39,533 bases of DNA from Actinomycetota bacterium (GTDB lineage: Bacteria > Actinomycetota > Actinomycetes > Propionibacteriales > Propionibacteriaceae): assembly GCA_020161015.1 (NCBI GenBank), contig JAIUOT010000022.1, forward strand, positions 1-39,533, written 5' to 3'. Within the stretch, counting starts at the first letter, position 1, and the number at the start of each line of letters is the position of its first letter. This document shows positions 1 through 39,533 of the stretch, in pieces. A model generated the notes under the pieces. That model was not told where the DNA came from. It did not search any database and saw only the letters and a list, made by a program, of their open reading frames with translations. Position numbers and translations under genes: made by a program.

Positions 1-2
1 CC

Positions 3-122
3 TTCACCACCAACCAGCAACGACGTGACGCGCTTGCCCCCTGGCTCGAGCAGTACAACACTCAACGCCGTCACACCGCACTCGGAGGCCAACCCCCGAT
101 CAGCCGACTGTCACCAACCTGA
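3..122 (+). CDS. IS481-family transposase, C-terminal end (cut by window edge)
   Basis: Only the last 39 residues lie in the window. They include the stretch WLEQYNTQRRHTALGG followed by QPPISRL. This resembles the conserved end of the DDE integrase core of IS481-type (and related IS3-type) transposases, in which an aromatic-Tyr-Asn segment is followed by RRHxALGG and PPISRL. The reading frame is open from the first complete codon to a TGA at 120-122. Whether the element is intact cannot be judged because its left part is outside the window. The next gene, larC, is native-looking and points towards the element. The family call rests on one motif block; a related rve-domain transposase is the main alternative. 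Confidence 0.75.
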   Translation, partial: FTTNQQRRDALAPWLEQYNTQRRHTALGGQPPISRLSPT

Positions 123-163
123 TGGCCGAGTACACCTAGCCCGGCGGCGGCCGCCATCGGTGT

Positions 164-199
164 GCACCGTTTCTGACCGTGTTCGGTTCATAACGGTGC
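164..199. repeat. Inverted repeat, possible IS end or terminator
   Basis: The arms GCACCGTT (164-171) and AACGGTGC (192-199) are perfect complements separated by 20 bases. The repeat lies between the transposase stop and the end of larC. It could be part of the right end of the IS or a weak bidirectional terminator. No T-tract or clear target-site duplication is visible. Confidence 0.35.
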
Positions 200-245
200 G
201 CGCCGTCTCGGTCGTGCGGGCCGGGCGACGCGAGACCCGCGGCGT

Positions 246-1475
246 TCACTCCGGGCGCCGTGCCCCCGGCAGGAGGCCGGCGGCGGCCGCCGCGGCCTCC
301 GCCGCGGCCATCACCGCGCGCTCGGGGCGTCCGGTCGCCCGGGCGGCCGCCGCCACGTCGTCGAACTCGGGGGTGGCGGTGGCGATGCGTCCCCCGGCCA
401 GGCCCAGCTTGATGCGGACGGGCTGGCCGAGCACGCTGAGCTGCCGCCACTCCCGCTCCAGGGGACGCTTGGTCGTGGGGGTCTCCCGCAGCCCGAGAGT
501 GGGCACCAGCTCGTAGACGAGGCGTCCCAGCGGCCCGGCGAGCGCGGGCCGGCAGAGCACCTCGAGGGTGTGCGCGGGCCGTCCCTTCTTCATCAGGATC
601 GGCGTGAGCCAGGCGTCGTCCGCGCCGGCCTCGAGCAGGGCGGCGAGCACGCCCGGCCACAACCGGGGGTCCAGGTCGTCGACGTTCGCGGCCAGCAGCG
701 TCGCGGCCTGCGCGGAGGGCCCGTCCCCGGTGAACTCGCCGAGGACCACCCGCACCACGTTGGGGCGGCCGGGGTCGTCCCGCGTCCCTGCGCCGACGCC
801 GACGGCCCGGACGACGCCCGCCGGCAGCTCCGCCCGGGGCGTGGCCAGGGCGGACACCAGCGCCATGCCGGTCGGGGTCGTCAGCTCCCCGCGTCCGCCG
901 GCGACGACGGGCCAGCCGGTGGCGAGCTCCAGCACCGCGGGCACAGGGACGGGGATCTGCCCGTGCGCGGCGCGCACCGTCCCGCTGCCGAGGGCGACCG
1001 TCCCGCAGCTGAGCCCTGCGAGCCCGAGGTCATCGACGGCGGCGCAGACCCCGACGATGTCGGCGATGGAGTCCCAGGCCCCGACCTCGTGGAAGTGCAC
1101 CTCCTCCGGGTCGATGCCGTGCGCGCGTGCCTCGGCGGCCGCGAGCGCGCCGAACACGGCCAGCGCGGAGGCACGCACCGGCTCGGGCAGGTCGGCGTCC
1201 GCGAGCATCGAGCGGATGGTCGACCAGTGGCGGTGGTGCTGGTCCTCGACGAGCACGACCACGTCCAGCTTGGCGGCGCGCAGGCCGGCGCGCCGGACCT
1301 CGCTGAGCTCCAGCCGGACCGTGTCGGGCAGCACGGCCTCGACGGCGGCGACCACCGCCTCCAGGCGCGCCCCGGCGTCCAGAAGGGCGGCGAGCAGCAT
1401 GTCGCCGGCCAGGCCGTTGCCGGCGTCGATCCATGCTGAGAGGCTGGTACCGAGCGGGTTCTTCTGGCTGGTCAC
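246..1475 (-). CDS. larC: LarC: nickel-pincer cofactor biosynthesis protein (nickel insertion)
   Basis: This 409-residue protein matches the LarC (DUF111) family, which inserts nickel into pyridinium-3,5-bisthiocarboxylic acid mononucleotide, the cofactor of lactate racemase and other LarA-type enzymes. Family marks are the N-terminal WIDAGNGLAGDM block, the HFHEVGAWDSIADIVG block (about residues 140-155), GELTTPTGMAL near the middle, and a C-terminal domain with LLAANVDDLDP and ILMKKGRPAHTLEVL. In some lactobacilli the family is encoded as two overlapping frames (LarC1/LarC2); here it is one continuous frame. The frame stays open upstream to 1613, but homology starts just after a GTG at 1473-1475, so that start was chosen; no strong ribosome binding site is visible. 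larB, larE and larA are not in the window, so the cofactor user must be elsewhere. Confidence 0.9.
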   Translation of the reverse strand: MTSQKNPLGTSLSAWIDAGNGLAGDMLLAALLDAGARLEAVVAAVEAVLPDTVRLELSEVRRAGLRAAKLDVVVLVEDQHHRHWSTIRSMLADADLPEPVRASALAVFGALAAAEARAHGIDPEEVHFHEVGAWDSIADIVGVCAAVDDLGLAGLSCGTVALGSGTVRAAHGQIPVPVPAVLELATGWPVVAGGRGELTTPTGMALVSALATPRAELPAGVVRAVGVGAGTRDDPGRPNVVRVVLGEFTGDGPSAQAATLLAANVDDLDPRLWPGVLAALLEAGADDAWLTPILMKKGRPAHTLEVLCRPALAGPLGRLVYELVPTLGLRETPTTKRPLEREWRQLSVLGQPVRIKLGLAGGRIATATPEFDDVAAAARATGRPERAVMAAAEAAAAAAGLLPGARRPE

Positions 1476-1612
1476 GGTGTGATCGTAGGTCGGTCGGTGG
1501 CCGGCGGAGGTGCCGGCGAGGAAACAGGTGGCAACGAATGTCGGCCGGATCAGGGCCGTCCTTACAGTCAAGCCAACCTCGCACGGACAGTGCCTGACTC
1601 GAAGGATCTTCA

Positions 1613-3142
1613 ATGACGACGACCGCTACCTCACCCAGCCACCTGGGCGCACTGGAGAAGCAGCCGGCGACCGCCATCGCAGGCTACGGCCTGGGCGACT
1701 TCGCAATGAACCTGGCCTTCTCCATGACGACCTCGTTCCTGCTCTACTACCTCACCGATGTCGCCGGCCTGACCGCCGCCGCCGTGGGCACGATGTTCCT
1801 GGTCGTCCGGCTGTGGGACGCCTTCACCGACCTCTTCGCCGGGCGCATGGTCGACAAGACCATGACCCGGTTCGGCAAGTTCCGCCCGTTCATCCTCTGG
1901 TTCGCGGTGCCGGTGCTGTTCCTCAGCTTCCTGAACTTCAACGTCCCGAGCGAGGGCGTGAAGTGGCTCGGCGTGTTCGAGTGGCAGCTCGATGACGCGG
2001 GCAAGCTGCTCTACGCCTACCTGGCCTACGCGATCCTCGGGCTGGTCTACTCGCTGATCAACATCCCCTACGGCTCGCTGGCCTCGGCGATGACCCAGTC
2101 GGTGAATGAGCGCGCCAAGCTCGTCGCGTCCCGTGCCTTCGGCTCGGCCATCGGCGGCGTCTTCCTCGCCTACGTGGTGGCCCCCCAGATCTCGGCGCTC
2201 CAGAAGACCGCGCCGAAGCTGGCCGCGGACGCCGACGCGGCGGCGAAGGCCGCCTACGAGGCCGCGAAGATCGTGTACCGGCAGAACGTCCAGAACGTGT
2301 TCACCACCACCACGCTGCTGTTCATCCTGATCGGCTCGGTGGCCTACTTCCTGACCTTCCTGTGGTGCCGTGAGGCCGTCGTCCGCACCACCCCGAAGGT
2401 GAGCATCAAGGAGACCTTCGAGACGCTGCGGCACAACAAGCCGCTGGCCTACCTGTGCGCCGCGAGCTTCTTCTACCTGATCGGGCTGTTCGCCGTGGGC
2501 GGCTCGACCGCCTACTACGCCCGCTACGTCCTGGGTGATATCGGGCAGACCGCCAACATGGTCCTGGTGAACTCCGGCATCGCGCTGCTGATCACCCCGG
2601 TCATCCCGTGGATCATCAAGAAGCTCGGCAAGAAGAACGTCTTCCAGTGGTGCGGCATCTTCACGATCATCGGCGGCGTCGCGCTGGCCTTCGTCCCCAC
2701 CGGCGCGATCGCCCTGGCCCTGGTCTTCCTGGCCGTGAAGGGCATCGGCGCCTCGCTGATCAACACCGTGATGTTCGGCCTCGAGGCCGACACCGTGGAG
2801 TACGGCGAGTGGAAGTCCGGCAAGCGGTCCGAGGGTGCGACCTACGCGATCTTCTCCTTCACCCGCAAGGTCACCCAGTCGATCGGTGGCGCCGTCGGCG
2901 CCTGGGCCCTGGCCATCGGCGGGTACCTGTCGGCGTCCGCCAGCAACCCGAACCCCGTCCAGCCGGAGTCGGCGATCTTCGCGATCAAGTTCACGATCGG
3001 CATCCTGCCCGCCATCTGCGCGGCGATCGCGATGCTGATCTTCTGGAAGTACCCGCTCACCGACAAGCTGTTCGGCAGCATCCGCGACGAGAACGAGGCC
3101 CGCAAGATCGCCCTCGCCGCCGAGTCGGTGCAGAGCGACTGA
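1613..3142 (+). CDS. GPH-family sugar:cation symporter (MelB/LacS-like)
   Basis: A 509-residue membrane protein of the glycoside-pentoside-hexuronide:cation symporter family (MFS fold, about 12 helices). The diagnostic loop after helix 2 is present as DAFTDLFAGRMVDKTMTRFGKFRP, split here as DAFTDLFAG and RFGKFRPFILW, and the second-half marker SLINTVMFGLEADTVEYGEW is seen near residues 380-400. The ATG is preceded by GAAGGA. An Ala/Lys-rich hydrophilic insert at about residues 190-225 (containing ADADAAAKAAYEAA) lengthens one loop. The next operon encodes an alpha-galactosidase, so a galactoside such as melibiose or raffinose is a reasonable substrate, but this is inferred from context only. 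The gene diverges from larC and converges with a lacI gene. Confidence 0.88.
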   Translation: MTTTATSPSHLGALEKQPATAIAGYGLGDFAMNLAFSMTTSFLLYYLTDVAGLTAAAVGTMFLVVRLWDAFTDLFAGRMVDKTMTRFGKFRPFILWFAVPVLFLSFLNFNVPSEGVKWLGVFEWQLDDAGKLLYAYLAYAILGLVYSLINIPYGSLASAMTQSVNERAKLVASRAFGSAIGGVFLAYVVAPQISALQKTAPKLAADADAAAKAAYEAAKIVYRQNVQNVFTTTTLLFILIGSVAYFLTFLWCREAVVRTTPKVSIKETFETLRHNKPLAYLCAASFFYLIGLFAVGGSTAYYARYVLGDIGQTANMVLVNSGIALLITPVIPWIIKKLGKKNVFQWCGIFTIIGGVALAFVPTGAIALALVFLAVKGIGASLINTVMFGLEADTVEYGEWKSGKRSEGATYAIFSFTRKVTQSIGGAVGAWALAIGGYLSASASNPNPVQPESAIFAIKFTIGILPAICAAIAMLIFWKYPLTDKLFGSIRDENEARKIALAAESVQSD

Positions 3143-3184
3143 AGGCTCCCCTCCGCGCGGTAGCCGGGCGTCCCGCCCGTTCCT

Positions 3185-3242
3185 GCCCCCGATTGCCACT
3201 CGTGCCCCCGGAATTCCGGGGGCACGAGTGGCAATCGGGGGC
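3185..3242. terminator. Perfect 58-bp palindrome between convergent genes
   Basis: Two 29-bp arms meet with no spacer at 3213/3214, in the centre of GAATTC. Each arm reads GCCCCCGATTGCCACTCGTG followed by CCCCCGGAA, and every base pairs. It starts 42 bp after the symporter stop and lies between convergent genes, so it probably ends transcription from both sides. It lacks a T-tract, as many actinobacterial terminators do. Its length and perfection are greater than termination needs. Confidence 0.75.
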
Positions 3243-3260
3243 GAACGCGGATGGTGGGGC

Positions 3261-3330
3261 GGCCCGGAGGTGGGGGGCGGCCCGGAGGTGGGGGGCGGCC
3301 CGGAGGTGGGGGGCGGCCCGGAGGTGGGCG
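3261..3330. repeat. 18-bp tandem repeat, about four copies
   Basis: The unit GGCCCGGAGGTGGGGGGC starts at 3261, 3279, 3297 and 3315, and the last copy degenerates near 3329. A partial copy precedes it at 3253-3260. The array sits directly against the stop codon of the minus-strand lacI gene, in its 3' untranslated region. It is strongly G-rich on the plus strand. Confidence 0.85.
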
Positions 3331-3333
3331 GGG

Positions 3334-4350
3334 TCAGGCGGCGGGGGTGCAGCCGCACGATCGCCGAGTGACCAGCCGGGTCTCGTGCCGGTGCGACCGC
3401 CCGGTGGGGGCGAGCAGTTCGGCCACGGCGTCCTCGGCCATCGCGGCGAGCGGGACGTTGACGGTGGTCAGAGCGGGGACGGTGTAGGCCGCCTCCGGTG
3501 AACCGTCGAAGGAGGCCAGCGCCAGGTCGTCCGGGATGGACCGTCCCGTGCCCTGGAGGCCGGAGACGAGTCCGATCGCCTGCTGGTCGGAGGAGGTGAA
3601 GACCGCGGTCGCTGCGGGGTGCCGGGTGGCCAGCAGCCGGGCCGCGTCCGCACCGCCGGCCGCTGACCAGTGCACCCGGACGAGGTGCTCCGTGGTCAGG
3701 CCCGCATCCTCCAGGGCGTCCCGCCAGCCCTGCTCACGACCATCGGGGGGCTCGTCGCCGCGCTCGGGGTGGTCCGAGCCGATCACCAGTGCGACGCGGC
3801 GGTGGCCGTGCACCTCCACCAGGTGGCGTACGGCCGAGCGCGCCCCACCCCGGTAGTCCGGCCAGATCGCGGTGCCTTCGGACGGCGTGGCGAGGCTCAG
3901 GCGCACCAGCGGAACCCGGCCGCGGGCGACGACGGCCAGGGCTGCCGGTTCGGGAAGGCTCGCGGTGATGATGCCGGCGGCCTGGTGGCCGGCCAGCGAT
4001 TCGAAGAGCTGCTCCAGCGCACCGGTGGCACCCTGCGCGAGCACCAGGTTGACCCCGTGCGCGCGGGCCGCCGTCTCGGCGGCCTGGGCGAGCGCGGCGA
4101 AGTAGGGGTTGCGGATGTCGGGGACGACGAGCCCGATCAGGTCCGAGCGTCCGGTGATCAGCGTGCGCGCCGCGGCGTTGGGCCGGTAGCCGAGCTTGTC
4201 GATTGCATCCAGCACCCGGGCACGGGTGGCGTCCGCAACCGGCCGGGGGCCGTTGTTGACCACGTAGCTGACCACGGCGGAACTCACGCCGGCAAGGCGC
4301 GCGACGTCGTTGCGGGTCACCGCCCGCTGCGGGGACTCGCTCCCGGCCAT
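3334..4350 (-). CDS. LacI-family transcriptional regulator (galactoside operon, downstream copy)
   Basis: A 338-residue LacI/GalR regulator. The N-terminal helix-turn-helix is TRNDVARLAGVSSAVVSYVV, followed by the hinge NNGPRPV and GYRPNAAARTL. A periplasmic-binding-like effector domain follows (IGLVVPDIRNPYFAAL, TSSDQQAIGL, LASFDGSPEA), and the protein ends in RRSCGCTPAA. The ATG at 4348-4350 was chosen because GGAAGGGAG lies just upstream; the frame extends nine codons further without family similarity. The gene follows the alpha-galactosidase gene by 69 bp on the same strand and is probably in the same operon. Its recognition helix is almost identical to that of the LacI protein encoded upstream of the alpha-galactosidase, so the two probably bind similar operators. 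Its effector is likely galactose or a galactoside (inference). Confidence 0.92.
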   Translation of the reverse strand: MAGSESPQRAVTRNDVARLAGVSSAVVSYVVNNGPRPVADATRARVLDAIDKLGYRPNAAARTLITGRSDLIGLVVPDIRNPYFAALAQAAETAARAHGVNLVLAQGATGALEQLFESLAGHQAAGIITASLPEPAALAVVARGRVPLVRLSLATPSEGTAIWPDYRGGARSAVRHLVEVHGHRRVALVIGSDHPERGDEPPDGREQGWRDALEDAGLTTEHLVRVHWSAAGGADAARLLATRHPAATAVFTSSDQQAIGLVSGLQGTGRSIPDDLALASFDGSPEAAYTVPALTTVNVPLAAMAEDAVAELLAPTGRSHRHETRLVTRRSCGCTPAA

Positions 4351-4419
4351 CGCGCGCTCCCTTCCTCGCCCTCCCACAGGCTAGGGGAGAGCGGGGCGGG
4401 CCCGGTGCACCGCGGTCGG

Positions 4420-6675
4420 TCAGTCCACGGACTCGGCCAGGTACAACACGACGTGGTCGGGGTTCACCGGCGCCTCGATCAGGCCCGCAGCGGCGAGCGC
4501 CGCCCCGGTCAGCACCACGCCCGCGTGCTCCCCGGACGGCCGCAGGCGGGGCGGGCGCCCCGTGGACAGGTCGTCCAGTTCGGTGCTCAGGTCGCGCTCG
4601 ACGCCCCACCAGCGCGGTGGGTGGATGCCGGAGGGAGCCCGGCCCACGAGCACCGGCGACACCCGATAGCGCCGCGACGGGTCGAGTCCGGGCAGCCGCA
4701 GCCGTCCGCGCGAGGCGGTGGCCGGGGCCTCCATCGACGCGAAGGAGTAGATCGCGCGCGACCGGTCCGGGGCGACGACCCCGGAGGCCAGCAGGCTCTC
4801 GTCCGGGTCGTCGATCCGCACCAGGTCGCCGCCGAGCAGGAGCTCCCGGTGCGCCTTGTAGAACGCGATCCACTCGGCGAGCTCCGCGAGGTCCTCCGCG
4901 CTCGCCCCGCGCAGGTCCCATTCGATGCCCAGGTGGCCGAACACCGCCGTCGCGGCCCGGAAGTTGAGGTCGTGGCTGCGCCCGGTGGTGTGCGAGGTGC
5001 CGGACGCGATGTGCGAGCCCATCATCTCCGGCGGCACCAGCTGGGTCGTCCAGCGCAGCATCTGCTGGCGCTCGTGGGGATCGATGCAGTCCGACACCCA
5101 CACCCGGTCGGTGCGCTCCAGCACCCCCAGGTCGACGCGCGCGCCGCCGGAGGAACACGACTCGATCTCCAGGCCCGGGTGCGCCGCCCGCAGGTCGTCC
5201 ATCAGTCGGTAGGTGGCGAGGGTCTGGGCGTGCACGCCCGGACGCCCTCCGGGACGGGTCCCGGCCTCGATCAGGTCGCGGTTGTGGTCCCATTTGATGT
5301 AGTCGATGTCGTACTCGTCGAGGATCGCCAGCAGGGCGTCCCTGACGTGCGCGTAGCACTCCTCGATGCCGAGGTTGAGCACCTGCTGGTGCCGGGACTC
5401 CACCGGCGTGCGGTCGCCGGGGGCCATCACCCAGTCGGGGTGTGCCCGGGCGAGGTCCGAGTCGAGGTTCACCATCTCCGGCTCGAACCACAGCCCGAAC
5501 TGCATGCCCAGCGCCTTCACCTCGTTGACTAGGGGGTGCAGGCCCTGCGGCCACACGTCCGCCGACACGGTCCAGTCGCCGAGTCCGGAGTGGTCGTCGC
5601 GGCGTGAGCCGAACCAGCCGTCGTCCAGGACGTACCGCTCCACACCGACGGCCGCCGCGGTCCGCGCCAGGTCGAGCAGCGGTTCCAGGGAATGGTCGAA
5701 GTAGACCGCCTCCCAGACGTTGATCGTCACCGGGCGATGGGCGGACGGGTGCTGCGGCCGTGCGCGCAGGAATCGGTGGAACCGGCGGGCGACCTCGTCC
5801 AGGCCGGCCCCGTAGGACCCGTACAGCCACGGCGTGGTGTACGACTCGCCCGGTCCGAGCGCGAGCTCGCCGGGGAGCAGGAGCTCCCCGCCGCCCAGCA
5901 CCCGCTCACCGCTGAACAGCCGTTCGGCGTAGTGGGTGTGGTTGCCGCTCCAGCCGGTGTGGACGCCCCAGACCTCGCCGCCGCCGAAGCCGAAGCCGCG
6001 CGTGCCGGCGTGGAGGACGGTCGCCGCGTCCGCGCCGGTGCGCCCCTTGCGGCCCTCGCGAAGATGCGTCCCGACCGTGAAGGCCCGACGCTGTGGCACC
6101 CGCTCCCTGCCCCAGCGCCCGGCCAGGTCGAGCAGCTCGTCCGCGACCGACGGCACGGGGTAGGCCAGCACGAGGTCGTCGAGCTGGTAGGCGTCGGTCC
6201 CCGTGTTGGTGAGGCGCGCGCGGGTGCGCAGCAGCCCGGATGGCGCGAGCTCGATCCGGAGGGTCAGCTCGAGGCCCGCGGAGGGGTCGGCGGCGGCCAC
6301 GGTGACGGCGGCCGCGCCGAGGGTCACCAGTCCGGTCGCGGTGGCGGAGGCGTCGACCGGGACCCCGTCCACCAGGAGCCCGGTGGTGGTGAACCGCGGT
6401 GACCAGTCGCGGCCGGCCCTCGAGCCGCTCAGGCCGGGGCGTCCCACCCAGCCGGTGTGGTGCTCGGGCAGCAGCGCAACGCGGACGGGCTCGTCGACGT
6501 GGTTGGGCACGATCGGCCGGACGCCGCCCAGCGCCAGGGCGGCCACGTCGGCGGCGTCGAGGTCGCCGAGGTCCGCGCCCCAGTGCAGGATCTCGGGCAG
6601 GCGCCCGTGGCTGAGGTCGAGGACGACGCCGACGCCGCCGGCTCGCAGGGTCACGTGGGCATTGATCGTGGTCAT
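4420..6675 (-). CDS. galA: Alpha-galactosidase, glycoside hydrolase family 36
   Basis: A 751-residue GH36 enzyme that removes terminal alpha-1,6-galactose from melibiose, raffinose and related sugars with retention of configuration. The N-terminal beta-sandwich precedes a TIM barrel with the family blocks NVWEAVYFDH, YVLDDGWFG, GLWFEPEMVN and YIKWDHNRD. Asp463 in KWDHNRD is the expected nucleophile and Asp529 in WVSDCIDPHE the expected acid/base. Their 66-residue spacing matches characterised GH36 enzymes as I recall them. SCSSGGARVD is also present. No signal peptide is seen, so it should act in the cytoplasm. The ATG overlaps the stop of the upstream lacI gene (ATGA at 6672-6675) and has GAGGAG in front, indicating translational coupling. 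Confidence 0.95.
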   Translation of the reverse strand: MTTINAHVTLRAGGVGVVLDLSHGRLPEILHWGADLGDLDAADVAALALGGVRPIVPNHVDEPVRVALLPEHHTGWVGRPGLSGSRAGRDWSPRFTTTGLLVDGVPVDASATATGLVTLGAAAVTVAAADPSAGLELTLRIELAPSGLLRTRARLTNTGTDAYQLDDLVLAYPVPSVADELLDLAGRWGRERVPQRRAFTVGTHLREGRKGRTGADAATVLHAGTRGFGFGGGEVWGVHTGWSGNHTHYAERLFSGERVLGGGELLLPGELALGPGESYTTPWLYGSYGAGLDEVARRFHRFLRARPQHPSAHRPVTINVWEAVYFDHSLEPLLDLARTAAAVGVERYVLDDGWFGSRRDDHSGLGDWTVSADVWPQGLHPLVNEVKALGMQFGLWFEPEMVNLDSDLARAHPDWVMAPGDRTPVESRHQQVLNLGIEECYAHVRDALLAILDEYDIDYIKWDHNRDLIEAGTRPGGRPGVHAQTLATYRLMDDLRAAHPGLEIESCSSGGARVDLGVLERTDRVWVSDCIDPHERQQMLRWTTQLVPPEMMGSHIASGTSHTTGRSHDLNFRAATAVFGHLGIEWDLRGASAEDLAELAEWIAFYKAHRELLLGGDLVRIDDPDESLLASGVVAPDRSRAIYSFASMEAPATASRGRLRLPGLDPSRRYRVSPVLVGRAPSGIHPPRWWGVERDLSTELDDLSTGRPPRLRPSGEHAGVVLTGAALAAAGLIEAPVNPDHVVLYLAESVD

Positions 6676-7799
6676 CGGGGCTCCTCGCCGGGGTGGGGGT
6701 CGCGGGTGAGCACGTGCACCCGGGGTTGTTGGATAGCCGCCGGCTCGCACCCGCAGGAGCTGCGCCGGACGAGTTCTGTGGTGAGCTGGACGTGCGTGCC
6801 GCGCGCGCGGTCGGGGGCGTCGAGCAGGCTGATGGCCGCGGCGGCGAGTCCCTCGAGAGGCTGCCGGGCGACCGTCAGGGGCGGCCAGCAGAACTCCGAC
6901 TCGCGGGTGCCGTCGAAGGAGACCACCGCCACGTCCTCGGGGATGCGCATGCCCCGCTCGTGGAGGGCGCGCACCAGGCCGATCGCCTGGAGGTCGTTGC
7001 TGGCGAAGACCGCGTCCAGACCGGGATCCTCCACCAGCAGTGCGGCGCCCCCGGCGTAGCCGCCCTCCCGGGTGAACGGGACGCGGACGAGCGCGCCATC
7101 GGCGAGGCCGGCGGCGCGGAGTGCCCGCCGCCACCCCTGCTCGCGGGGGTCCGGGTCGCCGAAGCCGCCGTCGCCGACGATCATCCCGATACGGCGGCGT
7201 CCGTGGTCGATCAGGTGGCCGACGAGCATCTCGGCGGCCCCGGCCGCGTCCGAACCAACCGTGCGGCGACCCGGCAGCGGGCCGGGGCAGTCGATCAGGA
7301 CGGTCGGGATGTCGGCGAGCCGGAAGGCGCGGCTGCGCTCGAGCCTGGCGAAGGAGCTGGCGAACAGCAGCCCGTCGATCTGCCGGGAGACGAGCTCGTC
7401 GACGATCTCCTCCTCTGCGCGGGAGTCCTGGTTCGTATCGGCGATCAGGATGCGCTTGCCCAGGCCGGCGGCCACCTTCACCAGTTCGGCGGTGTACTCG
7501 GCGAAGTAGGGGTTGAGACTGTCGGCGACGATCAGTCCGAGGGTCTCGGTGGTGCCGCGCCGCAGCGCCCGGGCGCTCGCGTTGGGCCGGTAGCCGAGCA
7601 GGTCCATGGCCTCGCGTACCCGTTCCGCGGTCGCCGCCGCGACCGGACGGGGGCCGTTGTTGACCACGTAGCTCACCACCGCGGTGCTCACACCGGCCAG
7701 GCGGGCGACGTCGGCGCGCGTGGCGGGGGTGCGCCGCGGCGCCGGCGCCGTTGTCGCCCCCGGGGCGGGCGCGCGGTCGGTCACCTGCTGCGTTGCCAC
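6672..7799 (-). CDS. LacI-family transcriptional regulator (galactoside operon, first gene)
   Basis: A 375-residue LacI/GalR regulator starting with GTG behind AAGGAG. An Ala/Pro-rich lead of about 25 residues precedes the helix-turn-helix TRADVARLAGVSTAVVSYVV, the hinge NNGPRPV and GYRPNASARALRRG. The effector domain contains LGLIVADSLNPYFAEYTAEL, ASNDLQAIGLVRAL and VAVVSFDGTRESEF, and the tail has RRSSCGCEPAA. It is the first gene of the lacI-galA-lacI operon, overlaps galA by 4 bp and diverges from the ABC importer at 7996. It shares the SxAVVSYVVNNGPRPV DNA-binding segment with the regulator at 3334-4350, which suggests a duplication and shared operators. Autoregulation from the 7800-7995 intergenic region is likely but not shown. 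Confidence 0.93.
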   Translation of the reverse strand: MATQQVTDRAPAPGATTAPAPRRTPATRADVARLAGVSTAVVSYVVNNGPRPVAAATAERVREAMDLLGYRPNASARALRRGTTETLGLIVADSLNPYFAEYTAELVKVAAGLGKRILIADTNQDSRAEEEIVDELVSRQIDGLLFASSFARLERSRAFRLADIPTVLIDCPGPLPGRRTVGSDAAGAAEMLVGHLIDHGRRRIGMIVGDGGFGDPDPREQGWRRALRAAGLADGALVRVPFTREGGYAGGAALLVEDPGLDAVFASNDLQAIGLVRALHERGMRIPEDVAVVSFDGTRESEFCWPPLTVARQPLEGLAAAAISLLDAPDRARGTHVQLTTELVRRSSCGCEPAAIQQPRVHVLTRDPHPGEEPR

Positions 7800-7844
7800 G
7801 TCGCTCCTTCGTGTGGGATGGCGTGAATCTACACCAATAGATCA

Positions 7845-7861
7845 CCAGCGTGCACCGCTGG
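7845..7861. promoter_or_regulatory. Inverted repeat upstream of the lacI-galA operon
   Basis: CCAGCG and CGCTGG flank TGCAC, giving a 17-bp inverted repeat in the divergent intergenic region, 46-62 bp upstream of the lacI start. It could be a regulator site or an RNA hairpin in the lacI 5' leader. A related GTGCACCGC core recurs at 4406-4414, between galA and the second lacI. Confidence 0.35.
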
Positions 7862-7902
7862 CAGGGCTTTGGCAAGCGTTATCGGTTTGTTGCTCGAAAC
7901 TA

Positions 7903-7931
7903 TTGCGCTACCGACTCTACACGTGTAGCTT
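7903..7931 (+). promoter_or_regulatory. Putative promoter with overlapping operator for the sugar ABC importer
   Basis: TTGCGC (7903-7908) and TAGCTT (7926-7931) are separated by 17 bp, a plausible primary-sigma promoter for the genes starting at 7996. The perfect 12-bp palindrome CTACACGTGTAG (7917-7928) covers the start of the -10 element, where a repressor would block the polymerase. The half-site CTACAC recurs at 7829-7834, 88 bp upstream, inside ATCTACACCAATAGAT. A further LacI-like segment, GGCAAGCGTTATCG, lies at 7871-7884. The regulators of this divergent region are probably the two LacI proteins of the facing operon. Confidence 0.45.
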
Positions 7932-7995
7932 GCTCGACATCGCCGCTCCAGACCTGCAATTCGGCAGGCGAGAGGTCCCAACGAAGGGAGTCGTG

Positions 7996-8934
7996 ATGAG
8001 TGCGAGTACAGCCGAGCGGGCCACCCGTCCGTCGCGCAGGACAACGCCGGTGAGCAGGGCACCCGGTGGGCGCAGTGAACTGAGGACCGCTCTGGTGTTC
8101 ATCGCCCCGGCGCTGCTCGGGTTCGTGGTCTTCTACCTCTACCCGACCATCCGCGGCTTCTACTTCAGCATGACGCAGTACAACATCCTGGGCACGCCGA
8201 AGTGGATCGGGTTCGACAACTTCGCCAGGATCGGCAAGGACCCGCTGTTCTGGAACGCGCTCTGGGTGACGATCGAGTACGTCGCCCTGAACATCGGCTT
8301 CCAGACGGTGATCGCCCTGGTGCTGGCCGTGTTGATGCAGCGCTTGACGAAGTCGACCGTCCTGCGGGGCGCCCTGCTCCTGCCGTGGCTCATCTCGAAC
8401 GTGATCGCGGCGATGGTGTGGTTCTGGCTCCTGGACTACCAGATCGGCCTGGTGAACCAGTTCCTGGAGTGGACCGGCCTGAGCAGGATCGCCTTCTTCG
8501 GCGACGAGTTCTGGGCCATCCCGACGGTCGCGTTCGTGAACGTCTGGCGGCACATGGGCTACACCGCGCTGCTGGTCTTCGCCGGCCTGCAGACCATCCC
8601 GCGCTACGTCTATGAGGCCGCCTCGATCGACGGCAGCTCGGAGTGGTCGTCCTTCTGGCGGATGACCCTCCCGCTGCTCCGACCGGTGCTGGCGATGATC
8701 CTCGTGATCACCGTCACGGGCTCGTTCCAGGTGTTCGACACCGTTGCCGTCACCACCCGTGGAGGGCCGGTCAACGTCACCAGGGTGATCCAGTACTACA
8801 TCTACCAGAAGGGCTTCGCCGAGGGTCAGTTCGGCTATGCGAGCGCCCTCTCCGTCGTCCTCTTCCTGATCCTGGCCGTGATGGCGGCCCTCCAGCTCCG
8901 CCTGCTTCGTGCCGGCGAGTCGGACCTCGCGTAA
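7996..8934 (+). CDS. Carbohydrate ABC transporter permease (MalF type)
   Basis: A 312-residue inner-membrane subunit of a family-1 (CUT1) sugar importer with about six helices. The first helix is LVFIAPALLGFVVFYLYPTI, preceded by a basic cytoplasmic tail. The EAA loop that contacts the ATPase reads YEAASIDGSSEWSSFWRMTLP, seen here as YEAASIDGSS plus FWRMTLPLL. The ATG at 7996 has GAAGGGAG in front; the frame is open further upstream but those residues lack membrane-protein character and overlap the promoter. It is the first gene of a three-gene operon with a second permease and a binding protein. No ATPase gene is present, so a shared MsiK-type ATPase encoded elsewhere probably energises it. 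Its position facing the alpha-galactosidase operon points to an alpha-galactoside as substrate. Confidence 0.92.
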   Translation: MSASTAERATRPSRRTTPVSRAPGGRSELRTALVFIAPALLGFVVFYLYPTIRGFYFSMTQYNILGTPKWIGFDNFARIGKDPLFWNALWVTIEYVALNIGFQTVIALVLAVLMQRLTKSTVLRGALLLPWLISNVIAAMVWFWLLDYQIGLVNQFLEWTGLSRIAFFGDEFWAIPTVAFVNVWRHMGYTALLVFAGLQTIPRYVYEAASIDGSSEWSSFWRMTLPLLRPVLAMILVITVTGSFQVFDTVAVTTRGGPVNVTRVIQYYIYQKGFAEGQFGYASALSVVLFLILAVMAALQLRLLRAGESDLA

Positions 8935-8946
8935 GGAGCACCGGAC

Positions 8947-9873
8947 ATGGCCACCCTCACCGAAGCACGCGCGGACGCCGAGCGCCGCGAGCGGCGCCGC
9001 ACCCTCACCCCGGGACGCATCACCGCCTGGGTCGCGATGATCGTCTTCCTCGTCCTCACGCTGTTCCCGTTCTACTGGATGCTGCGAACCGCGCTGTCGA
9101 CCACGCGATCGCTCCCCTCCAACCCGGGCTCCCTGCTTCCGGTCGACTTCACCTGGGGCGCGTTCCAGCGCGTCCTCGGTCTCTCCAGCCAGGCACAGGC
9201 CATCGCGGAGGGCGGGTCGGGTGCATCGGTCAACTTCTGGCTGTACCTGCGCAACTCGGTGTTCTACGCCGGCGCGGTCACGATCGGCCAGGTGTTCTTC
9301 TGCGCGATGGCCGCGTACGCCTTCGCCCGGCTGCGCTGGCCGGGACGCAATGTGGTGTTCGGCATCTTCCTCGGCGCCCTGCTGGTGCCGCCGATCTTCA
9401 CCAGCCTCCCGAACTTCATCCTGGTGAAGAACCTCGGGTTGCTGAACACCCTGCCCGGCATGATCTTGCCGACGTTCCTGATGACGCCGTTCGCGATCTT
9501 CTTCCTCCGTCAGTTCTTCCTCGGGATCAGCCGCGAGATCGAGGAGTCCGCGGCCCTGGACGGGGCCGGGCCGTGGCGGACGTTCTTCCGGATCATCCTC
9601 CCGATGAGCACCGCCCCGGTCACCACCCTGGCGATCCTCACCTTCATCCAGACCTGGAACGACTACTTCTGGCCACTCCTGGTGGGCAACTCCGAGCAGA
9701 CGAAGGTGCTCACCGTCGCCCTCGGCGTCTTCCGGTCACAGACCCCGGCAGGTTCGCCGGACTGGGCGGGCCTGATGGCCGCGACGCTGGTCGCCGCCGC
9801 CCCGGTCCTCCTGCTCTTCTTCGCCTTCGCGCGCCGGATCATCGATTCGATCGGCTACTCCGGCGTGAAGTAG
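8947..9873 (+). CDS. Carbohydrate ABC transporter permease (MalG type)
   Basis: The 308-residue second permease of the importer, starting 12 bp after its partner. The first helix (AWVAMIVFLVLTLFPFYWML) follows a charged cytoplasmic tail, and five more hydrophobic segments follow. The ATPase-contact EAA loop is EIEESAALDGAGPWRTFF with IILPMS after it. The family-typical TWNDYFWPLLV is present near residue 236. Residues about 75-95 form a Gly/Ser/Ala-rich external loop. A strong stem-loop follows the stop and separates this gene from the binding-protein gene. Confidence 0.92.
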   Translation: MATLTEARADAERRERRRTLTPGRITAWVAMIVFLVLTLFPFYWMLRTALSTTRSLPSNPGSLLPVDFTWGAFQRVLGLSSQAQAIAEGGSGASVNFWLYLRNSVFYAGAVTIGQVFFCAMAAYAFARLRWPGRNVVFGIFLGALLVPPIFTSLPNFILVKNLGLLNTLPGMILPTFLMTPFAIFFLRQFFLGISREIEESAALDGAGPWRTFFRIILPMSTAPVTTLAILTFIQTWNDYFWPLLVGNSEQTKVLTVALGVFRSQTPAGSPDWAGLMAATLVAAAPVLLLFFAFARRIIDSIGYSGVK

Positions 9874-9895
9874 CCCTTTCCCTCCACCCAAGAGC

Positions 9896-9929
9896 TCCGC
9901 TGGTCCGGGCGGCATCCCGGACCAGCGGA
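9896..9929 (+). terminator. Intercistronic stem-loop before the binding-protein gene
   Basis: TCCGCTGGTCCGGG (9896-9909) and CCCGGACCAGCGGA (9916-9929) form a perfect 14-bp stem with a 6-nt loop. It lies between the permease stop and the binding-protein start. No T-tract follows, so it is more likely an mRNA processing or stabilising element than a full stop. Such elements often raise binding-protein mRNA over permease mRNA in ABC operons. Confidence 0.7.
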
Positions 9930-9972
9930 AGGAACGAAACGAACAACCACCCACCGTCCTGGAAGGAACCTG

Positions 9973-11355
9973 ATGTCCAGATCCACCCGTACCAAGGCGG
10001 GCGCAGCCGTCGCGGCGTTCGCAGCACTCACCCTCTCATTGACCGCCTGCGCGGGCGAAACCACGCCCAGCGCCTCCGGCAGTGCCGGCGGCCAGGCCGC
10101 CGGCGAGATCAGCTACTGGCTGTGGGACAGCAACCAGAAGCCGGTCTACCAGCAGTGCGCCGACGCCTTCGCCGCCGCGAACCCCTCCGTGAAGGTGAAC
10201 ATCACCCAGTACAGCTGGGACGACTACTGGACCAACGTGACCAATGGCTTCGTCGCAGGCACGGCTCCCGACGTCTTCACCAACCACCTGTCCAAGTACC
10301 CCGAGTTCGTCACCCAGGGCCAGCTCGAGCCGCTGGACGAATACCTGGCCGCCGACGGCGTCAAGACCGACGTCTACCAGAAAGGCCTGGCCGACCTCTG
10401 GGTGGCCCAGGACGGCAAGCGGTACGGCCTGCCCAAGGACTTCGACACCGTCGCCATCTTCTACAACAAGGCCGTGCTGAAGGACGCGGGGGTCGCCGAG
10501 GCCGACCTCCAGAAGCTCACCTGGAACCCCACTGACGGTGGCACCTACGAGAAGATGATCGCCCACCTGACCCTCGACGCCAACGGCAAGCGCGGTGACG
10601 AGGCCGGCTTCGACAAGTCCAGGGTGAAGGTGTACGGGCTCGGCCTGGACGGCGGCTCCGGCGGCGGCAACGGCCAGACCCAGTGGAGCATGTACTCCGG
10701 CACCACCGGCTGGACCGTGACGGACAAGAACCCCTGGGGCACCGCGTACAACTACGACAAGCCCGAGTTCCAGGGCACGATCGCCTGGATGCGTTCGCTG
10801 ATCGAGAAGGGCTACATGCCTTCGCTGGAGTCGGTCACCGGCCAGAGCTCCGCCGACATCTTCGGGGCGGGCAAGTACGCGATGATCACCAACGGCTCGT
10901 GGATGATCAACCAGATGTTCAGCTATAAGGGCGTCGAGACCGGCCTCGCCCCGACCCCGATCGGCCCCTCCGGCAAGCGCTCCAGCATGTACAACGGCCT
11001 GGCGGACTCGGTCTGGGTGGGCTCGAAGAACAAGGCGGCAGCGGTGAAGTGGGTCGAATTCCTCGGCTCGGCGGCCTGCCAGGACCTGGTCGGCAAGAGC
11101 GGCGTGGTGTTCCCCGCCATCCCGAGCGGCACGGACGCGGCCAGCGCGGCGTTCGCGGCCAAGGGCATCGACGTGGCCTCGTCCTTCCTCGTCCACGTCA
11201 CCGACGGCACCACGTTCCTGTTCCCGATCACCGACAACGCGTCCCAGGTCACCAACCTGATGACCCCCGCTGTCGACGCGGTGTTCACCGGCAAGGCCAG
11301 GGCCGACTCGCTCACCGCGGTCAACGAGCAGGTCAACGCCCTGTTCACCGGCTAG
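9973..11355 (+). CDS. Sugar ABC transporter substrate-binding lipoprotein (family 1)
   Basis: A 460-residue extracellular solute-binding protein of the family-1 (MalE-like) class. The N-terminus has a basic start, a hydrophobic core and a lipobox LTAC with Cys27, so it should be anchored as a lipoprotein. Mature features include ISYWLWDSNQKPVYQQC, AFAAANPSVKVNITQYSW, FVAGTAPDVFTNH and YGLPKDFDTVAIFYNKAVL, typical of this fold, and a C-terminal lobe with AAVKWVEFLGS. The ATG has GGAAGG upstream. It is the last gene of the importer operon and is followed by a strong terminator. The substrate is unproven; the neighbouring alpha-galactosidase suggests raffinose- or melibiose-like sugars. Confidence 0.92.
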   Translation: MSRSTRTKAGAAVAAFAALTLSLTACAGETTPSASGSAGGQAAGEISYWLWDSNQKPVYQQCADAFAAANPSVKVNITQYSWDDYWTNVTNGFVAGTAPDVFTNHLSKYPEFVTQGQLEPLDEYLAADGVKTDVYQKGLADLWVAQDGKRYGLPKDFDTVAIFYNKAVLKDAGVAEADLQKLTWNPTDGGTYEKMIAHLTLDANGKRGDEAGFDKSRVKVYGLGLDGGSGGGNGQTQWSMYSGTTGWTVTDKNPWGTAYNYDKPEFQGTIAWMRSLIEKGYMPSLESVTGQSSADIFGAGKYAMITNGSWMINQMFSYKGVETGLAPTPIGPSGKRSSMYNGLADSVWVGSKNKAAAVKWVEFLGSAACQDLVGKSGVVFPAIPSGTDAASAAFAAKGIDVASSFLVHVTDGTTFLFPITDNASQVTNLMTPAVDAVFTGKARADSLTAVNEQVNALFTG

Positions 11356-11405
11356 GCACCGGCCGGACGGGCGTCCTCGCAGAGCCCTGTCGGCCGATGG
11401 AAACG

Positions 11406-11436
11406 CGGGGCCCGACTCCTCAGGAGTCGGGCCCCG
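11406..11436 (+). terminator. Rho-independent-type terminator of the sugar ABC operon
   Basis: A perfect 15-bp stem: CGGGGCCCGACTCCT (11406-11420), one central base, then AGGAGTCGGGCCCCG (11422-11436). The next bases are TCGTCCGTGT, without a real T-tract. It begins 51 bp after the binding-protein stop. Confidence 0.85.
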
Positions 11437-11513
11437 TCGTCCGTGTGGCGGGATCGCCGCCGATCAGCCCATGAGCCGGACGATCACCGTACCCCCGTGG
11501 CCAGGTTCAAGGA

Positions 11514-11631
11514 TGTTAGCGTTCCAAGCAAGCGCTCCCAGAAGTGACCCGCGCGTGTGGCTAGGTCAGATAACGAGTTGATAACGGTATCCTCCGACCG
11601 ATTGTTAGGGCTAACATGTGAGCCTTAACAT
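11514..11631 (+). promoter_or_regulatory. ytfQ promoter region with LacI-type operators
   Basis: The 357 bp between 11355 and 11713 hold no gene. Three LacI-like sites are seen: TGTTAGCGTTCCAA (11514-11527), GATAACGGTATC (11580-11591) and TGTTAGGGCTAACA (11603-11616, symmetric except for its GG centre). A plausible promoter is TTGTTA (11602-11607), an 18-bp spacer and TAACAT (11626-11631), so the best operator covers the -35 element and part of the spacer. Similar sites precede galM. The likely binding protein is the LacI regulator encoded at 16549-17559, which closes this operon. Confidence 0.6.
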
Positions 11632-11712
11632 TTCGCTACGGCCAAGGGCGGCCGTCCGGTGCCGGTGGGTCTACGATCCGCCCCGGTGATGCGAACAAGG
11701 AGGTTTGTGTAC

Positions 11713-12711
11713 ATGAAGAAGACCTTGGGTCTTTTCGCCGCCGGTGCTGTGGCCCTGGCGATGACGGCCTGCAGCGGTGGCGCCACCCCTGCCGAACCGG
11801 GTGCCGCCGGCGGTGCGCCGAACAAGCCGCTCGACCAGCTCGTCGTGGGCTTCGCCCAGGTCGGCGCGGAGAGCGGCTGGCGGACCGCGAACACCAAGGA
11901 CATCCAGGAGTCGTTCAAGACCGCAGGCATCCAGCTGAAGTTCTCCGACGCACAGCAGAAGCAGGAGAACCAGATCAGCGCGATCCGCTCCTACATCCAG
12001 CAGGGCGTGGACTACATCGCCTTCTCCCCGGTCGTGCAGACCGGGTGGGACGCCGTCCTCCAGGAGGCGAAGACCGCCAACATCCCGGTGATCCTCACCG
12101 ACCGCGCGGTGGACTCCAAGGACACCTCGCTCTACGTCACCTTCCTCGGCTCCGACTTCGTCGCCGAGGGCAAGAAGGCCGGTGAGTGGGTGACCAACGA
12201 GTACAAGGACGCCAAGGAGCAGGTGAGCATCGTCCAGCTCGAGGGCACCACGGGGTCCGCCCCGGCCATCGACCGGGCGACCGGCTTCGCCGACGTCATC
12301 AAGGCCAACCCGAACCTCAAGGTCGTCGCCAGCCAGACCGGCGACTTCACCCGCGCCGGGGGCAAGCAGGTCATGGAGGCCATGCTGAAGTCCCAGCCGA
12401 AGATCGACCTGGTCTACGCGCACAACGACGACATGGGCCTGGGCGCCATCGAGGCCATCGAGGCCGCGGGCAAGGTTCCCGGCAAGGACATCAAGATCGT
12501 CACCGTCGACGCCGTCCACGACGGCATGGTCGCCCTGACCGAAGGCAAGATCAACTTCATCGTGGAGTGCTCCCCGCTCCTCGGCGCCCAGCTGATCGAC
12601 GTGATCAAGAAGCTCAACGCCGGCGAGAAGGTCGAGGCGCGCATCGTGACCAACGAGGGCACCTTCACCCAGGAGCAGGCCAAGGAGGCCCTGCCCAACC
12701 GCAAGTACTGA
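11713..12711 (+). CDS. ytfQ: YtfQ-type sugar ABC transporter binding lipoprotein
   Basis: A 332-residue periplasmic-binding protein of the ribose/galactose (CUT2) class with a lipobox MTAC (Cys20). It follows E. coli YtfQ, the galactofuranose-binding protein, closely in recalled blocks: VGFAQVGAESGWR, DAQQKQENQISAIRS, PVVQTGWDAVLQEAK, AIDRATGFADVI, SQTGDFTRAGGKQVME and YAHNDDMGLGAIEA. The ATG at 11713 has AAGGAGGT upstream; the open frame before it overlaps the promoter. The gene starts a ytfQ-ytfR-ytfT-yjfF-lacI operon. Galactofuranose is the known substrate in E. coli. Related bifidobacterial FruEKFG carries fructose and pentoses, so the sugar here should be stated as galactofuranose, galactose-like or another furanose sugar. 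Confidence 0.92.
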   Translation: MKKTLGLFAAGAVALAMTACSGGATPAEPGAAGGAPNKPLDQLVVGFAQVGAESGWRTANTKDIQESFKTAGIQLKFSDAQQKQENQISAIRSYIQQGVDYIAFSPVVQTGWDAVLQEAKTANIPVILTDRAVDSKDTSLYVTFLGSDFVAEGKKAGEWVTNEYKDAKEQVSIVQLEGTTGSAPAIDRATGFADVIKANPNLKVVASQTGDFTRAGGKQVMEAMLKSQPKIDLVYAHNDDMGLGAIEAIEAAGKVPGKDIKIVTVDAVHDGMVALTEGKINFIVECSPLLGAQLIDVIKKLNAGEKVEARIVTNEGTFTQEQAKEALPNRKY

Positions 12712-12742
12712 GCCCCTGCGCAGTACCTGAACCCCGCCCCCG

Positions 12743-12771
12743 GGTGGGTGCGCGGCCTCCGCGCACCCACC
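12743..12771 (+). terminator. Intercistronic stem-loop after ytfQ
   Basis: GGTGGGTGCGCGG (12743-12755) and CCGCGCACCCACC (12759-12771) pair perfectly over 13 bp with a 3-nt loop. It lies between ytfQ and ytfR and probably attenuates read-through or protects the ytfQ 3' end, favouring excess binding protein. Confidence 0.75.
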
Positions 12772-12816
12772 GCGGGCGTGGCCCATGATTGGTGCAACCT
12801 GACGAGATGAGCAACG

Positions 12817-14412
12817 ATGCCTGACAGCGCAGCGACGCGCGCCGGCACCCCCGGCGCCGGTCCCGACCCCGTGGTGGAGATGACGGACATCTCCATCAGC
12901 TTCCCGGGCGTGAAGGCGCTCGACGGTGTGGGTTTCCGGATGTTCCCCGGAGAGGTCCACTCCCTGATGGGGGAGAACGGCGCCGGCAAGTCGACGCTCA
13001 TCAAGGCGCTGACCGGCGTCTACGGCGTCGACGCGGGGGAGATCCGCCTCGCCGGGGAGAAGGTGCGGTTCCACAACCCGGCGCAGGCCCAGGCCGCCGG
13101 CATCAGCACCGTGTACCAGGAGGTGAACCTCCTGGGGAACCTCACGGTGGCGGAGAACGTGATGCTGGGGCGCGAGCCCCGCCGCCTGGGCGGCATCGAC
13201 TGGCGGGCGATGCGTCGCCGCGCCGCGGAGATCCTCGAGGGCCTCCACCTCGACATCGACCCGGGCTCGCTGCTGAACTCGCACTCGCTGGCCGTCCAGC
13301 AGCTGGTGGCGATCGCCCGTGCGATCGACGTGCAGGCGAAGGTCCTGATCCTCGACGAGCCGACGTCCAGCCTGGACGTCGAAGAGGTGGCGGAGCTCTT
13401 CCGCGTCATCCGCTCGCTGAAGGAGCGGGGCGTGGCGATCCTCTTCGTCAGCCACTTCCTCGACCAGGTCTACGAGATCAGTGACCGGCTCACCGTGCTG
13501 CGCAACGGCCAGTTCGTGGGGGAGTACCTCACCGAGGAACTGCTGCGCATCGACCTCGTGCAGGCGATGATCGGCCGGGAGCTCTCCACGCTGGAGGAGA
13601 TCGGCACCAAGGTCCACTCCGCAGACAGGGACACGTCCCAGGATGCGACGCCGGTGACCTTCCTCGCGGCGAAGGCCGTCGGGCGCAAGGGCGCCATCGC
13701 GCCCACGGACCTCACCATCGGGGCCGGCGAGGTCGTCGGGCTGGCGGGCCTGCTGGGCTCGGGCCGGACGGAGCTCGCGCGGCTCGTGGGTGGTGTCGAC
13801 CGCACCGACACCGGCCAGCTCACGGTGAACGGGTCGCCCCTGCGACTGCGGACGCCGCGCCAGGCCATCAAGCACCGGATCGTCTACTCCTCGGAGAACC
13901 GCCGCGCCGAGGGCATCGTCGACGAGCTGAGCGTGCGGGACAACATCGTGCTGGCGCTCCAGGCCGACCGTGGGTGGTTCCGTCCGATCCCCCGCAAGCG
14001 GCAGGACGAGCTCGCGGCCAGCTACATCGAGGCGCTGAACATCAAGACGCCCCACGCGGACGCCCTGGTCAAGAACCTCTCCGGCGGCAACCAGCAGAAG
14101 GTGCTGCTGGCCCGGTGGCTGGCGATCGCCCCCCGGCTGCTGATCCTGGACGAGCCGACGCGCGGCATCGACGTCGGCGCGAAGGCGGAGATCCAGAAGC
14201 TGGTGTACTCCCTCGCCGAGAACGGCATGAGCGTGCTGTTCATCTCCGCGGAGCTGGAGGAGGTCCTCCGGCTGAGCCACCGGATCGTCGTCCTGCGCGA
14301 CCGCCGCAAGGTGGCCGACCTGCCCAACGACGCGCTCCGTGTCGACGACCTCCTCGCGGTGATCGCCGAGGGCGCATCCGAACCCGAACTCGAGACTGGA
14401 GCGGCATCGTGA
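12817..14412 (+). CDS. ytfR: YtfR-type sugar ABC transporter ATPase (two nucleotide-binding domains)
   Basis: A 531-residue CUT2 ATPase with two fused domains, as in RbsA, MglA and YtfR. The first domain has Walker A GENGAGKST (residues 52-60), a divergent signature HSLAVQQLVAIARAI and Walker B VLILDEPTSSLD. The second has a degenerate Walker A (GLLGSGRTEL), a clear signature LSGGNQQKVLLARWL and LLILDEPTRGIDVGAK. This asymmetry is normal for the family. The ATG at 12817 has only a weak ribosome binding site. A five-codon frame starting at 12807 overlaps this start and may couple initiation. The gene overlaps the next permease by 4 bp. Confidence 0.94.
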   Translation: MPDSAATRAGTPGAGPDPVVEMTDISISFPGVKALDGVGFRMFPGEVHSLMGENGAGKSTLIKALTGVYGVDAGEIRLAGEKVRFHNPAQAQAAGISTVYQEVNLLGNLTVAENVMLGREPRRLGGIDWRAMRRRAAEILEGLHLDIDPGSLLNSHSLAVQQLVAIARAIDVQAKVLILDEPTSSLDVEEVAELFRVIRSLKERGVAILFVSHFLDQVYEISDRLTVLRNGQFVGEYLTEELLRIDLVQAMIGRELSTLEEIGTKVHSADRDTSQDATPVTFLAAKAVGRKGAIAPTDLTIGAGEVVGLAGLLGSGRTELARLVGGVDRTDTGQLTVNGSPLRLRTPRQAIKHRIVYSSENRRAEGIVDELSVRDNIVLALQADRGWFRPIPRKRQDELAASYIEALNIKTPHADALVKNLSGGNQQKVLLARWLAIAPRLLILDEPTRGIDVGAKAEIQKLVYSLAENGMSVLFISAELEEVLRLSHRIVVLRDRRKVADLPNDALRVDDLLAVIAEGASEPELETGAAS

Positions 14413-15467
14413 ACCTGGTCTACAAGGCCCTGGGGCACCGGCTCTTCTGGCCCCTGGCGATGCTGGTGGTGCTGCTGGCCGTGAACGTGATCGCGGTCCC
14501 TGGCTTCCTGTCGATCACCGTCAACAGCGAGGGGCACCTGTTCGGCAGCCTCATCGACATCGTCCGCAACGGGGCGCCCACCCTGATCATCGCCGTCGGC
14601 ATGACCCTGGTGATCGCCACCCGTGGCATCGACCTGTCGGTGGGCAGCATGTGCGCGATCGCCGGCGCCCTCGCCTGCTCGATCATCCTCGCCTCGCCCA
14701 CGCCGAACGACGTCGGCACCGTCACCGTTGCGGTCCTGCTCTCGCTCGCCCTGGCGCTGGTCCTGGGGGTGTGGAACGGCTTCCTCGTCGCGGTCCTGGG
14801 CATCCAGCCGATCATCGCCACGCTCATCCTGATGACGGCGGGGCGCGGCATCGCGATGCTGATCACGGAGGGCCAGATCCTCACCGTGAACAGCGCGCCG
14901 TTCAAGTTCATCGGCTCTGGCTTCCTCGCCGGGATCCCGGTGGCGACCATCGTGGCCGCCGTCGTGCTCGCGCTGGTCGCCCTGCTCACCCGCCGTACGG
15001 CGCTCGGCATGCTGATCGAGTCCGTGGGCATCAACCCGGAGGCCAGCAGGCAGGCCGGCGTGCGGGCGCGGGGGCTCCTGTTCACGGTGTACGCCCTCAG
15101 CGCCGTCCTCGCCGCCGTCGCCGGGCTCATCCTCACCTCGAACCAGACCGCGGCCGACTCCAACAACACGGGCTGGCTCATCGAGCTGGACGCCATCCTC
15201 GCCGTCGTGCTCGGTGGCACGTCGCTCAACGGCGGCCGCTACTCCCTCACCGGCACGCTGGTCGGGGCGCTCGTGATCCAGACGCTCATCACCACGGTGT
15301 ACACGGTGGGGATCCCGCCGATCGCCACGATGGTGTTCAAGGCCGCTGTGGTCGTCGCCGTGACCCTGCTCCAGTCGTCGCGGGTCTCCTCAGCGCTGGC
15401 GCGACGGCGATCACGGGGACGGCGGGCCGAGACGGTCGGGTCCGCCGCCGAGGCGGTGGCGCGATGA
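14409..15467 (+). CDS. ytfT: YtfT-type sugar ABC transporter permease
   Basis: A 352-residue CUT2 permease (RbsC/YtfT class, 8-10 helices). Family blocks are GMTLVIATRGIDLSVGSM, IQPIIATLILMTAGRGIAMLI, and ELDAILAVVLGGTSLNGG near the C-terminal third. It starts with GTG, overlapping the ytfR stop (GTGA at 14409-14412), so translation is coupled. The C-terminal tail of about 30 residues is Arg/Ala-rich and cytoplasmic. It pairs with the next gene to form the membrane pore of the importer. Confidence 0.92.
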   Translation: MNLVYKALGHRLFWPLAMLVVLLAVNVIAVPGFLSITVNSEGHLFGSLIDIVRNGAPTLIIAVGMTLVIATRGIDLSVGSMCAIAGALACSIILASPTPNDVGTVTVAVLLSLALALVLGVWNGFLVAVLGIQPIIATLILMTAGRGIAMLITEGQILTVNSAPFKFIGSGFLAGIPVATIVAAVVLALVALLTRRTALGMLIESVGINPEASRQAGVRARGLLFTVYALSAVLAAVAGLILTSNQTAADSNNTGWLIELDAILAVVLGGTSLNGGRYSLTGTLVGALVIQTLITTVYTVGIPPIATMVFKAAVVVAVTLLQSSRVSSALARRRSRGRRAETVGSAAEAVAR

Positions 15468-16477
15468 GCGCGGTCTCCGTCCCCACCTCGGGCGTGGGCA
15501 GGCTGTGGTCACGCACCGTCGACGTGTTCACCAGCCCCAAGTCCGGGCCGGTGCTGGTCACCGCCGTCCTCTTCGTGGTGATGTTCCTGGCCGGGGGAGC
15601 GCGCTACCGCGGGTTCCTCTCGGCGACCACCATCCTCAACCTGATGGTCAGCTACTCCTACCTGATCGTCCTGGCCGTCGGCATGAGCTTCGTGATCATC
15701 AGCGGCGGCATCGACCTGTCGGTCGGCTCGGTCCTGGCGCTGTCCACCATCATCGCGGCCCGGCTGCTCCAATTCGGATGGAATCCGATTGTCGTGATCC
15801 TGCTCATTCTGGTGATCACCTCCGTGCTGGGGCTCCTGGTCGGACTCATGGTGCACGTCTTCGAAATACAGCCATTCATCGCGACCCTGGCCGCAATGTT
15901 CCTCGCACGCGGAATGTGTTACATCATCGCCAAGGAATCGATCAGCATCACCGATCCGTTCTTCTCCTGGATGGCGAAGACCCGCATCATCCTCGGCTAC
16001 CGGATGAGCATCACCCCCAGCGTGGTGATCGCGCTGGTCGTGCTCGCGATCGCGGTGTGGGTGCTCCAGTACACCCGGTTCGGCCGGACGACCTACGCCA
16101 TCGGCGGGGGCGAGCAGTCCGGCATGCTGATGGGCCTGCCGACCTCGCGCACCAAGGTGCTGGTGTACGTGATCAGCGGGTTCTGCTCGGGCCTGGCCGG
16201 GGTGCTGTACGCGTTCTACACGCTGTCGGGCTACGCGCTGACCGGCGTCGGCACCGAGCTGGACGCGATCGCTGCGGTCGTGATCGGCGGGACGCTGCTG
16301 ACCGGCGGCTACGGCTTCGTCCTCGGCTCGGCCCTCGGCGTCCTCGTGCTCGGCCTCATCCAGACCATGATCACCTTCGAGGGGACGCTCAGCTCCTGGT
16401 GGACCAAGATCTTCATCGGCGCCCTGCTCCTGGTGTTCATCATCCTGCAGAAGGTCCTGACGTCGAGACGGGCCTGA
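15464..16477 (+). CDS. yjfF: YjfF-type sugar ABC transporter permease
   Basis: The 337-residue second CUT2 permease, starting with ATG over the ytfT stop (ATGA at 15464-15467). It has VGMSFVIISGGIDLSVGSVLAL, EIQPFIATLAAMFLARGMCY and TELDAIAAVVIGGTLLTGGYG, all standard for YjfF/YtfT proteins. The stretch at about 15766-15960 uses A- or T-ending codons (AAT, ATT, GAA, ATA, CCA, GCA) much more than the flanking sequence, although the protein stays well conserved in type. A regulator gene follows with little gap, which suggests one transcript. Confidence 0.92.
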   Translation: MSAVSVPTSGVGRLWSRTVDVFTSPKSGPVLVTAVLFVVMFLAGGARYRGFLSATTILNLMVSYSYLIVLAVGMSFVIISGGIDLSVGSVLALSTIIAARLLQFGWNPIVVILLILVITSVLGLLVGLMVHVFEIQPFIATLAAMFLARGMCYIIAKESISITDPFFSWMAKTRIILGYRMSITPSVVIALVVLAIAVWVLQYTRFGRTTYAIGGGEQSGMLMGLPTSRTKVLVYVISGFCSGLAGVLYAFYTLSGYALTGVGTELDAIAAVVIGGTLLTGGYGFVLGSALGVLVLGLIQTMITFEGTLSSWWTKIFIGALLLVFIILQKVLTSRRA

Positions 16478-16548
16478 GTGCCGACGTGTCGATAGCATCG
16501 GGCGCGGAGAGGACGCCCAGCGGGCGCAGGCCCGGGGCAACAGGCGCC

Positions 16549-17559
16549 GTGACGACCGAAGAGGAACGTACCAAGGCGGCCACGATCTTCGACGTGGCAC
16601 GCCTGGCTGGCGTATCCCACCAGACGGTCTCGCGGGTGCTGAACGAGCTGCCCAACGTCCGTCCCGCGACCCGGGAGCGTGTCGAGCGGGCGATCAAGCA
16701 GCTGCGCTACATCCCCTCGCCCGCGGCGCGGGCGCTGGTCACCCGACGCTCCCGGACGATCGGCCTGATCACGACCGGCCTGCCCGAGTTCGGCCCGTCC
16801 ACGACGGCGGTGAACTTCAACGAGGCCGCGCGCGAGGAGCGGTACGCGGTGATCATGGCGAGCCTCCTGCAGCTCGAGGCGAGTGCCTTCCGCCAGGCGG
16901 CGGAGACGCTCGTCCGCCAGAACGTCGAGGCGATCGTGCTGATCACCTCGAACCGGTCGGCGCTCGGCCTGCTGCAGGGCATGGACCTCGGGGTGCCGTT
17001 CCTGGGCGTGGTGTCGCAGGGCTCCGGCATCCACCGCGTCTCGCTCGACCAGTACGCGGGCGCGAAGCGGGCGGTCCGGCACCTCATCGACCTCGGGCAC
17101 ACGCAGATCCGGCACATCGCCGGTCCGGTCGAGTCGATGGACGCGCTGGAGCGCATCCGCGGGTGGCGTGACACCCTCGCCGAGCACGGGCTGGTCGCCC
17201 ACGAGCCGCTCTTCGGCGACTGGTCGGCCGCCAGCGGCTACGAGGCGGGACGCAGGCTCCTGGGCGAGGAGTTCACGGCGGTGTTCTGCGGCAACGACCA
17301 GATGGCGCTCGGGCTGATCCACGCGCTCACCGAGGGGGGACGGTCCGTGCCGGGGGCGGTGAGCGTGATCGGCTTCGACGACGTCCCGGAGGCCGCCCAC
17401 TTCTCGCCGCCGCTGACCACGATGCACCAGGACTTCGCCCAGCTCGGCCGCGACGCGATGGAGGTGGTGCTGGCCGTGCTGTCGGACGAGCAGGCGCCCA
17501 ACCCGCTCCAGCGCGTCCCCCAGCTGGTGCTGCGCGCGAGCACCGCGCCGGCCCCCTGA
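16549..17559 (+). CDS. LacI-family transcriptional regulator of the ytf operon
   Basis: A 336-residue LacI/GalR regulator. The helix-turn-helix is ATIFDVARLAGVSHQTVSRV, followed by LNELPNVRPATRERV and YIPSPAARALVTRRS. The effector domain carries IRHIAGPVESMDALERIRGW, AVFCGNDQMALGL, VSVIGFDDVPEAAHFSPPL and a C-terminal PQLVLRAST. Its recognition helix (HQTVSRVLNE) differs from the AVVSYVV type of the two other LacI proteins, so it should read different operators. The sites resembling TGTTAGCGCTAACA upstream of ytfQ and galM fit it. The GTG at 16549 was chosen from domain position; a GTG at 16486 is an in-frame alternative and neither has a clear ribosome binding site. Confidence 0.9.
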   Translation: MTTEEERTKAATIFDVARLAGVSHQTVSRVLNELPNVRPATRERVERAIKQLRYIPSPAARALVTRRSRTIGLITTGLPEFGPSTTAVNFNEAAREERYAVIMASLLQLEASAFRQAAETLVRQNVEAIVLITSNRSALGLLQGMDLGVPFLGVVSQGSGIHRVSLDQYAGAKRAVRHLIDLGHTQIRHIAGPVESMDALERIRGWRDTLAEHGLVAHEPLFGDWSAASGYEAGRRLLGEEFTAVFCGNDQMALGLIHALTEGGRSVPGAVSVIGFDDVPEAAHFSPPLTTMHQDFAQLGRDAMEVVLAVLSDEQAPNPLQRVPQLVLRASTAPAP

Positions 17560-17647
17560 ACCGCTCGTCCACGACGGGGTACCGCGCACCTGAGGAATGG
17601 GCGGATTACGCCGTCAGTTGTGGACGGGAGTCTGCCGCGTTCGCTGC

Positions 17648-17685
17648 TGTTAGCGCTATCGGAATCGACTCAGTTAGCGTTATCA
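17648..17685 (+). promoter_or_regulatory. Two LacI-type operators upstream of galM
   Basis: TGTTAGCGCTATCG (17648-17661) and AGTTAGCGTTATCA (17672-17685) start 24 bp apart in the gap between lacI and galM. Both have the central CG typical of LacI/GalR operators and match TGTTAGCGYTAWCA closely. A possible -10 element TATCAT (17681-17686) overlaps the second site. This implies that galM has its own promoter controlled with the ytf operon. Confidence 0.6.
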
Positions 17686-17773
17686 TTTCGTCACCAACTC
17701 GCGCACCAACCCCGGTTGAGAGGTCGATGATGATCCACATCTCGCGGCAGGCCCGTCGTGGCGGGACGCGTCG

Positions 17774-18811
17774 ATGAGCGCCACCGGCAAAATCGTTCTG
17801 GAGAATGCGGACCTCCGCATGGAGCTGCGCCGCCTGGGCGCCACCCTCGCCCGGCTCGACCTGCGCCTGGCCGACGGCTCCTGGCGCAACGTCGTCCTCG
17901 GATCGGCGTCCGAGGCGGACTACCTCGGGCCGAACATCTACCTCGGGATGACCGTCGGACGCTTCGCCAACCGGATCGGCGGCGCGCGGTTCGTCCTGGA
18001 CGGCACCGCCCACGAGGTGGACGCGAACGAGGGGCCGAACCAGCTCCACGGCGGCACGCAGGGCTTCCACTCCCGGGTGTGGGAGGTCGCCGGCCAGGGG
18101 CCGGACTGGGTGGAATTCTCGCTCTGCAGCCCTGACGGCGACCAGGGCTTCCCCGGTGAACTCGACGTCTCCGCCCGCTACGAGCTGTTCCCCGGAGGGG
18201 CCAAGGTCGCCTACCGGGCCACCACCACCGCGCCCACGGTGGTCAATCTCACCAACCACGCCTACTTCAACCTCGACGGCGAGGCCTCCGGCAACACCGA
18301 CGACCACTACCTGCAGGTCCGCGCCTCGCGCTACACGCCGAACCGCGACGACGGCATCCCCACCGGGGAGATCCGGGACGTCACGGGCTCGGCGATGGAC
18401 TTCCGCGGCTGGCGCCACCTCGGCTCGGCGCGCGTGGCGGCCGAGGCGGAGGGGGTCACGCGGCGGGGAGGGTTCGACCACAACTTCGTCGTGGACGGGT
18501 CCGGCATGCGCGAGCACTGCCGGCTGATGGGCTCCCGCGGGCTCACGCTGACCGTGATCAGTGACCAGCCCGGTCTCCAGGTGTACTGCGGCGACCACTT
18601 CGACGGCACCCAGGTCGGCACGTCCGGGACGGGCTACGTCCGACGGGCCGGCGTCGCCCTGGAGACCCAGGCGTTCCCGGACGCGCCGAACCAGCCACAC
18701 TTCCCGAGCACGGTGCTCCGGCCCGGCCAGACCTACCGGGCGACCACCTGTTGGGTGCTGGGGGAGTCGTCGCCGGTCGTCGAGGAGGCGCGGCCCCGCC
18801 GCAGGGGGTGA
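17774..18811 (+). CDS. galM: Aldose 1-epimerase (galactose mutarotase)
   Basis: A 345-residue GalM-family enzyme that interconverts alpha and beta anomers of galactose and other aldoses before phosphorylation. Expected active-site residues are present: His92 in QLHGG, His162 in NLTNHAYFNLDG and Glu297 in GVALETQAFPDAPNQP. RFANRI near residue 64 binds substrate in this family. No signal peptide is visible, so it is cytoplasmic. The ATG at 17774 lacks a strong ribosome binding site (GGGACG at most), but no better start exists. It follows the lacI gene by 214 bp with its own operators and fits the galactoside theme of the island. Confidence 0.93.
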   Translation: MSATGKIVLENADLRMELRRLGATLARLDLRLADGSWRNVVLGSASEADYLGPNIYLGMTVGRFANRIGGARFVLDGTAHEVDANEGPNQLHGGTQGFHSRVWEVAGQGPDWVEFSLCSPDGDQGFPGELDVSARYELFPGGAKVAYRATTTAPTVVNLTNHAYFNLDGEASGNTDDHYLQVRASRYTPNRDDGIPTGEIRDVTGSAMDFRGWRHLGSARVAAEAEGVTRRGGFDHNFVVDGSGMREHCRLMGSRGLTLTVISDQPGLQVYCGDHFDGTQVGTSGTGYVRRAGVALETQAFPDAPNQPHFPSTVLRPGQTYRATTCWVLGESSPVVEEARPRRRG

Positions 18812-18816
18812 TTCCG

Positions 18817-18835
18817 GGGCGCACGGCCGGCGCCC
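18817..18835 (+). terminator. Weak stem-loop after galM
   Basis: GGGCGC (18817-18822) and GCGCCC (18830-18835) form a 6-bp stem with a 7-nt loop just after the galM stop. No T-tract follows. Confidence 0.4.
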
Positions 18836-18886
18836 GTGGATTGAATTCACCATTGGGCGAGCTTGCGGGAGGTCGCCGATTGGGCC

Positions 18887-18915
18887 GTGCGCGATAACTT
18901 ACGGTACCGTAGGGT
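18887..18915 (+). promoter_or_regulatory. Promoter with 12-bp palindrome upstream of the nitronate monooxygenase gene
   Basis: GTGCGC (18887-18892), a 17-bp spacer and TAGGGT (18910-18915) make a reasonable promoter. The perfect palindrome TACGGTACCGTA (18900-18911) fills the spacer end and touches the -10 element, as expected for a repressor site. It differs in spacing from the operators at 21097-21147, so a different regulator is likely. Confidence 0.45.
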
Positions 18916-18940
18916 AACGCACACCACCCGATCGGACACC

Positions 18941-20374
18941 GTGACAACGAACCTGCAGCCCGTGGTCATCCAAGGCGGCATGGGTATTGCCGTCTCCTCC
19001 TGGACACTGGCGCGGGAGGTGTCCCTCGCGGGCCAGCTCGGCGTGGTCTCCGGCACGGCCCTGGACGGCGTCCTCGCGCGGTGCCTCCAGGACGGCGACC
19101 CCGGAGGTCACCGCCGCCGAGCCCTGGCGCACTTCCCGTCGCCCGCGATGGCCGAGCGGGTTCTGGCCAGCTATTTCATCGAAGGCGGGCGTGCGCCGGA
19201 CCGACCGTACCGGCCGCACCCGACCCTCACGATCTCGCCGGGACGGGCCGCGGTCGAGCTGAGCCTGGTCGGCAACTTCGCCGAGGTCTGGCTCGCCAAG
19301 GAGGGTCACGACGGCCTCGTCGGGATCAACATGCTGGAGAAGATCCAGACCGCCAACCCCTCGGCCATCCTGGGCGCGATGCTCGCCGGCGTCGACCACG
19401 TGATCATGGGCGCCGGCGTCCCGCGCGAGATCCCCCGCCTGCTCAGCGACTTCGCCGCCGGGCGCGCGGGAGAGCTCACCATCGACGTCGCCAACGCGAC
19501 GCGGACCCACCGGGCCGTCCTCGACCCGGTCGACCACCTCGGTGACGACCTGCCCCCGCTGCGTCGCCCGCAGTTCCTGGCGATCGTGTCCCTGCACGTG
19601 CTGGCCGGCTACCTCAACCGGGATCCGGAGATCCGGCCGGACGGCTTCGTGGTCGAGGGGCCGCGGGCCGGAGGGCACAGTGCCCCGCCGCGCGGGAAGC
19701 TCGTGCTCGACGACGCCGGCGAGCCGGTCTACGGCGCGAGGGACGATGCGGACCTGGCCAAGGTGGCCGAGCTCGGCCTCCCCTTCTGGCTGGCCGGCGC
19801 CTACGCCTCGCCGGAGAAGGTGGCCGAGGCGCTGGCGGTGGGGGCGGCCGGCGTCCAGGTGGGGACGCTGTTCGCGATGGCGGCGGAGTCGGGACTGCGC
19901 CCCGATCTCAGGCGGCAGGTGCTCGCCCAGCTGGCCTCCGGCACGCTGGTGGTCCGCAACGACCCGCGGGCGTCCCCGACGGGCTTCCCGTTCAAGGTGG
20001 CCGAACTGGGGGGAACACTCTCCGACGGGGAGCTGTACGCGGACCGCTCCCGGATCTGTGACCTGGGTTACCTGCGCTCGCCGGTCGAGCGTCCCGACCA
20101 GACGATCGGCTACCGCTGCGCAGCCGAGCCGGAGCACATGTACCTCCGCAAGGGAGGTGACCCGGCCGACCTGGCCGGCCGCACGTGCCTGTGCAACGCG
20201 CTGATGGCGAACGTCGGACTCGGCCAGGTCCGGCGGAGCGGCTACATCGAGGAGGCTGCGGTGACTCTCGGCTCTGACCTGGCGTCCGCCCACCGGCTCA
20301 TCGAGCGCCATCCGACGGGCTGGACCGCGCGTGAGGTCGTGGAATGGCTGGTGCCGGAGCTCGCGCGCCGCTAG
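18941..20374 (+). CDS. Nitronate monooxygenase-like FMN enzyme (2-nitropropane dioxygenase family)
   Basis: A 477-residue FMN-dependent TIM-barrel protein of the nitronate monooxygenase / FabK-like family. It has the N-terminal phosphate/flavin segment VIQGGMGIAVSSW, DHVIMGAGVPREIP, VEGPRAGGHSAPPRG with the conserved His, and AVGAAGVQVGTLFAM. Its extra C-terminal part (RCAAEPEHMYLRKGG, TCLCNALMANVGLG) with a Cys cluster marks the long subfamily. Substrate is unknown; oxidation of propionate-3-nitronate-type toxins or other flavin chemistry are possibilities. The GTG at 18941 was chosen because similarity begins there and the upstream palindrome and promoter would otherwise be coding. It converges with a tetR gene 9 bp away. 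Confidence 0.82.
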   Translation: MTTNLQPVVIQGGMGIAVSSWTLAREVSLAGQLGVVSGTALDGVLARCLQDGDPGGHRRRALAHFPSPAMAERVLASYFIEGGRAPDRPYRPHPTLTISPGRAAVELSLVGNFAEVWLAKEGHDGLVGINMLEKIQTANPSAILGAMLAGVDHVIMGAGVPREIPRLLSDFAAGRAGELTIDVANATRTHRAVLDPVDHLGDDLPPLRRPQFLAIVSLHVLAGYLNRDPEIRPDGFVVEGPRAGGHSAPPRGKLVLDDAGEPVYGARDDADLAKVAELGLPFWLAGAYASPEKVAEALAVGAAGVQVGTLFAMAAESGLRPDLRRQVLAQLASGTLVVRNDPRASPTGFPFKVAELGGTLSDGELYADRSRICDLGYLRSPVERPDQTIGYRCAAEPEHMYLRKGGDPADLAGRTCLCNALMANVGLGQVRRSGYIEEAAVTLGSDLASAHRLIERHPTGWTAREVVEWLVPELARR

Positions 20375-20383
20375 CCCTGAGCA

Positions 20384-21070
20384 TCAGCGTTCTGCGGCGC
20401 TGGCCAGGCCCTGGAGCAGGAGGTCGAGGGTGAACTCGAACTCGTTCTGGCTGTCGCACCAGCCGAGGGGATCCTCTGCGTTGTCGTGAACCTCGGCGGC
20501 GACCATCGCGGTCAGGTGGGGCAGGGCCTCGGCCATCGCGGCGAAGTCGGCCTCCGCGGCCTCCTCGTCGAGGGTGCCGCCGGCGGAGTCGGGGGAGAAC
20601 AGCTCCTGGGTGAACCCGAGGACCATGGTGCCGAGCGCGTGGATCGCCCGGTGGGCGAGGTGGTAGCTCACCCCGCCGCGGACCATGGTGGCCAGGATCT
20701 CCTCGTAGTAGGGGTACAGGCCCGCGGGGATGCTCCGGCGGGAGCCCAGGAGGCCCGGAGCCCACCGGTGGCGCACCATCACCGTGCGGGCAGCGAGGCA
20801 CCGTGCACGCAACGCCGTCCGCCAGTCGTCGTCGTCGCGGACGGCGGCTCCGACAGCGGTGGCCACCTCGGCCAGCACGGCCTCGGCGAGCCCGTCGAGG
20901 AGCTGGTCCTTGCCCGGGACGTGGTGGTAGAGCGACATCGGCTCGACGCCGAGGTCGGCGGCCAGTCGGCGCATCGTGAGGGCGGGGAGGCCGTCGGCGT
21001 CGGCCAGCGCCATCGCCGCCGCGACGACCCTCGCGGGCGTCAGCGGGAGCCGGATCTCGCTCGTGGTCAC
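20384..21070 (-). CDS. TetR-family transcriptional regulator
   Basis: A 228-residue TetR/AcrR regulator. The helix-turn-helix is LTPARVVAAAMALADADGLP then TMRRLAADLGVEPMSLYHHV, followed by PGKDQLLDGLAEAVLAEV, typical of the TetR_C-containing group. The C-terminal part (about residues 85-228) forms the ligand and dimer domain. It starts with GTG behind GAGGAGGA. It is divergent from the membrane-protein gene at 21171, with three tandem operators in between, so it very likely represses both itself and that gene. The ligand is unknown. Confidence 0.9.
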   Translation of the reverse strand: MTTSEIRLPLTPARVVAAAMALADADGLPALTMRRLAADLGVEPMSLYHHVPGKDQLLDGLAEAVLAEVATAVGAAVRDDDDWRTALRARCLAARTVMVRHRWAPGLLGSRRSIPAGLYPYYEEILATMVRGGVSYHLAHRAIHALGTMVLGFTQELFSPDSAGGTLDEEAAEADFAAMAEALPHLTAMVAAEVHDNAEDPLGWCDSQNEFEFTLDLLLQGLASAAER

Positions 21071-21096
21071 GTCCTCCTCCTCACGTCTTGCGCCAA

Positions 21097-21147
21097 CCTT
21101 ACACAGTATGGGAACCTTACGCAGTAAGGCTGCCTTACAACGTAAGG
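21097..21147. promoter_or_regulatory. Three tandem TetR operators with 18-bp phasing
   Basis: CCTTACACAGTATGG (21097-21111), CCTTACGCAGTAAGG (21115-21129) and CCTTACAACGTAAGG (21133-21147) fit CCTTACnnnGTAAGG. The second and third are perfectly symmetric and the first has one mismatch. Start-to-start spacing is exactly 18 bp in both steps. They fill the gap between the divergent tetR and membrane-protein genes. Confidence 0.85.
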
Positions 21148-21170
21148 CCCAACCGGAGGAGCTCTCACCC

Positions 21171-21872
21171 ATGACCACCACCACACGCCGCCCCGAGGCG
21201 ACCGCGCCCACCCTGATCCGCACCGCGCGCACGACCGGCCTGCTGTACCTCGGGCTGGCGATCACCGGACTCGTCGGGTTCATGCTCGTCCGGAACCAGC
21301 TCTTCGTCCCCGCCAGCCCGGACGCGACGCTGGCGAACCTCGTCCAGCAGGAGTTCCTGGCGCGGCTCGGCGTCCTCGTCGAGATGGGCATCGTCCTCAC
21401 CCAGGCCCTGGTCGCGCTGTGGTTCTTCCGCCTCTTCTCCAGCGTCGACCGCTTCGCCGCCGGCGCGATCGCCGCGTTCGGCCTCGTCAACGCGGTGGCG
21501 ATCCTCGGCAGCGCGGCCGTGCTCGGGGCGGCGCTCGATGTCAGCCAGGACCCGTCCCTGTCCGCCGGCGGGGCGATGGCGTCCACGGCACAGCTGCTCT
21601 ATGTGGTGAGCGGCCACCTGTGGAGCGTGGGTGGGATCTTCTTCGGGCTCTGGCTGGTCCCGATGGGTTGGCTCGCCCTGCGCTCCGGCTGGATGCCCGC
21701 CGCCCTGGGCTGGATCCTGATGATCGGCGGTGTCGGGTACGTCGCCAACGCGATGCTCGGCTCCCTGCTGCCCGATGTCGGCCCCGTCCTCGACCTGCTC
21801 ACCCTGCCGGCGACCGTCGGCGAGTTGTGGATGGTGGGCTACCTCTGCATCAAGGGCGTGCGGCGTCCCTGA
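21171..21872 (+). CDS. DUF4386-type integral membrane protein
   Basis: A 233-residue protein with about six hydrophobic helices, resembling the DUF4386 family. Marks are ARTTGLLYLGLAITGLVGFM near the start, FFRLFSSVDRFAAGAIAAFG mid-protein, and IFFGLWLVPMGWLALRSGWM with ALGWILMIGGVGYVANAM towards the end. Function of the family is unknown. The ATG has GGAGGAG upstream. Expression is presumably released when the divergent TetR regulator binds its ligand, so a role in membrane stress or handling of a small molecule is plausible but unproven. A long imperfect hairpin follows the stop. Confidence 0.8.
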   Translation: MTTTTRRPEATAPTLIRTARTTGLLYLGLAITGLVGFMLVRNQLFVPASPDATLANLVQQEFLARLGVLVEMGIVLTQALVALWFFRLFSSVDRFAAGAIAAFGLVNAVAILGSAAVLGAALDVSQDPSLSAGGAMASTAQLLYVVSGHLWSVGGIFFGLWLVPMGWLALRSGWMPAALGWILMIGGVGYVANAMLGSLLPDVGPVLDLLTLPATVGELWMVGYLCIKGVRRP

Positions 21873-21880
21873 CGCGGGCG

Positions 21881-21916
21881 GTGACGTTCTCCCCCGAACT
21901 CGGGGGGAAACGTCAC
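21881..21916 (+). terminator. Long imperfect hairpin
   Basis: GTGACGTTCTCCCCC (21881-21895) and GGGGGGAAACGTCAC (21902-21916) pair over 15 bp with two mismatches around a 6-nt loop. It follows the membrane-protein stop by 8 bp and precedes the next gene, so it may act as a terminator. Its C-run/GAA/G-run layout recalls the 58-bp palindrome at 3185. Confidence 0.6.
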
Positions 21917-21946
21917 GCGCACGTACGGACAGGAGGTCGCGGCGGA

Positions 21947-22963
21947 GTGCGACACTGGACCGTGCAGATCGACGAGGGCGCGGTCGACGCCGCAGCGACC
22001 GAAACCGGCTTCACGGGCGTGGTGGCGATCGACGTCGGGGACGAGCGGGTGCTGGAGCGGTGCTACGGCTTCGCTCACCGGGCGCTGGCGGTGCCCAACA
22101 CCCCGGGCACCAGGTTCGCGCTGGCCAGCGGCAGCAAGACCTTCACCGCGCTGGCGGTGCTGCGCCTCGTCGAGCAGGGCCGGCTCCGGCTGACCGATCC
22201 GGTGCGCCCGATCCTCGGTGCCGACTTGCCGCTGATCGACGACGCGGTGACGATCGAGCACCTGCTCACCCACACCTCGGGGATCGGCGACTATCTTGAC
22301 GAGGAAGCCGACTGGCAGCCCACCGACTACGTCCTGACCGTGCCGGTGCACCTGCTCGCCTCGACCTCGGCGTTCCTGCCGATGCTGGAGGGGCGGCCGC
22401 AGAAGTTCTCCCCCGGCGAGCGGTTCGGCTACTGCAACCAGGGGTTCATGGTGCTCGCGCTGGTGATCGAACGCGTCGCCGGGTCCGGCTTCCACGAGTT
22501 CGTCGAGAAGGAGGTGTTCGTCCCCGCGAGTCTCACCCACACCGGCTTCCCGCGCTCCGACGACCTCCCCGGCGATGCGGCTCTGGGCTACTTCGAGAAG
22601 GCGGGCAACCACACCAACGTGCTGCACCTCCCGGTGCGCGGCAATGGCGACGGCGGCGCGTACACGACGGTCGCTGACCTGCACCGGTTCTGGCGGGCGC
22701 TGCTGGCCGGCCGGATCGTGGGGCCGGAGTTCGTCGACGAGCTCACCCGGCCACGCAACGACGTGCCCGAGGAGGGCATGCGCTACGCCGCCGGCCTGTG
22801 GCTGCACGCCACCGGCCCGCAGCTGATCATGGCCGGCTACGACGCCGGAGTCGCGGCGCGATCGATCCACGACCCTGGATCGGGCACTACGGCGACGGTG
22901 CTGAGCAACAGCTCGCGGGGCGCCGGGGCGGTGGTCGACATCGTCCAGGGGTTCTTCGACTGA
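21947..22963 (+). CDS. Serine hydrolase of the beta-lactamase / class C penicillin-binding fold
   Basis: A 338-residue PF00144-type hydrolase. The SxxK nucleophile motif is SGSK in RFALASGSKTFTAL, the second motif YxN is YCN in RFGYCNQGFMVLAL, and the third box is probably GDGGAYTT. HLLTHTSGIGDYL and FSPGERFGY are typical of this family, which includes D-aminopeptidases, esterases and EstB-like enzymes. No signal peptide is visible, so it may be cytoplasmic, which argues against a role in cell-wall or antibiotic cleavage. The GTG at 21947 was chosen because AGGAGG lies 10 bp upstream; a GTG at 21962 is an alternative. Substrate is unknown. Confidence 0.85.
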   Translation: MRHWTVQIDEGAVDAAATETGFTGVVAIDVGDERVLERCYGFAHRALAVPNTPGTRFALASGSKTFTALAVLRLVEQGRLRLTDPVRPILGADLPLIDDAVTIEHLLTHTSGIGDYLDEEADWQPTDYVLTVPVHLLASTSAFLPMLEGRPQKFSPGERFGYCNQGFMVLALVIERVAGSGFHEFVEKEVFVPASLTHTGFPRSDDLPGDAALGYFEKAGNHTNVLHLPVRGNGDGGAYTTVADLHRFWRALLAGRIVGPEFVDELTRPRNDVPEEGMRYAAGLWLHATGPQLIMAGYDAGVAARSIHDPGSGTTATVLSNSSRGAGAVVDIVQGFFD

Positions 22964-22986
22964 TTCCCGGGAGTGTCTGGTCTGCG

Positions 22987-23004
22987 TCATCCCTGGCGGG
23001 ATGA
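22987..23004. terminator. Stem-loop shared by the hydrolase gene and tRNA-Ala
   Basis: TCATCCC (22987-22993) and GGGATGA (22998-23004) form a 7-bp stem with a TGGC loop. It is 24 bp after the hydrolase stop and 12 bp beyond the tRNA 3' end on the other strand, so it could end both transcripts. Confidence 0.55.
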
Positions 23005-23015
23005 GCCTCGATGGG

Positions 23016-23088
23016 TGGAGCTAAGGGGATTCGAACCCCTGACCTTCTCATTGCGAACGAGACGCGCTACCAACTGCGCCATAGCCCC
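23016..23088 (-). tRNA. tRNA-Ala with anticodon CGC
   Basis: The 73-nt minus-strand sequence folds as a complete tRNA. The acceptor GGGGCTA pairs with TAGCTCC (one G-U), the D stem is GCGC/GCGC around AGTTGGTA, the anticodon stem TCTCG/TGAGA (one G-U) holds the loop TTCGCAA, and the T arm is AGGGG-TTCGAAT-CCCCT. The discriminator base is A. Anticodon CGC (23053-23055) reads GCG alanine codons, common in this GC-rich genome. The CCA end is not encoded. Confidence 0.96.
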
Positions 23089-23109
23089 AGGTGCTTCAAC
23101 AGCCCGACC

Positions 23110-23137
23110 AGCCTAGCATCAGGCCCGCCCGCACAAG
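23110..23137 (-). promoter_or_regulatory. Putative tRNA-Ala promoter
   Basis: On the minus strand CTTGTG (23137-23132), a 16-bp spacer and TAGGCT (23115-23110), preceded by TGC as an extended -10, would start transcription about 15 nt before the tRNA 5' end. Confidence 0.4.
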
Positions 23138-23245
23138 AAACCGGGAACGGGGGCGCCGCGAGGCCGACGGCGGCCCGGGAGGACGGTGGCGATCACGGTG
23201 CGGCGAGCGCCGGACACCCGTCCGTGCCTGCCCGGGGGATGGTAG

Positions 23246-24535
<1,290 letters not shown>

Positions 24536-24541
24536 CGCGAC

Positions 24542-25282
24542 TCAGCGCAGGTCGAGGCCCACGACCGCCCCGATCACGGTGAGGGCCGGTGGCTCCACCC
24601 CTGCGGACGCGGCCAGCGACGGCAGGTCGGACACGGTGCCGCGGATCACCCGCTGCCGGGGGCTCGCCGCCTGGGCCACCACCGCGGCCGGCGTGGACGG
24701 GTCGAGCCCGCGCTCCACCAGCCCCGCGCAGATCGCGGGGAGCTGCTTCACGCCCATCAGCACGACGATCGTCCCGCCGCCGGCAGCGAGCGCGTCCCAG
24801 TTCACGGTCGACGCGGGGTCGCCGGGCCCGACGTGCCCCGACACCACGGCGAAGCCCTGGCTGAGCCCGCGGTGGGTGAGCGGGATGCCGGCCAGTTCCG
24901 GGCCCGCCACCGCCGAGGTCACCCCGGGGATCACGCGGACCGGGACGCCGGCCTCGGCGCACGCCAGCCACTCCTCCGAGCCGCGGCCCAGCACGAACGG
25001 GTCGCCACCCTTCAGGCGCACGACCATCGCCCCGGCAGCGGCGTGGCGCACCAGCAGTGCGTTGATCTCCGCCTGCGAAGTCTGGCGTCCCCGCGGGATC
25101 TTCGCCACATCCACGAGCAGCGCCCCGGGTTTGGTCTCCTCCAGGCACGCCAGCGGTGCGAGGTGGTCGTAGAGCACCACGTCGGCCTCGCGCAGCGCCC
25201 GCAGCCCGCCGACGGTGATCAGGTCCGGGTCGCCGGGGCCACCTCCGACCAGCACCACCTCACCGGGGGTGGGCCCGCTCAC
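24542..25282 (-). CDS. cobA: Uroporphyrinogen-III C-methyltransferase (SUMT)
   Basis: A 246-residue SAM-dependent methyltransferase that converts uroporphyrinogen III to precorrin-2, the branch to siroheme and cobalamin. It has the N-terminal VVLVGGGPGDPDLITVGGLR, the segment ADVVLYDHL, VRLKGGDPFVLGRGSEE, and VIPGVTSAVAGPELAGIPLT followed by HRG. Length fits the stand-alone SUMT. It starts with GTG overlapping the upstream stop (GTGA at 25279-25282), so it is coupled to the precorrin-2 dehydrogenase gene. The pair corresponds to the two main activities of fused CysG and points to siroheme supply for sulfite or nitrite reductase. Confidence 0.93.
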   Translation of the reverse strand: MSGPTPGEVVLVGGGPGDPDLITVGGLRALREADVVLYDHLAPLACLEETKPGALLVDVAKIPRGRQTSQAEINALLVRHAAAGAMVVRLKGGDPFVLGRGSEEWLACAEAGVPVRVIPGVTSAVAGPELAGIPLTHRGLSQGFAVVSGHVGPGDPASTVNWDALAAGGGTIVVLMGVKQLPAICAGLVERGLDPSTPAAVVAQAASPRQRVIRGTVSDLPSLAASAGVEPPALTVIGAVVGLDLR

Positions 25283-25746
25283 CCGGCGTCCCCGAGCAGG
25301 TCGAGCAGCCGGTCGCGCAGCGCCCGCGCCCGCAGCGGGTCGTGGGCGGTGAGCACGCCGATCGTGGCGTCGCCGACGGTGCCGGTCGCCGGCGTCCAGG
25401 CCGAGCCGAGCCCGCCGGCGTCCGCACGGACGCAGAACGTGTGGCGGGCCTCCGCGGCCGCGGCCACGGCGGCGTTGACCTCGGGGGAGTCCGTGGCGGC
25501 CAGCACGTACCAGGCGCCGTCCAGGTCGGACGGCTCGAACGCGCGCGGCACCCAGCGGACGGTCCCGGCATCGGCCAGCGCGGCGAGGTCGGGGTGCAGC
25601 TGCGGTGCCACGACGGTCACCACCGCGCCCGCGGCCAGCAGCACAGGGACGCGACGCCGGTGGACGGCGCCACCGCCCACGGCCACGACCGGCCGTCCGG
25701 CCAGCAGCAGCCCGGCCAGGTACGCCGGTGCACCTCCTGCGCTCAT
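25279..25746 (-). CDS. Precorrin-2 dehydrogenase (siroheme synthase N-terminal type)
   Basis: A 155-residue protein with the Rossmann segment RPVVAVGGGAVHRRRVPVLL and VVTVVAPQLHPDLAAL, as in the CysG N-terminal domain and Met8p, which oxidise precorrin-2 to sirohydrochlorin with NAD+. AWYVLAATDSPEVNAAVAAA is also typical. It is short for the family (CysG N-terminal halves and SirC are usually around 200 residues) and lacks most of the dimerisation and chelatase part, so iron insertion probably needs a separate ferrochelatase. The ATG has GAGGAGG upstream. It is the first gene of a two-gene coupled unit with SUMT. Confidence 0.87.
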   Translation of the reverse strand: MSAGGAPAYLAGLLLAGRPVVAVGGGAVHRRRVPVLLAAGAVVTVVAPQLHPDLAALADAGTVRWVPRAFEPSDLDGAWYVLAATDSPEVNAAVAAAAEARHTFCVRADAGGLGSAWTPATGTVGDATIGVLTAHDPLRARALRDRLLDLLGDAG

Positions 25747-25799
25747 CCGCCCTCCTCGGGTGGCACCCTAGCCTGCCCGTGCGCGGGCACGACGGGCGC

Positions 25800-26255
25800 T
25801 CACGCCAGCGGGAACACCAGGCGCGTCACCGTGGTGGCCGGGTCCTCGTCCGGCTCGCTGAGGTAGAACTCGAACATCGAGCCGGTGAGTTCCACCTGCT
25901 GCTCCTCCAGCCAGGGCATCAGCTCGGCGTAGCTGTCCGAGAGCGTGTCGTACGGCCCGACATGGGTGCCGACCGCCGCCGCCATGGCCGGACGCTGCGT
26001 CACCGTGACCCCGGGGATCTCGACGACGCGGTCCACCCCGAAGCCGATCTCGACGTCCACGACGTCGGTCGGCATCCCGAAGTACTCGGCGTAGGCCGGC
26101 CCCACCAGGACCGCGCCCGCTCCCGCGGCGGCAGCGGCCACCGACGAGAAGGCGTGGTCGAACATTGTGTGCAGTTCGGCCATGGGGACGCTCGAGCGCA
26201 CCCCGGCACTCACCCACGCCTCGAGGTTCTCAAAATGCGGATCCACCCCGGCCAT
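25800..26255 (-). CDS. GyrI-like (AraC effector-binding type) small-molecule-binding protein
   Basis: A 151-residue protein resembling stand-alone GyrI-like domains, which share a fold with the effector domains of BmrR and Rob and bind small hydrophobic or cationic molecules. It contains AEYFGMPTDVVDVEIGFGVD in the middle, then VGTHVGPYDTLSDSYAELMP and a C-terminal MFEFYLSEPDEDP, a typical order for the fold. No DNA-binding domain is present. The ATG is preceded by GGAGGAGG. It lies 53 bp upstream of the siroheme pair on the same strand and could be co-transcribed, although no functional link is known. Confidence 0.82.
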   Translation of the reverse strand: MAGVDPHFENLEAWVSAGVRSSVPMAELHTMFDHAFSSVAAAAAGAGAVLVGPAYAEYFGMPTDVVDVEIGFGVDRVVEIPGVTVTQRPAMAAAVGTHVGPYDTLSDSYAELMPWLEEQQVELTGSMFEFYLSEPDEDPATTVTRLVFPLA

Positions 26256-26383
26256 GCGCCTGCCTCCTCCTCCACGGGGTCGCCCTCCACGCTAGACCGG
26301 TGACCCGGGCGCGTCGATACCACCCCGGGCACCCGCGGGCCGTACGGCGGACGCGGGGTGGCGCCACCCTGGAACCCGTCCGG

Positions 26384-26389
26384 TATCCT
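26384..26389 (+). promoter_or_regulatory. -10 element placing transcription start at a leader-peptide ATG
   Basis: TATCCT ends 6 bases before the ATG at 26396, so a start site at the usual distance would fall on the A of that ATG. No ribosome binding site precedes it, which fits a leaderless message. The -35 region (GCGCCA at 26361-26366) is weak. Confidence 0.5.
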
Positions 26390-26395
26390 TCGCGC

Positions 26396-26464
26396 ATGCA
26401 CAGCGACCGGATGCGTGGCCGAATGCCGGCCCCCTGCGGTGCCTGCTGTCGGTGTTGGTGCTGA
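26396..26464 (+). CDS. Cys-rich leader peptide, probable cysteine attenuator
   Basis: A 22-codon frame, ATG to TGA, ends in PCGACCRCWC: five Cys codons among the last nine sense codons. It lies 113 bp before the binding-protein gene of the peptide ABC operon. A -10 box suggests a leaderless transcript beginning at its ATG. In mycobacteria, leaderless upstream frames with Cys runs are known to control sulfur genes by ribosome stalling when cysteine is short. Here the last codons contain GTGCT (26458-26462), complementary to AGCAC (26566-26570), which overlaps the AGGAG ribosome binding site (26563-26567) of the downstream gene. Such pairing could hide that site until a stalled ribosome melts it. 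The pairing is only 5 bp and is inference. Confidence 0.7.
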   Translation: MHSDRMRGRMPAPCGACCRCWC

Positions 26465-26520
26465 CCGAGCCCGACGACGAGGACGCCCTCGCGGTGTCCG
26501 CCCCGCTCACCCGCCCCTCC

Positions 26521-26534
26521 CTGGCGCTCGCCAG
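26521..26534 (+). promoter_or_regulatory. Small hairpin in the leader-to-gene spacer
   Basis: CTGGCG and CGCCAG flank two bases, between the leader-peptide stop and the ribosome binding site of the binding-protein gene. It may be part of an attenuator structure; no classical terminator is visible between 26464 and 26578. Confidence 0.3.
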
Positions 26535-26577
26535 ACCCGCAGCCCCGCCCGCACCACCGCACAGGAGCACGACCGCC

Positions 26578-28140
26578 ATGACCCTGACCCGCCTCACCTC
26601 CCGCGTCGCCGCAGCGCTCGCCGTCCTCGCGCTGTCGGCCTGCGCCGCCGCCCCGTCCGCCACCACCCCCGGGGCCTCGACGTCGGCGCCCGCGACACCG
26701 CAGCGCGGCGGGACGATCACCTACGGGCGCGCCGCGGCCGTCACCTCGTTCGACCTGAACAACCAGATCACCGCCAACAACGCCTTCGCCATCGACAAGG
26801 TGTTCGAGCCGCTCGTCTCCTTCGACACGACCGGGAAGATCGTCCCCTGGCTCGCCGAGAAGTGGGACGTGAGCTCCGACCAGCTCACCTACGCCTTCAC
26901 CCTCCGCGAGGGCCTCCAGTTCTCCGACGGCACCCCCGTGACCGCCAGGGACGCGAAGTTCTCCCTGGAGCGCCACCTCGAGGTGGAGGGGCCACTGCCC
27001 CTGCAGGCGCCGATCGCGGACATCACCGCCACCGACGACCGGACGCTGACGATCTCGCTGAAGAGCGCCTACACCCCGTTCCTCTCCGAGCTGTCGGGGT
27101 TCTCCAACGGGATCTTCCCCGCCGGCTTCGGCGGCCGCAGCGAGAAGGAGTTCTTCGCCGCGCCGGTCGGCACCGGCCCGTGGGTCGTCGAGTCCTGGGA
27201 CCCCAGCGGTGACACCACCTTCCGTGCCAACCCCCACTACTGGCAGCAGGGCAAGCCGTACGCCGACACCCTGGTCTACAAGGTGGTCGCCGACGACACC
27301 CAGCGCATCCAGCAGCTCCAGGCGGGGCAGCTCTCCGGCATCGAGAACGTGGCGCCCGCCACCATCGCCTCCCTCAAGGCCGACCCGAACGTGACCGTCT
27401 CCGAGCTGGGCTCCTGGGAGGTCGAGCAGGTGTTCTTCAACACCCAGAACGCCTACTTCGCCGACCGCCACGTCCGCCGTGCGATCGCGCTCTCGCTCGA
27501 CCGGGACGCGCTCACGCAGGCCGTCACCTTCGGTGCCGCCCAGACCGTGAAGACCCTGATCCCGCCGACCATCCAGTACGCCGCCGACGTGAAGGCCCTC
27601 GACAACGACCCCGCCGCGGCGAAGGAGGAACTGGCCGCCTCCGCCTTCCCGCAGGGGTTCACCGCGACCCTGCTGATCGCCTCCGGCAACTCCGTGCGGA
27701 CGCAGGAGGCCCAGATCATCCAGGAGGCGGTCAAGCCGCTGGGGATCACCCTGAAGATCGAGTCGGTCGAGCTCAACGACTTCCGCGAGCGGTTCTTCGC
27801 CTACAAGTTCGACGCGATGATCAACTCCGGGCAGAGCGACGCGCCCGACCCCGACGGGCTGATCGCCTTCCAGACCGATCCGGAGGGGTTCAGCAAGTCG
27901 TACTGGACGCACTACACCAACGACCGGGTCACCGCCCTGGCCGCGCAGGGACGGGCCACGCCCGACGGCGAGGAGCGGGCGCGGATCTACGCGGAGATCC
28001 AGCAGATCCTGGCCGACGACGTCCCTTACATCCCGCTCTACAACACCAAGAACGTGGTGGCGTCGCTGGCGTCCGTCCACGGGCTCACGCCGCGCATCAA
28101 CGGCAGTGTCCTGTTCCAGGACGTCTGGCTCGCGCCCTAG
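26578..28140 (+). CDS. Peptide/nickel-type ABC transporter substrate-binding lipoprotein (family 5)
   Basis: A 520-residue family-5 (DppA/OppA/GsiB-like) binding protein. The signal peptide RVAAALAVLALSAC ends in a lipobox with Cys22. The mature part shows GGTITYGRAAAVTSFDLNNQ, VFEPLVSFDTTGKIVPWLAE, YAFTLREGLQFSDGTPVTA, GTGPWVVESWDPSGD and ADDVPYIPLYNTKNVVA, the usual order for the fold. The ATG has AGGAG upstream; the open frame before it overlaps the leader region. It is the first structural gene of a six-gene operon for import and cleavage of a peptide-like substrate. The Cys-rich leader suggests a cysteine-containing peptide or thiol conjugate, but nothing in the protein itself proves this. 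Confidence 0.92.
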   Translation: MTLTRLTSRVAAALAVLALSACAAAPSATTPGASTSAPATPQRGGTITYGRAAAVTSFDLNNQITANNAFAIDKVFEPLVSFDTTGKIVPWLAEKWDVSSDQLTYAFTLREGLQFSDGTPVTARDAKFSLERHLEVEGPLPLQAPIADITATDDRTLTISLKSAYTPFLSELSGFSNGIFPAGFGGRSEKEFFAAPVGTGPWVVESWDPSGDTTFRANPHYWQQGKPYADTLVYKVVADDTQRIQQLQAGQLSGIENVAPATIASLKADPNVTVSELGSWEVEQVFFNTQNAYFADRHVRRAIALSLDRDALTQAVTFGAAQTVKTLIPPTIQYAADVKALDNDPAAAKEELAASAFPQGFTATLLIASGNSVRTQEAQIIQEAVKPLGITLKIESVELNDFRERFFAYKFDAMINSGQSDAPDPDGLIAFQTDPEGFSKSYWTHYTNDRVTALAAQGRATPDGEERARIYAEIQQILADDVPYIPLYNTKNVVASLASVHGLTPRINGSVLFQDVWLAP

Positions 28141-28179
28141 CGTTCGCCAAGCCCGGCCCGCGGCGGGGAGAATCAGCCC

Positions 28180-29112
28180 ATGCGTTGGGTGGGGCGCTCG
28201 TTGCTCTCCGTCGTCCCGGTGGTGGTCGGCGTGGTGCTGTGCGTCTTCTTCCTGCTGCGGATCGTGCCGGGCGACCCGGCGGCGATGATCCTCGGCGAGC
28301 GCGCGACGACCGCGTCCATCGAGGCGCTGCGGCACCGCCTGGGCCTCGACCTGCCCCTGGCCCAGCAGCTGTCGGACTGGCTGGTGGGAGTGTTCACCCG
28401 CGGTGACGTCGGCACCTCGCTGGTGACGTCGCAGCCGGTGCTCGGCCTCGTCGGCTCGCGCGCCGGGCTCACCGCACTGCTCGTGCTGCTGAGCGTGGTG
28501 TTCACCGTGCTGATCGTGGTGCCCCTCGCCCTGCTCGCCGCCACCCACAAGGACGGGGTCCTGGACCACCTGGTGCGCATCGTCCCGACCGTCGGCATGG
28601 CGATGCCGGCCTTCTGGGTGGGCCTGATCCTCATCCTGCTGTTCGGCGTCCAGCTGCGCTGGCTGCCGGTGGGCGGGGTCGGGACGGGGCCGGGCGAGCC
28701 GCTGCGCAGCCTGGTGCTGCCGGCGCTGACCGTCGCGCTGGGCATGGCGCCGCCGCTGGTCCGCGCGCTCCGCGAACAACTCGTCGAGGTGCTGGACGCC
28801 GACTTCGTGGTCACGCTGCGCGCCGCCCGGCTGCCGTCCTGGCGGGTGCAGGCCCACGTGCTGCGCAACGCCGCCGTGCCGACCGTGTCGCTGCTGGGGC
28901 TCAACATCGCCTACCTGATCGGCGGCACGCTGGTGGTCGAGAAGGTCTTCGCCCTGAACGGGCTCGGGGCACTGCTGTTCTCCTCGATCAGCTCCCGGGA
29001 CTTCCCGGTCGTGCAGGGCATCGCCCTGGTGCTGGCGCTGGCCGTCGTCGGCGTCTCGCTGCTGACCGACGGGCTGGTCGCCCTGCTCGACCCGAGGGTG
29101 CGCACGGCATGA
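28180..29112 (+). CDS. Peptide ABC transporter permease (DppB type)
   Basis: A 310-residue permease of the DppB/OppB/GsiC class with six helices. The N-terminus (RSLLSVVPVVVGVVLCVFFL then LRIVPGDPA) is typical, with the conserved RxxPGDPA. The ATPase-contact loop is REQLVEVLDADFVVTLRAAR, followed by NAAVPTVSLLGLNIAYLIGG and VVEKVFALNGLG. The ATG has GGGGAG upstream and lies 39 bp after the binding-protein stop. It overlaps the next permease by 4 bp. Confidence 0.92.
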   Translation: MRWVGRSLLSVVPVVVGVVLCVFFLLRIVPGDPAAMILGERATTASIEALRHRLGLDLPLAQQLSDWLVGVFTRGDVGTSLVTSQPVLGLVGSRAGLTALLVLLSVVFTVLIVVPLALLAATHKDGVLDHLVRIVPTVGMAMPAFWVGLILILLFGVQLRWLPVGGVGTGPGEPLRSLVLPALTVALGMAPPLVRALREQLVEVLDADFVVTLRAARLPSWRVQAHVLRNAAVPTVSLLGLNIAYLIGGTLVVEKVFALNGLGALLFSSISSRDFPVVQGIALVLALAVVGVSLLTDGLVALLDPRVRTA

Positions 29113-29960
29113 GCACCACGACCGCTGCCGTCCGCCCGTCCGTGCGGTGGCTGCGCCGCGCCCGCCGGACGCCTGCCCTCGTCGCGGGGACGGCGATCCT
29201 CGTGGTGGTGGGCGTGGTGGCGGTCCTCGCCCCGGTGATCGCGCCGTACGACCCCGCGTCCCAGGACCTCGGCAACGGGCTGGCCCCGCCGTCGGCCGCC
29301 CACTGGTTCGGCACCGACCAGCTCGGCCGCGACATCCTCTCGCGGGTGATGGCCGCGGCGGCCACCGACCTGCGGATCGCCGTCCTCGCCGCGCTGGTGC
29401 CGCTCGTTGTCGGGGTCACGATCGGGCTGGTCAGCGGCTACGTGGGCGGCTGGGGCGACTGGCTGATCGGGCGCGTGGTCGACACCTTCGTCGCCTTCCC
29501 GTTCTACGTGCTCGTGATCACGGTGGTGTTCGCCGCCGGTGCGGGGGAGCGGGGCATCTACCTGGCCTACGCCCTCGTGGGCTGGATCACCTACGCCCGC
29601 GTGATCCGCGCACGCACCCGCACGCTGTGCCGCGAGGGGTGGGTCCAGGCCGCCCGCGGCGGCGGGCTGTCGCACGGGCGCGTGCTCTTCGGCCACCTGC
29701 TGCCCAACGTGGCGCCGCTGGCCGTGGTGCTGCTGATGACCGAGATCCTGCTGATCATGGTGGCCGTGGTGACCCTGGGCTACCTCGGCCTCGGCGTCCA
29801 GCCGCCCACGCCCGACTGGGGGACGATGATCAGCGACGGGCAGCTCTTCCTGACCACGCGCTGGTGGGTGCCGACCCTGCCCGGGCTGGCGGTGGTGCTC
29901 ACCGGGGTCGGGCTGTCGCTCACCGGGGACGGCCTGGCCGACGTGTGGAGGCTGCGATGA
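29109..29960 (+). CDS. Peptide ABC transporter permease (DppC type)
   Basis: A 283-residue DppC/OppC-class permease. Marks are the first helix GTAILVVVGVVAVLAPVIAP, HWFGTDQLGRDILSRVM (the GTDxxGRDxxSR block), VVDTFVAFPFYVLVI, and the ATPase-contact loop CREGWVQAARGGGLSHGRVL with LPNVAPL. The C-terminal block GYLGLGVQPPTPDWGTMI is standard. The ATG overlaps the previous stop (ATGA at 29109-29112), and its own stop overlaps the following ATPase start. This tight packing implies coupled synthesis of the transporter subunits. Confidence 0.92.
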   Translation: MSTTTAAVRPSVRWLRRARRTPALVAGTAILVVVGVVAVLAPVIAPYDPASQDLGNGLAPPSAAHWFGTDQLGRDILSRVMAAAATDLRIAVLAALVPLVVGVTIGLVSGYVGGWGDWLIGRVVDTFVAFPFYVLVITVVFAAGAGERGIYLAYALVGWITYARVIRARTRTLCREGWVQAARGGGLSHGRVLFGHLLPNVAPLAVVLLMTEILLIMVAVVTLGYLGLGVQPPTPDWGTMISDGQLFLTTRWWVPTLPGLAVVLTGVGLSLTGDGLADVWRLR

Positions 29961-30691
29961 GGATCGAGGGCCTGCGCGTCGCGGGCGAGACCGAGTTGCT
30001 GCACGGCGTGAGCCTGGCCGTCGGAGCGGGCGAGGCCGTCGGGCTGGTGGGGGAGTCCGGCTCGGGCAAGAGCCTCACGCTGCGCGCGGTGATGGGCCTG
30101 CTGCCCCGCGGCCTGCGCGTGACCGGGGGGACGGTGGAGGTGGACGGCCGGGCCGCGATGATCTTCCAGGACCCGCTCACCTTCCTCGACCCGCTGGTGC
30201 GGGTCGGCGACCAGGTCGCAGAGGTGTGCCGGGTGGTCGCCGGCCTCTCCCGGCGGGCGTCCCGCGTCCGGGCGCTCGAACTGTTCGCCGACGTCCGGCT
30301 GGACGACCGCGCGGTGCTCGCCCGCCGCTACCCCCACCAGCTCTCCGGAGGGCAGCGCCAGCGCGTCCTGCTCGCCCTTGCCCTGGCGCAGGAGCCCGAC
30401 CTGCTGTTGTGCGACGAGCCCACCACGGCCCTCGACGTCACCGTGCAGCGGGAGGTGCTCGACCTGCTCGCGTCGCTGCGCGCCGAGCGGGGGCTGTCGC
30501 TGGTGTTCGTGAGCCACGACCTCGCCGTGGTCGCCCAGCTGTGCGACCGGGTGGTGGTGCTGCGCGACGGCGAGGTGGTCGAGGCGGGCGCCACGCGGGA
30601 CGTGGTGGCCCGGCCGCACCACCCCTACACCCGTCGCCTGCTGGACGCCGTCCTCCCCCTCCCCGCGCTCGCCGGGGGTCGCGATGGCTGA
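29957..30691 (+). CDS. Peptide ABC transporter ATPase (DppD type)
   Basis: A 244-residue ATPase. Walker A is GESGSGKS (residues 32-39), the Q-loop is MIFQDPLTFLDPL, the signature is LSGGQRQRVLLALAL, Walker B is LLLCDEPTTALDVTVQ and the switch His is in FVSHDLAV. The C-terminal HHPYTRRLLDAV is the opening of the oligopeptide-transporter extension, which here is very short and lacks the usual Cys-rich iron-sulfur segment of DppD proteins. The total is shorter than the usual 320 or so residues. The ATG overlaps the permease stop by 4 bp; the open frame further upstream is antisense-like noise in another gene. Confidence 0.9.
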   Translation: MRIEGLRVAGETELLHGVSLAVGAGEAVGLVGESGSGKSLTLRAVMGLLPRGLRVTGGTVEVDGRAAMIFQDPLTFLDPLVRVGDQVAEVCRVVAGLSRRASRVRALELFADVRLDDRAVLARRYPHQLSGGQRQRVLLALALAQEPDLLLCDEPTTALDVTVQREVLDLLASLRAERGLSLVFVSHDLAVVAQLCDRVVVLRDGEVVEAGATRDVVARPHHPYTRRLLDAVLPLPALAGGRDG

Positions 30692-31481
30692 CGGGCTGGA
30701 ACTCACCGGGGTGAGCGTGGCCTACGCCGGCCGGCGGGTCGTCGACGATGTGTCGCTGCAGGTGCGCCCCGGGACCATCGTCGGGCTGGTCGGGGAGTCC
30801 GGCTCGGGGAAGACCACGCTGGCGCGCGCCGTGGTCGGCACGGTCGGGCTCGCCGGGGGCACCGTGCACCTCGACGGGACGCCGCTCGCCCGTCGCCGGA
30901 GCCGGACGGAGCGTCGGGCCGTCCAGCTGGTGCAGCAGGACCCGTACGCCTCGCTGAACCCGCTGCTCACCGTCGGCCGCGTGCTCGACGAACTGCTTCG
31001 CGTCCACCGGCTCGCGGAACGGCGCATCGCCTCCGACACCGCCGGCGCGCCCGACGCGGGGGCGTGGCGGCGGGCCCGCTGCGCGGAGCTGATGGGGCTG
31101 GTGGGGCTCGAGGCGGACACGCTCGGCCGCTACCCGCGCCAGCTGTCCGGCGGCCAGCGGCAGCGGGTGGCGATCGCCCGGGCGCTGGCCGTCGAGCCGC
31201 GCATCCTGGTGGCCGACGAGCCCACCAGCGCCCTCGACGTCACCGTGCAGCGCACCGTCCTGGACGTCCTGGTGGGGCTCTCGGCGCGGGTCGGGCTGGG
31301 CGTGCTTCTGATCTCGCACGACCTGTCGGTGATCCACGCCGCCTGCGATGACGTCGCCGTCCTGCGCGAGGGCCGGATCGTCGAGCACGCGCCCGCGGCG
31401 CGGTTCTTCACCCATCCGTCCGACCCGTACAGCCGCCGCCTGCTGCAGGCGGTGCCCCGGCTGCCGGAGCGCGCGCCGTGA
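30684..31481 (+). CDS. Peptide ABC transporter ATPase (DppF type)
   Basis: A 265-residue ATPase that pairs with the previous gene. Walker A is GESGSGKTT (residues 37-45), the Q-loop VQLVQQDPYASLNPLLTVGR, the signature LSGGQRQRVAIARALAV, Walker B ILVADEPTSALDVTVQ, and LISHDLSV carries the switch His. SDPYSRRLLQAVPRLP is the short C-terminal extension. Like its partner it lacks the longer Cys-bearing tail often seen in DppF. It overlaps the previous gene by 8 bp and the next by 4 bp. Confidence 0.91.
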   Translation: MADGLELTGVSVAYAGRRVVDDVSLQVRPGTIVGLVGESGSGKTTLARAVVGTVGLAGGTVHLDGTPLARRRSRTERRAVQLVQQDPYASLNPLLTVGRVLDELLRVHRLAERRIASDTAGAPDAGAWRRARCAELMGLVGLEADTLGRYPRQLSGGQRQRVAIARALAVEPRILVADEPTSALDVTVQRTVLDVLVGLSARVGLGVLLISHDLSVIHAACDDVAVLREGRIVEHAPAARFFTHPSDPYSRRLLQAVPRLPERAP

Positions 31482-32638
31482 ACGTGGCCGAACTGCCGGC
31501 CGTCGGTGAGCCCGTCGGTGGTCTCGTCGGAGGCCTGGTGCTGGGCGCGGACGGCGTCTTCCGCCCGGGCGTGGTGCGGATCGACGGCCCGGTGTCCGCC
31601 GCGCCGGACGCCGCCGCGTCCCTGCCGGTGGTCGACGTGACCGGGGCCTGGGTGACCCCCGGCTTCGTCGACGCGCACACCCACCTGTCGTGGAGCGACT
31701 TCGACCACCCCGACACCGGGCTGGCCGAGCGGGCCGCCGCAACCTCCCGGAACCGGTTGGCGACGCTCGCCGCCGGGGTGACCACCGCGCGGGACGCCGG
31801 CGGCTACGACCCCGCGCTCGCCCGGCTCGTCGATGGCGAACCCGGACCGCGGGTCGTCCCCTCGATCGACATCATCGGCCCCGGGGACGCGCGCGGCGCC
31901 GCGTACCTCCGCCGGCGGGTGGCCGCCCTGGCCGGGGCCGGCGCCGCGTGGATCAAGGTCGCGGCGACCGGTGGCGTCGGCGCAGGCACCGCGCAGCGCG
32001 AGCCGGTGTTCGACCGCGCCGAGTTCGCGGCGATCACGGGGGAGGCCGCGCGGGCCGGGCTGCCGGTGATGGTGCACGCGTGGGGCGGGCCGGCGATCGA
32101 CTGGGCGGTCGAGGACGGCGTGGCGAGCATCGAGCACGCCGTCCACCTCACCGCGGCGCAGGCGCGTCGCGCCGCCGCGGCGGGGACCTTCGTGGTGCCG
32201 ACCGTGTGGATCTACGCCGACGTGCTGCGGCTCGCCCTCGCCGGGAAGCTCCCGGCGACGCTGGTGCCCGCGGCGCGGACGGCGGTCGCCGCCCACCCGC
32301 GCGCGGTCCGCCACTGCCTCGAGGAGGGTGTCCCGCTGGCCATGGGCACGGACGCCGGGCTGCCCACGCAGCACGGGCGCAACCTGAACGAGGTGGCCGC
32401 CCTCGTCGGGGCGGGGGTGCCGGTGGACGTGGCGCTGCGCGCTGCCACCTACGGCGGCGCTCGTCTCGTCGATCCGGGGGCGGGGGTGCCGCTGGCGCCC
32501 GGCGCGCGCGCGGACGTCGTGGTCTTCGACCGCGACCCCACCGACGTCGCGACGCTGCGCGATCCCGGTGCCGTGTGCCTGGTGCTCCGGGACGGGCGGG
32601 TCGCCCACCGGCGCGCTAGTCCCGACGCTTCGTCGTGA
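31478..32638 (+). CDS. Metal-dependent amidohydrolase, probable dipeptidase
   Basis: A 386-residue amidohydrolase-superfamily enzyme similar to imidazolonepropionase-like proteins and the Xaa-Pro / Xaa-Lys carboxypeptidase group. Metal-site candidates are His67 and His69 (VDAHTHL), Lys160 (WIKVAATGG, position of the carboxylated lysine), His200 (VMVHAWGG), His220 (SIEHAVHL) and Asp292 (MGTDAG). No signal peptide is seen, so it acts in the cytoplasm. It starts with GTG overlapping the ATPase stop (GTGA), making it the last gene of the peptide-import operon and implying that it cleaves the imported compound. The natural substrate is unknown; the Cys-rich leader points to a Cys-containing dipeptide or N-acyl-cysteine-like amide. 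Confidence 0.85.
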   Translation: MNVAELPAVGEPVGGLVGGLVLGADGVFRPGVVRIDGPVSAAPDAAASLPVVDVTGAWVTPGFVDAHTHLSWSDFDHPDTGLAERAAATSRNRLATLAAGVTTARDAGGYDPALARLVDGEPGPRVVPSIDIIGPGDARGAAYLRRRVAALAGAGAAWIKVAATGGVGAGTAQREPVFDRAEFAAITGEAARAGLPVMVHAWGGPAIDWAVEDGVASIEHAVHLTAAQARRAAAAGTFVVPTVWIYADVLRLALAGKLPATLVPAARTAVAAHPRAVRHCLEEGVPLAMGTDAGLPTQHGRNLNEVAALVGAGVPVDVALRAATYGGARLVDPGAGVPLAPGARADVVVFDRDPTDVATLRDPGAVCLVLRDGRVAHRRASPDASS

Positions 32639-32642
32639 ATCC

Positions 32643-32689
32643 TTGCGAAAGCTAACGGCGTTAGCTAAGGTGCAGCTAACACTGTTAGC
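32643..32689 (+). promoter_or_regulatory. Promoter with two perfect operators
   Basis: TTGCGA (32643-32648) and TAAGGT (32666-32671) are 17 bp apart. The spacer contains the perfect inverted repeat GCTAACGGCGTTAGC (32651-32665), ending exactly where the -10 begins. A second perfect site, GCTAACACTGTTAGC (32675-32689), covers the expected transcription start. Both fit GCTAACnnnGTTAGC and start 24 bp apart. They lie just before the small membrane protein and tetR genes and are very likely the sites of that TetR. Confidence 0.8.
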
Positions 32690-32700
32690 AAGGAGTCGAT

Positions 32701-33090
32701 ATGACCGCTCTCGCCACTCCTGCGCCACGCCGGGTCGCGCCGGCACGGGTCGCGCAGGTCCTGCTCTGGCTGTCCGCCCTGGCAGCTGCCCTCGCCGCGG
32801 CCGGCGGCGTCGGCGAGGTGCTCGCGTCCGCGGCGGCCAGCCGCTTCGTCGAGTTGTGGCGCGTGGTGGGTTTCGCCACGTTCGCCCTGATCTTCGCCGT
32901 TCTCGCTGCGCGCGGACGCCGGGTTCCGGCCGGCATCTGGTTCGCTGTCATCGCGAACAAGGTCGTCCTCACCGCCTTCGGACTGGCCTGGTCGGCGAGC
33001 GCGGACGGCGCCGCCGCTGCCATGTGGTGGGACGGCGCGCTCAGCGTCGCGCTGATCGCGGCCTTCCTGCTCACCAGGACCCGCCGGTGA
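32701..33090 (+). CDS. Small four-helix membrane protein of unknown function
   Basis: A 129-residue protein with four hydrophobic helices: VAQVLLWLSALAAALAAAGG, LWRVVGFATFALIFAVLAAR, IWFAVIANKVVLTAFGLAWS and MWWDGALSVALIAAFLL. I do not recognise a family. A basic N-terminal tail (APRRVAPAR) and basic C-terminus suggest both ends are cytoplasmic. The ATG has AAGGAG upstream. It overlaps the following tetR gene (GTGA at 33087-33090) and is controlled by the double operator in front, so it is the main target of that regulator. A helper role in efflux or membrane stress is possible but not indicated by sequence. Confidence 0.75.
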   Translation: MTALATPAPRRVAPARVAQVLLWLSALAAALAAAGGVGEVLASAAASRFVELWRVVGFATFALIFAVLAARGRRVPAGIWFAVIANKVVLTAFGLAWSASADGAAAAMWWDGALSVALIAAFLLTRTRR

Positions 33091-33605
33091 GCCGCAGCGA
33101 CGAGATCGTGGAGGTCGCCCAGGCCCTGCTCGACGAGGCGGGGCCGGCGGGGCTGAGCATGCGGGCGATCGCAACAGCCGTCGGGATCCGGGCCCCGTCG
33201 CTGTACCGGCACTTCCCGGACAAGGCGGCCATCGAGGCCGCCCTCCAGGAGCGGGCGCTCCTCGACCTGGCCGACACGCTGGCGGCGGCGGGCCCGAACC
33301 TGGTGCCGCTGGCGGCCGCCTACCGGGACTGGGCGCTCGCACATCCGCACCGGTACGCGCTGATCTCCGGGCAGGCCCTCCACCGCGACCGTCTCCCGGC
33401 GGGCGTGGAGGACGCGGCGGCTGCGCCGCTGCGGGACGCCGTCCACGGGGACGAGGACCGGGCCCGCGCCCTCTGGGGGCTCGCGCACGGGCTGGTGGAA
33501 CTCGAACTCGCCGGACGCTTCCCCCCGGGTGCGGACATCGCCGCGGCCTGGCGAGCGGGGATGACCGCCTTCGGCGAGCACCGCCGCCAGGGCTTCCGCG
33601 CCTGA
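33087..33605 (+). CDS. TetR-family transcriptional regulator
   Basis: A 172-residue TetR/AcrR regulator, short for the family. The helix-turn-helix is GLSMRAIATAVGIRAPSLYR followed by HFPDKAAIEAALQERALLD. The C-terminal part (YRDWALAHPHRYALISGQAL, then ALWGLAHGLVELELAGRFPP) resembles the TetR_C_33 / WHG type. It starts with GTG overlapping the membrane-protein stop. The operators GCTAACnnnGTTAGC upstream of the two-gene operon make negative autoregulation the simplest model. It converges with the next gene 11 bp away. Confidence 0.9.
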   Translation: MSRSDEIVEVAQALLDEAGPAGLSMRAIATAVGIRAPSLYRHFPDKAAIEAALQERALLDLADTLAAAGPNLVPLAAAYRDWALAHPHRYALISGQALHRDRLPAGVEDAAAAPLRDAVHGDEDRARALWGLAHGLVELELAGRFPPGADIAAAWRAGMTAFGEHRRQGFRA

Positions 33606-33616
33606 CGGTCGGCGGG

Positions 33617-34534
33617 CTACCGCTGGCTCGGGACCGTCAGGCGGGAGACGTCGACGCGGCGCCGGAACAGCGACGGCCGGGCGGCGGGCGCCGCCGGGGG
33701 AGCCGTCGGCGCGGCGAAGGACGGGCCTTCGAGGTCGAAGCGACGGGCGTACTCCGCGGGGTTCGGGAAGGCCACCGGCTGGGCGTTCCAGGCCATCGGC
33801 GCCGCGGCGGGCGCAGGCTGCGCGACGACCGGCTGCTCGACGACGGGCTCGGCCGGGGGCTCGACCGGCTCGGACGCCGGCTCAGCGGGCGGCTGCTCCA
33901 CGACGGGCTGGGTGGCCACCGGGCGGAACCACTCCTCGTCGAGGGCGGACGACGGCTCGCCCACGACCTCGACCACGGGCTCGGGCACGACGACCTCGAC
34001 CACGGGCTCGGGCAGGACGGGCTCCACCACGGGCTCCGGCAGGGCGGGCTCCACCACGGGCTCGGGCAGGACGGGCTCGGGGGCGACGACGAGGGCGGGC
34101 TCGGCCACGGGTGCCGGTTCCGGGTCGGCGACCACGGCGAGGGCCGGAACGGCCTCGATCGGCGCCGGGACCGACGGCTCGACCAGCAGGCGCGCGGGAA
34201 CGGACTCGGCGTAGCGACCGGGCAGGGCGTCGACGTGCGCGCGCGCCGGGGTGGGCAGGCCGTAGGAGCGGGTCGGAGCGTGGGCGACGTGCGTCCGCTC
34301 CGCCGCCGGCTCTGCCGCGTAGCGGGCACCGGAGGGCTCGACGGCGCCACGGGCCGGGGCCGGCCCGGCGGCCATCCGCGACGGGACCGCCTGGGGCGCA
34401 GGGTCGCGCTCGGCGTCGGCGACGGGCTCGACGAGGCGCAGGTGCCGCGGCGAGTAGTCGGCCTGCGCCGCCTCCTGCTCGAAGCCGAGGAAGCGGGAGC
34501 CGAAGAGGGGTTCTGTGATCTGTTGTGTCGTCAT
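33617..34534 (-). CDS. Pro/Glu/Val-repeat, probably disordered cytoplasmic protein
   Basis: A 305-residue protein with no signal peptide or membrane helix. The N-terminal 35 residues (MTTQQITEPLFGSRFLGFEQ, then AQADYSPRHLRLVEPV) and the basic C-terminus (RPSLFRRRVDVSRLTVPSQR) look like ordered or binding ends. In between lie long Ala/Pro/Glu/Val-rich stretches, with PEPVVE repeated every nine residues in the middle and PAEPVVEQPVV segments later. I do not recognise a family. The ATG overlaps the stop of the upstream secreted CAP-domain gene (ATGA at 34531-34534), so the two are made together although one is exported and the other is apparently not. A scaffold or spacer role is a guess. Confidence 0.7.
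   Translation of the reverse strand: MTTQQITEPLFGSRFLGFEQEAAQADYSPRHLRLVEPVADAERDPAPQAVPSRMAAGPAPARGAVEPSGARYAAEPAAERTHVAHAPTRSYGLPTPARAHVDALPGRYAESVPARLLVEPSVPAPIEAVPALAVVADPEPAPVAEPALVVAPEPVLPEPVVEPALPEPVVEPVLPEPVVEVVVPEPVVEVVGEPSSALDEEWFRPVATQPVVEQPPAEPASEPVEPPAEPVVEQPVVAQPAPAAAPMAWNAQPVAFPNPAEYARRFDLEGPSFAAPTAPPAAPAARPSLFRRRVDVSRLTVPSQR
33966..34085. repeat. 27-bp coding tandem repeat (PEPVVE repeats)
   Basis: The segment ACCACGGGCTC recurs on the plus strand at 33972, 33999, 34026 and 34053, exactly 27 bp apart. This encodes the nine-residue PEPVVE repeat on the minus strand. It may vary in copy number between strains. Confidence 0.85.
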
Positions 34535-35685
34535 CTCTCGAAGTCCACGTTGCTGAAGATCGAATCCTGGAGGGAGGAGCCGGTGTCCCACACGCCGCCG
34601 GCGACACCGACGCCGGCCCTCGTCCAGGTCCTGCTCATCACCGACTCGCAGTGGCCGGTGGTCGAACTCATCCACTGCGACACCACCTGGCTGGCGGTGT
34701 AGTCCTTCGGGGAGAGGGCGAGGACCTCGCCGAAGGCGCCGGACACGCCGGCGAGCTGGAAGCGGGCGGAGAACCCGGTGGTGCCGTGCGTGACGTGGTC
34801 CAGGCCGTCGTAGACGTCCTGCCGGGCGGCCAGGTCACGGCTGTGGGCGAGGGCCAGGTCGGACAGGCCGCCGTTCCAGTGGAGGGCGGGTACCGCCTTC
34901 ATGGTCTTCGCCGTCCCGTCGCCGCGGCAGGTCTGCGTCCTGGCGCGGCGCTTGTTGATCTCGCTGAGGATCCGGGCCTCGAAGCTGGTCGCCGAGCGCC
35001 AGGTGCGCTTGTACTCGACCGTCGTGGTGAGCACCCCCGCACCGATGGTCAGGCTCAGCACGCTCGTGCCGGCGAGGTTGGCCGGCATCGTCACCGACAC
35101 ACGGGTGTCGTCCACCACGGTGAACCGGGCCGCCAGCGCCGGCATCGCGGAGAACCCGCCCGCCCGCAGGCCGTCGGGCACCTGGGGGGTCACCGTGACC
35201 GCGGTCGTCGCGGCCAGGCCCGACCCGGTGACCTCGATCGTGCCGCCGCCGGCCAGCGGGCTCGAGGCCGCGCAGGCGTGCACGTCGCCGGTCTGCGGGG
35301 TGACGTGGACGAGCACCTTCGCCGAGTAGCCGGCCTTCCGCGTGCTGGACCTCGGCTTGTAGACCCGGTAGTACCGGTCGCCGGGGCCGTCGGGACGGAC
35401 GGTCGTGCGGTAGTTGCCCGCGCTGGTCGTGGAGAGCGTCGCGACGGTGGTCCAGGTGGTCTGTCCGACCATCAGCTGCTGCACGCGGATCGTGTGGCTC
35501 GCCGGACGCGGCGACACCTTTCCCACCAGGTTCACGCCCTCGCACTCCACCACAGTGGTGTCGGAGGCGGTGAGGCTGACGCTGAAGCTCGCCGCCCGGG
35601 CGGGCGTGGCCACGCCGAGGACGCCTGCCGCCAGCGCCAGGCCGGCCAGCAGGGCTGACCCCCTGCGCAGCAGCGTCGTGTGCAT
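34531..35685 (-). CDS. Secreted protein with C-terminal CAP/SCP (YkwD-like) domain
   Basis: A 384-residue exported protein. The signal peptide has basic residues, a hydrophobic core (ALLAGLALAAGVLGV) and an ATPARA cleavage site near residue 31. Residues about 32-235 are Thr/Val-rich and look like two beta-sandwich (Ig-like) domains. The C-terminal 135 residues are a CAP domain: FEARILSEINKRRA, LHWNGGLSDLALAHSRDLAA, SGAFGEVLAL, and QWMSSTTGHCESVMSRTWTR with the typical GHC-x-x-x-M motif. Function of bacterial CAP proteins is mostly unknown. The ATG at 35685 was chosen over one at 35712 because GGGAGGGG and the signal peptide follow the usual spacing. It is translationally coupled to the repeat-protein gene downstream. 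Confidence 0.86.
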   Translation of the reverse strand: MHTTLLRRGSALLAGLALAAGVLGVATPARAASFSVSLTASDTTVVECEGVNLVGKVSPRPASHTIRVQQLMVGQTTWTTVATLSTTSAGNYRTTVRPDGPGDRYYRVYKPRSSTRKAGYSAKVLVHVTPQTGDVHACAASSPLAGGGTIEVTGSGLAATTAVTVTPQVPDGLRAGGFSAMPALAARFTVVDDTRVSVTMPANLAGTSVLSLTIGAGVLTTTVEYKRTWRSATSFEARILSEINKRRARTQTCRGDGTAKTMKAVPALHWNGGLSDLALAHSRDLAARQDVYDGLDHVTHGTTGFSARFQLAGVSGAFGEVLALSPKDYTASQVVSQWMSSTTGHCESVMSRTWTRAGVGVAGGVWDTGSSLQDSIFSNVDFER

Positions 35686-35768
35686 TCTGTAGGACCCCTC
35701 CCGGAAACGCACTGCGAGCGTCTCACGGCGTCCTGTACGCGGGTAAGGCCCCGTTCGGGTGACTTGGA

Positions 35769-35784
35769 GGCCCCGTCCGGGGCC
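35769..35784 (-). terminator. Stem-loop after the HIT gene
   Basis: GGCCCC and GGGGCC flank GTCC, 12 bp beyond the minus-strand HIT gene stop. It is short and has no clear T-tract. Confidence 0.5.
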
Positions 35785-35796
35785 GTCGGGGGCGCC

Positions 35797-36207
35797 TCAG
35801 GACAGCGCGTCCCGCAGCCGCTGGGCGTACCCGGACTCCTCGCCGGCTGCGTAGCGCGTCCGTGGCCAGAAGAAGCCGCGCAGCCCGTCCCCCCTGCTGC
35901 GGGGGACGACGTGCACGTGCAGGTGGGGCACCGACTGGCTGACGACGTTGTTCAGGGCCACGAAGGTGCCCTCGGCGCCGAACGCGGGGCCCATGGCGGA
36001 CGCGAGCCGCTGGGCCACGGTGAACAGCGGCTCCATCAGTTCGCCCGGCAGGTCGAGGAGGGTGGCGACGTGGCGGGTGGGGCAGACCAGCACGTGGCCC
36101 TTGAACACCGGCCGGTGGTCGAGGAACGCGACGACGTGCTCGTCCCGCCAGACCTCGGTGGCCTCGACCTCGCCCGCGACGATCCGGCAGAACACGTCCT
36201 CGTCCAT
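35797..36207 (-). CDS. HIT-family nucleotide-binding hydrolase
   Basis: A 136-residue histidine-triad protein with the catalytic motif HLHVHVVPR near residue 95. DVFCRIVAGEVEATEVWRDE at the start, AFLDHRPVFKGHVLVCPTRH and FVALNNVVSQSVPHLHVH are the standard order. Members hydrolyse nucleoside phosphoramidates, dinucleotides or related phosphate anhydrides in the cytoplasm. It is separate from the flanking genes: a terminator of cspA lies upstream and its own stem-loop follows. Confidence 0.93.
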   Translation of the reverse strand: MDEDVFCRIVAGEVEATEVWRDEHVVAFLDHRPVFKGHVLVCPTRHVATLLDLPGELMEPLFTVAQRLASAMGPAFGAEGTFVALNNVVSQSVPHLHVHVVPRSRGDGLRGFFWPRTRYAAGEESGYAQRLRDALS

Positions 36208-36249
36208 GGACGCGATTGTGCCACCGGCCCGATGCGGGGCCCGGATGCG

Positions 36250-36282
36250 ACGACGGCCCCCGCGCAGTGCGGGGGCCGTCGT
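36250..36282 (-). terminator. Terminator of the cold-shock gene
   Basis: A perfect 14-bp stem, ACGACGGCCCCCGC (36250-36263) with GCGGGGGCCGTCGT (36269-36282), encloses a 5-nt loop 12 bp beyond the cspA stop. It separates cspA from the HIT gene on the same strand. Confidence 0.85.
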
Positions 36283-36294
36283 GGTTGGCTTCGG

Positions 36295-36498
36295 TCAGAG
36301 CGGGGTGATGTTCGAGGCCTGGGGACCCTTGGGGCCCTGGGTGATCTCGAACTGCACCTTCTGGTTCTCATCCAGCGTACGGAACCCGGAGGACGAGATC
36401 GCGCTGTAGTGGGCGAAGACGTCGGGGCCCCCGCCGTCCGGGGCGATGAACCCGAAGCCCTTTTCGGCGTTGAACCACTTCACGGTGCCAGTGGCCAT
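36295..36498 (-). CDS. cspA: Cold-shock protein, CspA type
   Basis: A 67-residue OB-fold RNA chaperone. RNA-binding motifs RNP1 (KGFGFI) and RNP2 (VFAHYSAI) are both present, with the typical start [18 protein letters not shown] and end [13 protein letters not shown]. It binds single-stranded RNA and keeps messages unfolded. AAGGAG lies 6 nt before the chosen ATG; a second, out-of-frame ATG at 36502 overlaps this spacing. A long structured leader precedes it and a strong terminator follows, so it is monocistronic. Confidence 0.97.
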
Positions 36499-36629
36499 GC
36501 ATTACTCCTTCTTGTGCGTGCGCCCCGACTTCCGGAGCCGCTTGTCGTCCCCGCACCTCCCGAAGGAGCTTTGACCCCGCTTCCCGGCTGGGAAGCTGAG
36601 CCGGTACAGCGACTACGCGGAGAACCCTA
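36499..36629 (-). promoter_or_regulatory. cspA promoter and structured 5' leader
   Basis: On the minus strand TAGGGT (36629-36624) is the likely -10, giving a leader of about 115 nt. It overlaps the last codons of the preceding lipid-kinase gene. The leader holds GCTTCCC-AGCC-GGGAAGC (36596-36579) and a UUCG tetraloop hairpin CTCC-TTCG-GGAG (36568-36557), followed by a GC-rich segment and the ribosome binding site. Long leaders of cspA-type genes control mRNA stability and translation with temperature in other bacteria. Confidence 0.55.
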
Positions 36630-37625
36630 GCGCCTGTCACCCGGGTGGGGAACAGGTTCAGCGGGCGAGCCGTGCGCCGAAGCTGCCGAATTCTGCTCCA
36701 CGGGGGCCTCCGGGCCCACCCGGACGGTCAGTGCACCGGGCCGGACGCGGCACCGCATGCGCCGCCGGGGCCCCACCGCGTCGCCGTCCAGCTGGGCCTC
36801 GACCGGCTCCCGGGTGACGACCTCCACCGTCTCGGAGGTGAGGTGGACGAGCGCCGGGTGGCCGTAGCGGCGCACCGAAAGGACGTGCAGGCCGATCGCC
36901 AGCCAGGCGGAGATCGACCTCGGCGAGGCGAGCACGGTGTCCAGCCGGCCGTCGTCCAGGGCTGCGTCCGGGATCAGCCGTATGCCGCCGGTCAGCTCGC
37001 CGCAGTTCGCGACGAGCACCGTGCGCGCGTGCTGGCTGACGGCGCGCTGCCGTTCGGCGGTGACGCGGACGCCGAAGCCGAGCCGGAACAGCGCCGTCGC
37101 GCCGGAGATCGCGTAGGCCAGCCAGCCGACCTTCTTCTTCAGCCGGGCGTCGACGCCGGCCATCATCTCCGCGTCCAGGCCCATCCCGGCCATCACCAGG
37201 AACACCGCCGGCGGGTCGTCGTCCCAGGCCACCTCGCCCACGTCGATGGGCTGCCCCTTCCCGGTGAGCGCGACGTCGAGGGCGGACGCCAGGTCGTCGA
37301 CCGGGAGCCGCAGGTTGCGGGCCAGCAGGTTGCCGGTGCCGCCGGGGAGCAGGCCGAGCGTGCAGTCCGTCCCGACGAGGGCACTGGCGACCGCCCGCAC
37401 CGTCCCGTCCCCACCCAGCGGGCACACCAGTTCGGCGCCATCGGCCACCGCCGCCCGTGCCTGGCCCTCGCCGGGGTCCTCGACAGTGGTGGAGTACCAG
37501 CGGGGCCGCGGCCAGCCGCGGTCGTCGCAGAGCCGGTCGATGCGGGACCTGACCTCCTCCACGTCGTCGAACTTGGACGGGTTCACCACGACGGCCCAGG
37601 GCCCGGGCGCAGGACGGTCAGGCAT
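36627..37625 (-). CDS. Diacylglycerol kinase-family lipid kinase (YegS/DagK type)
   Basis: A 332-residue member of the DAGK catalytic-domain family. It begins with AVVVNPSKFDDVEEVRSRID, carries the nucleotide motif PLGGDGTVRAVASALVG (GGDGT) near residue 73 and LGLLPGGTGNLLARNLRLPV after it, and has MAGMGLDAEMMAGVDARLKK and VEAQLDGDAVGP further on. Members phosphorylate diacylglycerol or related lipids, or act in phosphatidylinositol-type lipid synthesis in actinomycetes. The ATG at 37625 fits the family start. Its stop codon lies inside the cspA promoter. Confidence 0.92.
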   Translation of the reverse strand: MPDRPAPGPWAVVVNPSKFDDVEEVRSRIDRLCDDRGWPRPRWYSTTVEDPGEGQARAAVADGAELVCPLGGDGTVRAVASALVGTDCTLGLLPGGTGNLLARNLRLPVDDLASALDVALTGKGQPIDVGEVAWDDDPPAVFLVMAGMGLDAEMMAGVDARLKKKVGWLAYAISGATALFRLGFGVRVTAERQRAVSQHARTVLVANCGELTGGIRLIPDAALDDGRLDTVLASPRSISAWLAIGLHVLSVRRYGHPALVHLTSETVEVVTREPVEAQLDGDAVGPRRRMRCRVRPGALTVRVGPEAPVEQNSAASAHGSPAEPVPHPGDRR

Positions 37626-37679
37626 GCCGGAACTCTATGTCGTCGCCGAAACCGGACGCGGCCCACCGATCGGTCGGCA

Positions 37680-38567
37680 TCAGGTGAGCGATGCGGTGTA
37701 GATCGAACCGATGGACGCGGCGAGCGCTGCGTCGAACTCCGCGTCGGTCATGTCGGCCCGAAGACCCTCGGTCAGCGCGCGGCTGAAGCTGGCGATCAGG
37801 CCGGCGTTGAGCGCCAGCAGGCGGTTCGCCTCGTCCCGGCCGTAGCCGCCCGACAGTGCGACCACCCGGAGCACCGACCGGTGCGCGATGAGCTCCTGGT
37901 AGAGGTTCGGCTCGGTCGGGATGGTGAGCTTGAGCATCACCCGGGTCCCGGACGGGAGGTCGGCGAGTCGCTCGATGATGCCGGCCGTCACCATGGCCTC
38001 GCAGGCGGCCCGGTCGGGCGCGGTGATGTCCACCTCCGGCTCGATGATCGGCATCAGCCCTGCGTCCAGGATGCGGCGGGCGACGGCGAACTGCTGGTCG
38101 AGCACCGCGTCGATGCCGGCGGGGTGGGCCGACTGCACGAGCGAGCGCATCTTCGTCCCGAAGACGTGGCGCGCTGTGGCGCGCTCGAGCAGGTCGTCGA
38201 GGTCGTCCATCGGCGCCATCAGCCGCACGCCGTCCGCTGCCTCGGCGAGCCCCCGGTCGACCTTCACGAACGGGACGATCTGCTTGTAGTCCCACAGGTA
38301 GTCGGGGATGCCGACGTCGTCGATGTGGCGGTCCATCGTCTGCTCGAACAGGATCGCGGCCAGCACGCGGTCGCCGGTGAAGGCGGAACTGGTGATGATC
38401 CGGGTGCGGAAGGCGTGGATCAGGTCGAACATCTCCGCGTCCGAGGAGTACCGCTCGGGGCCGATGCCGTAGCGGCCGAGCGCCCCGGGGGTGCTGCCGC
38501 CGGACTGGTCCAGGGCCGCGACGAAGCCCTTGCCGGTCTCGATCCGCGAAAGCTGGCTGGTATCCAT
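37680..38567 (-). CDS. fda: Class I fructose-bisphosphate aldolase
   Basis: A 295-residue Schiff-base aldolase of the bacterial class I type (like staphylococcal FdaB). It starts with the family-typical LSRIETGKGFVAALDQSGGS and TPGALGRYGI, followed by FDLIHAFRTRIITS, GIPDYLWDYKQIVPFVKVD and EPEVDI. Lys213 in VMLKLTIPTEPNLY should form the Schiff base. It cleaves fructose-1,6-bisphosphate in glycolysis, reversibly. The ATG at 38567 has AGGAGGAG upstream; the longer frame to 38624 lacks similarity. It stands alone, divergent from the next gene. Confidence 0.93.
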   Translation of the reverse strand: MDTSQLSRIETGKGFVAALDQSGGSTPGALGRYGIGPERYSSDAEMFDLIHAFRTRIITSSAFTGDRVLAAILFEQTMDRHIDDVGIPDYLWDYKQIVPFVKVDRGLAEAADGVRLMAPMDDLDDLLERATARHVFGTKMRSLVQSAHPAGIDAVLDQQFAVARRILDAGLMPIIEPEVDITAPDRAACEAMVTAGIIERLADLPSGTRVMLKLTIPTEPNLYQELIAHRSVLRVVALSGGYGRDEANRLLALNAGLIASFSRALTEGLRADMTDAEFDAALAASIGSIYTASLT

Positions 38568-38691
38568 GGCTCCTCCTGACACCCGCCGCCGGAGGCCGCC
38601 GATGCCCCCGGCGGGGCCGCACATCGACCACTTCCAGCCTAGGCCGGGAGGTCGGCGCGCGCCCGGGCCGGAACCGAACTAGTGTCAGGTC

Positions 38692-39207
38692 ATGAGGACC
38701 AACGGTGCGCTTCAGATCATCTTCGCGTTCTTCCTTGGGCTGGTGGTGGTCGCCTTCGTCGGCATCGGCGTCAACACCTTCTACCCCGAGCCGCCCTACA
38801 CGGGCCAGGAGGGCATGGACTGGAACTCGCAATGGCGGCTGGTCACCGGCATCATCCTGCTGGTCTGCGCCACCCTGTTGCTGGCGGTCTCCCTGTTCCT
38901 CCCCGAGGACCAGGGCGTGCTCTCCAACGGAATCCTGCTGGGCGGGGTCTTCACCATGGTCTACGCGGTCGGCATGACCGTCACCAGCGACCGCAGCGTG
39001 CTGCGGTTCGGGGTGGTCGCCGTCGCGCTGGTGGTGACGATCGCCATCGGGTACGTCAAGTTCGTCCTCGCCCGGCGGCGGCGGGAGGCCGGCGCTGCGC
39101 GGACGGCCGGCGAGGAGGGTGCCGCGGCGGTCTCGGCCGACCTGGCCGGCCGCCTGGCGGTGGTCGAGGGCAAGCTGGACGCCCTCGCGCGCGCCCTCCA
39201 CGGCTGA
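38692..39207 (+). CDS. Conserved-looking membrane protein with C-terminal coiled region
   Basis: A 171-residue protein with four hydrophobic helices: IIFAFFLGLVVVAFVGIGVN, LVTGIILLVCATLLLAVSLF, LLGGVFTMVYAVGMTVTSD and VVAVALVVTIAIGYVKFVLA. A polar loop NTFYPEPPYTGQEGMDWNSQ follows the first helix and should be outside. The cytoplasmic C-terminus begins RRRREAG and ends in an Ala/Leu-rich stretch (LAGRLAVVEGKLDALARALH) with heptad character. I do not recognise a named family. It starts with ATG after a weak AGG; it is divergent from the aldolase gene. Confidence 0.78.
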   Translation: MRTNGALQIIFAFFLGLVVVAFVGIGVNTFYPEPPYTGQEGMDWNSQWRLVTGIILLVCATLLLAVSLFLPEDQGVLSNGILLGGVFTMVYAVGMTVTSDRSVLRFGVVAVALVVTIAIGYVKFVLARRRREAGAARTAGEEGAAAVSADLAGRLAVVEGKLDALARALHG

Positions 39208-39281
39208 GGCCCCGCCCGCAGGGTGAGCCGATCTCCGGCTGATCCGCGCACCCGCGGCACGCGGGTGGTTACCCTACGTGC

Positions 39282-39533
39282 ATGAGCCAGTCTCCGTGGC
39301 CGCCGCGGATCGGCGACGTGGTCAACGGCCACCAGTGGAACGGCGCCCAGTGGGTGCCCCTCCCGCCGCAGGTGGGCCAGATCGTGAACGGGCACCGCTG
39401 GGACGGTCGCCAGTGGGTGCCGCTCGCGGCCACCCCGCCGCAGGCCGCCGTGCCGCAGGCCCCCGTCCAGCAGGCACCCGCGCAGCAGGCACCGGTGATC
39501 GGGCAGGTCGTGAACGGGCACCGCTGGGACGGC
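39282..39533 (+). CDS. Repeat protein of unknown function, N-terminal part (cut by window edge)
   Basis: The frame opens with ATG at 39282 and runs off the window after 84 codons. It contains three copies of a short aromatic repeat, roughly G-x-V-V-N-G-H-x-W-x-G-x-Q-W-V-P-L (VVNGHQWNGAQWVPL, IVNGHRWDGRQWVPL, VVNGHRWDG). A Gln/Ala/Pro-rich linker separates the second and third. The Trp-Asp-Gly-x-x-Trp core recalls the short DUF2510-type motif near membrane anchors in actinobacteria, but the match is only partial. No signal peptide is present at the start. The rest of the protein is needed to judge its role. Confidence 0.7.
   Translation, partial: MSQSPWPPRIGDVVNGHQWNGAQWVPLPPQVGQIVNGHRWDGRQWVPLAATPPQAAVPQAPVQQAPAQQAPVIGQVVNGHRWDG

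What the first reader, a model, noticed from the sequence alone, without database searches (positions are those of the whole stretch)
26384..26577. Leaderless Cys-rich leader peptide in front of a peptide ABC importer
Seen: a 22-codon frame ends in PCGACCRCWC with five Cys codons; its ATG sits where TATCCT (26384-26389) would start transcription; no ribosome binding site precedes it. Known: leaderless poly-Cys upstream frames regulate sulfur genes in mycobacteria by attenuation. Inference: cysteine shortage stalls ribosomes on the Cys run and frees the downstream AGGAG. GTGCT (26458-26462) can pair with AGCAC (26566-26570) next to that site. A peptide importer as target would extend such control beyond the usual cysteine biosynthesis genes.
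Basis: partly seen in the sequence, partly recalled or inferred. Interest (0 to 1): 0.75.

Follow-up and report, generated by a model that had tools for sequence, protein, structure and literature searches.

The report
Cysteine-sensing leader before peptide importer
A tiny cysteine-rich reading frame at the very start of a peptide-importer message is conserved in related bacteria and probably lets the cell turn the importer up when cysteine runs short, a known trick for cysteine-making genes found here in front of uptake genes.

Summary
Observation confirmed: window 26396-26464 encodes MHSDRMRGRMPAPCGACCRCWC, 6 nt after TATCCT, without a Shine-Dalgarno (SD) site. 0 of 20000 dinucleotide shuffles give a comparable frame. 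It precedes the orthologous substrate-binding gene in 5 of 7 genomes of the genus with readable upstream DNA, its own included; the two most diverged copies have lost it. In the genus, Cys-ended short frames also precede the sulfite-reductase/cysH operon (7 of 7 readable by eye, 3 of 7 by the strict scan). A second, unrelated oligopeptide importer carries one in 7 of 9 genomes of the family. So a Cys-sensing leader on peptide importers is well supported by sequence. The C-rich, G-poor spacer (top 0.2% of local windows) fits Rho-dependent control at least as well. The kind is known (mycobacterial polycysteine leaders; Cys leaders predicted in Propionibacterium acnes in 2005); the importer target was not met in the literature searches made. 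Nothing was tested experimentally.

The parts
26384..26389 (+). -10 hexamer TATCCT, 6 nt before the leader ATG
   Evidence: Read; TATCCT or TATTCT at 6-7 nt in the 5 orthologs with a leader, and TATCCT also in the 2 without. A loose sigma-70 consensus scan found no two-hexamer promoter. Start site not mapped.
26396..26464 (+). Leaderless 22-codon reading frame MHSDRMRGRMPAPCGACCRCWC, stop TGA
   Evidence: conserved in 5 of 7 orthologs; 0 of 20000 shuffles
26435..26461 (+). Cys-codon run (5 Cys in the last 9 codons), proposed stall site
   Evidence: 18 pooled leaders use TGT in 47 of 68 Cys codons versus 6 of 52 in window genes; this leader alone 2 of 5
26449..26468 (+). Possible small hairpin over the last Cys codons and stop (TCGGT/ACCGA)
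   Evidence: p=0.04 in the window, 0.058 combined over 5 orthologs; weak
26465..26577 (+). C-rich, G-poor untranslated spacer (53% C, 27% G); candidate Rho-loading region
   Evidence: C>G skew in the top 0.2% of background windows
26521..26534 (+). Spacer hairpin CTGGCG-CT-CGCCAG without a U-run; role unknown
   Evidence: no intrinsic terminator in 26250-26620; the spacer as a whole folds no better than shuffles (p=0.94)
26563..26567 (+). Shine-Dalgarno AGGAG of the first structural gene
26578..28140 (+). Substrate-binding lipoprotein, SBP_bac_5 family (peptide/nickel/glutathione type; ligand unknown)
   Evidence: Pfam PF00496 E=5.9e-91; below the cut-off of each NCBIfam model listed
28180..29112 (+). 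ABC permease 1 (Opp/Dpp/Nik type)
29109..29960 (+). ABC permease 2 (Opp/Dpp/Nik type)
29957..30691 (+). ABC ATP-binding protein 1
   Evidence: Pfam PF00005
30684..31481 (+). ABC ATP-binding protein 2
31478..32638 (+). Amidohydrolase related to Xaa-Pro dipeptidase, Cc2672 carboxypeptidase and ochratoxinase
   Evidence: (below cut-off); linked to the importer genes in 6 of 6 same-genus loci searched

Best explanation
The 22-codon frame is a leaderless leader-peptide gene whose translation senses cysteinyl-tRNA supply. The mRNA starts at its ATG; a ribosome that reaches the Cys codons next to the stop moves on quickly when cysteine is plentiful and stalls when it is scarce; stalling raises expression of the importer-amidohydrolase operon, so that peptides or other organic sulfur compounds are taken up. 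The output step is not settled. For this locus I think relief of Rho-dependent termination in the C-rich spacer somewhat more likely than release of a sequestered SD; the first two rivals below are these two versions. Shown by sequence: the frame, its promoter-like spacing, its conservation, its recurrence before a second importer and before the sulfite-reductase operon. Inferred: transcription start, translation, stalling, the cysteine signal, direction of control and the output step.
For: Conserved in 5 of 7 orthologs with readable upstream DNA; leader identity 0.90 against 0.59 for promoter-upstream DNA in the window-G014 pair, and higher than the upstream DNA in 10 of 10 pairs. 0 of 20000 shuffles. 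Cys-ended short frames before sulfite reductase in the genus, the window's own genome included, with PAPS_reduct genes following. A second importer family, about 30% identical in its binding protein, has leaders with runs such as CCC, CCCCC and CCCSC in 7 of 9 genomes across three genera, while the peptides otherwise diverge. The importer ortholog and sulfite reductase each occur in 8 of 30 genomes and together in 7 (Fisher p=3e-5; phylogeny not controlled). Other binding-protein loci lack such a leader: of 22 further same-genus loci with upstream DNA (L008, L010-L030), 21 have none and the other, L020, is the second importer; 4 of 4 paralogs in the window's genome have none.
Against: 2 of 7 orthologs lack a working leader: G005 has no start or stop codon at the aligned places, G008 reads from its GTG out of frame with the Cys codons. 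The leader is less conserved than the spacer in 2 of 10 pairs (G019 with G020 and G013). Of 74 more distant relatives of the binding protein (L037-L110 of the best 80 kept), none has a like leader in up to 480 nt before the match; three Paenibacillus loci have Cys-containing short frames by a laxer rule. The second importer has one Cys in G130, no leader in G109, and none in 2 of 2 homologs outside the family. The importer's ligand is unknown, and nothing shows that it carries sulfur. No leader of 9 tested matched an NCBIfam model. No expression data.
Confidence: 0.75

Rival explanations
1. Version of the best explanation: translational attenuation, as first proposed and as reported for mycobacterial Cys leaders. 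A structure hides the SD of the binding-protein gene and a ribosome stalled on the Cys codons opens it.
For: In ortholog G014 all predicted SD pairing is with the leader and SD openness rises from 0.25 to 0.57-0.65 with a ribosome on its last three Cys codons; G020 rises from 0.35 to 0.43-0.52. The sulfite-reductase leaders have a consensus hairpin that includes the SD; their spacers fold better than shuffles in 3 of 6 (combined p=0.0004). PMC13236596 says M. smegmatis Cys genes are under translation attenuation (passages).
Against: In the window SD openness does not change (0.52-0.53) and the proposed pairing is not favoured. G013 stays or closes (0.43 to 0.27-0.44), G019 hardly opens (0.49 to 0.48-0.57), 7 of 7 second-importer leaders do not respond, and of the 6 sulfite-reductase leaders none opens by more than 0.07 and two close. 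Leader-tail:SD duplex is not better than shuffles in any group (combined p 0.42, 0.62, 0.88). The consensus fold of the 7 window-type regions has no helix reaching the SD.
Confidence: 0.35
2. Version of the best explanation: Rho-dependent attenuation. After normal release at the stop codon, Rho loads on the C-rich spacer and ends transcription before the binding-protein gene; a ribosome held on the Cys codons beside the stop blocks loading, as in the E. coli tna operon.
For: Spacer C>G skew 0.33, top 0.2% of 15762 overlapping background windows; G014 top 0.1%, G013 0.4%, G019 2.3%. Skew higher than in 18 other binding-protein upstream regions (5 window-type spacers p=0.005; 12 of both importers p=0.002). 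No intrinsic terminator. Rho was proposed for Cys leaders by Seliverstov 2005 (PMC1262725, passages).
Against: Skew is a weak predictor of Rho loading. G020 is unremarkable (top 18%) and two second-importer spacers show none (G036, G076). 1 of 18 controls exceeds the window's skew and 2 of 18 reach 0.24; control start codons were guessed, and the 18 are those of the 23 loci L008-L030 left after dropping L009, L018, L020, L023 and L027. Most of the spacer lies downstream of where a stalled ribosome would sit.
Confidence: 0.42
3. The conserved element is an RNA structure or protein site and the reading frame is incidental.
For: G005 and G008 keep the -10 and a CCGGTG stretch at the place of the Cys codons although the frame is broken.
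Against: The Cys run persists in otherwise changed peptides across genera in the second importer and with a synonymous Cys change between window and G014. No Rfam match other than tRNA reached its gathering score in 7 loci.
Confidence: 0.08
4. Chance, or the end of an unrelated longer frame.
For: The frame is open upstream to a TTG at 26165.
Against: 0 of 20000 shuffles, 5 of 7 orthologs.
Confidence: 0.02

Closest known systems
Polycysteine-encoding leaderless short ORFs of mycobacteria (Canestrari et al. 2020, doi 10.1111/mmi.14498; paper not held, known here from citing papers and recall)
   Same: Leaderless short frame with Cys run ahead of a sulfur-related operon; one candidate sits before nirA/Msmeg_4527 (PMC4633059, passages), comparable with the sulfite-reductase leaders found here
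   Different: Target is a peptide-type ABC importer; SD sequestration is not predicted in the window. Peptides were not compared with the mycobacterial ones
Candidate Cys leader peptides before cys operons of Mycobacterium and Propionibacterium acnes and cbs of Bifidobacterium longum (Seliverstov et al. 2005, PMC1262725, passages read)
   Same: P. acnes is of the same bacterial family (recalled); Cys codons near the stop; no terminator; Rho suggested
   Different: Targets there are biosynthetic; no importer mentioned in the passages read
E. coli tnaC (recalled; the tna operon is also named in PMC1262725)
   Same: Ribosome held at the end of a leader may keep Rho from loading
   Different: tnaC responds to free tryptophan and its nascent peptide (recalled); here scarcity of charged tRNA is inferred

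Membership tests
Polycysteine leaderless attenuators | Start codon placed at transcription start, no SD | tested here: inconclusive
   Sequence fits: TATCCT 6 nt before ATG, no SD; spacing 6-7 nt in 5 of 7. Start not mapped.
Polycysteine leaderless attenuators | Run of Cys codons close to the stop | tested here: met
   5 Cys in the last 9 codons; Cys run retained in 5 of 7 orthologs
Polycysteine leaderless attenuators | Upstream of a cysteine or sulfur gene | tested here: inconclusive
   Importer ligand unknown; co-occurs with sulfite reductase
Polycysteine leaderless attenuators | mRNA structure hides the downstream SD and is opened by stalled ribosomes | tested here: inconclusive
   Not seen in the window by folding; seen in G014 and weakly in G020. 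Folding in silico cannot decide.
Polycysteine leaderless attenuators | Expression responds to cysteine | not testable with these tools
   Needs an experiment
Classical transcription attenuator with intrinsic terminator | GC-rich hairpin followed by a U-run before the gene | tested here: not met
   0 found in 26250-26620
T-box, S-box or other described riboswitch | Match to a covariance model | tested here: not met
   No match other than tRNA at gathering score in 7 loci of the genus or in 11 of the 74 distant loci

The most novel reading that the evidence does not exclude
In Propionibacteriaceae a set of leaderless Cys leaders forms one ribosome-read regulon that joins sulfate reduction with scavenging of peptides. 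It was recruited to two unrelated peptide importers, works at the importers by Rho-dependent termination rather than SD release, and is sharpened by use of the less common Cys codon TGT.
Probability: 0.3. Interest if true: 0.65.

Novelty: new member of a known kind. Interest (0 to 1): 0.5.

Why it matters
It carries Cys-sensing leaders from making cysteine to importing it. It also gives a way to guess substrates: a poly-Cys leader in front of an uncharacterised SBP_bac_5 importer predicts that it brings in cysteine-containing peptides or other organic sulfur. Genomes G015 and G018 (95% and 100% complete) have the second importer's leader but no sulfite reductase hit, which suggests that such leaders also serve cells that must scavenge cysteine.

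Tried and rejected
SD release through GTGCT:AGCAC: folded with and without a ribosome on each Cys codon, and against shuffles; no support in the window. Consensus fold of the window-type leaders: weak, -5.5 kcal/mol, no helix reaching the SD; MAFFT did not align the spacer well and misplaced the -10 of some rows. Intrinsic terminator: none. Known riboswitch: none. Family match of the leaders: none in NCBIfam for 9 peptides. Distant relatives of the binding protein: none with a like leader; the three Paenibacillus frames found by the laxer rule were set aside as long (44 codons). Literature; of these I saw the listings, with 20 of 99, 20 of 43, 15 of 21, 15 of 217, 20 of 90, 4 of 4, 12 of 20 and 11 of 11 papers listed (title and start of abstract), and none showed a Cys leader before a peptide importer. 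The key paper was not held and the library is open-licence only.

Full report
What is there. At 26396-26464 a 22-codon frame, MHSDRMRGRMPAPCGACCRCWC, starts 6 nt after TATCCT and has no SD. 113 nt later the gene for an SBP_bac_5 lipoprotein starts at 26578 behind AGGAG; two permeases, two ATPases and an amidohydrolase follow, overlapping or nearly so. The binding protein resembles nickel, glutathione and dipeptide types but passes no cut-off among the models listed, and its profile matches many solved peptide, opine, haem and nickel binders (the 60 best shown), so 'peptide importer' is a family label, not a proven function. The amidohydrolase resembles dipeptidases and carboxypeptidases, which fits use of imported peptides or amides.

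Chance. 0 of 20000 dinucleotide shuffles contain a leaderless-spaced frame with 3 or more Cys in 8 codons. The same rule applied to all 146 loci then held (1.40 Mb, with overlaps) found such frames before the window-type importer, the second importer and sulfite reductase, plus background in 7 loci above 55% GC (5 distinct cases) and in 6 of 30 loci at or below 55% GC; the 13 background loci come from outside the family. A later scan of 31 loci (L156-L186) found only 5 leaders of the second importer.

Conservation. In one search, 30 genus genomes gave 7 full-length orthologs at 74-100% identity and one fragment (G021) without upstream DNA; the other listed matches were about 23-38% identical. 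Of the 7, five have the leader: the window, G014 (..RCCACCRCWL), G020 and G013 (..VGCCCC) and G019 (..RCAACCRCWR), with TATCCT or TATTCT at 6-7 nt. Leader DNA is more conserved than DNA before the promoter in 10 of 10 pairs, e.g. 0.90 against 0.59, and more than the spacer in 8 of 10. G005 and G008, the most diverged, keep the -10 but not a working frame. Outside the genus none of 74 relatives of the binding protein has a like leader in up to 480 nt before the match (two loci had only 55 and 195 nt), nor do four more distant same-family hits.

Recurrence. Sulfite reductase (PF01077) occurs in 8 of 30 genus genomes. In the 7 with readable upstream DNA a short frame with Cys near its stop precedes it..SMCCAC in G005, G008, G019 and G014..SMCCAS in the window's own genome..SMCCAY in G013, and a weaker ..MCRAL in G021. 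Three of the 7 pass the strict scan; G014 misses by spacing (10 nt), the others by Cys number. PAPS_reduct genes (cysH/cysD type) lie next to it. A second importer, about 30% identical in its binding protein and carrying the oligopeptide ATPase domain oligo_HPY, was found because its leader came up in the scan (L020). Among 198 family genomes 9 have this binding protein at E below 1e-110; 7 of 9 have a leaderless Cys leader by the strict rule, with runs CCC, CCCCC, CCCSC or CCRCIC, in three genera. G130 has a leaderless frame with one Cys and G109 has none. Two homologs outside the family, from 394 genomes of the class, have none.

Codon choice. The 18 leaders use TGT for 47 of 68 Cys codons (window type 15 of 24, second importer 23 of 28, sulfite reductase 9 of 16); 22 window genes use it for 6 of 52. 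The leaders are related, so the p value (9e-11) is overstated; the window leader alone has 2 of 5; and in G036, a lower-GC genome, importer genes themselves use TGT in 5 of 9.

Mechanism. A stall on Cys codons when Cys-tRNA is short is the reading that best explains a conserved Cys run beside the stop; it is inferred from the mycobacterial case (PMC4633059 and PMC9031893 passages; the primary paper 10.1111/mmi.14498 is not held). How the stall reaches the next gene is open. The sulfite-reductase leaders carry an SD-sequestering hairpin in the consensus fold, but a modelled stalled ribosome does not open it in any of 6 and closes it further in two. The importer spacers stand out by C over G: window 0.33, top 0.2% of background; 5 window-type spacers against 18 other binding-protein upstream regions p=0.005, 12 of both importer types p=0.002, with 1 of 18 controls above the window. 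That favours, without proving, Rho-dependent termination, as proposed for Cys leaders in 2005 (PMC1262725 passages).

Known or new. Cys leaders are a known kind, predicted even in P. acnes. A peptide importer as target was not seen in the listings of eight literature searches, with the caveat that the main paper could not be read. I file it as a new member of a known kind with a new type of target.

Noticed in passing
G000 contig C4:21517-21689 (L138 13517-13689): Leader MVEPAFVVSALGNNPAGSMCCAS before the sulfite-reductase/cysH operon of the window's own genome, with TGACGCGCCCG at the stop codon in 7 of 7 relatives aligned; by eye it could be a three-hairpin translational attenuator, but modelled stalling did not open the SD.
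   Followed up: partly
L147-L155, e.g. L147 upstream of 1501: Second, unrelated oligopeptide importer with Cys leaders in 7 of 9 genomes of the family, also in two genomes (G015, G018) with no sulfite reductase hit.
   Followed up: yes
18 leaders: Cys leaders prefer TGT (47 of 68) where window genes prefer TGC (6 of 52 TGT); not so clear in G036 (5 of 9 in importer genes).
   Followed up: partly
window 24542-25746: Uroporphyrinogen-III methyltransferase and a CysG N-terminal-like gene (siroheme, used by sulfite reductase) lie just upstream, on the other strand. By tblastn in 6 same-genus loci they are found beside the importer only in G014 (L031); L034 and L035 hold only about 1 kb upstream.
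   Followed up: partly
L032 10856-11947: Extra gene between ATPase and amidohydrolase in G020; its sequence looks like a class V aminotransferase (by eye, no search run).
   Followed up: no
window 23012-23089: tRNA-Ala(CGC) about 3.3 kb upstream; a tRNA-Ala(CGC) also lies upstream of the importer in L005, L006, L007 and L031.
   Followed up: no
L007 and L006 upstream regions: In G005 and G008 a broken leader frame runs on to end at the ATGA of the binding-protein start; may be translational coupling or decay.
   Followed up: no
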